The notes below the pieces were generated by a model. That model did not search any database. It was not told the origin of the DNA and worked only from the letters and a program-made list of their open reading frames with translations. 49,740 nt of DNA, from NCBI GenBank assembly GCA_947487175.1, contig CANKVM010000007.1, positions 1 through 49,740 on the forward strand. The letters are read 5' to 3'. The DNA is from Flavobacteriales bacterium (GTDB lineage Bacteria; Bacteroidota; Bacteroidia; NS11-12g; UBA955). Position numbers and translations under genes: made by a program. Positions 1 through 49,740 of the stretch are shown piece by piece; position 1 is the first letter of the stretch; each line of letters starts with the position of its first letter.

Positions 1-2
1 CG

Positions 3-131
3 TTGAGTTTCAGAGCCGCAATCTTCGACGCAATTAAGATTGTTAAAAATCGTTTACAACACGTTGACGATTACAAAAATCCATTGCCATACGCCGAATT
101 ACGCAGAGAGAGGTTTAGAATTGATTTTTAA
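3..131 (+). CDS. C-terminal fragment of an unidentified protein
   Basis: An open frame enters from the left edge and runs 42 codons to a TAA at 129-131. The visible tail is basic and hydrophilic, ends in ERFRIDF, and contains NPLPYAELRR. I do not recognise the family, and the start lies outside the window. It is convergent with the alpha/beta hydrolase. The short gap between them is filled by three copies of a 9-bp repeat. That the frame is coding is an inference from its being open from the edge and from its coding-like amino-acid composition. Confidence 0.5.
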   Translation: MSFRAAIFDAIKIVKNRLQHVDDYKNPLPYAELRRERFRIDF

Positions 132-138
132 TCAAAAC

Positions 139-170
139 AATCTGTCTAATCTGTCTAACCCGTCTAACCC
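139..170. repeat. 9-bp tandem repeat (family B), 3.5 units
   Basis: Units AATCTGTCT, AATCTGTCT, AACCCGTCT and AACCC follow with exact 9-bp spacing. Read on the minus strand this is GGGTTAGAC, GGGTTAGAC, AGATTAGAC, starting at the TAG stop of the alpha/beta hydrolase. The same family recurs at 43.22, 43.30, 44.15 and 47.03 kb. This is the only copy set without a neighbouring mini-hairpin array. Confidence 0.85.
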
Positions 171-1642
171 TAATTGGCTTTCAGCCAATTAGTAATTGCC
201 TCCAACACTTCTGGTGAAAAACTCTCTTGATTATCGAAGTATTCATTCACATTCCCAGTTTTGCAATGTTGCAACAGATGGTTGTGCTTTTCAAAAAGCT
301 CGATTTGAATATTTCTGCCTACAATTTGGAGCATTTTAACCACATCTTCACTTTGGGTATATGAAATTTGTTGGTCTAATTTACCTTGTAAAACCAATAT
401 TGGAATTCTCAATTGAACAAGCTCTGCCGGTGGTGTCACTTTGAAGAAATTAAACATCCAAGGATTGGTGAAAAGTGCTGTGTATTGAGCATCTAAAACA
501 GTTAGAAATTTATCTTTATATGATTTTTCAAAATAAGAAATTACTTTTTTCTTCATTTTATCTGTTCCGTAAATGGCATTTGTTTTCCATTCGTTGAAGC
601 TTAAACGAATGATAGATTCAGAAATTGAATCGTTCGGAATCTCACGTTCATTGCACAAGTTCGACAACAATAATTTATGCAATCCAATGTAATTGTCAAT
701 AATCAACGAATCTACGCCACCGTTTTTAAGCGCCCAATAATTTTGATAGGTATTGGTTTCTAACCAAGTAGCCAACATTGGTGCCAATCCAATAATTCCA
801 GCAACTGAAGGGTTTTTTCTTGCAACCCCTGTTGCAATACTTCCGCCTTCTGAATGTCCTATCAGGTATATTTTGTTTGCATTTACCATTGTTTGCATCG
901 ACAAGAATTTGAAATAGGCATCCCCGTCTTCTATGAGATCTTCGGTGGTATATTTCAACTTGTCGGGACTTGCTTTTGTGAATCCAGCTCCTCTATCGTC
1001 AACCCTTAAAACTGCATACCCAGCCTTCGAGAGATAATCAGATATCACCGCAAATGGTTTGTGATTGCCAATACTCTCATCTCTATCTTGCGCACCACTT
1101 CCCGTAAATAAAATTACAGAAGGAAATTTTTGTGTTGAATCTAGAGAATTAGGATAAGTAATTGTCCCTGAAAATTTAATCTTTCCGTCTTGATTTGAGA
1201 AAGTAACTTGTTTTGATTTATATGGAAATGGGGCAATTGGAGTTTGAGGTTTGCTATTGTTAATGATTCCATAGGATTTTATTAAGGTAATTGGAATTGA
1301 TTTGCCTCTTTGTTTGAATATCCCCGTTATTTTATTTGTGTCGGTTAACTTTCCCTCAAAATAAATACCCAATTTCCCATCCGTGAGGGTTAGTTTTTTC
1401 TTTTTAAAATTGGTTTCATCGAATGGATGGTTTTTCAATCGCTGAATAGGCACATCCATTCTCGTTTGGTATATGGTTTCATTATCGCCAATTGACAATG
1501 TTTTTATGTTGAAATATAAATCTAGATTGAATGAGCCCGTTTCTAGTTTTCCATACCAACGACCGAGAATTGCTGTTGATTGCGCATTTGCCGTATTGAA
1601 AAGGATGAAAATAAAAGTGAGAAACAGGGTGCTTTTTTTCAT
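170..1642 (-). CDS. Secreted alpha/beta hydrolase (COG1073-like)
   Basis: The protein is about 490 aa. It starts with a signal peptide (MKKSTLFLTF...NTANA), then an N-terminal beta-rich region of about 130 aa, then an alpha/beta hydrolase fold. The nucleophile elbow is GHSEGG. GSGAQDRDE probably forms the oxyanion loop, and late QGKLDQQ (Asp) and KHNHLL (His) complete the triad. The family covers periplasmic esterases and acyl-peptidases; the substrate cannot be told. The frame is open back to a TTG at 1669 and has an ATG at 1660. I chose the ATG at 1642 because the signal peptide begins there and a GATTTTTG box lies exactly 4 nt upstream, as in several neighbours. It is the last gene of a minus-strand series. 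Confidence 0.85.
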   Translation of the reverse strand: MKKSTLFLTFIFILFNTANAQSTAILGRWYGKLETGSFNLDLYFNIKTLSIGDNETIYQTRMDVPIQRLKNHPFDETNFKKKKLTLTDGKLGIYFEGKLTDTNKITGIFKQRGKSIPITLIKSYGIINNSKPQTPIAPFPYKSKQVTFSNQDGKIKFSGTITYPNSLDSTQKFPSVILFTGSGAQDRDESIGNHKPFAVISDYLSKAGYAVLRVDDRGAGFTKASPDKLKYTTEDLIEDGDAYFKFLSMQTMVNANKIYLIGHSEGGSIATGVARKNPSVAGIIGLAPMLATWLETNTYQNYWALKNGGVDSLIIDNYIGLHKLLLSNLCNEREIPNDSISESIIRLSFNEWKTNAIYGTDKMKKKVISYFEKSYKDKFLTVLDAQYTALFTNPWMFNFFKVTPPAELVQLRIPILVLQGKLDQQISYTQSEDVVKMLQIVGRNIQIELFEKHNHLLQHCKTGNVNEYFDNQESFSPEVLEAITNWLKAN

Positions 1643-1646
1643 GCCG

Positions 1647-1654
1647 CAAAAATC
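1647..1654 (-). promoter_or_regulatory. Promoter -7-like box GATTTTTG, 4 nt before start
   Basis: The box matches the Bacteroidota TAnnTTTG element except at its first base. It ends 4 nt before the ATG at 1642. It lies inside the longer possible reading frame, so it also argues for the downstream start. No -33 element is clear. Confidence 0.4.
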
Positions 1655-1723
1655 ACTCATTTTATTCAATAATTATGAAAATTACGATATGCTTTATTTA
1701 AATATCGTCAAATTAAACGGGAA

Positions 1724-2977
1724 TCATTCAAAAGTAATTTTCATGGTATCATTGTCGTAATGGGTTCGCTCTTCAAAAGTTTGTTTTGAAAAAGGTTTGC
1801 CATAGTCACCTTGAATCACATCTTTTTTGTGAACAAAATATATAAATTGAATGCTTATAATGGATTGTAATAAAATGACTAAATAAACCATTTTGATGTT
1901 GATTTTAGACAAAAGCAAGGTGAATAAAATTTGTATCATAGGAAATGCAACAATGAAATAATGGTCTCTTACTGGAATTCCAGACAGCGTGAATAGCAAA
2001 AAGGGAAGAAACATATATGCCAAGAAGATGAATTTCGATTCTCTATCGAGCCAAACAATACTGCGGATTTCCTTTTTTACAAACACTAAAATTAACACAT
2101 ACAAGAAAATGATGGCGGTAACTAGCAAACATACAAACATGAAATAGCTTAAAAATCCTAAGATTGGTTCTTTGAAAAATTCTTTCATGTCGTGCCCCAA
2201 CGAATAAAAAACATTGATACCAACAGTATCTGAAACAAAACGAATTAAATATTCAAGTTTGATAATGCCCAATAAACTCGCCGACGATGTTTTGCTATTA
2301 TGAAGCACATAAAAAAACCAAGGTATTGAAGGCAAAATACCCAAAATACATGTTCCAACGAATTTGTAAATCCAGAATTGTGCTTTTTTAATTCCTCCGT
2401 CGTACCAAATTGCGGCAAAAAACATTCCCGCCGCCAGATAAAATCCCGACATGTGAACTTGTCCGGCCAAACACAACGACAATGCCCAAACCACAACTCC
2501 TAATAATTGCTTTCTATTTACAAATCCCCAAAAAGAAAAACAAGTAAAAAATGGCAATAAATCTTGAGCCCATATTTTACGGCTATAAACAATATGCAAA
2601 ACATGGGTTGAAGCCAAAATTATTCCCAGCAATATGATATTATTCCATTTGGGATTCCATGATTTTAATGAATGATAAAATACAAAAATTGCGAGAATAT
2701 TTAAAAGCGAAACGCCCAAAACCATATCCACAGGACCAATATTCAAATATTGCATTGCAATAAATGGCCAAGTACTCACACCCGTATTTACAATACCACC
2801 ACCACTCATAACCCCAACTTCAGGCAACACATTTCTATGCGACCAATCGAGGCTGTGAATCCACATCCATTTTTCATCCCACTTCCATTCCATGTCGCTT
2901 AAAAATAACAAGCGCAAAACAATGGCTACTAAAATTCCGAAAACAATGATTCCGATTTGTAACTTAGTATATTTCAT
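1724..2977 (-). CDS. GT-C family membrane glycosyltransferase (PMT/ArnT-like)
   Basis: This 417-aa polytopic protein has about ten hydrophobic segments. After the first membrane helix comes an extracytoplasmic loop with MEWKWDEKWMW. The acidic pair there is in the position of the catalytic D/E motif of GT-C enzymes, which use polyprenyl-phosphate sugars. Length and layout fit Bacteroidota family 39-like glycosyltransferases, but similarity to a named enzyme is not visible. It starts 26 bp after the stop of the beta-CASP hydrolase gene and could be co-transcribed with it. The product is probably a modified surface glycan or lipid (inference). Confidence 0.65.
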   Translation of the reverse strand: MKYTKLQIGIIVFGILVAIVLRLLFLSDMEWKWDEKWMWIHSLDWSHRNVLPEVGVMSGGGIVNTGVSTWPFIAMQYLNIGPVDMVLGVSLLNILAIFVFYHSLKSWNPKWNNIILLGIILASTHVLHIVYSRKIWAQDLLPFFTCFSFWGFVNRKQLLGVVVWALSLCLAGQVHMSGFYLAAGMFFAAIWYDGGIKKAQFWIYKFVGTCILGILPSIPWFFYVLHNSKTSSASLLGIIKLEYLIRFVSDTVGINVFYSLGHDMKEFFKEPILGFLSYFMFVCLLVTAIIFLYVLILVFVKKEIRSIVWLDRESKFIFLAYMFLPFLLFTLSGIPVRDHYFIVAFPMIQILFTLLLSKINIKMVYLVILLQSIISIQFIYFVHKKDVIQGDYGKPFSKQTFEERTHYDNDTMKITFE

Positions 2978-3003
2978 TTTTGAGTATGAATATTAAATTC
3001 GAT

Positions 3004-4422
3004 TTAAAATAGGGTATAAGAAACTGCTTGCTCTACAATTTGTATATCATTAAATCCGGCATTGATCAAATGCGATTTGAATGCACCTAGGGTATCTTCT
3101 TCACCATGAACCAAAAATATTTTTTTAACTAACTTGGGATTCTGACAAGATAAATATTCAACCATTTCTTTCCAATCGGCATGGGCACTGAAGTTATTCA
3201 TTCGATGGATTTCGGCGAAAACTTGATATTCATCTCCAAATATCTTCACTGTTTGCTTTCCAGAGGTTAATTGTCCCGCTAAGCTAAATGGGGTAGCGTA
3301 ACCCACAATCAAAATGGCATTTAATGGATTTTCAATATTATTTGCAATATGGTGTTTTATTCTACCTGCTTCGGCCATACCACTTGCTGAAATGATAATT
3401 GCAGCTGACTTGATATCATTAATTGCTTTTGAATCTTCAACCTTACTCACATAGTGCAAATTGGGAAACGAGAATGGGTCGCCATCTTTTGTTATGTATT
3501 CCAAAATTTTAGGATTAAATTCATCGCGGTGTAATTCCATTATTTGCGTAGCTTTAATACTCAAAGGACTATCGACATAAACAGGGATATGCGGTAACTT
3601 TTTTTCAAAAGCCAGCTGATCTAGAATATAAATAATTTCTTGGGTTCTATCAATTGAAAATGCCGGAATGATTATTTTCCCTTGTTTTTCGACACAAATT
3701 TTTTGAATTAAATGTAAAAAAGCTTCTTTGGCGTCAGCCGCTGGCTCATGCAAACGATCTCCATAGGTGCTTTCTGAAATAACATAATCAGACTGCGGGA
3801 ATGGGAAAGGACCAGCCAAAATTTGATCATCTGGTCGGCCTATATCACCTGTAAACGTTAGTGTAATAATTTTGTTATCAGGAGATTGTAATTCTAAATG
3901 TATAGCCGAACTTCCAATAATATGGGCATTGGGTATGAGTCTTGCAATTGTATTGGAACCAACTTCAAATTCCACATTGTCTTTAATTACATGAAATTTC
4001 GCAAGTGCTCTCTCTGCATCGGCCAATTCGTATAAAGCCTCTATTGGCTCCAAGTTTTTTTCAGCCCTACGTCGGTTTACTCTTTTTAAGTCAGATTCTT
4101 GGATATGTGCGCTATCTGCAAGCATAATTTGGCACAAATCGCTGGTAGAAGAATTGCTGAAAATAACACCATTAAATCCATCTTTTACCAATTTAGGCAA
4201 CAAACCCGTATGGTCAATGTGTGCGTGCGATAATATTACAAAGTCAATATCAGAAGGGTCAAATCCCCAGTTTCTGTTTAATTCTTGTCCCTCTTTTCCC
4301 TCTCCTTGGAACAAACCACAATCTAATAAGATTTTTTCGCCGGAAGAAGTTGTGATCAAGTGCTTTGATCCAGTTACTCTGCCAGCAGCGCCGTAACTTG
4401 TGAGGGTAGGAAAATTTTGCAT
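3004..4422 (-). CDS. Beta-CASP metallo-beta-lactamase-fold RNA hydrolase
   Basis: The protein is 472 aa. Its metallo-beta-lactamase motif 2 is HAHIDHTG (residues ~65-72), followed by a metal-binding TGDIGRPDD. SESTYGDR opens the beta-CASP domain. Motif B lies around SASGMAEAGRIKHH, and motif C is in FSAHADW, followed by VHGEEDT. This is the layout of CPSF73-type exoribonucleases of bacteria (YSH1/RNase J relatives), which process or degrade RNA in the cytoplasm. The ATG at 4422 is preceded, 5 nt upstream, by a TATTTTTG promoter-like box. The order of motifs leaves little doubt about the family; the RNA target is unknown. Confidence 0.9.
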   Translation of the reverse strand: MQNFPTLTSYGAAGRVTGSKHLITTSSGEKILLDCGLFQGEGKEGQELNRNWGFDPSDIDFVILSHAHIDHTGLLPKLVKDGFNGVIFSNSSTSDLCQIMLADSAHIQESDLKRVNRRRAEKNLEPIEALYELADAERALAKFHVIKDNVEFEVGSNTIARLIPNAHIIGSSAIHLELQSPDNKIITLTFTGDIGRPDDQILAGPFPFPQSDYVISESTYGDRLHEPAADAKEAFLHLIQKICVEKQGKIIIPAFSIDRTQEIIYILDQLAFEKKLPHIPVYVDSPLSIKATQIMELHRDEFNPKILEYITKDGDPFSFPNLHYVSKVEDSKAINDIKSAAIIISASGMAEAGRIKHHIANNIENPLNAILIVGYATPFSLAGQLTSGKQTVKIFGDEYQVFAEIHRMNNFSAHADWKEMVEYLSCQNPKLVKKIFLVHGEEDTLGAFKSHLINAGFNDIQIVEQAVSYTLF

Positions 4423-4427
4423 TATTA

Positions 4428-4435
4428 CAAAAATA
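4428..4435 (-). promoter_or_regulatory. Promoter -7 box TATTTTTG, 5 nt before start
   Basis: A perfect TAnnTTTG match that ends 5 nt before the ATG of the beta-CASP hydrolase. It predicts a leaderless or nearly leaderless transcript. Confidence 0.5.
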
Positions 4436-4512
4436 CTGCGATTAAAGTCAAATGCAATGAACTATTAATTGCAGAAATCACAAAACGTTTAAAACGGTTA
4501 ATATGAATTGCG

Positions 4513-5361
4513 TTATTTATTTAGCTTTACAATTGAGTCTAAAAATGATGTACATTTTTTATATGCCGTATAAGAAATATGGTCCCCGTCTGGAAGGAAT
4601 TCTGTATTCTTTGTAAGGAAATGCGACATATCTATTACCTCGCAATCGCGGGTGTTCTGGTCATAAACCTGCTTGTAATTTTGAGGGATATTTCCGAAAT
4701 AACTTTCATAAACCGGTGTATTCACAACAATCAATCGAATGTTGTTATCGCGGCAATAGTATTTAATGACATTCAAATATTGGATTTGCTCCGCACTAAA
4801 TGGTTGAAGGGTTCCGTTTTTCTGATAAAATTGTTGCTTGATTCTTTTCGCTGATTTTTTTATACTCACTTGACTCTTAAACGGATGGCTAAAATGTCCC
4901 TCAATGAAATTTCTTTTACTTGTAACTGCATCCCATGCTCTTTTGAATTGCTTTTTAAATAAAAAATGCAAATTTAAGAAATGGTATTCATTCAGCATTT
5001 GCATGGGTTTGGGAGTAATTACAAAATACCTAGGTATAACATCCATTTCATTCGTAAGATATTCATTGAAGTAACCACTGAAAGAGTGGTGTGATAATCC
5101 TAAGTAAATGGTTTTAAGTTTCTTATTATTATTTAATGCCAATATTTTGTAATAGGTAAATTTTAGTCCCTCCGAATTACAACCTAAATTATTGTTGTTT
5201 TTGTATAAGTATTCCATTCTTGAATCGCCTAAAAATACCGTTTCGTATTTATATTTAAAGGGATGCTTTTGGTAATATTTGAAAATCGCAACAAACGAAA
5301 TTATAGCCAAAAAGAATACAATGAAGAGGTATTTGGCAAATTTTCGCAGAAAACGATTCAA
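4513..5361 (-). CDS. SGNH-hydrolase-like membrane-anchored protein next to MBOAT
   Basis: The protein is 282 aa with one N-terminal membrane anchor (residues ~10-30) followed by a periplasmic domain. FLGDSRMEYL looks like the GDSx nucleophile block of SGNH hydrolases. A late LPDGDHISY supplies the D-x-x-H pair. Such proteins commonly accompany MBOAT acyltransferases and finish transfer of an acyl group to a glycan outside the membrane. It starts 11 bp after the MBOAT stop, so the two are probably one operon. The start codon appears to be TTG at 5361; no better ATG is available. Sequence similarity to AlgJ/AlgX is not evident, so the function is inferred from motif and context. Confidence 0.6.
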   Translation of the reverse strand: MNRFLRKFAKYLFIVFFLAIISFVAIFKYYQKHPFKYKYETVFLGDSRMEYLYKNNNNLGCNSEGLKFTYYKILALNNNKKLKTIYLGLSHHSFSGYFNEYLTNEMDVIPRYFVITPKPMQMLNEYHFLNLHFLFKKQFKRAWDAVTSKRNFIEGHFSHPFKSQVSIKKSAKRIKQQFYQKNGTLQPFSAEQIQYLNVIKYYCRDNNIRLIVVNTPVYESYFGNIPQNYKQVYDQNTRDCEVIDMSHFLTKNTEFLPDGDHISYTAYKKCTSFLDSIVKLNK

Positions 5362-5372
5362 TTTAATGTTTA

Positions 5373-6836
5373 TTAGAACTGAAAATAGATAAAGCTAGAT
5401 TTTGTGCCAAAGAAAAACAAAACAAATAAACCAATGACAACATAAACAATCCAACGTAACACACTTGATTTTACGGAGGTAAATAGTTCACGCTCGTTTC
5501 TTCTAAACAACCAGTCGAATGCGATCATGGGAATTACATAGTAAATAACTGATTGCAATGCCAATGGGTCTGAATGTCCTCCAGGCAAGCCTATGAATTG
5601 AGAAGGGTTTTGTATTGTGCTTGTTGCAATTTTCTTTATGTATCCGAGTGCTTTTGATATATTTTCTGCCCTAAAGAATATCCATGCAAGTGTTACAAAC
5701 AAAAAGGTAGAAATCATTTGAAAGGCTTCTTTTATTGAGGGATACCAGCTGTTTTCTGCAACTACATTGGTTACAAATTTCCTATTTCGGTTTAGTAACA
5801 ATAACGGCAAAAACCCTAAGGCATGAATGAATCCCCACGCAATAAAATTCCAGCTTGCGCCATGCCAAAATCCACTCACTAAGAAAATGATAAATGTATT
5901 CCTGATGGAAATGAGTTTTCCAAGTTTTGAACCTCCTAAAGGAATGTATAAATAATCTCTAAACCACGACGACAATGAAATGTGCCAACGGCGCCAAAAT
6001 TCAGCAATATCACGAGAGAAATAAGGGAATTTAAAGTTGCTAAGCAACTCAAAACCGAACAGTTTCGCAGTTCCTATGGCAATATCTGAATATCCACTAA
6101 AATCGCCATAAATCTGGAAGCTAAATGCAACTGCACCAATAATTAATGTATAGGCATCGTGATTGGCATAGTTTGCATAAATTGAGTTTACAATGGTTGC
6201 AAGACTATCGGCAATTACCACTTTTTTGAACATCCCCCAAAGAATCAAACGCAACCCTTGCACCGATTGTTTGTAATTGAATTTTCGGGCTTTTTGTATT
6301 TGAGGAAGTAAGTGGTTTGCCCTTTCAATTGGTCCCGCTACCAATAATGGAAAGAAACCTACAAAAACGGCATATTCGATGAAGTTAGTTACTGGTTTTT
6401 GCTGTTTTTTGTAAACGTCAAAAACATACGACAATCCATGGAAGGTGTAAAATGAAATTCCAATGGGAAGTGCAATTTTTAAAATAGGAAGCGAAGTATG
6501 AACACCCAATGAATCGAATGCTACTTGAAACTGTTCAATGAAGAAATTATAATATTTATAAACTCCCAGAATTCCTAGATTAATGAAAACCCCAATTCTC
6601 AGTGACCATTTGGCAGTATTTGCATTTTCAGAAGCAACCAAGAAAACCAAAAAGTAATCGAGAACGGTGCTTCCAAATAGCAGCAATAGAAATGGCCAAC
6701 TCCACCATCCATAAAAGAAATAACTCGCAATTAAAACAAGTCCGTTTTGTAGATTCAATGATTTATTTGCCAGAAACCAATAAATGCTAAAAACGATTGG
6801 CAGGAATATTAAAAATTCAAATGAGTTAAATAACAC
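5373..6836 (-). CDS. MBOAT family O-acyltransferase (AlgI-like)
   Basis: This 487-aa protein has many membrane segments. It carries the MBOAT landmarks FWRRWHISLSSWFRDYLYIP and SGFWHGASWNF, the latter with the catalytic His. AlgI/DltB-type enzymes pass an acyl group (usually acetyl) across the inner membrane for O-acylation of polysaccharide or teichoic acid. It lies between two SGNH-like genes on the same strand, which fits a surface-glycan O-acetylation set. The start codon is GTG at 6836. A TATATTTG promoter-like box ends 4 nt before it, so the gene may have its own leaderless transcript although the upstream gene is only 31 bp away. Confidence 0.9.
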   Translation of the reverse strand: MLFNSFEFLIFLPIVFSIYWFLANKSLNLQNGLVLIASYFFYGWWSWPFLLLLFGSTVLDYFLVFLVASENANTAKWSLRIGVFINLGILGVYKYYNFFIEQFQVAFDSLGVHTSLPILKIALPIGISFYTFHGLSYVFDVYKKQQKPVTNFIEYAVFVGFFPLLVAGPIERANHLLPQIQKARKFNYKQSVQGLRLILWGMFKKVVIADSLATIVNSIYANYANHDAYTLIIGAVAFSFQIYGDFSGYSDIAIGTAKLFGFELLSNFKFPYFSRDIAEFWRRWHISLSSWFRDYLYIPLGGSKLGKLISIRNTFIIFLVSGFWHGASWNFIAWGFIHALGFLPLLLLNRNRKFVTNVVAENSWYPSIKEAFQMISTFLFVTLAWIFFRAENISKALGYIKKIATSTIQNPSQFIGLPGGHSDPLALQSVIYYVIPMIAFDWLFRRNERELFTSVKSSVLRWIVYVVIGLFVLFFFGTKSSFIYFQF

Positions 6837-6840
6837 AGCG

Positions 6841-6848
6841 CAAATATA
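6841..6848 (-). promoter_or_regulatory. Promoter -7 box TATATTTG, 4 nt before start
   Basis: A perfect TAnnTTTG match with 4 nt (cgct) between it and the GTG start of the MBOAT gene. No convincing TTG lies 17-23 bp further upstream. Confidence 0.5.
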
Positions 6849-6867
6849 TCAAAATCCCACAGTACAT

Positions 6868-7863
6868 TTATTTAGAAATTGACTTATTACGGTATAAGCG
6901 GCCTATGGATTGTTCAATTAAATGAAATCCATCCACAAAATTAGAATCGTTGAAATTTAAATTATTGGGATTAAAACTGCCGATAATATGAATCTTATCA
7001 TTGAATTCATGTCGAGTTTTATTCTCTAAGACATCCAAGTTTTTCACGCGGATATCGGATTTTCTTTTGTCAAATAATGAGGGATGAAAGGGGCTCATAA
7101 TCAAATAAACGCAGGAATTGCTCATTTCAGATTCAATGAGATTTTTGGTTTTGTTGAATAAAACTGAATCAATGAAATAGAATTTCTTTAGAAGATAGAG
7201 GTCTTGGCAGAAAGTTGAAATTCTACCTCTACGCTTATTTGGTCCCAATGTAATTTGTTTGATACTGCCATCTGTGAATTTAATAAAATTATCTGGATTT
7301 TCTACATCAGAGAAGTTGGCAATTCTGTAGGTATTCTCTTTGGTTGTCAATGCATATTGAATGTCTTTTTTTGAATAGTTAAAAGTAAAAACATCCTTCA
7401 AAAAGAGTTTAAAAATTTCATAATTGTTGAACTGTATTTGTCTGTTTTCAATGGAAGGACAAACGGTCCAAGGATTGATATCGAAAACCAATGTGTCATA
7501 ATGAATGTTGTTGGCTTTTACAAAGCGATAAACATATTCAATATCATTGAAGTTGGCGCCACTCATGCCGAGGTTCAACGCGTTGTTGATTCCGGTATAT
7601 TTACCGAGCTGCATAATCCGCGATGATCCGATGAAAACGGTATTGAAATGCTGGTTTTTATGGAGTACTATATTTTGGTAAACAGCCCTTCGGTCTTCGC
7701 ACATTTCATCTTTTAAAACCAGGTTGTTTTGATTGAAAGCGCGAACAAACTTTTTGGCGGTGTAGTCGGTAATTAAATTGTGCTTTGTTGTAAAATAGAA
7801 ATAAAGAGAAATCACCAAAAAGATGCTAATGTAAAGTGCAGTATTTGTTACAAAACGTTTCAA
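6868..7863 (-). CDS. Second SGNH-like membrane-anchored protein
   Basis: The protein is 331 aa with one N-terminal membrane segment (residues ~8-25). FIGSSRIMQLGK occupies the place of the SGNH nucleophile block, and VDGFHL near the C-terminus gives the Asp-x-x-His pair. It is not an obvious copy of the 282-aa SGNH-like protein downstream of the MBOAT gene, since the core sequences differ throughout. It is the first gene of the trio; the frame begins with TTG at 7863. A role in acyl transfer or removal on the same glycan is inferred from motif and position. Without the neighbouring MBOAT I would call it hypothetical. Confidence 0.55.
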   Translation of the reverse strand: MKRFVTNTALYISIFLVISLYFYFTTKHNLITDYTAKKFVRAFNQNNLVLKDEMCEDRRAVYQNIVLHKNQHFNTVFIGSSRIMQLGKYTGINNALNLGMSGANFNDIEYVYRFVKANNIHYDTLVFDINPWTVCPSIENRQIQFNNYEIFKLFLKDVFTFNYSKKDIQYALTTKENTYRIANFSDVENPDNFIKFTDGSIKQITLGPNKRRGRISTFCQDLYLLKKFYFIDSVLFNKTKNLIESEMSNSCVYLIMSPFHPSLFDKRKSDIRVKNLDVLENKTRHEFNDKIHIIGSFNPNNLNFNDSNFVDGFHLIEQSIGRLYRNKSISK

Positions 7864-7886
7864 AATGGTCTATTGGTGTTAAATCA

Positions 7887-7914
7887 AAAAAGTCATCATT
7901 GCTGATGACTTTTT
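7887..7914 (-). terminator. Stem-loop terminator after the tRNA
   Basis: A perfect 12-bp inverted repeat (AAAAAGTCATCA / TGATGACTTTTT) encloses a TTGC loop. Runs of A and T on the two sides let it act in either direction. It lies directly 3' of the minus-strand tRNA and ahead of the SGNH-like gene, so it probably ends the tRNA transcript. Confidence 0.75.
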
Positions 7915-7923
7915 GATTTTGTG

Positions 7924-7997
7924 TAGCGAAAGGGGGAATTGAACCCCCGACCTCAGGGTTATGAATCCTGCGCTCTAACCACCTGAGCTACCTCGCT
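7924..7997 (-). tRNA. tRNA-Met (CAT anticodon), elongator type
   Basis: On the minus strand the sequence folds as a tRNA. The acceptor is AGCGAGG pairing with TTTCGCT (two G-U pairs), the D-stem is GCTC/GAGC, the anticodon loop is TTCATAA, and the T-arm is GGGGG-TTCAATT-CCCCC. The 3' CCA is not encoded. The anticodon stem (CAGGA/CCCTG) has an A-C pair next to the loop. It lacks the three stacked G-C pairs of an initiator, and position 1-72 is a normal A-U pair, so this is not tRNA-fMet. CAT is also the gene-level anticodon of lysidine-modified tRNA-Ile2, which I cannot exclude. Confidence 0.88.
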
Positions 7998-8069
7998 AAA
8001 TTGGGATGCAAATATAATTATTTTCTACACTTTTTCCAAATGATTTTTTATAAAAAAAGGAACATCAAA

Positions 8070-9140
8070 TTATTTGTGAAGGACTCTTTCTACTGAGTCA
8101 AAAACAACTTGAGAATCAATATCTTCCATACAAGTGATTCCAGTTTTACATTGTCCTAAGTAAAAACACTGACAAGGTTTTGGTGGCTGAACAATTTCAC
8201 CTTTGTTGAATAAATCGAATTCATGGGGATTGAAAATATTGTTCATCAGTACTATTTTTTTACCTAATCCCAATGTCAAATGCATACCCATTGTTACCTG
8301 GGTAACTACCAAATCGCAATGATCAATTAAATTGATGAATTTATTTAGAGGGAAATTTCCAAAATATTCAGCACCACTTTTGGCTTGGATTTCTAAATTG
8401 CGCTCGTGTTCTTGAGCACCACCCAAAAGCAATGGGAAATAACCGGCCGCTTTGATTTTCAATACCAATTCTACCCATTTGTCAATACTCCACAATCTTG
8501 TTGTCCATCTGTCGCCACAGCCTGTATTTAAGCCTATTACTTTTTTATCTGATGGTAAATCCCAAGTAAAACCTTTGTCGGAATGGTTGTCAAGTAAATA
8601 TGGTTCGCCGTTGTATTCCAAGCCACATAGTTCGAAAATTTCGGTACAGTAATTTTTTGTATTGGCTTGGCTCACATCGTCAAATAATCCAGTGCTGAAT
8701 TTGTGATTTGCCAATTCATTTACTGGTTGAGACGCTCCGTCCTTCAAAATGTATCCAAATTTTTCTTTGGCATTGACCATTTTTAGCAAGGCGCTTGCTT
8801 CTTTTTCTTTATCTAGGTTGATTGCAATATCCCAATCCGTATTTTGTGCATACAAAATGGCTTCAACTCCTAGTTTGTAAATTTCATGGATTTCGTTTTT
8901 TGGCAATATGTCAGGAAACAATGTAATCCATGTAAATTTGGCAGACGGATAAAGTTTTTTATATCGGGTAACTAAGGGGGTTGTTCGAATTACATCGCCC
9001 ATGGCACCTAATTTGATAATTAAAATTTTCTTTTCAATTGGGGTGTAAACTGGGCAGTTTTCGCAGTGAAAGCCTTGTTGTTTGTGGGGCTTGCAAGGAA
9101 CATGGCCCAAAAAGTGAAGACAATCGGATTTGTAAATCAT
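8070..9140 (-). CDS. Glycosyltransferase family 9 (heptosyltransferase-like) with Cys clusters
   Basis: The protein is 356 aa. After about 35 residues comes the GT9 signature KILIIKLGAMGDVIRTTPLV. GLNTGCGDRWTTRLWS in the second half is the nucleotide-sugar binding region. GT9 enzymes add heptose or a related sugar to lipopolysaccharide cores or similar acceptors on the cytoplasmic face. Unusually, an extra N-terminal segment has C-x8-C, a third Cys, then C-x2-C, and the C-terminus has CQCFYLGQCKTGITC. Together these could bind a metal (inference). The ATG at 9140 is preceded by TATTTTCG at 4 nt. The gene is divergent from the large secreted protein. Confidence 0.88.
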   Translation of the reverse strand: MIYKSDCLHFLGHVPCKPHKQQGFHCENCPVYTPIEKKILIIKLGAMGDVIRTTPLVTRYKKLYPSAKFTWITLFPDILPKNEIHEIYKLGVEAILYAQNTDWDIAINLDKEKEASALLKMVNAKEKFGYILKDGASQPVNELANHKFSTGLFDDVSQANTKNYCTEIFELCGLEYNGEPYLLDNHSDKGFTWDLPSDKKVIGLNTGCGDRWTTRLWSIDKWVELVLKIKAAGYFPLLLGGAQEHERNLEIQAKSGAEYFGNFPLNKFINLIDHCDLVVTQVTMGMHLTLGLGKKIVLMNNIFNPHEFDLFNKGEIVQPPKPCQCFYLGQCKTGITCMEDIDSQVVFDSVERVLHK

Positions 9141-9144
9141 ACTG

Positions 9145-9152
9145 CGAAAATA
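9145..9152 (-). promoter_or_regulatory. Promoter -7-like box TATTTTCG, 4 nt before start
   Basis: One mismatch (TTCG for TTTG) to the TAnnTTTG consensus, exactly 4 nt before the GT9 ATG. Confidence 0.45.
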
Positions 9153-9213
9153 GTTTTTTTAATAAAAATACACACTATCTGTAACGTTTTAGGCATATTA
9201 TTTGTCTATATTA

Positions 9214-12200
9214 GTGAAGAAATTGAAATACAGCAGGTCAAAAATAAAAGTTTTCGCATTTTTAATTGTTTTTTTTATAACGCAATTTGCAAATGCTTCC
9301 CATCTAGTAGGTGGCTTTTTGACGTACCGTTGGCTTGGTTCTAACGGTTCAATTACACAATACCGCGTAAATATGTACGCTTACCGAGATTGCTCAAAAG
9401 ATGGTACTGATGATGAACGTCCATTTGATAAAGTAATTACCCTTTGCGCTTATAATTCAGATAAATCTTTATACAACAGTTACGATGTTAACCTACTAAG
9501 TAAGAAAAAAGTTAATCCAGTAGGAAATACAAATTGTCCAGAGGTAGCGTCTGCCTGCCTAGAACAAGGACTTTACGAAGTTGTTATATCATTGCCCGTA
9601 AGTTCAAAAGGATTTTATTTGAAGTGGGAGAGATGTTGTAGGAATACCCAAAATAACTTGAGAGATCAAGGAGGAAGCGCTTATCAGGGTCAAACTTATT
9701 TTGGATTTATACCTGCAACCAATATTCAAAATAGTTCCCCTTACTTTTTAGATATTCCAGTGCCGTTTATTTGTAAAAATGATACCACCACTATCCGAAA
9801 TAGAGCAATAGATCCAGATGGTGATTCTCTTTCCTACAGATTAGTAACCCCGTGGCAAGGGGCATCGGCAAATAACCCAACAGTTTCTTGTAATTCATTT
9901 ATGGTAAATTCACCAAATGTTGATTACAACAACGGCTACAGTGCGTCTAAACCTTTTGGTAGCTCAGGTTTGGCTTATGTTGATGCATTTAATGGATTAA
10001 CCACTTACATGTCTACGGTCGCTGGGCGGTTTGCAGTTGCAATTGAAGTTACCGAATGGCGTAACGGGGTAGCCATATCTACCGTTAGATTAGATTTGCA
10101 AATTCTTGTAATCAATTGTAGCCCTAACAATAAACCATCACTTGGTTATCAAACAAAAAGCAAGTATTGGACAGTTGAGGCTGGTCAGCCATTTTGTTAT
10201 GATATTACAGCCAAGGATATAAAAGATTCAAACCAAATTATTACGCTCCAAGCATATTCAGATATTATTACCGGAATTAATGGTTTTACATATTCGAAAG
10301 CTAAAATGACACCTGCTATAAATGCAGGTAAGAAAACCGTGGTGAGTAAGTTTTGTTGGACCCCAGATTGTAACATCCCTACAAAAGATACTTTCAGGGT
10401 TACTTTTGAAGCCTACGACAACGGATGTCCCTCAAAATTTGTGAATGAAAATGTTTACATCAAAGTAAAACCATTTGCTCCAACTGAGAAAATTGCCGGT
10501 CCAAATACAGCTTGTCAAAATCAACAAAATATCAAATATTCCATTGTCAATTTTGATACGGGTAATAGGTATGTTTGGTCGGTAACGGGAGGATTAATTG
10601 TTGGACCCAATACAGGGAATTCAATTGCGGTTAATTGGGGGAATGGGTCTCAAGGGATTGTTAAATTGAGCGTTACAAGTCGTTGGGGCTGCTTAAGTAC
10701 GCCAATTCAATTTGTGGTTGATTTAACCCTGGCTCCAGCTAAACCCAAAATTATCGGTCCAGATACCGTTTGTTTCGAAGGTGTTTCAACTTATGAAATT
10801 GTTGGAAATACCTCAGAAAAATATACTTGGAATGTTTTTGGTGGAACAAGTAATGGAATAGTTCCCGGTAGTTTAGAAAAGTTGAAAGTTTATTGGACAA
10901 CGAGTACCAAGGGATATGTTGCGGTTTTAGGCTCAAATGCAGCCGGCTGCAATAGTCCGGTTGATACACTAAGAATTGTAAATGCACCTCCGAATAAAGT
11001 GAAACTCGATGGTCCAATTTCTGTTTGTCCCAACAATAAAAATATTCTGTACACAATTTCCAATCTAGGATGGAAAGCAACATATACCTGGAAGATTTTT
11101 GGAGGGACAAATATTCGCTCTGCAAATGATTCACAAGCGCTTGCTGATTGGGGCGGCTTGGGCAGTGGTGGCGTTTTGGTTAACTCAATAGATAGATTTG
11201 GATGTCCCGACACAACATTTTTAGCTGTTAGAAAAACACATAATCTTCTTGGTCAACAACCAATTGGAGATAGCATCATTTGTGAATTGGATAACAATGT
11301 TCAATTTAGAATTAAACAAGTAAGTGGGGAGAAGTACCAATGGTCAATCTTTGGTGGAACAATCACTACATCTGATACCTTAATTAAAATTCTTACCAAT
11401 TGGGGAACAGCCGGTACAGGTTGGGTTGGTGTTCAGTCTAAAGCCTATGATTCAATTTCAAAGCTTCCTTGCTTGAGTCAAGTTCATAAGGTGAATGTAA
11501 CCAAGAATCCAATTCCAAGTTTAAAGTTATTTACGCAGCCTCTGCAACCTGATATTTGTCAAAATGCACAATGGGTTGACCTGTTTAATTGGACCATTGA
11601 CAATGGTGATTCAATAGAATTGCAATTCACTGGATTGAATTATAAAATTAAGAATACAATTATTGGAAGTCAATTAACCAAGGTATTTTCAATTGACATA
11701 AATACAATCGGAACTTTTACTTTCAAAGCCAGACAAATTTCCCAATGGGGTTGTATTGGTCCTTGGTATAATACTTCGGTGACAATCAATCCGAAACCAA
11801 TTTATACACCACTCATTGGCGATAGTGTAATATGTTTCCCTCGTATGAACGGGTATGTTTACAAAATCTCAGGAATTTCGACAAGTAAATACTCTTGGCA
11901 GTTAATTGGAGGGAAATATTCAACAAACCCTGGTTCGACAGGCACAGCAGTTATCGATTGGGATAGTATGGCGCCATTGAAAAAAGTAACAGTTGTTGAA
12001 ATTTCAGACAAAGGTTGTCTTGGCGATTCGTTAAGTACCGTTGTCTTTTATGACAATCCTAAAATTACATCAAAATGGGTAACAGTCAGTCCTCCACCAT
12101 TGAAAGACGGTCGAAATTTGGTTCAATACATTTTATGGAATGCCCCAAGAAATAAAGATAGCCTCATTGTGCAAAGAAGACAGTTTGGAATGCCTCAGTT

Positions 12201-12882
12201 TTGGGATATTGACCAAACTGGTGCTACAGATACTCTTTACAACGACAATCAGGCAGCCCCAGATAATTTTGCATACGACTATAGGGTTGTAGCGATTAAT
12301 CAATGTGGCGACTCTGTATATAGCAATATCAACACATCTGTTTTGTTAACAGGTAAAAAAATAGGTGCACTTTCAATGTCGTTTACTTTTTCACCATATT
12401 TAGGTTGGAACAACGGAGTTGATCGTTACGAACTATACCGTCAGTTGGAAGATAAATCTGGATATGTTTTATATAATACCTATGCTGTTCCTTCAAAAGA
12501 TAGTTTTGATAACGGAATGGATAATTTCGGTCAACAGTATAGAATTAAAGCTTATGAATTAGGCGGGGAGAGGGTTTCGTGGAGTAATGATATCATTTTG
12601 TATTACGATCCAATTATCTTTATTCCAAATGCATTTACCCCGAATTCAAATGGGAGAAATGAAGAATTCAGATCTGAATGTTCGGGAGGTAAAGATTTTA
12701 ATATGAAAATTTTTAGCCGATGGGGAGAGAAATTATTTGAAACGAATGATCCACAAAAAGGTTGGAATGGCACATATAATGGCAGGGAAGTGCCAATTGG
12801 AGTATTTGTCTATTCCATTCAAGTAAAGGATTACAAAGATAAAATTTATGATTTTAACGGAACGATTCATTTATTACGTTAA
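9214..12882 (+). CDS. Large secreted PKD/Ig-repeat protein with T9SS type B C-terminal domain
   Basis: The protein is about 1222 aa. A signal peptide (VFAFLIVFFITQFANA) is followed by SHLVGGFLTYRWLG, an N-terminal region seen in many Bacteroidota surface proteins. A Cys-rich domain follows. From about residue 430 come PKD/Ig-like repeats, each starting G-x-C and continuing YxW-x-x-x-GG and later a W. I count five, beginning near residues 430, 516, 601, 686 and 870. The last ~85 residues (IFIPNAFTPNSNGRNE..., FSRWGEKLFET, GWNGTYNG, GVFVYSI) match the gliding-motility-associated C-terminal sorting domain. It is therefore probably exported by type IX secretion. Start is GTG 9214 (or TTG 9202). 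Confidence 0.92.
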   Translation: MKKLKYSRSKIKVFAFLIVFFITQFANASHLVGGFLTYRWLGSNGSITQYRVNMYAYRDCSKDGTDDERPFDKVITLCAYNSDKSLYNSYDVNLLSKKKVNPVGNTNCPEVASACLEQGLYEVVISLPVSSKGFYLKWERCCRNTQNNLRDQGGSAYQGQTYFGFIPATNIQNSSPYFLDIPVPFICKNDTTTIRNRAIDPDGDSLSYRLVTPWQGASANNPTVSCNSFMVNSPNVDYNNGYSASKPFGSSGLAYVDAFNGLTTYMSTVAGRFAVAIEVTEWRNGVAISTVRLDLQILVINCSPNNKPSLGYQTKSKYWTVEAGQPFCYDITAKDIKDSNQIITLQAYSDIITGINGFTYSKAKMTPAINAGKKTVVSKFCWTPDCNIPTKDTFRVTFEAYDNGCPSKFVNENVYIKVKPFAPTEKIAGPNTACQNQQNIKYSIVNFDTGNRYVWSVTGGLIVGPNTGNSIAVNWGNGSQGIVKLSVTSRWGCLSTPIQFVVDLTLAPAKPKIIGPDTVCFEGVSTYEIVGNTSEKYTWNVFGGTSNGIVPGSLEKLKVYWTTSTKGYVAVLGSNAAGCNSPVDTLRIVNAPPNKVKLDGPISVCPNNKNILYTISNLGWKATYTWKIFGGTNIRSANDSQALADWGGLGSGGVLVNSIDRFGCPDTTFLAVRKTHNLLGQQPIGDSIICELDNNVQFRIKQVSGEKYQWSIFGGTITTSDTLIKILTNWGTAGTGWVGVQSKAYDSISKLPCLSQVHKVNVTKNPIPSLKLFTQPLQPDICQNAQWVDLFNWTIDNGDSIELQFTGLNYKIKNTIIGSQLTKVFSIDINTIGTFTFKARQISQWGCIGPWYNTSVTINPKPIYTPLIGDSVICFPRMNGYVYKISGISTSKYSWQLIGGKYSTNPGSTGTAVIDWDSMAPLKKVTVVEISDKGCLGDSLSTVVFYDNPKITSKWVTVSPPPLKDGRNLVQYILWNAPRNKDSLIVQRRQFGMPQFWDIDQTGATDTLYNDNQAAPDNFAYDYRVVAINQCGDSVYSNINTSVLLTGKKIGALSMSFTFSPYLGWNNGVDRYELYRQLEDKSGYVLYNTYAVPSKDSFDNGMDNFGQQYRIKAYELGGERVSWSNDIILYYDPIIFIPNAFTPNSNGRNEEFRSECSGGKDFNMKIFSRWGEKLFETNDPQKGWNGTYNGREVPIGVFVYSIQVKDYKDKIYDFNGTIHLLR

Positions 12883-12924
12883 AACTTATTATAATTGCTA
12901 AACAAAACAAAGAAATATTAAAAT

Positions 12925-13701
12925 ATGTCAAGTCCATTATTTTCAGACAAAGTATTCGACAGTGCTCGAAGTACGTCTTATGAAGGTTCAATGACCTTAA
13001 AAGGAACAATTAACAAAACAATTTTGTTGTTTGTTACATTACTAATTCCAGCATTTTGGGTTTGGAATAAAATGTCGGGGGTCGCTGAAATGGCTCCATT
13101 AGATAGAATGTCATATGCTCAAAATAATGGCATCATGGGTTATATGATGGGAGGATTAATTATTGGATTTATATCAATTTTGATTATGATGTTTAAAAAG
13201 TCATGGTCTCCTTATTTGGCACCAATTTATGCGGCAGCAGAAGGAGTTTTATTGGGTTCAATATCCATGTTTTTTGAATTGATGTATCCTGGAATTGTGA
13301 TTCAAGCTGTTGGAATTACCTTGTTGATCTTTGCAATCATGTTATCTGCCTATAGAAGTGGTTTGTTACGTGCAACTCCAATGTTAACCAAAATAATTGT
13401 ATTTGCTACAATTGGAGTAGGTGTATTTTATGGAATTATGATGTTGATGAATTTGTTCGGTGCAACTTCTTTGGCTAGTTTTTATGCTGGAAATTCTTTG
13501 ATGTCAATTGGTATATCAGCAGTTGTGGCAGGTATTGCTGCATTTAACTTAATACTTGATTTTGCATTCATTGAACAACAAGTTGAGGAAGGTGCTCCAC
13601 AGTATATGGAATGGTTTGCAAGCGTAGGTTTATTGGCTACATTGATTTGGTTATATCTCGAAATTTTAAGATTGTTATCGAAACTTCAAAGTAGAGATTA
13701 A
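12925..13701 (+). CDS. Bax inhibitor-1/YccA family membrane protein
   Basis: The protein is 258 aa with about seven membrane segments after a soluble N-terminus of ~30 residues. The order of helices and the ending (LDFAFIEQQVEEGAPQYMEW, then LLATLIWLYLEILRLL) are typical of the BI-1-like YccA/YetJ group. These are inner-membrane proteins linked to calcium leak and stress, with no fixed enzymatic role. It follows the secreted protein by 42 bp on the same strand and is ended by a clear hairpin terminator. Confidence 0.9.
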   Translation: MSSPLFSDKVFDSARSTSYEGSMTLKGTINKTILLFVTLLIPAFWVWNKMSGVAEMAPLDRMSYAQNNGIMGYMMGGLIIGFISILIMMFKKSWSPYLAPIYAAAEGVLLGSISMFFELMYPGIVIQAVGITLLIFAIMLSAYRSGLLRATPMLTKIIVFATIGVGVFYGIMMLMNLFGATSLASFYAGNSLMSIGISAVVAGIAAFNLILDFAFIEQQVEEGAPQYMEWFASVGLLATLIWLYLEILRLLSKLQSRD

Positions 13702-13723
13702 TAAAAATTTTACACAAAAGAAA

Positions 13724-13748
13724 GGCGCAGTTTACTGCGCCTTTTTTG
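13724..13748 (+). terminator. Rho-independent terminator
   Basis: GGCGCAG-TTTA-CTGCGCC is a perfect 7-bp stem with a 4-nt loop followed by six T. It lies 22 bp after the BI-1 family stop. An A-rich 5' side would let it also serve the convergent TPR gene. Confidence 0.9.
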
Positions 13749-13773
13749 TTTAATGAATATAAGAATAGGAAAC

Positions 13774-14094
13774 TCAATCTTCATCGTAAAGCAACTCTAA
13801 GCGAGCGCTTTGAAGTTCAGACAAACTGTGTTGGTCTTTAAGTTCTTTTGCAATTTCAATCCCTTTATCAAAAGTTACCATCGCTTCTTCTTTTTTTGCA
13901 AGTTCAATTTGAAGTTTACCTAAGTGATAATAGGTAGCTACGTAATTAGGGTAATTTTCAACTAGTTCCAAATATTTAGAATGTGCCAATGTTAAATCAT
14001 CCATTTTGCGATACTCTTGAGCAATAGCATAATGTACAAACGGATCGTTAGGGGAATCATTTAAAAATGTGTTTAGTTGATCTAATCTGCTCAT
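13774..14094 (-). CDS. Small TPR-repeat protein
   Basis: The protein is 106 aa, all helical. It has at least two tetratricopeptide units, at residues ~18-50 (FVHYAIAQEYRKMDDLTLAHSK) and ~52-85 (ATYYHLGKLQIELAKKEEAM). It has no signal peptide, so it is a cytoplasmic protein-protein adaptor. Its ATG overlaps the stop of the DUF5683 gene in ATGA, which means translational coupling. It is the last gene of the parA-parB group, so a link to the partition or envelope partner upstream is plausible but unproven. Confidence 0.8.
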   Translation of the reverse strand: MSRLDQLNTFLNDSPNDPFVHYAIAQEYRKMDDLTLAHSKYLELVENYPNYVATYYHLGKLQIELAKKEEAMVTFDKGIEIAKELKDQHSLSELQSARLELLYDED

Positions 14095-14612
14095 CGAATG
14101 TTGTAAGTTAATGAGAAAATACGATTCCTTTCAGGATGAAAATCGGCAGAAAGGTTTTGATTGATATCAAATTTGAAAAAATGGGCATCTACTGTAGCAT
14201 CAATTACTTGTAATACATAAATAATGCTCACAGCAATAATAGAGGCATCGCGGTTAATGCGGTAATTTTCTCTTTGAGTAATGGATAATGGATTTGGCGT
14301 TTTTCCAGATGCATAAATAATCCTGAACGAATCGTTCATGTTGGTCATATTGGTTTGATTGGAAATCAAGTTGTAAATTGATATTCCAAGCGCGGCATAA
14401 ACAATGGGAACTTTCCAATATTTCTGGTTGTAAATTTGCCCAGCTCCAGGCATCGTTAAAGCTAAAATTGTGGCTTTCTTAGGAGAATGAACCAAAGAAA
14501 CCATGGTGTCTTTCTTGGTAGAATCTACCAAGAAAGACGTCTCATTGGCTTTGAGATTTTTTGCACTTAATAGCACAAAAACAAAGAGAACAATGATTTT
14601 TGCTAATTTCAT
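14091..14612 (-). CDS. DUF5683 family exported/membrane protein
   Basis: The protein is 173 aa. A signal peptide (MKLAKIIVLFVFVLLSAKNLKA) is followed by ALTMPGAGQIYNQKYWKVPIVYAALG, the conserved block of DUF5683, then a second hydrophobic helix (IIAVSIIYVLQVIDATVDAH). Function is unknown. In Bacteroidota this family is commonly found directly behind parB, as here, with 5 bp between the genes. The A-D-A-H segment in the last helix and the terminal beta-like stretch are typical. It is coupled to the TPR gene downstream. Confidence 0.8.
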   Translation of the reverse strand: MKLAKIIVLFVFVLLSAKNLKANETSFLVDSTKKDTMVSLVHSPKKATILALTMPGAGQIYNQKYWKVPIVYAALGISIYNLISNQTNMTNMNDSFRIIYASGKTPNPLSITQRENYRINRDASIIAVSIIYVLQVIDATVDAHFFKFDINQNLSADFHPERNRIFSLTYNIR

Positions 14613-14617
14613 TAATG

Positions 14618-15502
14618 TTAAATCAGATTCAAAATACGTTCTAAATCTTCTTTGTTTTTGTAGGAAATAATAATCTTACCTTTTCCTTTGCTTCCAGACT
14701 TTAAATGAACGGCCGCATTTAGTTTTTTATAAAAGGCCTCAGTAATGCGGTCAATTTCAGGGTCCCAATCTGTTCCATTGATTGCAAAACTATCAGTAGG
14801 ACCTGATTTTTTTGCTTTTACCAATCCCTCCACGTCTCTTACGCTTAGGTTGTTTTCAATAATTTGTTGGTATAAATCTAGTTGGTCTTTCAAGTTATCC
14901 ATATTAATCATGGCTCTTGCATGTCCCATACTTACTTTGGCTTGTTTAATACCCAATTGAATTTCTTCAGGTAAACGCAATAAGCGTAAGTAATTATTTA
15001 CGGTGGTTCTGTCTTTTCCAACGCGTTCGCCAAGTTCATCTTGGTTTAAACTACATTCGTCAATCAGACGTTTATAACTCATAGCAACATCAATTGCATT
15101 TAAATCGCTACGTTGAATATTTTCAATCAATGCCATTTCTAGCATATCTTGATCATTCGCAGTACGAACAAATGCTGGAATTTGGGTTAACCCTGCCTTT
15201 AATGAAGCACGTGTTCTGCGTTCTCCAGAAATAAGTTGGTATTTATCGTAACCCATTTTACGAACTGTAATGGGCTGAATAACACCATGAACTTGAATTG
15301 ATTGACACAATTCTTCAAGGGCAGTTTCATCAAATTCTGTTCTTGGTTGAAATGGGTTCGCTTCAATATCGCTCAAAGCCACCAAAGAAACCGATCCTAA
15401 TGGATTGCTCTCTTGGATTCCATGATTGTCTTGATCTGCATTTTCTAACAGCGCACTTAATCCTCTTCCTAATCCCGTTTTTCTTTTTATTACTTGTGTC
15501 AT
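14618..15502 (-). CDS. parB: Chromosome partitioning protein ParB
   Basis: The protein is 294 aa. The N-terminal GLGRGLSALL motif is the ParA-stimulating segment. The CTPase/DNA-clamp region contains ANPFQPR and LISGERRTRASLKAG. A helix-turn-helix follows around RVGKDRTTVNNYLRLLRLP, then a C-terminal dimerisation region. ParB loads on parS sites near the origin and segregates chromosomes with ParA. Its ATG overlaps the parA stop (ATGA). I found no parS-like palindrome in this window by eye. Confidence 0.96.
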   Translation of the reverse strand: MTQVIKRKTGLGRGLSALLENADQDNHGIQESNPLGSVSLVALSDIEANPFQPRTEFDETALEELCQSIQVHGVIQPITVRKMGYDKYQLISGERRTRASLKAGLTQIPAFVRTANDQDMLEMALIENIQRSDLNAIDVAMSYKRLIDECSLNQDELGERVGKDRTTVNNYLRLLRLPEEIQLGIKQAKVSMGHARAMINMDNLKDQLDLYQQIIENNLSVRDVEGLVKAKKSGPTDSFAINGTDWDPEIDRITEAFYKKLNAAVHLKSGSKGKGKIIISYKNKEDLERILNLI

Positions 15503-16296
15503 ACCAATACGTTATCTTCTGTTGCTTTAATTAAACCATTTTTTACCAAAACTTCTTTAGCCAAATTCAAATAGTTGATAGAACCTTTGCTATCTGCATC
15601 GTGATATATCACTGGCATTCCAAAACTTGGTGCTTCCCCTAATTTTGTATTTCTTTGGATGATGCTATCAAAAACGATGTCTTGAAAATGTGTTTTTACA
15701 TCTTCCACAACTTGATTACACAGTCTTAAACGACTATCATACATAGTCAATAAAATACCTTCAATTTCAAGTTGTTTGTTTAAATGGTTTTGAATGATTT
15801 TAATTGTATTTAAAAGCTTACCCAAACCTTCTAATGCGAAATATTCACATTGAACAGGAATCAACACGCTATCGGCCGCAACCAAAGCATTGGTTGTAAT
15901 TAAACCAAGCGAAGGAGAGCAATCTATAATGATAAAGTCGTATTGGTTTTTGAGGGACTTTAAAACGCCGTCCATCATTCTTTCGCGGTTAGGCATTTCT
16001 AATAGTTCAATTTCAGCACCCACCAAATCAATATTCGATGGCATCAAATCTAAAAATGGAGTTTCAGTTGCAACAATTACATCAGATGGTCTAATGTCTT
16101 GCACCAAACATTCATACAAACCCAACTTTGTGTTTTTCGGATTAAATCCAACACCTGAAGATGCATTTGCCTGAGGATCGGCATCTACCAAGAGTGTTTT
16201 AAACTCTAATACTGCCAAACTTGCAGCTAAATTAATTGCGGTAGTGGTTTTTCCTACGCCTCCTTTTTGATTTGCAATTGCTATAATTTTTCCCAT
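15499..16296 (-). CDS. parA: Chromosome partitioning ATPase ParA (Soj)
   Basis: The protein is 265 aa. The deviant Walker A KGGVGKTTTAINLA lies at residues ~10-23, Walker A' around LLVDADPQANAS, and Walker B at DFIIIDCSPSLGL. This is the length and layout of chromosomal Soj/ParA, which forms the nucleoid-bound ATP gradient used by ParB. It is the first of four tightly packed genes (parA-parB-DUF5683-TPR). The UPF0173 gene ends only 2 bp before it, so it may be transcribed from further upstream. Confidence 0.97.
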   Translation of the reverse strand: MGKIIAIANQKGGVGKTTTAINLAASLAVLEFKTLLVDADPQANASSGVGFNPKNTKLGLYECLVQDIRPSDVIVATETPFLDLMPSNIDLVGAEIELLEMPNRERMMDGVLKSLKNQYDFIIIDCSPSLGLITTNALVAADSVLIPVQCEYFALEGLGKLLNTIKIIQNHLNKQLEIEGILLTMYDSRLRLCNQVVEDVKTHFQDIVFDSIIQRNTKLGEAPSFGMPVIYHDADSKGSINYLNLAKEVLVKNGLIKATEDNVLV

Positions 16297-16298
16297 TT

Positions 16299-16982
16299 TT
16301 ATAATTTTATTGTACTCCCAATTTTCATTAAGTTTAATTCGATGTTTTCAGCATTGAATGCATTGATGGCTTCATCATGGTTTATTTTGATTAATCCAAA
16401 AGTATCATAATGCACACCAACTACTTTTTTTGCGTTTAACAATTTCGAGGCTTCTATAGCATCGTTGTAATCCATAGTAAAATTGCCACCAATTGGTAAA
16501 ATGGCAAGGTCTAATGGATGTTTTTTGCTTATGAGTGACATGTCACTAAACAAAGCGGTATCACCAGCATAATAAATGTGATGGTCATTAGTTTTTAAAG
16601 TAAATCCTCCAGCTATTCCACCATAAGTTCCATCATGAAAACTACTGCTGTGAATGGCTGGGGTCATTTTTATTTCCATTCCATCAAAAATCCAACTTCC
16701 ACCAATATTCATAGGGTGAATGTTAGGTGCTCCTTGGTTTTGCAGATAGCTGCAAACTTCGTACATGCCAACAATGGTTGCATTGCTTTGTTTGGCAATT
16801 TCAACGGCATCGGCGGTATGGTCTGAATGGGCATGGGTGATAAAAATATAGTCGGGATTGATTTTTGAAATATCTACATCTTTTGCGAGTTCATTTCCTC
16901 GGATGAATGGATCAAAAAGCATACTTTTGCCATTACAAACAATTTCAAAACAAGCGTGTCCGTAGTAAGTTATCTGAATCAT
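16299..16982 (-). CDS. UPF0173 metal-dependent hydrolase (MBL fold)
   Basis: The protein is 227 aa. It starts ITYYGHACFEI and carries HAHSDHTADA, AGDTALF and GGNFTMDYNDA, the set that defines the UPF0173/YtkL branch of the metallo-beta-lactamase fold. It probably binds two zinc ions; the physiological substrate is unknown. A TAAATTTG box lies 17 nt upstream of the ATG. Its start overlaps by up to 27 bp the longest possible start of the divergent solute-binding protein gene. It leads directly into parA. Confidence 0.9.
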   Translation of the reverse strand: MIQITYYGHACFEIVCNGKSMLFDPFIRGNELAKDVDISKINPDYIFITHAHSDHTADAVEIAKQSNATIVGMYEVCSYLQNQGAPNIHPMNIGGSWIFDGMEIKMTPAIHSSSFHDGTYGGIAGGFTLKTNDHHIYYAGDTALFSDMSLISKKHPLDLAILPIGGNFTMDYNDAIEASKLLNAKKVVGVHYDTFGLIKINHDEAINAFNAENIELNLMKIGSTIKL

Positions 16983-18710
16983 ATAAATCGACTGAGGAAC
17001 AAATTTATCTCTTCTGTTCTTTACTTGTGTGTTTTTACCTGTTTCCTTTTATTCACGTTTTTTGGAATAATATGTTGTAAAAATGTTGATAATATTTATA
17101 ACCCCACTGTCTTTCAATATAATGAAGATGTTTCGGTAAATACTTTGGATCCAGCATTCATAAAATCACAATCTGAAATATGGATAGGATCTCAAATTTA
17201 TGAGGGGCTCATAGCCCTTGATACGCAGTTAAAACCGATTCCGGCCCTCGCAAAAAGGTGGGAAATATCTAAAAATGGAAATGTGTATAAGTTTGTATTA
17301 AATACACAAGCCAAATTTTGTTTCACAAATGTTGGTGTTTGGGGAAAACCACAAACACAATTTCAAAACATCAGTGTTCAAGATGTACTTTATAGCTTTT
17401 ACCGTGTAATTGATCCCAAAACGGCCTCGCCAGGAGCATGGATTTTTTCCGATAAAATTGAAATACCCGAGGGAATGTCAATTGGCGATTTGAAAAAATC
17501 GAAAAACGCACCTTTTGTTGCATTGGACGATTCTACCATCCAAATTACGTTGAAAAGTCCTTTCCCAGCATTTTTGTCATTGCTAGCTACAAATTATGCA
17601 TGGATTGTCCCTCAAAATACACAAAATTGGAAAACAGGGAAATTGGGTCGTTGCCCAATTGGAACCGGTCCTTTTTACTTGAAAAAATGGGAAGAAGATG
17701 TGCGATTGGTTATGCTTAAGAATCCACAGTATTACCAATTTGAAAAAGATATTCGTTTGCCATATTTAGAGGCAATCAATGTGGATTTTGTGAAAAACAA
17801 ACAAACTGCATTTATGCAATTTTTAGCGGGTAAATATGATTTTTTCAATGGAATTGATGGAACATTCAAAGATGATATTCTGGGAAGAGATGGCAAAATT
17901 AAAGCCAAATACAAACAACGAATCAAAGCGCTCATAACTCCTTTTTTAAATACTGAATATGTAGGATTTTACTTGGGAGATTCATTAGATGGCAAAATGA
18001 ACCCATTTGCCGATGTTGATTTACGTAAGGCATTGCAATGGTCGGTTGATAGAAAATCAATGCTCAAATACTTGCGCAATGGGCTTGGAACAGAAGGGAA
18101 TGGGGGATTTGTGCCACCTTCATTAACCGGAGACATTGAGAATTGCCAAAATTTGTTCCAACTAGATTCAGCCAAAAAGTATTTGGCAGCGTCTAAATAT
18201 ATCAAAAACCCAAAGAAATTTGCAAAACTGAAAATCACTGTAACGGCAGATTATTTAGATATTGCGGTGTATTTGCAAAAATCTTGGGAACAAATTGGCA
18301 TCCCTGTTGAAGTTGATTTGCAAGCGGGAGGAATGATTCGTCAATTGCGCAACCAAGGAAAATTAGGCATGTTTAGGGGGTCATGGATAGCCGATTATCC
18401 AGACGCAGAGAACTTTTTATCTTGCTTCTTCACGAAGTATTTTAGTCCAAACGGACCAAATTACACTCATTTTACCTCAGCTAAATTTGATCAATTATTT
18501 GAAAGAATTGCATTTGGAACATATGAATTTCCCTCAAAAAGAAATGACGACATACAATTGGCAAATAAGTTAATTGTAGAAAACGTGCCCGTATTTATTT
18601 TGTATTACGACAAAAGTTTGAGATTGATGCATCCTTATATTGAAGGCCTTTCAAATGATGCTGCCAATAGGTTGGATTTAAAAAGGGTAAAGAAAAAGAC
18701 TAGAAACTAG
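16956..18710 (+). CDS. ABC transporter substrate-binding protein, peptide type (SBP family 5)
   Basis: The protein is up to 584 aa. An N-terminal hydrophobic segment ends in GIICCKN. It is followed by the family 5 pattern: VNTLDPAF, SQIYEGLIALD, AKRWEISKNGNVYKFVL, GTGPFYLKKW, DLRKALQWSVDR, and late DYPDAENFL. These lipoproteins capture oligopeptides or similar ligands for Dpp/Opp permeases. No permease or ATPase gene of that type is next to it. The start is uncertain: GTG 16956 overlaps the divergent gene, and the next in-frame start is TTG 17025. The possible lipobox is not canonical. The 3' end overlaps the convergent mlaF by 11 bp. Confidence 0.88.
   Translation: MSVVSYLNHINRLRNKFISSVLYLCVFTCFLLFTFFGIICCKNVDNIYNPTVFQYNEDVSVNTLDPAFIKSQSEIWIGSQIYEGLIALDTQLKPIPALAKRWEISKNGNVYKFVLNTQAKFCFTNVGVWGKPQTQFQNISVQDVLYSFYRVIDPKTASPGAWIFSDKIEIPEGMSIGDLKKSKNAPFVALDDSTIQITLKSPFPAFLSLLATNYAWIVPQNTQNWKTGKLGRCPIGTGPFYLKKWEEDVRLVMLKNPQYYQFEKDIRLPYLEAINVDFVKNKQTAFMQFLAGKYDFFNGIDGTFKDDILGRDGKIKAKYKQRIKALITPFLNTEYVGFYLGDSLDGKMNPFADVDLRKALQWSVDRKSMLKYLRNGLGTEGNGGFVPPSLTGDIENCQNLFQLDSAKKYLAASKYIKNPKKFAKLKITVTADYLDIAVYLQKSWEQIGIPVEVDLQAGGMIRQLRNQGKLGMFRGSWIADYPDAENFLSCFFTKYFSPNGPNYTHFTSAKFDQLFERIAFGTYEFPSKRNDDIQLANKLIVENVPVFILYYDKSLRLMHPYIEGLSNDAANRLDLKRVKKKTRN
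17000..17007 (-). promoter_or_regulatory. Promoter -7 box TAAATTTG for the UPF0173-parAB group
   Basis: A perfect TAnnTTTG match on the minus strand, 17 nt upstream of the UPF0173 ATG. It lies inside the 5' part of the divergent open frame. No TTG is present at the usual -33 distance. Confidence 0.4.
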
Positions 18711-19431
18711 CCAAAAAGAACTCATCGAGCTCTTTGTTTGATTTTCTAGCTTCAGTAAGTTCATCTTTAGCGCCTTCCCACCATTTTTGTCCTTTGTAAA
18801 TAAAAATGATATGTTCACCAATATCCAAAACAGTTTTCATATCGTGGCTATTGATAATGGTTGTGATGTTAAATTCTTTGGTAATGTCAACCAATAATTT
18901 ATCAATGACACGGCTGGTTAATGGATCCAAACCAGAATTGGGTTCATCGCAGAATAAGTATTTGATTTCTAGGGCAATTGCCCTTGCAATGCCTACTCTT
19001 TTTTTCATTCCACCACTAATTTCAGCAGGATATTTTTTGTTGGCATTGGTTAGTTGAACCCTCTGTAGACAAAAATTCACCCTTTCTTTTCTTTCTTCGG
19101 GGGACATTTTTGAAAACATTCTCAGTGGGAAATCTATATTTTCTTCAACAGTAAGAGAATCGAAAAGTGCATTGTTTTGAAATAGCATTCCGATTTCTCG
19201 TCGCAAATTTTGCTTCTGTTGGTATTCTAAACTAATAAAGTCTTGATTTCCGTATAGTATTTTCCCTGAGGTTGGTTCTAATAAACCTACCATACATTTG
19301 ATTAATACACTTTTCCCGCTTCCACTTGCACCAATTACCAAGTTTGCAACACCTGGCTTAAATTCTGCATTGATATCGAACAAAATTTGACGGTCGTCAA
19401 ACCATTTATCAATATGTTCAATTTTAATCAT
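18700..19431 (-). CDS. mlaF: MlaF-like phospholipid ABC transporter ATPase
   Basis: The protein is 243 aa. Walker A is GASGSGKSVLIK (residue ~33), the signature is ISGGMKKRVGIARAIA, Walker B is YLFCDEPNSGLDP, and the H-loop is NSHD. The GGMKKR signature is characteristic of the Mla/Ttg2A branch that drives retrograde or anterograde phospholipid movement between the membranes. Its ATG overlaps the stop of the permease gene (ATGA), so they are translationally coupled. The MlaD-type substrate-binding partner is not in the window. Confidence 0.92.
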   Translation of the reverse strand: MIKIEHIDKWFDDRQILFDINAEFKPGVANLVIGASGSGKSVLIKCMVGLLEPTSGKILYGNQDFISLEYQQKQNLRREIGMLFQNNALFDSLTVEENIDFPLRMFSKMSPEERKERVNFCLQRVQLTNANKKYPAEISGGMKKRVGIARAIALEIKYLFCDEPNSGLDPLTSRVIDKLLVDITKEFNITTIINSHDMKTVLDIGEHIIFIYKGQKWWEGAKDELTEARKSNKELDEFFLASF

Positions 19432-20192
19432 GATTTCAAGAACAATTGTGCAATAATCAGATCAAAAAACAAGATAAAAATACAAATTTTGGTTACCGCT
19501 TTCGTTCCAGCAATTCCTACTTCTAATGCTCCACCAGTAGTGTAATAACCCTGAAAAGAACTTAAACTGGTAATTAAAAATGCGAAAATGAAAGATTTGG
19601 TAAGCATTACTTTTAAGTACAATGGTTTAAATACCAATCTTGCACCTTGAATTAAATCATCTGCTGTGAGAGAACTGGTTGCTTTGCAAGCTAAAACTCC
19701 ACCGTATAATAACAAAAAATTCGCAATGATAATTAAGCAAGGAATCATAATCAAACCGGCTAATATCTTAGGTAAGGTAACAAAGCTTGCAGAATTAATG
19801 CCCATTACTTCATACGCATCAATTTGTTCAGAAACTTTCATGTTTCCAATTTCTGATGCAATGTTTGCACCAATTTTACCAGCCAAAACCAAACAAGTTA
19901 CTGTTGGCGCTAATTCTAAAAGCGAACTTGTTCCAATCACTGAGCCAATTACAAATTTTGGCATTAATTGAGTTGGGTAAAGGTCACTAGGAGACAGCAA
20001 TTGGTTTGCAGTTTGAATGGTGGTTACGGCTCCTGTAAAAGTGGCTATTAAAATAACAATTAACAAAGAGTCTATACCTATGAGGTACATCTCACGAAAT
20101 GTAATTTTCCAAAATACTTTTGCTTTTTCGGGTCTATGAAGTACAAACTTCATGAATATTACAAATCGACCAATTTCAGATATTAAATTCAT
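19428..20192 (-). CDS. mlaE: MlaE-like phospholipid ABC transporter permease
   Basis: The protein is 254 aa with about five to six membrane helices. The conserved MlaE block is seen at ELAPTVTCLVLAGKIGANIA and MKVSEQIDAYEVMGI, followed by LPKILAGLIMIPCL. This is the permease that works with MlaF in maintaining outer-membrane lipid asymmetry. It ends FFDLIIAQLFLKS. It is the first gene of the pair and begins 47 bp after the recG stop on the same strand. Confidence 0.92.
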   Translation of the reverse strand: MNLISEIGRFVIFMKFVLHRPEKAKVFWKITFREMYLIGIDSLLIVILIATFTGAVTTIQTANQLLSPSDLYPTQLMPKFVIGSVIGTSSLLELAPTVTCLVLAGKIGANIASEIGNMKVSEQIDAYEVMGINSASFVTLPKILAGLIMIPCLIIIANFLLLYGGVLACKATSSLTADDLIQGARLVFKPLYLKVMLTKSFIFAFLITSLSSFQGYYTTGGALEVGIAGTKAVTKICIFILFFDLIIAQLFLKS

Positions 20193-20239
20193 TTTGATGC
20201 TGTAAAATTAAATCAAATAAATGGGTTTCTGTATTAAGA

Positions 20240-22342
20240 TTAACTTATTTTACTCCAAATAGTACGATTTGGAGTTTTACCTAATTCATAACGTATTGGT
20301 GAACTTTCTTCTTGCATCAAAAGTTCGTCTTTTTCTAACCACAAAACGGCCTCATTTCTAGCAGCAATGAGTATGCTTTCGTCAAATCGGATGTCGGCAA
20401 GTTTTAAATCAAGCACTCCGCTCTGTTTGGTGCCGTCTAATTCACCTGGGCCTCGCAATTCCAAGTCTACTTTTGCAATCTCAAAACCATCGTTGGTTCT
20501 CACCATTGTTTTGATGCGCTTTCTTCCAGATTCGGAGAGTTTATCTCCCGTTACCAGTATACAGAAGCTTTGTTCTGCGCCTCGGCCAACTCGACCTCTG
20601 AGTTGGTGCAACTGAGCAAGTCCAAATCTTTCCGCATTTTCAACTACCATCACCGATGCATTCGGAACATTTACTCCCACTTCAATTACAGTGGTTGCTA
20701 CCATAATATCGGTTTGCCCGAGTTTGAATTTCTTCATTTCCGATTCTTTGTCGGCCGGCTTCATTTTGCCATGTAAAAAGCTGTATTTAAATTTGGGAGT
20801 TGGTAGGTAATCGGCTACCATGTCATATCCAGACATTAAGCTTTTCAATGCCAATTTTTCTGAATCTTCAATTAATGGAAATACATAATATACTTGTCGG
20901 CCTTTGGCAATTTCATCCCTCAAAAAATCCATGAAAAGAGGTCTGGTGCTTTCGTGCCGCTGCACCGTAACAATGGGTTTTCTGCCTGCTGGCATTTCGT
21001 CAATTACGCTCACATCTAAATCACCATAAACTGTCATTGCCAAGGTTCTTGGAATTGGGGTAGCGGTCATAACCAAGATATGGGGCGCAACTTGTCCTTT
21101 TTTCCATAAACGGGCCCTTTGGGCTACGCCAAAACGGTGTTGTTCATCGATGACAACAAATCCCAATTTTTGAAACGCCACATCTTCCTCTAAAAGCGCA
21201 TGGGTTCCAATTAGAATGTCAATTTCGCCATTTGCAAGTTTATCAAGTATTTCGCGCCTGTTTTTCTTTGTGGTTGACCCCGTTAATAAGGCAACTTTCA
21301 CATTCATATGTTCCATCCATTCACCAATGGAAATGGAATGTTGAATTGCTAAAATTTCAGTGGGTGCCATAAGGCAGGCTTGATAACCATTATCAAGACT
21401 CAAAAGCATAGCCAACATGGCCACCATGGTTTTACCACTTCCAACATCGCCTTGTAGCAAACGATTCATTTGCCTTCCGGTTTTGACATCAGATCGAATT
21501 TCTTTTAACACCCTTTTCTGAGCATTTGTAAGCGAAAATGGCAAATAATTGTTGTAGAAGTTGTTGAATTGTTCTCCAACTTGTTCAAATATCAAACCGC
21601 GAATGACTCTATTTCTGTTGCCTTTTAATTGCAAATGACGAAGTTGTAAATAAAACAATTCATCGAACTTCAATCTGCGTTTTGCATCTTCCAATCGGGT
21701 TAAATTTGGAGGGAAATGCAAATCGGCAAGGGCTTGGGTTCTTGAAACGAATTTGAATTTTTGTATGATGCTCAGAGGCAAACATTCTGGAACTTGAAAC
21801 TGAGGAAGTGTAACTATTTGCTTGGTGAGTTGCGTGAGCAACTTATTTTCAATCTTCTTGCGTTTTAATCCTTCGGTTAAGGGATAAACGGGCGTTAATC
21901 CAAGGCTTGAGGGATTGAAATCGTCGGTTAACACTTCAAGCTCTGGGTGAGCCATATTTATTTTCCCCTTGTAATTGGTTATTTTTCCATGAATTAAAAA
22001 GAAGCTACCCGGGGTGAGGTATTTTTCAATGTAACTAATGGATTTAAACCAAACCAATTCAAATTCTCCGGTATGGTCTCTAAAAGTTGCAGTAAATCTT
22101 CTGGCAGGCCCTATACCCAAAATTCCTTGAGGGAATATCTTTCCTTTCAATTGAACATAGATGTCTTCTTGCCCTTGAATTTCAGAAACCGTATAAATTT
22201 TAGAGCGGTCTTCATGCCGAAAAGGGTAGTGGCTTATTAAATCACCAACGGTAAAAATTCCCAATTCAGATTTTAGGGCCTCTGCTTTGAGAGGACCTAC
22301 ACCTTTTAGGAATTCTATTTTGGTATCTAATAACTGAGACAT
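20240..22342 (-). CDS. recG: ATP-dependent DNA helicase RecG
   Basis: The protein is 700 aa, the usual RecG length. The N-terminal wedge/OB domain includes LKGVGPLKAEAL. The helicase core has Walker A LLQGDVGSGKTMVA (residue ~300), DEQHRFG (~400), TATPIPRTLAMT, and LHQLRGRVGRG near the end, followed by the RecG C-terminal DLELRGPGEL. RecG reverses stalled replication forks and branch-migrates Holliday junctions. A TATCTTCG box lies 17 nt upstream of its ATG. It is divergent from fabG. Confidence 0.97.
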   Translation of the reverse strand: MSQLLDTKIEFLKGVGPLKAEALKSELGIFTVGDLISHYPFRHEDRSKIYTVSEIQGQEDIYVQLKGKIFPQGILGIGPARRFTATFRDHTGEFELVWFKSISYIEKYLTPGSFFLIHGKITNYKGKINMAHPELEVLTDDFNPSSLGLTPVYPLTEGLKRKKIENKLLTQLTKQIVTLPQFQVPECLPLSIIQKFKFVSRTQALADLHFPPNLTRLEDAKRRLKFDELFYLQLRHLQLKGNRNRVIRGLIFEQVGEQFNNFYNNYLPFSLTNAQKRVLKEIRSDVKTGRQMNRLLQGDVGSGKTMVAMLAMLLSLDNGYQACLMAPTEILAIQHSISIGEWMEHMNVKVALLTGSTTKKNRREILDKLANGEIDILIGTHALLEEDVAFQKLGFVVIDEQHRFGVAQRARLWKKGQVAPHILVMTATPIPRTLAMTVYGDLDVSVIDEMPAGRKPIVTVQRHESTRPLFMDFLRDEIAKGRQVYYVFPLIEDSEKLALKSLMSGYDMVADYLPTPKFKYSFLHGKMKPADKESEMKKFKLGQTDIMVATTVIEVGVNVPNASVMVVENAERFGLAQLHQLRGRVGRGAEQSFCILVTGDKLSESGRKRIKTMVRTNDGFEIAKVDLELRGPGELDGTKQSGVLDLKLADIRFDESILIAARNEAVLWLEKDELLMQEESSPIRYELGKTPNRTIWSKIS

Positions 22343-22458
22343 GTTAAGAATAGTTTACGAAGATAACATGAAAATACAGGGGTACAAAATGTCTGAAAGT
22401 CCCATGATGAAAAAAATGTCCCTCAAAAAATAAATTTGAAATCTAGCCTACTTGGGGT

Positions 22459-22466
22459 TAATTTCG
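22459..22466 (+). promoter_or_regulatory. fabG promoter: TAATTTCG box with TTTG -33 element
   Basis: TAATTTCG (one mismatch to TAnnTTTG) ends 4 nt before the fabG ATG. A TTTG at 22435-22438 lies 20 bp upstream of it, which is the standard -33/-7 spacing of Bacteroidota promoters. This is the best two-part promoter in the window. Confidence 0.6.
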
Positions 22467-22470
22467 CCCC

Positions 22471-23214
22471 ATGCTTTCAGGAAAAACCGCATTGATTACT
22501 GGTGCTTCTCGAGGAATCGGGAAAGGCATCGCTGAAGTTTTTGCAAAAAATGGCTGTAATATTGCCTTTACATTCGCTTCATCTATAGAAAAAGCCCGAG
22601 CTTTTGAAACTGAATTGGCCGCTCAATATGGAGTAAAAGTGAAAGGATACCAGAGCAATGCCGCTGATTTCAAACAAAGCGAAACCCTGGCAACCGATGT
22701 ATTGGCGGATTTTGGCAAAGTTGATATTTTGATCAATAATGCTGGTATCACCAGAGATACTTTGATGTTGAGAATGACCGAAGAGCAATGGGATGACGTA
22801 ATGGACACCAACTTGAAAAGTGCATTTAATTTAACCAAGGCATTTTTAAAGCATTTCTTAGGAAATAGAGCTGGTTCAATTATCAATATGTCTAGTGTGG
22901 TTGGTGTTACTGGAAATGCAGGTCAAGCAAATTATGCAGCATCCAAAGCAGGTTTGATTGGTTTTACTAAAAGTATTGCCAAAGAATTGGGCTCTAGAAG
23001 TATCCGTTGTAACGCTGTTGCACCTGGATTTATTGAAACTGAAATGACACATGGCCTAGATGAAAACGTGAAAAAAGGTTGGATGGAAACAATTCCATTA
23101 AAACGTGGGGGTAGCCCAGATGATGTGGCTAATCTTTGTATGTTCCTCGCTTCCGATTTAAGTACTTACATTACCGGACAAACTATTTCTGTTTGTGGTG
23201 GAATGTTGATGTAA
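22471..23214 (+). CDS. fabG: 3-oxoacyl-[acyl-carrier-protein] reductase FabG
   Basis: The protein is 247 aa, a classical short-chain dehydrogenase. It has TGASRGIG for the dinucleotide, NNAG, the catalytic SS...YAASK set (Ser ~140, Tyr and Lys ~153-157), and APGFIETEM. Length and the ending (DLSTYITGQTISVCGGMLM) are those of FabG, which reduces beta-ketoacyl-ACP with NADPH in fatty-acid synthesis. It opens a plus-strand run of five genes, although tatC downstream has its own promoter-like box. Confidence 0.93.
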   Translation: MLSGKTALITGASRGIGKGIAEVFAKNGCNIAFTFASSIEKARAFETELAAQYGVKVKGYQSNAADFKQSETLATDVLADFGKVDILINNAGITRDTLMLRMTEEQWDDVMDTNLKSAFNLTKAFLKHFLGNRAGSIINMSSVVGVTGNAGQANYAASKAGLIGFTKSIAKELGSRSIRCNAVAPGFIETEMTHGLDENVKKGWMETIPLKRGGSPDDVANLCMFLASDLSTYITGQTISVCGGMLM

Positions 23215-23252
23215 TTTAATTGATTTTCAACGAATATCTGATTTTTCTAAAC

Positions 23253-23260
23253 TAACTTTG
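23253..23260 (+). promoter_or_regulatory. Promoter -7 box TAACTTTG, 4 nt before tatC
   Basis: A perfect TAnnTTTG match. The 4-nt spacing to the ATG (aagc) is identical to that at fabG, MBOAT, GT9 and the ZIP gene. Confidence 0.5.
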
Positions 23261-23264
23261 AAGC

Positions 23265-24113
23265 ATGGCATTAGACCAAGTAGATGTAGATGAAGTATTC
23301 CCTGGTGAAAAAAATATGGGTTTCTTTGATCACATCGATGAATTAAGAAAACATTTGGTACGTATTGCCTATGCTGTTATAATTTCTACCTGCGTAACTT
23401 TTTTCTGGGTAGAAAAAATATTCGACATGGTTATTTTAGGTCCCTTTAAACCTGATTTTTGGGGATATAAATTCTTTTGTAAAGCGGGTCACTTTGTATT
23501 GGGAAATAACAGTTTGTGTTGGCAACCGCCTGAACTTTCTATGCAAAGTCAACAAATTCAAGGACAGTTTGTTAGTGCCTTTAAAATTGCATTGGTAGTT
23601 GGAGTTATTCTAGCTTTCCCATATATCATATATCAACTTTGGTCATTTATTAGACCAGCTTTAAGCCAAAAAGAAGTAAAAAGAACCAGAAGAAGTCTAT
23701 TCATAGTTTCATTTCTGTTTTTTACAGGAGTTTTATTTGCATATTTCTTCTTAGTTCCTGTGGCAACTAATTTTTTATTGTCGTACAAACTAAACGACAG
23801 CATACAAAATATCATTACCATATCTAGTGTAACGGGATTTGTAACCTTTATGAGTTTGGCTACTGGTTTGGTATTTGAATTGCCTGTGCTAATTTATATT
23901 TTGGCAACAATTGGTTTGGTAACAGCCGCTTTTTTAAGGAAATATTGGAGATATGCTGCCGTAATCATTTTTATTATTGCTGGTATTGCAACTCCATCAC
24001 CAGATATTTTTAGTCAACTGCTACTTGGAATGCCCTTGATGTTTTTATATGTTGTAGGGATTTATATTGCAAAACGTGTTGAAAAACGCAAACTAAGAGA
24101 AGAAAATGAATAA
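23265..24113 (+). CDS. tatC: Sec-independent (Tat) translocase subunit TatC
   Basis: The protein is 282 aa with six membrane segments. The N-terminal signature is MGFFDHIDELRKHLVRI, and the first periplasmic loop is followed by EKRTRR-like KEVKRTRRSLF. A late ATPSPDIFSQLLLGMPLMFLY matches the TatC helix 5-6 region. TatC is the twin-arginine signal receptor in the inner membrane. The long loop between helices 1 and 2 (residues ~50-100) is larger than in E. coli and is common in Bacteroidota. No tatA gene is present here. The last 8 bp overlap rpiB. Confidence 0.95.
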   Translation: MALDQVDVDEVFPGEKNMGFFDHIDELRKHLVRIAYAVIISTCVTFFWVEKIFDMVILGPFKPDFWGYKFFCKAGHFVLGNNSLCWQPPELSMQSQQIQGQFVSAFKIALVVGVILAFPYIIYQLWSFIRPALSQKEVKRTRRSLFIVSFLFFTGVLFAYFFLVPVATNFLLSYKLNDSIQNIITISSVTGFVTFMSLATGLVFELPVLIYILATIGLVTAAFLRKYWRYAAVIIFIIAGIATPSPDIFSQLLLGMPLMFLYVVGIYIAKRVEKRKLREENE

Positions 24114-24546
24114 TGTAACTATAGCTATTGGTTCAGATCACGCTGGATTTGAATTAAAACAAGAAATGTGTAACTATTTAACTAATAAAGGTTATTCAAT
24201 GGTTGATCTAGGCCCTAATTCTGCCGACAGTGTAGATTATCCTGATTTTGCGCACAAAGTTGCTTCAAGTGTTGAAACTGGAAATACCCAATTGGGTATT
24301 CTTATTTGTGGAAGTGGAAATGGTGTTTGCATCACTGCAAACAAACATCACGGTGTTAGGGCTGCTTTGGCTTGGGCTCCTGAATTGGCGTCTTTGGCAC
24401 GTCAACACAACAATGCAAACGTGATTTGCTTGCCAGCTAGATTTATTTCTCAAGAAACGGCATTCGAAATTGCAGATGCCTATTTGGAAAATGCATTTGA
24501 AGGTGGCCGTCACGAAACCCGTGTCAATAAAATAGAAGGAGTATAA
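24106..24546 (+). CDS. rpiB: Ribose-5-phosphate isomerase B
   Basis: The protein is 146 aa, the typical length. It begins IAIGSDHAGFELK. The catalytic Cys is in LICGSGNGV, followed by HHGVRAALAW and later NVICLPARFIS. It interconverts ribose-5-phosphate and ribulose-5-phosphate in the pentose phosphate pathway. It starts inside the 3' end of tatC, 8 bp before the tatC stop, and ends 5 bp before the MiaE-like gene, so the three are probably one transcript. Confidence 0.95.
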   Translation: MNNVTIAIGSDHAGFELKQEMCNYLTNKGYSMVDLGPNSADSVDYPDFAHKVASSVETGNTQLGILICGSGNGVCITANKHHGVRAALAWAPELASLARQHNNANVICLPARFISQETAFEIADAYLENAFEGGRHETRVNKIEGV

Positions 24547-24551
24547 CACTT

Positions 24552-25160
24552 ATGGAAGACGAAGAACTAAGCAGCGTGAAAATGCTTGGTTTAAAGTTGC
24601 CAACTGATCCACGGTGGGTAAACATTGCCGAGAAATCTATTCACGAAATATTAATTGATCACGCTTTTTGCGAGCAAAAAGCTGCCACTACTGGCATTTC
24701 TCTTATCGTACGATATTCCGATAAGGAAAAATTGGTTCAAGAAGTTACGCCACTCGTTGCTGAAGAATGGGGTCATTTTAGAAGGGTTTTAAAGGAACTT
24801 GATAAAAGAGGTTTTAAGCTAGGTAGAAAGAGAAAAGATCTATATGTTGTTCAATTACAAGCGCAACAAATAAAAGGAATTGCCGGAATGCAAATGCTTG
24901 AACAGCTTTTGATTTCCGCACTTATTGAAGCAAGAAGTTGCGAACGCTTTCGATTGCTCAGTTTGTATTGTGCCGACGAAGATTTACGCAAGTTTTACCA
25001 CGAATTTATGATTTCAGAAGCTGGACATTACCGTATGTTTATCGATTTGGCTAATACTTATTACGATGAGGATTTGGTAAAAAAAAGATGGCAAGAATGG
25101 CTCGATATTGAGGCTGAAATTCTTAATAATCTTGAACTTCGGGGAGATCGGGTTCATTAA
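24552..25160 (+). CDS. miaE: tRNA-(ms2io6A37) hydroxylase, MiaE-like
   Basis: The protein is 202 aa with a ferritin-like helical bundle. Conserved di-iron ligands are visible as HEIL and HAFCEQKA in the first helices, EEWGHF, ARSCERF, and ISEAGHY. MiaE uses O2 to hydroxylate the isopentenyl group of 2-methylthio-N6-isopentenyladenosine at position 37 of tRNAs reading UNN codons. MiaA and MiaB would be needed elsewhere in the genome. It follows rpiB by 5 bp. Assignment rests on motif order and length. Confidence 0.85.
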   Translation: MEDEELSSVKMLGLKLPTDPRWVNIAEKSIHEILIDHAFCEQKAATTGISLIVRYSDKEKLVQEVTPLVAEEWGHFRRVLKELDKRGFKLGRKRKDLYVVQLQAQQIKGIAGMQMLEQLLISALIEARSCERFRLLSLYCADEDLRKFYHEFMISEAGHYRMFIDLANTYYDEDLVKKRWQEWLDIEAEILNNLELRGDRVH

Positions 25161-25185
25161 ATTGCTCCTCCTTGTCATTTTTTAC

Positions 25186-25193
25186 TATCTTTG
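25186..25193 (+). promoter_or_regulatory. Promoter box TATCTTTG with TTG at 21-bp spacing
   Basis: A perfect TAnnTTTG match, 4 nt before the ZIP transporter ATG. A TTG at 25162-25164 lies 21 bp upstream, within the accepted -33 range. Confidence 0.55.
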
Positions 25194-25197
25194 AATT

Positions 25198-26025
25198 ATG
25201 GAAAAAATTATAGCTTTTTTTAGTGGCTTATCACCCATAATGCAAGGTCTTGTTGGATCTACATTTACTTGGTTGGTAACAGCTATGGGAGCAGCCGTGG
25301 TTTTTTTCATTAAGGATGTTCGTAAAGGATTCATGGATACCCTGTTGGGATTCACAGCAGGAGTGATGCTCGCTGCAAGTTTTTGGAGCTTGTTAAATCC
25401 TGCTATTGAAATGGCTCAATTGACTTGGAGTCATCAATGGGCTTGGGTTCCAGTAGCTATTGGATTTTTAGGTGGAGCTATATTTTTATTTTCACTTGAT
25501 CAATTGTTGCCACATTTACACATAAATGAACCCATTGAAAAGTCGGAAGGGGTAAAAACAAATTGGAATAGAACAGTATTGCTTGTTTTGGCAATTACAT
25601 TGCATAATATTCCTGAAGGATTGGCAGTTGGGGTAGCTTTCGGCGCAGTGGCAGAAGGGATTCCTGGAGCTGATTTGGCTGGTGCCATTGCATTAACAAT
25701 TGGAATTGGTATTCAAGATTTTCCGGAGGGACTTGCGGTTGCCTTGCCATTACGTAGGTTTGGAATGTCGAGAACCAAGTCGTTTTTATGGGGTCAACTT
25801 AGCGGAATTGTAGAACCAATTGCGGCCGTTGCCGGAGTGGCTTTGGTAATGCTAGCTCAAAGTATTTTACCTTATGCCTTGGCCTTTGCCGCAGGTGCAA
25901 TGATATATGTTGTTGTTGAAGAGGTTATTCCAGAATCGCAAAGCAATGGTCATAACGATAGAGCCACTTTAGGACTCATGTTCGGATTTGTGATTATGAT
26001 GGCGTTGGATGTAGGACTTGGGTAA
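25198..26025 (+). CDS. ZIP family divalent metal transporter
   Basis: The protein is 275 aa with about eight membrane helices. The metal-binding signatures are HNIPEGLAVGVAFG in helix 4 and GIQDFPEGLAVALPL in helix 5, with EEVIPES later. The middle loop has HLHINEP, a small His-containing stretch. Members of this branch (GufA-like) import zinc or other divalent cations. The gene ends 4 bp before the convergent stop of the unknown exported protein. Confidence 0.92.
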   Translation: MEKIIAFFSGLSPIMQGLVGSTFTWLVTAMGAAVVFFIKDVRKGFMDTLLGFTAGVMLAASFWSLLNPAIEMAQLTWSHQWAWVPVAIGFLGGAIFLFSLDQLLPHLHINEPIEKSEGVKTNWNRTVLLVLAITLHNIPEGLAVGVAFGAVAEGIPGADLAGAIALTIGIGIQDFPEGLAVALPLRRFGMSRTKSFLWGQLSGIVEPIAAVAGVALVMLAQSILPYALAFAAGAMIYVVVEEVIPESQSNGHNDRATLGLMFGFVIMMALDVGLG

Positions 26026-26029
26026 ATGA

Positions 26030-26599
26030 TTAATCATTTGCCACATGGAAAACAATAAATTCTGCGTTTTCTGGTGTAATATTATTTTTATCTAAATATT
26101 TCGAAATGGCTTCTTCAAGTGCTTTTTCACCCTTTTCTTTGAATAGGAAGAAGCAATACCATTTAAAATAAAAGTAATCAAAGGCTTTTGAGAGTTTATA
26201 CTCTGTGATTTGCAGGGCCTTTGAGAATTTCTTCGGGTATTTATACATTTCTACGCGAATAGCTGGCAACATATCGAACGACTCAGGAAATACCTGAGGG
26301 TATTTTTTCTCCATCAAACGCATTGCGAAAAGCATTACGTCTATTGAATCAATGGCTTCGGTATATTTGATTAAATTACCTAATCCAAAACTCGGTAGCT
26401 CATTGATACGGGAATACAGAGCATATGCACAGAGCTTTTTAATTGAATCATTTGTTGGATTTCGATTATAAACTTTCTCAATTTCCTCGCAATAACGAAT
26501 CATTGGATCAGCAGGCTGTTTTCTTTTGGCATTGATCTTTTGACCAAATAAATTACCACTGCCTATTAAAACCGAAATAATGATTAAAAAGTATTTCAT
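26030..26599 (-). CDS. Unrecognised exported protein
   Basis: The protein is 189 aa. A signal peptide (MKYFLIIISVLIGSGNLFG, cleavage near FGQ) is followed by a charged, mostly helical domain rich in Lys, Tyr and Glu. I see no known motif; helices such as EEAISKYLDKNNITPENAEF could suggest a repeat-like bundle, but this is weak. Its ATG lies only 11 bp from the mini-hairpin array at 26611-26761. Its mRNA leader, if any, must therefore run through that array. Confidence 0.7.
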   Translation of the reverse strand: MKYFLIIISVLIGSGNLFGQKINAKRKQPADPMIRYCEEIEKVYNRNPTNDSIKKLCAYALYSRINELPSFGLGNLIKYTEAIDSIDVMLFAMRLMEKKYPQVFPESFDMLPAIRVEMYKYPKKFSKALQITEYKLSKAFDYFYFKWYCFFLFKEKGEKALEEAISKYLDKNNITPENAEFIVFHVAND

Positions 26600-26610
26600 A
26601 TTTTATTGTT

Positions 26611-26761
26611 GTTTACACTTCGTAGTTTACGGCTTCGCCTGTTTACGCCTTTGGCTGTTTACGCTTCGTTGTTTACACTTCGTTGTTTACGCTTCGCTGT
26701 TTACGCTTCGCTGTTTATACTTCGTAGTTTAGGCTTCGCTGTTTACGCCGTTGGCTGTTTA
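26611..26761 (-). repeat. Mini-hairpin array A1 (10 units of 14/16 bp)
   Basis: On the plus strand each unit is GTTTA followed by a 9- or 11-nt cassette holding a tiny inverted repeat, for example CGCTTCGCT, CGGCTTCGCCT, CGCCTTTGGCT and CACTTCGTA. In the opposite sense the units read stem-GAA-stem-TAAAC. Unit lengths are 14, 16, 16, 14, 14, 14, 14, 14, 14 and 16, then a terminal GTTTA. It is non-coding and lies between two minus-strand genes. Confidence 0.9.
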
Positions 26762-26775
26762 ATTTATTTCCTTAC

Positions 26776-26830
26776 CTAGAATAACCCTTATAAACTTTTA
26801 TAAACCTTCATAAACCCTTATAAACCTTAG
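26776..26830 (-). repeat. 10-bp tandem repeat (family C), about 5 units
   Basis: Units CCTTATAAAC, TTTTATAAAC, CTTCATAAAC and CCTTATAAAC follow one another exactly, with degenerate units on both sides. On the minus strand this is GTTTATAAGG. It begins just after the stop of the outer-membrane barrel gene and leads into array A1. Confidence 0.85.
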
Positions 26831-26838
26831 AATTCCCC

Positions 26839-27558
26839 TCAATAATAATACTCCTCATTCTTCTTAATATTCCCCAAATTAAAATAATAGGCAATACCAA
26901 TTTGAAGATTACCACCTCTGAAGTTCAGAGGAAAGGCTTTGCTATAAAATTCACCAGTTTGAACTTGTAACTCGTGAGAGGTACTCAACGATTGTTGGTA
27001 GGTAATGTTGAACTCGTATCTATCGCCACGCTCATTGCTTCCCCCCATAACAAATCCCAAATAAATCATGGGATACCATTTGTTTGATTCTGATTGGATA
27101 ATTCTGTATGCAGGCTTTGTAGTTGCATTGTAAAATGTGTCTCGCACAGTTGAAGGACTTAAATTATAATTGATAATACCTCCAATTTTTTCCATGATGT
27201 ACATAGAACCACCAAATCTTTGCTTAAACGACAATCCCAAATTTGCATTTAAGGCTGTGATACTGCTATTTACAGAATTATCTAAGGAAAGCGTGTCGTT
27301 ATTGATCTTATATCCCTTGTTGATGATACCAGCTCCAAAATGAATGGATGAAACTCTGTTCATTTCATAATATCCGCCAAGGTTAAAAGCTGCACCCCAG
27401 CGATTTCGCGTAGTGAAGTTATTGGCTAATGTATCGGCAGATGCAGTTTTTGAAGCACATGTTGCGGCACTTAATCCCAAATACCATTTGCTTTGAGCGT
27501 TTGAATTTGAAAATAAGCAAAGACTTGCTACAAATAAAAGAATGAATTTGTTTCGCAT
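26839..27558 (-). CDS. Outer-membrane beta-barrel protein
   Basis: The protein is 239 aa. The signal peptide MRNKFILLFVASLCLFSNSNAQS is followed by alternating hydrophobic strands (KWYLGLSAATCAS, NLGGYYEMNR, SIHFGAGIINKGY, ALNANLGLSFKQRF, YEFNITYQQSL, LQIGIAYYFNLG), as in the OMP_b-brl families of Bacteroidota. The ligand or role is unknown. The frame is open back to 27654, but that start would overlap the divergent gene. The ATG at 27558 fits the signal peptide and has a TAATTTTG box 6 nt upstream. Confidence 0.8.
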   Translation of the reverse strand: MRNKFILLFVASLCLFSNSNAQSKWYLGLSAATCASKTASADTLANNFTTRNRWGAAFNLGGYYEMNRVSSIHFGAGIINKGYKINNDTLSLDNSVNSSITALNANLGLSFKQRFGGSMYIMEKIGGIINYNLSPSTVRDTFYNATTKPAYRIIQSESNKWYPMIYLGFVMGGSNERGDRYEFNITYQQSLSTSHELQVQTGEFYSKAFPLNFRGGNLQIGIAYYFNLGNIKKNEEYYY

Positions 27559-27564
27559 TTTATA

Positions 27565-27572
27565 CAAAATTA
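27565..27572 (-). promoter_or_regulatory. Promoter -7 box TAATTTTG for the barrel gene
   Basis: A perfect TAnnTTTG match, 6 nt before the ATG at 27558. It faces away from the TATTTTTG box at 27628, so the 84-bp gap holds two divergent promoter boxes. Confidence 0.5.
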
Positions 27573-27627
27573 CGACGAAATAATACAATTTGTTACATTC
27601 AAAAAAAATGGCATAAGAAAATAGCCG

Positions 27628-27635
27628 TATTTTTG
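27628..27635 (+). promoter_or_regulatory. Promoter -7 box TATTTTTG for the acyl-CoA reductase gene
   Basis: A perfect TAnnTTTG match, 7 nt before the ATG at 27643. No clear -33 TTG is visible. Confidence 0.5.
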
Positions 27636-27642
27636 CACTATA

Positions 27643-28656
27643 ATGAGTTTTCAATTAGAAGCATTGTTGGCATTAAGACAATCAATCGTGAATTACAAAA
27701 CCGATGAAAGTTGGCAGTCAATGCTGTATACAGCGCAGATTAACAATCAGTGGTTCGAATTAAAACAAACTGAAAAGAGTATTCAGAGTTGGATAGATGC
27801 ATTGTCAGATGAGAATATTGACCAATGGTTGTCTAAATATTCCTTCCCTCTTGAAATTCATAACAAAAGAATGGGCGTTATTATGGCCGGTAATATTCCT
27901 TTGGTGGGAATGCATGACCTTATTGTTGGCGTTCTTACAGGATACAAAATGGTTGCCAAATGTTCTTCAGATGATGAGTTTTTGCCTAAATTTTGGACTT
28001 CGGAGGCAGCCAAAATAAATCCTATTTGGGGAACTCAAATTGAATTTTCTGATAAATTCAAAAATGTAGATGCCGCAATCGCAACTGGCAGCAATAATTC
28101 TTCAAGATATTTTGAGTATTACTTCAGAAATATCCCTCATATTTTAAGAAAAAATAGAAATAGCATTGCTGTAATTACCGGAAATGAAACTGAAGATGAA
28201 TTAATTGCATTTGGAAATGATGTATTTGATTTCTTTGGATTAGGATGCCGCAATGTAACCAAAGTGTATTTGCCTGAAGGATATGAGTTTAAAACGCTTT
28301 TTGATGTTTGGGAAAAATCGCATGCTGAAGTTGCTTTTCACAACAAGTATGTAAACAATTATAATTATCACAAAGCATTGTTATTGATGAATTTGGATCC
28401 ACATATCGATGCCGGTTATGTCCTAATGAAAGAAAGAAAAGAATTGTATTCACCAGTTGGAATGATCAATTACGAATACTATTCAGACATCAACGAATTG
28501 AAAGCTGTTTTTGAAGAAATTTCCGAGAATATTCAATGCATTGTAAGTGAAAATGCTGAAATCACTCATTTGCGTTTAGGTCAAACACAATGTCCAACGC
28601 TTTGGGATTATGCAGATGGTGTTGATACCATGCAATGGGCTATTGAATCGATTTGA
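27643..28656 (+). CDS. Acyl-CoA reductase (LuxC family)
   Basis: The protein is 337 aa. RMGVIMAGNIPLVGMHDLIVGVLTGYKMVAK is the conserved LuxC/aldehyde-dehydrogenase-like N-terminal block. FFGLGCRNVTKVYLPEGY contains the likely catalytic Cys. LYSPVGMINYEYY and LRLGQTQCPTLWDYADGVDT close the fold. These enzymes reduce acyl-CoA or acyl thioesters to aldehydes with NADPH. The gene is common in Bacteroidota without any luciferase genes, so bioluminescence is not implied. It is convergent with arginase, with a 2-bp gap. Confidence 0.85.
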   Translation: MSFQLEALLALRQSIVNYKTDESWQSMLYTAQINNQWFELKQTEKSIQSWIDALSDENIDQWLSKYSFPLEIHNKRMGVIMAGNIPLVGMHDLIVGVLTGYKMVAKCSSDDEFLPKFWTSEAAKINPIWGTQIEFSDKFKNVDAAIATGSNNSSRYFEYYFRNIPHILRKNRNSIAVITGNETEDELIAFGNDVFDFFGLGCRNVTKVYLPEGYEFKTLFDVWEKSHAEVAFHNKYVNNYNYHKALLLMNLDPHIDAGYVLMKERKELYSPVGMINYEYYSDINELKAVFEEISENIQCIVSENAEITHLRLGQTQCPTLWDYADGVDTMQWAIESI

Positions 28657-28658
28657 GT

Positions 28659-29603
28659 TTAAATAAAATTACGTTCAATTAAACCGGCAACGGCAAACGA
28701 CATTTGATTATTGTCTTCTAACGAAGGATTTATTTCTGTAATTTCAAATGCTTTCACTTTTTCTTGTTGGTATAAATAGCTCAATAATTCATCGGCTTCA
28801 GGTAAATTTAAACCACCTTTAACGGGTGTTCCTGTGCCTATTGAAATCGTTGGGTCAAGGCTATCAACATCAAAACTCACATACCATTGAAGTGTGTTTT
28901 TAAGTGCTTCCTCTGCTTGTTGAATTGCCCATTTTATGCCGTTTTTCTTAACATCATCAGCGAAAATAACATTCATTCCTAGCGATTTTGCCAATTCAAT
29001 CTCTGGTTTTTCGTAGCTGCGGATTCCTATAAAAACAATGTTTTTAGGGTTGATTTGTTGTGTGGTTTCTTTGTTTTTGAGGGACTTTATTTCGTCCCAA
29101 AAAGAAATGGTTTCGGCATCTAATTGATTACATTGGTGATCTAGATTGTCGCAATTTAAACTTGCATTCAACGCCATTCCATGGATATTTCCGCTTGGAG
29201 TGGTATAAGGAGAGTGTAAATCTAAATGAGCATCGATCCAAAGTACACCTGTATTTTCGCAACCAAAATGTCGACTAAATCCAGCCAAACTTCCAATGGC
29301 ATTGCTATGGTCGCCGCTCAATATAATTGGCAATCTGCTTGCATTTAAGCAACTTTCTACCAATTGTGCATAGCCTGTTTGATGCTTCAAAAATGGCGCA
29401 GCTCTTTTTAAATATTCGGGCAACGGTACTTTCTCTTTATCGTCAATTTCTTGAGGAACAGAAAATACACTCATTTCGCTCATGAAGCGAATTTGGGAAT
29501 TAGTGCAAACTTCAAGAAGGGTTTGAGGCCCTTTCGAAGTTCCTAATTTTCCTGCTCCGTATTCCCATTCAGATACTATAATACACTTATTTGAGTTTTT
29601 CAT
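28659..29603 (-). CDS. Arginase-family ureohydrolase
   Basis: The protein is 314 aa. The manganese-binding motifs are SGDHSNAIG (~residue 97), WIDAHLDLHSP (~123) and SFDVDSLDPTIS (~243), followed by GTGTPVKGGLNLPEADELL. Length and the GTPVxGGL segment suit arginase (arginine to ornithine and urea). Agmatinase and formimidoylglutamase share the fold and cannot be fully excluded. The start is ATG 29603; no promoter box is obvious near it. Confidence 0.85.
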   Translation of the reverse strand: MKNSNKCIIVSEWEYGAGKLGTSKGPQTLLEVCTNSQIRFMSEMSVFSVPQEIDDKEKVPLPEYLKRAAPFLKHQTGYAQLVESCLNASRLPIILSGDHSNAIGSLAGFSRHFGCENTGVLWIDAHLDLHSPYTTPSGNIHGMALNASLNCDNLDHQCNQLDAETISFWDEIKSLKNKETTQQINPKNIVFIGIRSYEKPEIELAKSLGMNVIFADDVKKNGIKWAIQQAEEALKNTLQWYVSFDVDSLDPTISIGTGTPVKGGLNLPEADELLSYLYQQEKVKAFEITEINPSLEDNNQMSFAVAGLIERNFI

Positions 29604-29672
29604 TACGGAGTTTTACTTGTAGGCAATATAATAAATTGGTATAAATAATACTATTTTTGATTGGTGAAGGGT

Positions 29673-31361
29673 CTATTTTCTTTGCCAAATAATGAAACCA
29701 CTCAGTTTTTCATTGTCAAATGGTTTGAATTTTTGATAAAATGATTCATCGGGTTGAAATGTATTCTTTGTAATTACATACATTTTTTGATGGTTATTTG
29801 GGTTGTGTGCGTGTAGTCTTCTTTTTTCTTGTTTAGGGTAAATTTCACCGGGGGGAAGTGGATTCTCTGTAATCATTCCCTCAAAATCTTTTGGCGTTAA
29901 ATTTGAGTGAAAATAAAGCGCATACGTTTTATAACCCCAAGTTTCTATAAACATTCCTTTTTTACGGAATATTTTAATTGCATTTGTAACTGGCCCTTGA
30001 GTGCTGTTAGCAACAGCAGGAAGTAATGTGAAATACGAAGTTATCGCAACCACTCCAGAAAGGACATATAAGTAAATAGGATTTGGTTTTCTTCCAAAAA
30101 ACGAAAGAATTATCCAAGGAATAAACCAAAAGGTAAACAATGATGCAGGAATCAACGTTGTCCAATTCCATTTAGGCATATTCAGCAAAATATCTTTTGA
30201 ATAAGCGTCTAAATTATTTAATAAAATGGTTGGAACTGGTCGAATTGTTGCAGCCAATGGAATTCCCCATAAAGCGAGTATTAAAGTAATTCCCACAAAA
30301 AATAAGGGTATATTTAACCAATATGGGAATTTTCCTCGGTTGGTATAAATCAAATAAATCTGATAAGCACCAAAATAGGTGAGTGGCCACCAACAAAGGC
30401 TACTGTAATGAATGATTTTTGTAGTTGCAAGGCTGAAAACAATCAAAACAATCCAAAATAGAGAGCGCATAAACAAATGCAAAATATCTATGTTTCTATC
30501 CATGGCAACATTTGCTACCAAATGTGGAAAAGCCAATATGGCCGAAGGGAAACAAAGAACCAACAAAACTATAATGTGATAAAACCAAGGTTGGTTGTGG
30601 TAAGGTATTTGTCCCTTAAATAATACAATTTGATAATCAATAAAATGAGAGAAGAACGACTGCCCGTTAGCTTGAATTAGTGGAATAATCCAACATGCCA
30701 ATACTGAAGCAAACCCTATAAAAAAGAGCAACAATTTGGCGTTAAATATTTCGTGCCATTTACTTCTAGATGCAGTAGTTGTGAGTATTACCAACGCCAA
30801 AATGAGAATGGCAACTGGCCCTTTGGTCAGCACTGCCAGTCCTAAAAAAATGCCCGACATCAAGTAATAAATATGTGCGCGTTCTTGGTTAATTCCAGCT
30901 TGAGAAATCTGGTACCATTTGTACATCGACAAAAAGATAAACAAATTAAACACCGGATCAATAATGCCTGATTTCCAATAAATAAATGGGGCCAAAGATA
31001 ATAATATGGTCATTGCCCAAAATGCGCCTAGCATTTTTTTTCCGGAATCTGAGCCAATATGATAGGCCAAGTTTACAGATATAATACCGGCAATAACATT
31101 TGGCAATTTAAATACCCAAGTATGAACGCCACCAATGTGAATTCCAATTGATTGAAGCCAAATAAACAAAGGAGGTTTTTCGTAAAACGGCTCAAATCCA
31201 ACTTGTGTATATAAATAGTTTTTGGTTAGAACCATCTCACGGGCGCTTTCAGCAAAATTCAATTCATCCCAGTCAAATAATGGAACCATATTTAACCCTG
31301 CCATTAACAACAACGCTGAAATAAGGGTAAAGATGATATGTACTTGTACTTTCTGCATCAA
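29673..31361 (-). CDS. ArnT-like membrane glycosyltransferase (GT39/PMT family)
   Basis: The protein is 562 aa. About twelve membrane helices are followed by a periplasmic C-terminal domain (~150 aa). The first loop has LFDWDELNFAESAREM with the catalytic Asp, and FYEKPPLFIWLQS, both hallmarks of the ArnT/PMT group. Such enzymes move a sugar from undecaprenyl phosphate to lipid A or to protein. Its ATG overlaps the stop of the PAP2 gene (ATGA), so the two are coupled. A lipid-modifying pair is likely, but the donor sugar is unknown. Confidence 0.85.
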   Translation of the reverse strand: MMQKVQVHIIFTLISALLLMAGLNMVPLFDWDELNFAESAREMVLTKNYLYTQVGFEPFYEKPPLFIWLQSIGIHIGGVHTWVFKLPNVIAGIISVNLAYHIGSDSGKKMLGAFWAMTILLSLAPFIYWKSGIIDPVFNLFIFLSMYKWYQISQAGINQERAHIYYLMSGIFLGLAVLTKGPVAILILALVILTTTASRSKWHEIFNAKLLLFFIGFASVLACWIIPLIQANGQSFFSHFIDYQIVLFKGQIPYHNQPWFYHIIVLLVLCFPSAILAFPHLVANVAMDRNIDILHLFMRSLFWIVLIVFSLATTKIIHYSSLCWWPLTYFGAYQIYLIYTNRGKFPYWLNIPLFFVGITLILALWGIPLAATIRPVPTILLNNLDAYSKDILLNMPKWNWTTLIPASLFTFWFIPWIILSFFGRKPNPIYLYVLSGVVAITSYFTLLPAVANSTQGPVTNAIKIFRKKGMFIETWGYKTYALYFHSNLTPKDFEGMITENPLPPGEIYPKQEKRRLHAHNPNNHQKMYVITKNTFQPDESFYQKFKPFDNEKLSGFIIWQRK

Positions 31362-31978
31362 TTAACTTTCTTAGAATTGAATTTCTTTTCTATGTAAGGA
31401 TAGGTAATTCCTGCAAGATAAAAGAAAATATTTGCAATAATACATCCAGCCAAGGTATCTTCAATACTGTGTTGACCTAAATATATGCGACTGTAACCTA
31501 TTAAAAATGCTGAAAAAATTGATATAAATAGCGTTAAGTTTTCACGTTTATGTTTTGGTAACGATAATATAATCATACCAGTTGCAAAAAATGCGGCCGA
31601 TGTATGTCCACTTGGAAAAGCTTGAAAATGTTTCAATACTTCACCATCGATAGGTCGAATTGACGAGCTAAATTTCTCAATGGGTCTAGGGAAATTTAAC
31701 TGAAATTTAATAAATTGGACAATCAGTGCTTCTATTCCGAAAACAAAAGAGAACCACAAGCTTTTTCGCCAATTAAATCGTACCATTAAGAAAATTCCAA
31801 GTACAATTACAGGCCATTCTGCCCAAATGGTATAGTTTTTGAAATACCTATCTAGTTGAAATGAATAAAAATTGTGAATTTTAAGTGTAAAATTGTTGAA
31901 ACCCATTAAAGCAGCGCAAATACCTAAGATAAATGCAATGCTTAAATTAATGACAACGTATTTTTTGAAATTCATCAT
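31358..31978 (-). CDS. PAP2 family phosphatase (polytopic)
   Basis: The protein is about 206 aa with five to six membrane helices. The three phosphatase motifs are KFQLNFPRP (KX6RP-like), FPSGHTSA, and SRIYLGQHSIEDTLAG. Family members remove phosphate from undecaprenyl diphosphate, phosphatidate or lipid A. Its coupling to an ArnT-like glycosyltransferase favours a lipid-carrier or lipid A role. The frame opens at TTG 31987, but ATG 31978 is preceded by TATATTTG at 6 nt, and a second ATG follows at 31975. Confidence 0.87.
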   Translation of the reverse strand: MMNFKKYVVINLSIAFILGICAALMGFNNFTLKIHNFYSFQLDRYFKNYTIWAEWPVIVLGIFLMVRFNWRKSLWFSFVFGIEALIVQFIKFQLNFPRPIEKFSSSIRPIDGEVLKHFQAFPSGHTSAAFFATGMIILSLPKHKRENLTLFISIFSAFLIGYSRIYLGQHSIEDTLAGCIIANIFFYLAGITYPYIEKKFNSKKVN

Positions 31979-31984
31979 GTTGTG

Positions 31985-31992
31985 CAAATATA
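31985..31992 (-). promoter_or_regulatory. Promoter -7 box TATATTTG for the PAP2-ArnT pair
   Basis: A perfect TAnnTTTG match, ending 6 nt before the ATG at 31978. Confidence 0.5.
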
Positions 31993-32095
31993 ATTATAAG
32001 TTATTTAACGAAAATTTTGAATTATCAACCGAAATTATTTCATTGCAACAGAAAAAAGACTAAATTGAAACTTTTATAGTAAAAAAACATAAATT

Positions 32096-32494
32096 ATGGC
32101 AACAGACGGAATCAAAAGATCAAAAATAGAATTGGAATATTCATTGAGATCTTCTCCACATATTTTATTCCAGTATATCTCTAATCCTTCAGGCTTGCAA
32201 AGTTGGTTTGCTGATCATGTTGATATTTTTGGCGGTGTAAGATATAGATTTGCTTGGAACGATGGAACAGAATATCAAGCAAAAATCATTAAAAATGTAC
32301 CCAACAAATACATCAAATTTGCAATTGAAGGCTCTGCCGAAGGTGAGTTTTTAGAATTTAGAATTGACCAAGACGCCATAACAGGCGATGTTGAATTGCT
32401 CATCACTGAATTCGTAAACGAAGATGAAGTAGAAATGGCCGCATCCATTTGGGATGTTGCTGTTGAAAACCTCTGCGGAATTATCGGCGCTTAG
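32096..32494 (+). CDS. START-like (SRPBCC/AHSA1) domain protein
   Basis: The protein is 132 aa and cytoplasmic. IELEYSLRSSPHILFQYISNPSGLQSWFADHVDI matches the START-like protein family conserved in Bacteroidota. A helix-grip fold is expected, with a hydrophobic pocket. Function is unknown. No promoter box is seen close to the ATG. The stop TAG and the stop of the convergent amidohydrolase share four bases (ttag at 32491-32494). Confidence 0.85.
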   Translation: MATDGIKRSKIELEYSLRSSPHILFQYISNPSGLQSWFADHVDIFGGVRYRFAWNDGTEYQAKIIKNVPNKYIKFAIEGSAEGEFLEFRIDQDAITGDVELLITEFVNEDEVEMAASIWDVAVENLCGIIGA

Positions 32495-33681
32495 TCCAAG
32501 TTTTTAATGGCCAAATAAGCCATCAATCCAGCTCCATGCTCAATGGCATCCTCATCAATGTCAAACGAAGGATGGTGAACCCCAAAAGTTGTTCCTTTGG
32601 CATCATTTCTTGTTCCTAACCTATAGAAACAACTATCTACCTGCTGTGAATAATAAGAAAAATCTTCCGCAGCCATCCAAATATCCAAATCAATTACATT
32701 TTCTTCACCCAAATAATCTTTGGCTAAATTTTGACAGTTGTTCGTTAAAATTTCATTGTTTTTCAAAAAAGGATAGCCCTTTCGGATCTCGAAATTCACC
32801 TCTCCACCAAATCCTTCAACAACACTGCTTGCAATTTTTTTCATCTTTTCATGGGCTTCAGCGCGCCATTTTTCATCCAAAGTTCTGAAAGTTCCCTCAA
32901 TATATACCTCACTTGGAATTACATTGGTTGCTCCATTTGCGATGAATTTCCCAAAAGACAATACACTTGGAATAATAGGATTCGCACTTCTTGAAACTAC
33001 CTGCTGTAAACTCACAATCATTTGACAAGCAATACTCACCGGATCAATGCACAAGTGCGGCATAGCACCATGTCCACCTTTTCCTTTTATAGTAATATAA
33101 ATCTCATCGGCACTGGCCATATATAAGCCTGGTCTAAATCCGGTTTTGCCAGTTTCAATAAATGGCATGACATGTTGGCCAATCATGACATCTACTTTTG
33201 GATTGTTTAAAACGCCTTCGGCAATCATCATACTTGCTCCACCAGGTATTTTTTCTTCTCCTGGTTGAAATACAAGTTTAATTGTTCCCTCGAAATCATT
33301 TTTTAATTCATTGAGAATGGTAGCGGCTCCAAGCAATGATGTAGTATGTACATCATGGCCACAAGCATGCATAATGCCTTCTTTTTTGCTGCGGTAGGGA
33401 CGTCCATCGTTCACTTCAACAATGGGCAAAGCATCCATATCGGCGCGCAATGCAACTACTTTTTTTGAGGGATTTTTACCTTCAATTAGCGCAACAACAC
33501 CAGTATTTGCAACGCGCTGCGTTGTTAATCCCAGTTTATTTTGCAAATAACTTTCTATGAGTTTTTGAGTTTCAAATTCTTCAAACGACAATTCCGGATT
33601 TTCATGAATATGATGTCTGATTTCAATGAGTGCTGGCGTAATTTGGTTCGCTTTTTGCTGTATCTTTTCTTTTAAACTCAT
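32491..33681 (-). CDS. M20 family amidohydrolase (N-acyl-amino acid/hippurate hydrolase-like)
   Basis: The protein is 396 aa. The N-terminal RHHIHENPELSFEEFET is followed by metal ligands in MHACGHDVHT, GEEKIPGGASMM (catalytic Glu), and VMIGQHVMP. A dimerisation domain lies around GKGGHGAMPH, and AAEDFSYY near the end supplies a further ligand. The M20D subfamily removes acyl groups from amino acids; the natural substrate cannot be told. It is convergent with the START-like gene and divergent from dnaG. Confidence 0.92.
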   Translation of the reverse strand: MSLKEKIQQKANQITPALIEIRHHIHENPELSFEEFETQKLIESYLQNKLGLTTQRVANTGVVALIEGKNPSKKVVALRADMDALPIVEVNDGRPYRSKKEGIMHACGHDVHTTSLLGAATILNELKNDFEGTIKLVFQPGEEKIPGGASMMIAEGVLNNPKVDVMIGQHVMPFIETGKTGFRPGLYMASADEIYITIKGKGGHGAMPHLCIDPVSIACQMIVSLQQVVSRSANPIIPSVLSFGKFIANGATNVIPSEVYIEGTFRTLDEKWRAEAHEKMKKIASSVVEGFGGEVNFEIRKGYPFLKNNEILTNNCQNLAKDYLGEENVIDLDIWMAAEDFSYYSQQVDSCFYRLGTRNDAKGTTFGVHHPSFDIDEDAIEHGAGLMAYLAIKNLD

Positions 33682-33770
33682 AAATTTTGTTTTTACTGAT
33701 TGGCAATGCTAAATTGCAAATCTAAATTTTGTTTGTCCAATCTCCTACAAAAACAAAATAAATTCTTTTC

Positions 33771-35687
33771 ATGATAAGCCCAAATTCCATAGACCAACTG
33801 CTCAACGCCGCCATCATTGAAGATGTAGTAGGTGATTACGTGAATTTAAAGCGGTCTGGATCTAGATTTAAAGGAAATTGTCCTTTTCATGATGAAAAAA
33901 CGCCAAGTTTTACGGTGACTCCCACAATGGGTATCTACAAGTGTTTTGGATGTCAAAAAGGTGGGAATTCCATTCAGTTTTTGATGGAAATTGAAAATCT
34001 TTCTTTTACTGAATCGGCCCGAATGTTGGCAAAACGCTACAGCGTTGATCTGGTAGAAACCAATGTTGGCAACAAGGAAGAATACGAAGAAAGTCAAAAA
34101 TTAAGAGAAGGGGTTCAAGCAATAAATGATTTTGCCATTCAGTTTTTTGCCGATCAACTTCATACCCAAGAAGAAGGGAAGAACATAGCGTTACCCTATT
34201 ACAGAGAACGCGGTTTTACCTTAGAAACAATTAAAAAGTGGCAGCTAGGGTATAGCCCTGAATCGTGGGATGCATTTTACAAAGGCGCCACCAAAGCGGG
34301 TTACAAAGATGAAATGCTCAAATCGGCTGGATTGATTAAGCAGCGCGACTCTGATGGTTCTGCTTACGATTTATTCCGCAACAGGGTTATATTTCCGTTA
34401 ATTGCGGTAAGTGGTAAAGTAGTTGGGTTTGCTGGCCGTATTATGGGCAAGGTTGACAATGCTCCAAAGTATGTCAATTCACCCGAAACGGAATTATACA
34501 AAAAAAGCGACTTCCTATTTGCGCTTTACCAGGCCAAAAACTCCATCAAGAAACTTGATAAGGTTTTATTGACTGAGGGATATACGGATGTGATTACATT
34601 GCATCAGTCGGGAATTGAAAATGCAGTTGCAAGTAGTGGAACGGCTTTAACTCCTGGCCAAATTAAGCTAATCAAGCGATTTACAAACAATGTAACCGTT
34701 ATTTACGATGGTGATGCTGCGGGTATCAAGGCGTCGCTTAGAGGTATTGATTTGCTGTTAGCCGACGATATCAATGTGCGCGTTGTGCCATTGCCGGAAG
34801 GAGAGGATCCGGATTCTTATTGTAAAAAATTGGGTCCAGATGGATTCAAAGATTATATCCAATCGGTTGAGAAGAACTTTATTTTCTTTAAGGCTGAATT
34901 GTTATTGCAATTAACACAAAACGACCCAATTCAAAAGTCGGAGGCAATTAAAGATATTTTGCAATCTGTTGCCTATATCAAGGACTCTTTAAAAAGAACA
35001 ACCCTTGTAAAAGAACTTGAAAAAATTTGCGATGTAAAAGAAGAGGTGTTGGCTCAGGAACTTGGCAAGTTATTGAGAATAAGTTTGGTTCAAGATAAAA
35101 AGCAATTATTTGCCGATACTAAAAATGTAGTTAATTTATTTATTGATGAACCGGTTGTTGTAGCACTGAGCGATGTACATCAAGAAATGGCAATGGTTCG
35201 GACTTTATTGATGAATGCAACCAAGCAATTCGATGAAAATCAAACCATATTTGAATTTGCTTTAACAGAATATATGGCAGATGAAAGTATTCAATTTAAA
35301 GATGTGTTTGCAACTAAATTCATGAATGAATTGATAAAATCAGATGGTACTTTTGAATGGCCTGGGGTTGATTATTTCATTCATCATACCGACACGGAAA
35401 TTTCTTCATTTGTGGCAGGTGTGTTTTCGAACGACCATCAATTGAGTCCTGCATTTTTGGATAACATGATTTATGTAAAAACCGAGGAGGATAATTACCG
35501 CGATGAACTCATTTCTATATTTCTAAATATCCGCAGAACTAAAATTGAAGAAATCATCCTTTCGGAACAATTGAAATTACAAATACCAGAAGAACAGCAT
35601 GATGAAATTTTGGAATATTTAGATTTCTTGAATACAGTTAAAATTGATATTGCCAATAAATTGGGTAATGTGGTATCGAGATACTAA
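33771..35687 (+). CDS. dnaG: DNA primase DnaG
   Basis: The protein is 638 aa. The N-terminal zinc-binding domain has CPFHDEKTPSF and YKCFGCQKGG (residues ~40-66). The RNA polymerase domain with TOPRIM follows, containing LLTEGYTDVITLHQ and VIYDGDAAGIKA (~265-330). A helicase-interacting C-terminal part completes it. It makes the RNA primers for replication. The stop overlaps the start of the next gene in TAATG, so the small exported protein downstream is translated in a coupled fashion. Confidence 0.97.
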   Translation: MISPNSIDQLLNAAIIEDVVGDYVNLKRSGSRFKGNCPFHDEKTPSFTVTPTMGIYKCFGCQKGGNSIQFLMEIENLSFTESARMLAKRYSVDLVETNVGNKEEYEESQKLREGVQAINDFAIQFFADQLHTQEEGKNIALPYYRERGFTLETIKKWQLGYSPESWDAFYKGATKAGYKDEMLKSAGLIKQRDSDGSAYDLFRNRVIFPLIAVSGKVVGFAGRIMGKVDNAPKYVNSPETELYKKSDFLFALYQAKNSIKKLDKVLLTEGYTDVITLHQSGIENAVASSGTALTPGQIKLIKRFTNNVTVIYDGDAAGIKASLRGIDLLLADDINVRVVPLPEGEDPDSYCKKLGPDGFKDYIQSVEKNFIFFKAELLLQLTQNDPIQKSEAIKDILQSVAYIKDSLKRTTLVKELEKICDVKEEVLAQELGKLLRISLVQDKKQLFADTKNVVNLFIDEPVVVALSDVHQEMAMVRTLLMNATKQFDENQTIFEFALTEYMADESIQFKDVFATKFMNELIKSDGTFEWPGVDYFIHHTDTEISSFVAGVFSNDHQLSPAFLDNMIYVKTEEDNYRDELISIFLNIRRTKIEEIILSEQLKLQIPEEQHDEILEYLDFLNTVKIDIANKLGNVVSRY

Positions 35688-36265
35688 TGAAAAACGGATT
35701 TCAAAAAATATTGTTTTTAATCGTTCTTTTTTGCTTGTTTTATATGGTGCTTATTGGAGTTCCTGGAATTGTTCAAAACAAACCCTTTTGCGAGCCTAGA
35801 ACGGGTTCTATAGTTATTAAAAACGATACCGTTTACTGCGATACTTTGAGATTGTCGTTGCATAAAATTCCCCCAATAAAAGATTTACATACAGTTGCAA
35901 AAGTTGCGCTTGATAAATGGGCAAAATTATTTATTGTGTTAAAAATTGAAGAGAGTGGGTATGACAATCAAAATTCAGTTTATGCCCTGAAATACAACAA
36001 TTTGGTTGGAATGCGTTATCCAAATCAAAGGGAAACTACCGCCAGACGAAAAGGGTATAGTAGTTACTGCGTATTTGATAATTGGTACGACTGTATTATC
36101 GACTTTAAATATTATATCGAAAATACCGAATTGAAATTTATAAAATTATATCAAAGGAAACCGCATTCAGAAAAGGAAATGATCAAATTTATGCACGGTT
36201 CTTATAATGCGTATTCTCAATGGTATCGGGATGTGTTTTGGCTGCTCGACGATTTTGAAGAATAA
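35687..36265 (+). CDS. Glucosaminidase-like exported protein
   Basis: The protein is 192 aa. A membrane anchor or signal (residues ~8-28) is followed by a short linker. A domain follows with LKIEESGYDNQNSVYALKYN and NLVGMRYPNQRETTA. These resemble the FlgJ/Bax-type glucosaminidase fold, in which the Glu of the first motif is catalytic. It would cleave peptidoglycan glycan chains. Only partial motif agreement is visible, so the enzymatic call is moderate. It is coupled to dnaG (TAATG). The last 77 bp overlap the 3' end of the convergent MFS gene. Confidence 0.6.
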   Translation: MKNGFQKILFLIVLFCLFYMVLIGVPGIVQNKPFCEPRTGSIVIKNDTVYCDTLRLSLHKIPPIKDLHTVAKVALDKWAKLFIVLKIEESGYDNQNSVYALKYNNLVGMRYPNQRETTARRKGYSSYCVFDNWYDCIIDFKYYIENTELKFIKLYQRKPHSEKEMIKFMHGSYNAYSQWYRDVFWLLDDFEE

Positions 36266-37391
36266 ATCCAACGCTCAAAACAAAAGCTACCAAAAAGAAA
36301 AATGCATTCATTGCAAAAACTGTGTTGTAACCAAGTTTCCAATTGGTGAATATTTTTCCTGAAAAAACACCTCCAAAAATAATTCCTAATTCTAACATCA
36401 TAAACAGGGCAGCAAGTGCTTTTCCTCTGTTTTGAGCAGTTGCGGTATCTCCCGCCCAAGCGAATAAACTCGGTGCATTAAATCCTTGCCCAATTCCATA
36501 AAAGAATGCGCTGATAAAAAAGGCGTATTGGAATGGATTGAAAATAAGCAACAACATGGAAATAAGTTGTCCCAAAGTTCCAATGGCAGTTGACCAAGGC
36601 CTTCCCAATTTATCAGAAACGCTTCCACTGAATAACCTGAAAATCAAAGAAAAGGTAATGTAAATGGTGAGGTATAATCCTTTGTTTGCATAGCCCAAAC
36701 TTATTGTATAATCGGGCATCACTGTTAAAATTGAACCGAGTGATATACAAACCAAAAACATAAGTAAAGCTGGTTTCCAAGCGGGTATGTAAAATAAACT
36801 CTTAATATTGAATTCGAATTTTCGATTTGCTTCAGCGGGTTTTGTTTCAGGTAGCATTGAAAACATTACTAAGGCTATAATTGCAAATAGCGCACTGGCA
36901 ATGAAAAGCTGATTTACTCCCAAGTATTGCACAATTAAGGCGCCAAGGGCGTATCCAAAGCTCGTGCCGATATTGTTGAAAGTGCCTTGCCATCCCATGG
37001 CTCTTCCTCTAAATTCATGCGAAACGGTATCTGCTGTATAAGCGGTAAAACCAGTTGGGGTGAATCCGGTTGAAAATCCATGGATGATTCTTACGAAGAA
37101 AAATGCAGAGAGTGTTCCTACGAAGGGATATAAAAATCCGGCAACAATACAAAAAATGCAACCACCAATCATGGCCCATTTTCGGCCAAGGTTATCCGTG
37201 ATCCATCCGCTTAAAGGTCTGGCAACCAGTGCGCTTATTGAAAACGCTGGAATAATCCATCCCAAATATTCACTTCCATTTAATCTTTTAAGGAAATCGG
37301 ATAATTCAGGTAAAACAATATTGAACGATAAAAAGAAGAAAAGTGCCCCACAACACATTATCCAAAAGTGTTTCGGGTAGCGTCTGTGCAT
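36189..37391 (-). CDS. Major facilitator superfamily transporter
   Basis: The protein is about 400 aa with twelve membrane helices. The MFS loop 2-3 motif appears as GWITDNLGRKWAMIGG and its second-half copy as SGSVSDKLGRPW. RGRAMGWQGTFNNIGTSFG is typical of drug- or sugar-efflux branches. The substrate is unknown. The ATG at 37391 is preferred over an upstream start inside nadE; it gives a 1-bp gap to the nadE stop. The C-terminal tail overlaps the convergent glucosaminidase-like gene by 77 bp. Confidence 0.9.
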   Translation of the reverse strand: MHRRYPKHFWIMCCGALFFFLSFNIVLPELSDFLKRLNGSEYLGWIIPAFSISALVARPLSGWITDNLGRKWAMIGGCIFCIVAGFLYPFVGTLSAFFFVRIIHGFSTGFTPTGFTAYTADTVSHEFRGRAMGWQGTFNNIGTSFGYALGALIVQYLGVNQLFIASALFAIIALVMFSMLPETKPAEANRKFEFNIKSLFYIPAWKPALLMFLVCISLGSILTVMPDYTISLGYANKGLYLTIYITFSLIFRLFSGSVSDKLGRPWSTAIGTLGQLISMLLLIFNPFQYAFFISAFFYGIGQGFNAPSLFAWAGDTATAQNRGKALAALFMMLELGIIFGGVFSGKIFTNWKLGYNTVFAMNAFFFLVAFVLSVGFILQNRRAAKTHPDTIENTHYKNRA

Positions 37392-37392
37392 T

Positions 37393-39033
37393 TTACTGAT
37401 ATTTTGCAACCAGAGGCATGATTCGGCCTTTACCAAATGCTTTTGAACTCACACGAATGATAGGAGGAGCCTGATAACGTTTGTATTCATTGGCATTTAC
37501 CATGTTTACAATGCGTTCAACCAAAGAACTGTCGTAACCTTCCATGGTGATTTCGTCTTTGCTCTTTTTGCCTTCAATGTATAATTTCAAAATTTCATCG
37601 AGCATATCATAATCTGGCAAGGAGTCGGAATCTTTTTGACCTGGCCTAAGTTCTGCACTAGGTGCTTTCTCTATGATTTCGTTTGGAATGATTTCGTGGT
37701 TTCTATTGATGTATTTGGCCAAAGCATATACTTGGGTTTTGTAAACATCGCCCAAAACAGATAAACTGCCACACATATCGCCGTAGAGGGTTGAATAACC
37801 CACGGCCATTTCACTTTTGTTGCTTGTATTGATTAAAATATTGCCCAATTTATTGCTGATTGCCATCAATAAAACGCCCCTTGAGCGCGCTTGGATATTT
37901 TCTTCTGCAACATTGAATTCTCGTCCCTCAAAAACAGAAGTCAAAGAATTTGTGAATTGATCAAAAATATTTTCGATGGGAAGGATATGGTATTCGTTTC
38001 CTAAGTTTTCAGAAATCTTTTTGGCGTCGCTAATTGATCCTTCAGAACTAAACTGACTTGGCATCAAAATAGCCAATACATTGTCGTTTCCAAGTGCTTG
38101 AGAAAGTAATGCTTGCACCAAAGCGCTGTCAATACCACCAGATGATCCAAGAACAGCTTTTTTAAAGCCCATCTTCTTGAAATAATCTTTGATTCCAAAT
38201 ATCAACGCTTGGTGCAGGGTTGCAATTTCATCAATTTCAATGGGTAGGGTAGCGTTGGAATTAATTACCCCATCATCAAATGAAATATAACCAACAGCTT
38301 CTTCAAAATCGGGAAGTTGAATTGCTACTTCTCCGTTGCTGTTGATTGCACGACTTGCGCCGTCGAATAATAGTTCTGTATGCATACCAACTTGGTTGGC
38401 ATAAATCACGGGAATATCAAAACGACTGGCTTGTCCTCCAAAAACCCTATTTCGTAAAGATTGTTTTCCTAAGTGAAATGGTGAAGCAGAAGGATTGATG
38501 ATGATATCGGCACCCAGTTCTTTTAATTTAGATCCAGGGCTTACATTGTATTCAAAATCGTTGTAGATATCCCAAATGTCTTCACAAATGGCAATGCCTA
38601 TTTTATGTCCTTTGAATTCTATTATATCCGCTTCTTGGGCTGGTTCAAAATAACGCGCTTCAGAAAAAACATCATAAGTTGGTAAAAGTGTTTTGGCAAT
38701 GGTTTTTTGAATTCTGCCATTTTGCATGAAACACATTACATTTTGGAGGATTCGTCCTTTGTGGGGATTGCGCATTACTCCGCCAACAATGGCAGCAATG
38801 CCTTGGCAACTTTGTGCCACCGCATCGAGGCTATGCTCGCATTTTTCGACAAACCATGGGTAATCTAGTAAATCGTCGGGCATGTAGCCACAAACCGACA
38901 TTTCTGAAAAGACAACCAAATCAGCGCCTTTTTGCTTGGCAGTGAAAATGGTATCCGCAATTTTGGCAGTATTTCCTTCGAAATCTCCTATTTTAAAATT
39001 GAGCTGAGCAAGGCATATTTTTATTGCCGACAT
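37393..39033 (-). CDS. nadE: Glutamine-dependent NAD+ synthetase
   Basis: The protein is 546 aa. The N-terminal nitrilase-type glutaminase has its triad in FSEMSVCGY (Glu), KTLLPTYDVF (Lys) and ICEDIWD (Cys ~150). The synthetase domain carries the ATP loop GSSGGIDSALVQALL (~300) and NKSEMAVGYSTLYGDMCG. It amidates deamido-NAD using glutamine. It lies 7 bp after the barrel-protein stop and 1 bp before the MFS start, so the three minus-strand genes are probably one operon. Confidence 0.96.
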   Translation of the reverse strand: MSAIKICLAQLNFKIGDFEGNTAKIADTIFTAKQKGADLVVFSEMSVCGYMPDDLLDYPWFVEKCEHSLDAVAQSCQGIAAIVGGVMRNPHKGRILQNVMCFMQNGRIQKTIAKTLLPTYDVFSEARYFEPAQEADIIEFKGHKIGIAICEDIWDIYNDFEYNVSPGSKLKELGADIIINPSASPFHLGKQSLRNRVFGGQASRFDIPVIYANQVGMHTELLFDGASRAINSNGEVAIQLPDFEEAVGYISFDDGVINSNATLPIEIDEIATLHQALIFGIKDYFKKMGFKKAVLGSSGGIDSALVQALLSQALGNDNVLAILMPSQFSSEGSISDAKKISENLGNEYHILPIENIFDQFTNSLTSVFEGREFNVAEENIQARSRGVLLMAISNKLGNILINTSNKSEMAVGYSTLYGDMCGSLSVLGDVYKTQVYALAKYINRNHEIIPNEIIEKAPSAELRPGQKDSDSLPDYDMLDEILKLYIEGKKSKDEITMEGYDSSLVERIVNMVNANEYKRYQAPPIIRVSSKAFGKGRIMPLVAKYQ

Positions 39034-39040
39034 GAATTGT

Positions 39041-39799
39041 TTAGAATGTTAAACCTACCTGCAAAGAAAGGAAATTATTTCTAGCATTCACGCGTGCATC
39101 GGCAAATATATCTGAAAAGCCATTGTCGAATTTTAACCCAGCAACCAAATTCATGTTGCCTGATAAATGATATTCAACACCTGCGCCAATTATCATTGAT
39201 CCCCTAAAAGTATTGATGTCATCTATAAATGTCAAACTTGCATCATTTTGAGGACCACCATTGAAATCGTAAATACTATTGACCGTGTTGTTTGGATCAT
39301 GCGATGACAAACCTGTATTTCCATATATATTCGGATCAGAAACAGTTTCAACTTTTTTCTGCATCGCAAACGACATTCCCAATCCGAATTGCATGTAATA
39401 TTTCATTCCCCCCAAATCGTCGGTTTTAAATTTGATGCTTACCGGAATTTGCAAATATTGGTTGTTGTAATTGAATTGAACGTTCTTATAATTTGCATTA
39501 TTTGTGATAGTTCCCTTCAAATCACCAGTATGTTGCACTTTACTTGGTAAAGAAGTCACATTTAATTCTGTGCTTAACCAGTAATTTTGGTTCTTAAGTA
39601 ACATAAAATCAGCAGTTACGCCGTATGTGAATCCCAATCCAAGGCCATTATTTGTCATTGGTCCTTCTTGGACTTTCACCCATGAAAAATTAGGGCTAAC
39701 TTTGAAGCCGAAAGAAAAGCTTTTTGATTCCTGGGCAGAGGCAATGTTAAATGCCGCTGTTGAAATTAAACCGGTGAACAACAAAATGATTTTTTTCAT
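39041..39799 (-). CDS. Outer-membrane beta-barrel protein (porin-like)
   Basis: The protein is 252 aa. The signal peptide is MKKIILLFTGLISTAAFNIASAQ. The barrel strands include FSFGFKVSPNFSW, YGVTADFMLL, YLQIPVSIKFKT, YMQFGLGMSFAMQ, MIIGAGVEYHL and FLSLQVGLTF; the last ends in Phe, as usual for barrel insertion. It matches the OMP_b-brl_2/PorT-like group by appearance. Ligand unknown. Divergent from gldB with about 24 bp between the start codons, so the promoters must overlap. Confidence 0.85.
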   Translation of the reverse strand: MKKIILLFTGLISTAAFNIASAQESKSFSFGFKVSPNFSWVKVQEGPMTNNGLGLGFTYGVTADFMLLKNQNYWLSTELNVTSLPSKVQHTGDLKGTITNNANYKNVQFNYNNQYLQIPVSIKFKTDDLGGMKYYMQFGLGMSFAMQKKVETVSDPNIYGNTGLSSHDPNNTVNSIYDFNGGPQNDASLTFIDDINTFRGSMIIGAGVEYHLSGNMNLVAGLKFDNGFSDIFADARVNARNNFLSLQVGLTF

Positions 39800-39823
39800 G
39801 TTATACTTATATTGTTATATTAT

Positions 39824-40858
39824 ATGCAAAAAAACAACTTTTTCAAGAAATCGACACTATTTGTGAGTGTACTCATTTTGGGTTTATCCATAAGTTGTAA
39901 ACAAAAAGCAACAAAGCCAGATATTGAAATTGTAGACTTTACACAAACACTTGATAGTCTTTCGAATAAAAGGGTTTTGCCGCAAGATATTTACATGCTC
40001 AAAAAACAATACGGACGATTTTTTAATGTGTGGTTTTCTGAAATTATGGACTATAACCGATATGCGAATTTTCCAGATAGCATGGTTGCGACCTATTTCA
40101 ATTATTTTGTGCAACAAAATAAACCAATGTTTAAGGCAATGAATGCCCATTACGCCATTCACAACGAATGGAAAAAAGATTTGAATGAATCTTGGCAAAA
40201 TTTGCAAACAGCGATTCCAAATACCCCAACGCCGGTTGTGTATGGCTACTTTTCGCAATTTAGCAATTACAATACTTTTGTTGATACCACCAAAGGTCAA
40301 TTGATTCTGGGCTTTAGCAAGGAAATGTTCATGAACGACACATTTCCGGTATATGCCATGCTTGAAGTTCCTGACTTTTTTAATAGATACAACAGTCCTT
40401 CTCAAATTCCTACCATGCTCATTTGGAATTATATAAAGAGTAAGTTCGAAACCGAACACAATATCAAAACAATGTTGGAACAAGCGGTTTTTGAGGGAAA
40501 AATTTGGTCGTTGCTACAAGAAGTTTCTCCGAAATCTGAAGTGTACGATTTGCTAGGATACACCAAAGATGAATGGAAAATAATGAAGTTAGATCAAGGA
40601 CAAATGTGGCGACATTTTCTAGAAAACAAGTTGCTGTTTAGTTCCGATTTTAACTCCTACAAAAGGTATTTTGTATACGGTGCCCATACCTTTGGAGCTG
40701 GAATTCCAGCCGATTGTCCTCCAATGATTGGAAGTTTTATGGGACTCCAAATAGTTGAAGCATACAGAAAAGCAACCGACTGTTCGTATCAACAACTATT
40801 TAACGAACACGATGCATCAAAAATATTGAGATTGTCTGGTTATAACCCAGTAAAATAA
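39824..40858 (+). CDS. gldB: Gliding motility lipoprotein GldB
   Basis: The protein is 344 aa. A lipoprotein signal (FVSVLILGLSISC, lipidated Cys ~25) is followed by an alpha/beta domain. Its second half (GQLILGFSKEMFMND, the stretch around IPTMLIWNYIK, LGYTKDEWKIMK, QMWRHFLENKLLFSSD, GSFMGLQIVEAYRK) follows the GldB pattern from memory. GldB is an essential component of gliding and type IX secretion in Flavobacterium. Start is ATG 39824; an upstream TTG (39812) is less likely. The usual neighbour gldC is not present. Instead a thioesterase gene starts in the stop codon (TAATG). Confidence 0.82.
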   Translation: MQKNNFFKKSTLFVSVLILGLSISCKQKATKPDIEIVDFTQTLDSLSNKRVLPQDIYMLKKQYGRFFNVWFSEIMDYNRYANFPDSMVATYFNYFVQQNKPMFKAMNAHYAIHNEWKKDLNESWQNLQTAIPNTPTPVVYGYFSQFSNYNTFVDTTKGQLILGFSKEMFMNDTFPVYAMLEVPDFFNRYNSPSQIPTMLIWNYIKSKFETEHNIKTMLEQAVFEGKIWSLLQEVSPKSEVYDLLGYTKDEWKIMKLDQGQMWRHFLENKLLFSSDFNSYKRYFVYGAHTFGAGIPADCPPMIGSFMGLQIVEAYRKATDCSYQQLFNEHDASKILRLSGYNPVK

Positions 40859-41295
40859 TGGAAGATTTAAAAGCTTATTTAGACGAAAGATTAGAAGAAA
40901 ATCATTTTATTCAGCACATTGGACTTCAATTATCCCATGTAGAAGCTGGTTATGCCGAAATGACTTTAGAAATTAAAAAACACCATTTGCAACAAAATGG
41001 ATTTATGCATGGTGGGGTAACCGCAACAATTTTAGATGTAGTTACTGGAATCAGTGCGTACACCACTGTGGTGAAAGGTAAAAATGTGGTAACCGCCGAT
41101 TTAAAAGTGAGTTACCTCAATCCCTCAACAGCCAAAAATATTTTAGCCACTGGCAAAGTGAAAAAATCAGGCAACTTTTTGGTATTTTGCGAAGGTGAAG
41201 TATATGATATATTTGAAGATGGTTCACGAAAATTGGTTGCTACTTGTAGCTCAATTATGTGTGCTGTTGATATTCCCATTGTAAAAATTGATTGA
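40858..41295 (+). CDS. PaaI-type thioesterase (hotdog fold)
   Basis: The protein is 145 aa with a single hotdog domain. HHLQQNGFMHGGVTATILDVVTGISAY is the active-site helix with the HGG motif, and TADLKVSYLNPS is the central beta segment. PaaI-like enzymes hydrolyse acyl-CoA or acyl-ACP thioesters. It overlaps gldB by one base at the start and the methyltransferase by one base at the end, so these genes are tightly coupled. Confidence 0.9.
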   Translation: MEDLKAYLDERLEENHFIQHIGLQLSHVEAGYAEMTLEIKKHHLQQNGFMHGGVTATILDVVTGISAYTTVVKGKNVVTADLKVSYLNPSTAKNILATGKVKKSGNFLVFCEGEVYDIFEDGSRKLVATCSSIMCAVDIPIVKID

Positions 41296-42032
41296 TGAAA
41301 TACCGCGAAATTCTATATTCAAATTACCACACTACCCAAAGTGGAAGAGCCAGCGGCGTTGATGCCATCGCTTTGTTTAACCGCGAAAAATGGCGTTTTT
41401 CAATTGAAATATTGCCATTGGTTCAAGGATTTTCAAAAACATCGAAAGTGTATGATTTCGGTTGCGGCAGTGGCAGCCTTTTGTCGGTTTTGAAGGACAA
41501 TGGATTTACCAATTTGCTCGGAATGGATTTAAGTGGTGAACAGGTAAAATTGGCCCATCAATTGGGTGTAGATTGTGTAAAAGAGCAGGATGCATTGAAC
41601 TATTTAAAAGATTCATCTGAAAAATACGATTTAATATTTGGAATGGACATCATTGAGCATTTTACAAAAAATGAATTGGTGGAGTTATTGTCCCTCATAA
41701 AAAACAAATTGAATCCAGGCGGGAAAGCGATTTTTAGAACCCCGAATTTGGATGCTCCATTAACAACGGTTTTTGCCAATGGCGATTTTACCCACGAAAA
41801 CTATATGAATGCGTCGTCGGCGCAGCAGGTTTGCTTGGCTTGTGGATTTAATGCAGTACAAGTGGTGGAAAGCAGTGTGAAAATTCAAAACCCGCTGAAA
41901 GAATTGATTCGTAAATTCATTTGGTTTGGGTTGAAACAAAAATTAAAAATGACATTATTTGCAACGGGGAGAAGTACACAAAATGTGATTTTTACACCCA
42001 ATATGATCATCGTTGCAGATGCTTTAAAATAA
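41295..42032 (+). CDS. Class I SAM-dependent methyltransferase
   Basis: The protein is 245 aa. The SAM motif I is VYDFGCGSGSLLSVL, with motif II around LLGMDLSGEQVKLA and YDLIFGMDIIEHF (post-motif). This is the methyltransferase 11/23 type, commonly acting on ubiquinone-like or glycan substrates. The acceptor is not deducible. A TTG at 41292 is possible, but ATG 41295 overlaps the thioesterase stop in TGATG and is preferred. Confidence 0.88.
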   Translation: MKYREILYSNYHTTQSGRASGVDAIALFNREKWRFSIEILPLVQGFSKTSKVYDFGCGSGSLLSVLKDNGFTNLLGMDLSGEQVKLAHQLGVDCVKEQDALNYLKDSSEKYDLIFGMDIIEHFTKNELVELLSLIKNKLNPGGKAIFRTPNLDAPLTTVFANGDFTHENYMNASSAQQVCLACGFNAVQVVESSVKIQNPLKELIRKFIWFGLKQKLKMTLFATGRSTQNVIFTPNMIIVADALK

Positions 42033-42037
42033 GAGTA

Positions 42038-42787
42038 ATGAGTAAAATAGCATTGATAACTGGTGGTACCAGTGGAATTGGATTGGCAACTGCAAAGTTG
42101 TTATTGGAAAACGATTACAAAGTAATTGTAACGGGAAGAAGGGCAGAGCGTTTGTTGCAGTTTCAAGAAGAGATAGGTTCTGATAAAGTGTATACCTTGT
42201 GTTTTGACGTTCGAAGTGACGAAGAAGTGAATTTCGCATTGAATTCATTGCCAGCAGAATGGAAAAACATTGACGTTTTGGTAAATAATGCCGGTTTGGC
42301 TTGGGGCTTGGGACAATTCTTCAATGGAAATACAACGCATTGGGATACCATGATTGATACCAATATTAAAGGGTTACTTTATGTTTCAAAGGTTGTTGCC
42401 AATTGGATGAAAGATAAAAAAAGCGGGCATATTGTGAACATTGGATCTATTGCAGGAAAAGATGTGTACATGAATGGCAATGTTTATTGTGCCACTAAAC
42501 ATGCCGTTGACGCTTTAACTAGGGCAATGCGCATTGAATTGGCTGAGTTCAAAGTGAAGGTAACAGGGATTCATCCAGGTGCTGTTGAAACAGAATTCAG
42601 CGAAGTGCGATTTGATGGCGATAAAGACAGGGCTAAAAAGGTTTATGAGGGATTTGAAAACCTCATTGCCGATGATATTGCCGATGCTGTTTATTACGCA
42701 GTTTCAAGACCAGCCCACGTAAACATTAACGACTTAGTAATTATGCCAACGGCACAACCTGCGGCAGGAGTAATACATAGGAATTAG
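42038..42787 (+). CDS. Short-chain dehydrogenase/reductase
   Basis: The protein is 249 aa. It has TGGTSGIG at the N-terminus, NNAGLAWG, the catalytic GSIAGKDVYMNGNVYCATKHA (Ser ~140, Tyr and Lys ~153-157), and HPGAVETEFS. It is close to the YdfG/serine 3-dehydrogenase type, which oxidises serine or 3-hydroxy acids with NADP. The longer frame from 41921 overlaps the methyltransferase and has no SDR content, so ATG 42038 is used. Its TAG stop adjoins the 10-bp repeats. Confidence 0.9.
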   Translation: MSKIALITGGTSGIGLATAKLLLENDYKVIVTGRRAERLLQFQEEIGSDKVYTLCFDVRSDEEVNFALNSLPAEWKNIDVLVNNAGLAWGLGQFFNGNTTHWDTMIDTNIKGLLYVSKVVANWMKDKKSGHIVNIGSIAGKDVYMNGNVYCATKHAVDALTRAMRIELAEFKVKVTGIHPGAVETEFSEVRFDGDKDRAKKVYEGFENLIADDIADAVYYAVSRPAHVNINDLVIMPTAQPAAGVIHRN

Positions 42788-42790
42788 AAA

Positions 42791-42891
42791 GTTTATAAGA
42801 GTTTAGAGAGTTTATAAGGGTTTATAAAGGTTGATTTTGTTTTTCTAAACCTTTATAAACTTTTCTAAACCTTCATAAACCCTTTCATTTG
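42791..42891. repeat. Inverted pair of 10-bp repeats (family C)
   Basis: The left arm holds GTTTATAAGA, GTTTAGAGA, GTTTATAAGG and GTTTATAAAGG. After a T-rich spacer (near 42832-42844) the right arm has CTTTATAAAC, TTTTCTAAAC and CTTCATAAAC. The arms are imperfect inverted copies, so the transcript could fold into a long hairpin between the SDR and SUI1 genes. It may work as a terminator or as mRNA protection (inference). Confidence 0.8.
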
Positions 42892-42901
42892 AAAGTTTAT
42901 T

Positions 42902-43228
42902 ATGAGCAACAAAAACAAAAACAAATCGGGGATTGTTTATAGTACAAATCCGGATTATCAGTATGACGCTGAGAGCGAGGAACAAGACACTTTGGAGCCG
43001 TCGCAACAGAAATTATATGTGAGAAGGGAAGTTCGCAATGGCAAACCTTGTATTGTGATTAAAGAATTTATTGGCAAATCTGACGATTTAAAACAGTTAG
43101 AAAAAAGCCTCAAAAACCATTGCGGCGTGGGTGGAACCAGCAAAGAAGGCGACATCATTATTCAAGGAGATACCTTGGATAAGGTGAAGAGTTTTTTGGC
43201 CGCGAAGGGGTATCGAACTAAGGGTTAG
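42902..43228 (+). CDS. SUI1/eIF1-like translation initiation factor (YciH family)
   Basis: The protein is 108 aa. A charged N-terminus is followed by the SUI1 domain: QKLYVRREVRNGKPCIVIKE, GKSDDLKQLEKSLKNHCGVGG, and IIIQGDTLDKVKSFLAAKGY. Bacterial YciH proteins resemble eukaryotic eIF1 and can influence start-codon selection. The TAG stop (43226-43228) is part of a GGGTTAGAC repeat unit. Confidence 0.9.
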   Translation: MSNKNKNKSGIVYSTNPDYQYDAESEEQDTLEPSQQKLYVRREVRNGKPCIVIKEFIGKSDDLKQLEKSLKNHCGVGGTSKEGDIIIQGDTLDKVKSFLAAKGYRTKG

Positions 43229-43312
43229 ACAGATATCTGAGGTTCGTGCTAAAATTAAACAGCGAAGGGTAAACTACGAAGTGTAAACTTTTCGGGATTA
43301 GACGGATTAGAC
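43222..43312 (+). repeat. 9-bp repeats (family B) around and after the SUI1 stop
   Basis: One unit GGGTTAGAC and a partial AGAT start at the SUI1 stop (from 43223). GGATTAGAC twice in tandem lies at 43295-43312. A 25-bp duplicated segment and two mini-hairpin units separate the two sets. Confidence 0.75.
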
Positions 43313-43345
43313 GGATAATTTGAGGTTCGTGCTAAAATTGAACAG
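43238..43345 (+). repeat. 25-bp direct repeat (linker), two copies
   Basis: TGAGGTTCGTGCTAAAATT followed by AAACAG (43238-43262) or GAACAG (43321-43345), 24 of 25 bases identical. Each copy is followed directly by mini-hairpin units, so it looks like a leader of the array. Confidence 0.85.
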
Positions 43346-43481
43346 GCGAAGCCGTCAACAGCATAGCGTCAACAGCTTAGTGTCAACAGGCGAAGCCGTC
43401 AACAGCATAGCGTCAACAGCCGAAGGCGTCAACTACCAAAGGTGTAAACTACCGAAGGTTTAAACAGCCGAAGGCGTAAAC
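43256..43481 (+). repeat. Mini-hairpin array A2 (2 + 9 units)
   Basis: Units 43261-43288: AGCGAAGGG and TACGAAGTG, each followed by TAAAC. Units 43344-43481: nine cassettes such as AGGCGAAGCCG, AGCATAGCG, AGCCGAAGGCG and TACCGAAGGTT, joined by TCAAC or TAAAC. Each cassette is a short inverted repeat around a triloop. The array ends 10 bp before the msrA ATG. Confidence 0.9.
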
Positions 43482-43491
43482 AATAAGAAGG

Positions 43492-44151
43492 ATGTTAAAA
43501 AACGTATTTATATTTATCATTTCAATCGGTTTTTTATCTTGTGGGAGTAAGAATTCCTCCTTGGTAGAAGGCACAAACAAAAAAAACATGGAAAATTCAA
43601 ATCAAATTGATCCAACCAAAGTTGACACTTGCGTGTTGGGTGGCGGTTGCTTTTGGTGTCTAGATGCCGTTTACAGACGTTTGCCAGGCGTATTGAATGT
43701 TGTGAGTGGTTATAGCAATGGTAAAATTGCCAATCCTACGTACCGCGAAGTTTGCTCGGGCTATACCGGTTGTGTGGAAGTGGTGAAAATCATGTTCGAT
43801 ACTACCAAAACATCTTTTGCCGAAATCCTAACTGTTTTCTGGCGGATTCATAATCCTACCACACTAAACAAACAGGGCAACGACGAAGGTACCCAATACC
43901 GAAGTGGCATTTATTATCGCAACAACGAACAAAAGGAACTCGCTTTATACAGCCTAAAAGCTGCAGAAGATGCCAAACTGTGGGACGGTAAAATTGTAAC
44001 AGAAATTCTTCCCGTAGAAAAATATTCCGACGCTGAAGACTACCACCAAAACTACTTCGAAATCAATCCTGACCAACCTTACTGCATTTATGTGGTAGGA
44101 GAAAAGGTCAAGAAGTTTGAGGAGTATATGAAGAAGTATAAAAGGGATTAG
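43492..44151 (+). CDS. msrA: Peptide methionine sulfoxide reductase MsrA, lipoprotein
   Basis: The protein is 219 aa. The N-terminal lipoprotein signal (FIFIISIGFLSCGSK, lipidated Cys ~17) places it in the envelope. The MsrA domain carries GGGCFWCLDA with the catalytic Cys, then GYSNG, NPTYREVCSGYTGCVEVV, and GNDEGTQYRSGIYY. It repairs (S)-methionine sulfoxide in exported proteins. It starts 10 bp after array A2, and its TAG stop lies inside a 9-bp repeat unit (44145-44153). Confidence 0.95.
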   Translation: MLKNVFIFIISIGFLSCGSKNSSLVEGTNKKNMENSNQIDPTKVDTCVLGGGCFWCLDAVYRRLPGVLNVVSGYSNGKIANPTYREVCSGYTGCVEVVKIMFDTTKTSFAEILTVFWRIHNPTTLNKQGNDEGTQYRSGIYYRNNEQKELALYSLKAAEDAKLWDGKIVTEILPVEKYSDAEDYHQNYFEINPDQPYCIYVVGEKVKKFEEYMKKYKRD

Positions 44152-44171
44152 ACGGGTTAGACAGATTAGAC
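44145..44171 (+). repeat. 9-bp tandem repeat (family B), 3 units
   Basis: GGATTAGAC, GGGTTAGAC and AGATTAGAC in exact tandem. The first unit contains the msrA stop codon. Confidence 0.85.
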
Positions 44172-44206
44172 TGATTTTTTGTTGATAGATTTTAGGTTTA
44201 ATTAGC

Positions 44207-44383
44207 AGCGTAGCGTCAACTACCGAAGGTGTAAACTACCGAAGGTGTAAACCACGAAGTGTAAACTACCGAAGGTGTAAACTACCGAAGGTGTAAACCA
44301 CGCAGTGTAAACCACGAAGTGTAAACAGGCGTAGCCGTCAACAGCGCAGCGTCAACAGGCGAAGCCGTCAACGCACGTAGTGC
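44207..44383 (+). repeat. Mini-hairpin array A3 (11 units plus a partial)
   Basis: Cassettes AGCGTAGCG, TACCGAAGGTG (four times), CACGAAGTG (twice), CACGCAGTG, AGGCGTAGCCG, AGCGCAGCG and AGGCGAAGCCG are joined by TAAAC or TCAAC. GCACGTAGTGC ends the array. Triloops are GAA, GTA and GCA only. The 3' end of the array (44368-44383) is also the last codons of the convergent PAP2 gene. Confidence 0.92.
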
Positions 44384-45120
44384 ATCTGGGTGTTGAAAAT
44401 AGAAATTCCAGTTCCTACCAATAACCCGGTGAGTACGTCTGACGGATAATGTTTTCCAGCAAATATGCGTAAAGTGGCGGTTGCCAATGATGCAACGCCA
44501 GCGCCATAAGCCAAATATTTTACTGTGTTGGTTTGGTTGTTTCTCAAAGCATACATCAATGCTGTGGTTGCCGCAGCTGCTGTAATGGCGCTATGTCCGC
44601 TGAAAAAAGAATAATTATCGTCTTTTTTGCCAGTAAATTGATATCCCGCAGCATTGGTGTATGGCCTACTTCTTTGAACCAGTATTTTTACCAATTGCAC
44701 TGTGTTTCCGGTTATCCAAATGTTTTGAGCGAGGTTATTGATATATCCCCAACGTTCATTTTGAGGGAGAGCCAATGTGAGTGCAGAACTGAGTAGCATG
44801 GTGGCTCCGGCAGTGGCATCTGCTGTATGCGCCAAGTTTGTGTTTAATTGATTTACTGCAAGTTTGTCAATTGGGTTTACCGTCCAATGATGTGGGGTCG
44901 CATTTAATTTATTTGTAAGCCAAAGTTCTGTGGCACTCATTGTAATTAAACTGCCATACAAAATCTTGTCGTAAGTTGGTTTTACAGCGTAATTTTGGGA
45001 CTTAAGGTTATTGTCCCCCAAAAAAATAATGCACAAAAGCAATAGTGTCAGTTTTACACTTGCGCAAATGCGAAATTGGGTTAAGTATTTGCTTATAATA
45101 GATTTAGTTGTATTTGTCAT
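44368..45120 (-). CDS. PAP2 family phosphatase with signal peptide
   Basis: The protein is 250 aa. An N-terminal hydrophobic segment is followed by a phosphatase domain with KILVQRSRPYTNAAG (KX6RP), FFSGHSAITAAA (SGH), and RIFAGKHYPSDVLTGLLVG. It resembles periplasmic or outer-membrane PAP2 enzymes of Bacteroidota, which act on lipid phosphates. The last residues (MHYVR and stop) are encoded by repeat units of array A3, so the original C-terminus may have been replaced. The start is ATG 45120. Confidence 0.87.
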   Translation of the reverse strand: MTNTTKSIISKYLTQFRICASVKLTLLLLCIIFLGDNNLKSQNYAVKPTYDKILYGSLITMSATELWLTNKLNATPHHWTVNPIDKLAVNQLNTNLAHTADATAGATMLLSSALTLALPQNERWGYINNLAQNIWITGNTVQLVKILVQRSRPYTNAAGYQFTGKKDDNYSFFSGHSAITAAAATTALMYALRNNQTNTVKYLAYGAGVASLATATLRIFAGKHYPSDVLTGLLVGTGISIFNTQMHYVR

Positions 45121-45213
45121 TGGTTGATAGCATTTAAATTGTGTAAATATAATGTGCGTAAATCCGTTTACTAAAAAAAAGATAAAAATTAACCAATGCC
45201 ATTCACGTTTTGG

Positions 45214-45221
45214 TAACTTTG
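45214..45221 (+). promoter_or_regulatory. Promoter -7 box TAACTTTG for pckA
   Basis: A perfect TAnnTTTG match, 27 nt before the pckA ATG at 45249. It lies inside the longer open frame that begins at 45210, which argues for the downstream start. A TTG at the usual -33 distance is absent. Confidence 0.5.
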
Positions 45222-45248
45222 CAGTACAAATTTACGAAAATAAACTGT

Positions 45249-46838
45249 ATGAGTAATGAGGCATTGATTGCGAATATAAAGTCGCATGCAAAGCAAGTTT
45301 TTGAAAACTTAACCACCGATGAGCTTATCGAGAAAGCTCTCGAGAGAAATGAAGGTCAAATCACAGATAAAGGTGCCTTGGCTGCCGATACGGGAGAATT
45401 TACTGGAAGAAGTCCTAAAGACAAATTCTTGGTAAAAGATGCAAAAACTGCCGACACCGCATGGTGGGGTACTGTAAATCAGCCCTTTGAATCTGAAAAA
45501 TTCGATGCATTGTTGAACAGGGTAGTAGCGCATTTAGAAGGAAGAGAAATCTTTGTTCGTCATGCATACGCTTGTGCTGATCCAACTTATCGTTTAAATA
45601 TTCAAGTAGTTACTGAAAGTGCGTACCAAAATTTATTCGCTAAGAACTTGTTTTTACGTCCTACAGCAACTGAAATTGCAACCCAACCTTCTGAGTGGGT
45701 AATTATTGCGGCTCCTTCATTTATGGCTGATCCTGCAATTGACGGAACCCGCCAACATAACTTTACCATTGTTGATTTAACTAAGAAAATCATCTTAATT
45801 GGTGGTAGTGGTTACACTGGTGAAATTAAGAAAGGTATCTTTAGTGTGTTGAATTACATCCTTCCACAAGAAAAAGGGGTATTGAGCATGCATTGTTCAG
45901 CGAATATTGGTAAGGACAACGACACTGCTGTATTCTTCGGATTGAGCGGTACCGGTAAAACTACTTTGAGTGCTGATCCTAACCGTAAATTAATCGGTGA
46001 CGATGAGCACGGATGGTCTGATTCTACTGTTTTCAATTTTGAAGGTGGTTGTTATGCAAAATGCGTAAACTTAACTGAAGAAAAAGAACCTCAAATTTGG
46101 AATGCAATTAAGCCTGGTGCTTTGGTTGAAAACGTTCGTTTCTTTGAGGGAACAAATACGCCTGATTACGACAATATTTCAGTAACCGAAAATACCCGTG
46201 TTGCATATCCTATTGACTTTATCGACAATATTGCAGAACCATCTATTGGCGATGCTCCTAAGAATATTTTCTTCTTAACTGCAGATGCTTTTGGTGTTTT
46301 GCCTCCAATTTCTAAGTTAACGCCAGGCCAAGCAATGTATCAGTTTATTTCTGGTTACACTGCGAAAGTTGCGGGTACTGAAGCGGGAGTTACTGAACCA
46401 CAAGCTACTTTCTCTGCTTGCTTTGGACAAGTTTTCTTGCCATTGCATCCTGCGAAATATGCAGAAATGTTGGGAGAGAAATTATCTGCACACCCTAATA
46501 TCAACGTTTGGTTAATCAACACTGGTTGGTCAGGTGGTGCTTACGGTGTAGGTAGCAGAATGAAATTGTCTTACACCCGTGCCATGATTACTGCGGCTTT
46601 GGAGGGACAATTGGATGGCTCGTTCACCAATCACCCTGTGTTCGGATTTGCAATGCCTGATGCTTGTCCTAACGTTCCTTCAGAATTGTTACATCCAAGA
46701 AATACTTGGGCTGACGGTGCTGAATACGATGCACAGTGTCAGAAATTGGCTAAATTGTTCAACGACAATTTCCAAAAATTTGCCGATGGATCTAGCGACG
46801 AAATCAAGGCCGCTGCTCCAAGAATGGCTACAGCTTAA
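45249..46838 (+). CDS. pckA: Phosphoenolpyruvate carboxykinase (ATP)
   Basis: The protein is 529 aa. The P-loop is FFGLSGTGKTTLSADPNR (~residue 228), followed by LIGDDEHGWSD. GRSPKDKF near the N-terminus and INTGWSGGAYGVGSRM are family signatures. It converts oxaloacetate and ATP to PEP and CO2, the gluconeogenic step. The highly expressed nature of pckA fits its regular codon use. The frame extends upstream to 45210 only because no stop intervenes. A hairpin terminator follows at 46868. Confidence 0.96.
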   Translation: MSNEALIANIKSHAKQVFENLTTDELIEKALERNEGQITDKGALAADTGEFTGRSPKDKFLVKDAKTADTAWWGTVNQPFESEKFDALLNRVVAHLEGREIFVRHAYACADPTYRLNIQVVTESAYQNLFAKNLFLRPTATEIATQPSEWVIIAAPSFMADPAIDGTRQHNFTIVDLTKKIILIGGSGYTGEIKKGIFSVLNYILPQEKGVLSMHCSANIGKDNDTAVFFGLSGTGKTTLSADPNRKLIGDDEHGWSDSTVFNFEGGCYAKCVNLTEEKEPQIWNAIKPGALVENVRFFEGTNTPDYDNISVTENTRVAYPIDFIDNIAEPSIGDAPKNIFFLTADAFGVLPPISKLTPGQAMYQFISGYTAKVAGTEAGVTEPQATFSACFGQVFLPLHPAKYAEMLGEKLSAHPNINVWLINTGWSGGAYGVGSRMKLSYTRAMITAALEGQLDGSFTNHPVFGFAMPDACPNVPSELLHPRNTWADGAEYDAQCQKLAKLFNDNFQKFADGSSDEIKAAAPRMATA

Positions 46839-46867
46839 ACAACAACAATAACAACAATAACAAAATT

Positions 46868-46890
46868 GGACGCTTTAGGGCGTCCTTTTT
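46868..46890 (+). terminator. Rho-independent terminator of pckA
   Basis: GGACGC-TTTAGG-GCGTCC is a 6-bp stem followed by five T. It stands 29 bp after the pckA stop and directly abuts the first unit of array A4. Confidence 0.85.
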
Positions 46891-47004
46891 GTTTACACCT
46901 ACGGTGGGTTTAGCGCTGCGCTAGTTGACGCCTTCGGCTGTTTACTCCTGCGTTAGTTGACGCTTCGCTGTTGACGCTACGCTGTTGACGGCTTCGCCTG
47001 TTTA
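46891..47004 (-). repeat. Mini-hairpin array A4 (7 units)
   Basis: Plus-strand units are GTTTA or GTTGA plus cassettes CACCTACGGTG, GCGCTGCGCTA, CGCCTTCGGCT, CTCCTGCGTTA, CGCTTCGCT, CGCTACGCT and CGGCTTCGCCT. In the opposite sense they read stem-GNA-stem-TCAAC, as in A2 and A3. The array is downstream of pckA and upstream of alaS. Confidence 0.9.
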
Positions 47005-47025
47005 TTTTGTTCATCACCTAAACCC

Positions 47026-47079
47026 AATCTGTCTAATCTGTCTAATCTGTCTAATCCGTCTAATCCGTCTAACCCGTCT
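47026..47079 (-). repeat. 9-bp tandem repeat (family B), 6 units
   Basis: AATCTGTCT three times, AATCCGTCT twice and AACCCGTCT once, in exact 9-bp register, followed by AATC and a T run. This is the largest set of family B and lies between array A4 and the alaS promoter. Confidence 0.9.
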
Positions 47080-47093
47080 AATCTTTTTTTGTT

Positions 47094-47101
47094 TATCTTT
47101 G
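47094..47101 (+). promoter_or_regulatory. Promoter -7 box TATCTTTG for alaS
   Basis: A perfect TAnnTTTG match, 10 nt before the alaS ATG and 14 bp after the 9-bp repeats. The -33 position falls inside the repeats. Confidence 0.5.
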
Positions 47102-47111
47102 CAATCTAATT

Positions 47112-49739
47112 ATGTCACTTACATCTCAAGAAATTAAGGCAAAGTTTTTAGCGTTTTTCGAAAGCAAAAATCACCGCATTGTTCCTTCTGCACCCATTGT
47201 GGTGAAAGGAGATCCTACGTTGATGTTTACCAACGCCGGTATGAATCAATTTAAAGATTATTTCTTAGGAAACGCAGTGGCCACGCAAAAACGTGTTGCC
47301 AACAGCCAAAAATGTTTGAGAGTTAGCGGAAAACACAACGATTTGGATGAGGTAGGGCACGACCATTACCACCATACCATGTTCGAAATGCTCGGTAACT
47401 GGAGCTTTGGCGACTATTTCAAAGCCGATGCCATTGCTTGGGCGTGGGAACTTCTCACCGAAGTGTATGGACTAGACAAAGACCGTTTGTATGTTTCTGT
47501 TTTTGAGGGAGACGAAGCCGCTAATATCCACTTCGATCAAGAAGCTTACGATATTTGGGCTGCCCGCATTGACAAATCAAAAATAATCAACGGAAATAAA
47601 AAAGATAATTTCTGGGAAATGGGCGATACGGGTCCTTGTGGACCCTGTACTGAAATCCATTTTGATATGCGTTCTGATGAAGACCGTGCTAAAGTGGATG
47701 GCGCCACATTGGTAAACAAAGACAATCCTGAAGTGATTGAAATTTGGAATAACGTGTTCATGGAGTTTAACAGAAAGGCCGACGGTTCTTTGGAAAAACT
47801 TCCTGCACAGCATGTTGACACCGGAATGGGATTTGAGCGTTTGGTTAGGGTAATACAAGGTAAATCGTCGAATTACGATACAGATATTTTCCAATTTATC
47901 ATTCAAAAAACTGCCAGTTTATGTGGCAAAAATTACGGCGATAACGAAGCGCAAGACATTGCCTTTAGGGTAATTGCCGACCATATTCGTGCGGTAAGTA
48001 TGTGTATTGCCGATGGACAATTGCCAGCCAACAACGGAGCTGGTTATGTGGTTCGTAGAATTTTGCGTAGGGCTGTTCGTTATGGGTATAGCTATTTGGG
48101 TTTCAATGAGCCGTTCATGCATGAATTGTTGGCAGATTTGGCAGCTTATTTTGCAAATTCGTTTACAGAATTAAACAGTCAATTGGCATTCATTCAACGT
48201 GTTGTTAAAGAAGAGGAAATTTCTTTCTTTAGAACATTGAGTTTGGGAATGGGTAAATTAACCGCTTATTTTAATGAAAATCCGAACAAAGGAATTTCTG
48301 GTGAAATGGCATTTGAACTTTATGATACGTATGGTTTTCCAATTGACTTGACCGAGGTTATTGCCCGTGAAAAGTCAATTGATATCGATATTGCAGGCTT
48401 TGAAAAATTGCTTAACGAGCAAAAGCAAAGAAGTAAAGCCGATGCACAAAAAGAAACTGGCGACTGGCAAGTGGTTTATGAATCTTTGGAAGAGAGTTTT
48501 GTAGGATACGACAAAATAGAATGCAACACACTTATTTCTAGACATAGATCAGTTAACGTAAAAGGGAAGAACATCACCCAAATTGTGTTGGATGTTTGTC
48601 CGTTTTATGCCGAGAGTGGTGGACAGGTTGGAGATACAGGTACTTTGGTTGGTGAAGATGGCGAAACCATTCAAATTGTGGATACAACCAAGGAAAATAA
48701 ATTGCATATATTGATTGCAAATCAAGCAATTAAAAATCCTTCACAATCATTTACTGCAAAAGTGAACGAGCACCGCCGATTGAAAATATCTGCCAATCAC
48801 AGTGCCACACATTTGATGCACAGTGCTTTGCAAAGGGTTTTGGGTACACACGTTGCACAAAAGGGAAGTTTGGTGAACGATGAAAGTTTGCGTTTTGACT
48901 TTTCTCATTTTGGCAAAATGACTGATGAGGAAATTACCCAAGTTGAAACCATGGTCAATGCCAAAATTCAAGAGGGCATTGCATTGTTAGAACATAGAAA
49001 TATTCCAATTCAAAATGCCATTGACATGGGAGCTACTGCTCTTTTCGGTGAAAAGTATGGTGATTTTGTTCGGGTAATAGAATTTGATAGGGCTTATTCA
49101 ATGGAACTTTGTGGGGGAACGCATGTTGCCAATACTTCACAAATTGGGTTCTTTAAACTTATTTCTGAGGGAAGTGTGAGCGCTGGGGTAAGAAGAATTG
49201 AAGCCATTACCAATGAAAAAGCAATGAATTACATTGCAGAAAAATTGCAATTATTGACTGAAATTTCTGAGTGCTTAAATTATCCCAAAGACATATTGCA
49301 GGCAATTCAAAAGTTATTTGCCGATAACAATCAGTTGAGCAAGAAAATTGAATCGTTTGAAAACATTCAAATAGCACAAATTAAGGCCGAATTAATGTCG
49401 TCTGTGCAACAGAGCAGCGGTTTGAATGTAGTGCAGGCAAATTTGCAATTGCCTTCGGCAGAAGCGGCAAAACAACTTTGTTTTCAGTTGAAACAAGAGT
49501 TGCCTAACATGGTATGCATTTTAGGCTATACCGCAGATGAAAAACCGGGCTTGGCCATTTACATTGAAGAGAATTTGGTGGCTGAAAAAGGTTGGGACGC
49601 GTCTGCCATGGTAAGAGAATGCGGTAAATTTATCCAAGGTGGTGGGGGAGGACAAAAGTTCTTCGCTACAGCGGGTGGTAAAGATGCAGCGGGCTTAGAC
49701 AATGCCATTGCAAAAGCAAGAGAAATATTGGGACTGTAA
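47112..49739 (+). CDS. alaS: Alanyl-tRNA synthetase
   Basis: The protein is 875 aa and complete; the TAA lies one base before the window edge. The N-terminal class II core has MFTNAGMNQFKDYFLG and GDTGPCGPCTEIH. The editing domain carries HSATHLMHSAL (~562) and ELCGGTHVANT (~666). The C-terminal C-Ala region ends with GGGGGQKFFATAGG. It charges tRNA-Ala and clears Ser/Gly misacylation. The ATG at 47112 follows a TATCTTTG promoter box by 10 nt. Confidence 0.97.
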   Translation: MSLTSQEIKAKFLAFFESKNHRIVPSAPIVVKGDPTLMFTNAGMNQFKDYFLGNAVATQKRVANSQKCLRVSGKHNDLDEVGHDHYHHTMFEMLGNWSFGDYFKADAIAWAWELLTEVYGLDKDRLYVSVFEGDEAANIHFDQEAYDIWAARIDKSKIINGNKKDNFWEMGDTGPCGPCTEIHFDMRSDEDRAKVDGATLVNKDNPEVIEIWNNVFMEFNRKADGSLEKLPAQHVDTGMGFERLVRVIQGKSSNYDTDIFQFIIQKTASLCGKNYGDNEAQDIAFRVIADHIRAVSMCIADGQLPANNGAGYVVRRILRRAVRYGYSYLGFNEPFMHELLADLAAYFANSFTELNSQLAFIQRVVKEEEISFFRTLSLGMGKLTAYFNENPNKGISGEMAFELYDTYGFPIDLTEVIAREKSIDIDIAGFEKLLNEQKQRSKADAQKETGDWQVVYESLEESFVGYDKIECNTLISRHRSVNVKGKNITQIVLDVCPFYAESGGQVGDTGTLVGEDGETIQIVDTTKENKLHILIANQAIKNPSQSFTAKVNEHRRLKISANHSATHLMHSALQRVLGTHVAQKGSLVNDESLRFDFSHFGKMTDEEITQVETMVNAKIQEGIALLEHRNIPIQNAIDMGATALFGEKYGDFVRVIEFDRAYSMELCGGTHVANTSQIGFFKLISEGSVSAGVRRIEAITNEKAMNYIAEKLQLLTEISECLNYPKDILQAIQKLFADNNQLSKKIESFENIQIAQIKAELMSSVQQSSGLNVVQANLQLPSAEAAKQLCFQLKQELPNMVCILGYTADEKPGLAIYIEENLVAEKGWDASAMVRECGKFIQGGGGGQKFFATAGGKDAAGLDNAIAKAREILGL

Positions 49740-49740
49740 A

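Follow-up and report, generated by a model that had tools for sequence, protein, structure and literature searches.

Covarying DNA minihairpin arrays between genes of freshwater Flavobacteriales: a probable module of a lineage-specific composite repeat

Four intergenic regions in a 49,740-nucleotide stretch of a Flavobacteriales genome (assembly GCA_947487175.1, contig CANKVM010000007.1, positions 1 to 49,740; hereafter the window) hold tandem arrays of very short hairpins, in which the two arms of the stem change together from one unit to the next. What are these arrays, and what keeps their stems paired? Here we describe them in the window's own genome (G000), in the 14-genome set of its genus (G000-G013, of which G004 and G009 are incomplete) and in wider collections. 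The reading that we favour, with modest confidence, is that the arrays are a module of a lineage-specific, non-coding and non-autonomous intergenic DNA minihairpin repeat element that spreads and rearranges at the DNA level and acts as a recombination site.

Layout of the arrays and of the composite element

The initial annotation had counted about 39 tandem units of 14 or 16 bp at four intergenic loci, each unit a TAAAC or TCAAC anchor followed by a stem-triloop cassette. This description was borne out: all four loci were found, and splitting at TNAAC gave 10, 2+9, 10 and 7 clean units (38 in all) beside some partial ones, with a single TGAAC anchor and a single 17-bp unit in addition. Each unit opens with TNAAC and a single base (A, T or C); a stem arm of 2-3 bp follows, then a triloop, the complementary arm and usually a G. 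Pairing of the AC in the preceding anchor with this G and the T of the following anchor would give an alternative reading of the letters, in which the stem of every unit is somewhat extended and carries a single bulged base.

Array A (26611-26765, minus strand, 10 units) adjoins the start of the same-strand gene at 26030-26599 on its upstream side, and a decamer tract of the GTTTATAAG type lies 5' of it (26783-26830, minus strand; period 10 by tandem repeat finder). Locus B, on the plus strand, begins with a short two-unit array (43256-43290) preceded by the leader TGAGGTTCGTGCTAAAAT, continues with the nonamer tract GATTAGACG (43296-43318, read in the sequence), and ends with a second leader copy and the nine units of array B (43339-43481), whose end adjoins the msrA start codon. 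Array C (44203-44383, plus strand) has 10 units, a degenerate first unit and a terminal GCAC-GTA-GTGC hairpin, and is placed between the convergent msrA and PAP2 genes with a nonamer tract on its 5' side (44147-44180, plus strand). Array D (46891-47004, minus strand, seven units) stands between the pckA terminator and alaS, 3' of its own nonamer tract (GATTAGACR; 47026-47084, minus strand); the gene at 45210-46838 is PEPCK according to Pfam.

Each hairpin array forms the 3' portion of a larger, polar composite, a point that the initial annotation had missed. Counted up to 180 bp away from 80 arrays, nonamers (TTAGAC(A/G)G) were found 171 times 5' on the same strand, against 4, 5 and 19 times in the other three positions, and decamers (GTTTAT(A/G)A) 91 times, against 7, 3 and 4. 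The usual layout is a nonamer or decamer tract, then an AT-rich leader, then the tandem TNAAC and minihairpin units, with some elements finishing in a larger GCAC-GNA-GTGC hairpin. Leader and array start occur as two tandem copies at locus B, and the composite may at times be copied as one unit; an equally good reason for the fixed polarity would be that the modules form a functional unit. Nonamers occur in genomes with hairpin arrays only, except for one match in G084, a genome from outside the genus, and a search for nonamer pairs found no match in G007, though this genome has hairpin arrays.

Decamer tracts (GTTTATAAGG) were seen at window positions 26783-26830 and 42784-42881. The decamer-bearing gap at 42787-42902 measures 114 bp in the window and about 124 bp in G007, against 6 bp in G001; gaps are thus invaded by decamers as well.

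Stem covariation and loop type

For the analysis of structure we took every chain of at least three units with a spacing of 12-20 bp in the fetched stretches of six genomes, with no condition on structure (n = 447). A stem of at least 2 bp was present in 417 of these 447 units, and 383 of the 417 hairpins were closed by a C-G pair. The earlier claim that the loops are GNA, mostly GAA, agrees with 311 GNA among 370 triloops (GAA 231, GCA 43, GTA 29, GGA 8; also AAA 24, ATA 7 and few others), and the four-base loops included TTTA (9), GGCA (6), GATA (6), GTTA (5) and GCTA (5). Stems came in at least 12 types and three length classes, further types across the genomes being TTGC/GCAA, CCGC/GCGG, TCGC/GCGA, GCAC/GTGC, TCCC/GGGA and CTGC/GCAG.

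The initial annotation had claimed that the stems covary and had proposed a comparison with shuffled arrays. We made this comparison on distinct cassettes from the six genomes, because repeated copies would inflate the result, with 2000 shuffles in each length class (14, 16 and 18 bp); the classes were treated separately, because a joint MAFFT alignment of all lengths put the stems in the wrong place. Perfect stems were present in 36 of 46 16-mers (shuffled mean 9.2, maximum 17) and in 19 of 33 18-mers (shuffled mean 2.9, maximum 8). Among the 14-mers, 62 of 84 pairs were paired (shuffled mean 49.0, maximum 59), whereas the number of perfect stems, 26, equalled the shuffled maximum. Covariation is thus far outside the shuffles for the 16- and 18-bp classes and more modest for the 14-bp class, and the claim holds. 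Sliding the partner by one column lowered the paired cells from 0.74, 0.91 and 0.73 to 0.30 or less, and where two cassettes differed at exactly two stem positions, these were partner positions in 26 of 35 cases, with about 7 expected. Lone stem defects on the array strand were G.T 13 times and A.C 4 times among distinct cassettes (p = 0.05, which like the covariation and loop p-values has to be read with the caveat that cassettes may share descent); the excess of G.T implies that the fold of the array strand seems to count, and points weakly to the TNAAC strand as the folding strand. For homogenisation within arrays, pooled and array-averaged figures were opposite in direction.

From covariation it had further been argued that structure, not sequence, is selected. 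The covariation is real, but this step is the weaker one: template switching has been reported to create or repair both arms of a stem in one event (PMC8794818), and because both arms can arise in one mutation, covariation alone is no proof of host selection. Selection on a binding site is another possible source of the same pattern. The arrays lend themselves to asking, in a natural setting, whether template switching, a mutational process, or selection maintains the stems. A signal that normally counts as proof of a functional RNA is found here in repeats of DNA, whose loops are of the DNA type and which have no link to transcription.

The loops are of the DNA type in that the array units combine a C-G closing pair with a GNA loop, the C(GNA)G minihairpin rule. 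Extrusion of the promoter hairpins of phage N4 from supercoiled DNA needs a C-G closing pair and a loop with 5' G and 3' A (PMC4496689), and GNA minihairpins are extraordinarily stable, GAA more so than GTA, in the oligonucleotide work of Yoshizawa (1997) as relayed by PMC6479982; GAA is the commonest loop in the arrays too. An exceptional stability of the array hairpins would follow from this published oligonucleotide and N4 work rather than from calculation here: the DNA parameters of ViennaRNA, which give all triloops equal energy and therefore cannot judge GNA loops, indicated no excess folding of whole arrays.

Distribution, insertion sites and recombination

A search of the genome and its relatives for the unit pattern, as the initial annotation had proposed, turned up many further arrays in six genomes. 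Within the genus, hairpin arrays are present in 6 of 14 genomes, in large numbers in G000, G011 and G009 and in smaller numbers in G004, G006 and G007; the same pattern search gave none or single chance-level matches in the remaining eight. Across 108 genomes of the order, positives were confined to the array genus and one short contig of G084. The strict two-unit pattern matched only G000 among 395 sampled Bacteroidota genomes, the other 394 having no match, and with a loose pattern in GTDB contigs true arrays were, among the matches listed, confined to the array genus. The carriers are thus a few related freshwater Flavobacteriales genomes with dozens of intergenic arrays.

G084 is the only genome outside the genus with both repeats, on contigs C133 and C138 (L334). 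The fetched piece, of 2.45 kb, has the same terminator and alaS start as the window, so contig L334 is likely contamination from the array genus. A phage origin was considered and rejected: in IMG/VR the strict two-unit pattern had no match, and the loose 14-mer pattern only single chance-like matches among the matches listed.

G007, G001, G002, G012 and G006 share most of the gene order around the window, and gaps that hold no array are mostly of similar length, so that relatives with empty sites allow the array insertions to be placed. The SUI1-msrA gap is 263 bp and the msrA-PAP2 gap 216 bp in the window; in G001, G002, G005 and G012 the first pair of genes overlap or abut and the second pair overlap. 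The pckA-alaS gap is 273 bp in the window against 95-111 bp in G001, G002 and G012, and the gap at 26599-26839 is 239 bp against 68 bp in G007, where it contains decamers only and no hairpin units; the sites orthologous to array A in G011 and G009 do carry an array, with different units. At the orthologous boundaries of relatives that lack arrays the gaps are shorter or close to zero, so the arrays have entered or grown recently at gene boundaries, two of which previously had no room for a conserved regulatory element.

Once in place, arrays are rearranged. Orthologous arrays in G000, G009 and G011 have kept their position and changed their unit order. In G011, a nonamer and leader segment that resembles window locus B takes the place of the middle of array C. 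In the same genome one array adjoins pckA and another alaS, with about 8 kb of genes between the two (AAA/DUF4143, Fic and unknowns), and array D of the window combines the pckA-proximal end of one of these arrays with the alaS-proximal end of the other. Contig C16 of G011 has three arrays in the same orientation. The corresponding array of G009 matches the second of these in its 5' part and the third in its 3' part, the switch falling within a single unit; G009 is without the about 10 kb between the two, and this chimera would most simply be a deletion. About 13.7 kb between the first and third C16 arrays are missing from G000 (comparable break at C126), and about 10 kb from G007 (comparable break at C4). 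In all these cases the right-hand gene is only 68-77 percent identical, and some divergence or paralogy is possible there. The arrays bound indels of 8-14 kb, whose direction may be either gain in G011 or loss elsewhere. A role in recombination, one of several that the initial annotation had suggested, has direct support in the chimeric arrays and the array-bounded indels.

Candidate explanations and known systems

In the repeat-element reading that we favour, C(GNA)G hairpins would fold very stably in single-stranded DNA and extrude from supercoiled DNA, and this hairpin formation would drive copying. The number of units would grow by slippage, and template switching inside a hairpin would make the stems symmetrical again, so that stems would be kept partly in this way. 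Recombination between loci would let arrays swap segments, and recombination between direct copies would delete or insert the gene blocks in between. The element would presumably have no host function that maintains it, though such a function is possible. This reading draws on the closing-pair and loop rule, the scarcity of GNRA loops, the excess of G.T defects, the independence of array strand from gene strand, the over-representation of arrays in convergent gaps, the empty sites in relatives, the chimeric arrays and the composite polarity; against it, the search described below turned up no enzyme of dispersal. Arrays of this sort would mark recombination hot spots of a new kind, with an influence on gene order in freshwater Flavobacteriales.

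An alternative, in our judgement unlikely, is that the arrays are sites comparable to those of REP/RAYT, IS200/IS605 or integron attC, at which a structure-specific recombinase or transposase reads the folded strand and moves gene blocks. The dozens of dispersed copies with fixed polarity and the hairpin strand preference are in keeping with this, as are the contents of the 8-14 kb blocks between direct arrays, which hold Fic, AAA/DUF4143 and type IX secretion-signal proteins. Against it, the G009 crossover lies inside a unit at a short shared sequence and looks homeologous rather than like a fixed cut site, and the search for an enzyme excluded the two movers considered: Y1_Tnp (PF01797, RAYT-type) is absent from the carriers G000, G004, G006, G007, G009 and G011, of which G004 and G009 are incomplete, and was found in the genus only in G013, a genome without arrays; a reverse transcriptase (PF00078, as for retrons, DGRs or group II introns) is likewise absent from the array carriers and present only in array-free G012. 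There is a small chance that the arrays form a shape-defined chromosomal family, of minihairpins that are extruded or single-stranded and are read by a putative recombinase or DNA-binding protein, capturing and releasing gene blocks.

Host defects that might permit the arrays were also considered. Loss of MutS was rejected as a cause, mutS being present in all 14 genomes (fragmented in some drafts). A second, weaker match to the MutS family was seen in G000 (G000:C45:1624-2457), with one in-frame TGA; it may be a pseudogene or reflect a sequencing error. Loss of SbcD was rejected as well: the cut-off of TIGR00619, which found a match in 13 of 14 control genomes, was reached in none of the genus genomes, carriers and non-carriers alike. 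The SbcD hairpin nuclease may thus be missing in the genus, and since its absence is the same in both groups, it would be at most permissive.

That the arrays are kept by host selection to bind a protein as supercoil-extruded hairpins, serving for instance as a supercoil sink or an architectural site where genes converge, seems to us distinctly unlikely. It would fit the conserved C(GNA)G rule, which favours extrusion, and the retention of array positions in G000, G009 and G011. It would also fit the distribution over gap types, where arrays of at least three units occupied 22 of 61 gaps between convergent genes, 24 of 198 between tandem genes and 11 of 63 between divergent ones in the fetched stretches; as these stretches were picked for holding arrays and genes were called as simple ORFs, the figures are informative only relative to one another, and the convergent enrichment may reflect promoter avoidance only. 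However, 8 of the 14 genus genomes do without arrays, relatives leave zero space at array boundaries, and unit number and order change fast between close genomes.

A role in RNA, as 3' stabilisers of mRNA, 5' leaders or bidirectional terminators, is very unlikely. Two window arrays do lie directly upstream of start codons on the strand of the gene, hairpins exist on both strands, and convergent gaps are enriched. In tandem gaps, however, the array strand was co-oriented with the genes in 16 cases and opposed in 12, showing that it is independent of transcription. RNA folding of whole arrays on the array strand was near that of dinucleotide shuffles for three arrays (z of 0.9, -0.1 and -0.3) and moderately stronger for the fourth only (-2.6). 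Among GNNA four-base loops, GNYA outnumbered GNRA by 24 to 2 (p = 1e-5 in a binomial test that ignores relatedness), which counts against selection of RNA tetraloops. Array D, moreover, is oriented opposite to its neighbours and has a distinct terminator-like hairpin next to it, and at two of the array sites the genes of relatives leave no gap. The mRNA 3' and 5' roles offered by the initial annotation are therefore not supported. An Rfam 15 scan of the window matched a tRNA and none of the arrays.

Microsatellite-like drift, in which a chance hairpin multiplies by slippage and shared cassette ancestry mimics covariation, is hard to separate from the repeat-element reading within a single array and would account for near-identical local runs (AGCGAAGCG in L294, CCGCGAAGCGGAG in L320) and the limited set of stem types, but it is highly improbable given the number of stem types and length classes, the excess of paired two-step differences, the dispersal over tens of loci and the fixed composite polarity.

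Interspersed mosaic intergenic repeats are a known class, and the arrays share features with several of its members. Like REP/BIME/RAYT systems (PMC2817692, PMC12306157), they are short extragenic palindromes in many copies, at dozens of dispersed loci, that form mosaic composites with compensating changes and are lineage-specific. REPs, in contrast, are mostly longer, share a conserved GTAG/GTGG-type head and come with a cognate RAYT gene, whereas the arrays consist of head-to-tail units of 14-18 bp with a TNAAC anchor in place of that head and variable stems, in carriers without a Y1 transposase. The TAACTGA heptamer repeats of Beggiatoaceae, Cyanobacteria and some Bacteroidetes (PMC4679880) are also tandem intergenic direct repeats; for two Bacteroidetes, the gaps of relatives are shorter and free of repeats, and a part in rearranging genes was proposed. 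The heptamer is fixed, however, and the description consulted mentions no covarying hairpin or composite polarity. Tandem repeat finder detected no TAACTGA unit in the window. Staphylococcal STAR elements (PMC3532100) are interspersed intergenic direct repeats that expand and contract as well, but STAR loci are stable and each has a distinct sequence, whereas array cassettes are shared between loci and replaced.

Two further systems resemble the single hairpin. The promoters of the phage N4 virion RNA polymerase (PMC4496689) are C-G-closed minihairpins with G..A loops that extrude from supercoiled DNA and whose non-conserved stem bases may vary if pairing is kept; they are single phage hairpins recognised by a polymerase, whereas the arrays are chromosomal and tandem. 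The d(GCGNAGC) minihairpins (Yoshizawa 1997, in the account of PMC6479982) have the core motif in common with the arrays and are in vitro oligonucleotides, not a genomic family. The initial annotation knew of no repeat family of this design; consistently, we found none described with covarying minihairpin units and polar tracts in Rfam 15 and a set of open-access papers, a scope on which priority is not claimable.

Other repeats were encountered beside the arrays. A conserved leader palindrome 5' of the arrays was considered and rejected, the best stems being no longer than in shuffled sequence. A tandem repeat of about 50 bp (TTTTCAAACGTAAAGTAAAATTCGAACCTTTTTGCAATA) is present in an intergenic region of G000 (L291:661-830). 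In related stretches (L297:1680-2580 and L316:14980-15340) there is a second class of hairpins with TCTAAAC anchors (GCACGAAGTGC TTC, GACCGGCAGGTC TTC), mixed with telomere-like CCCTAAA heptamers.
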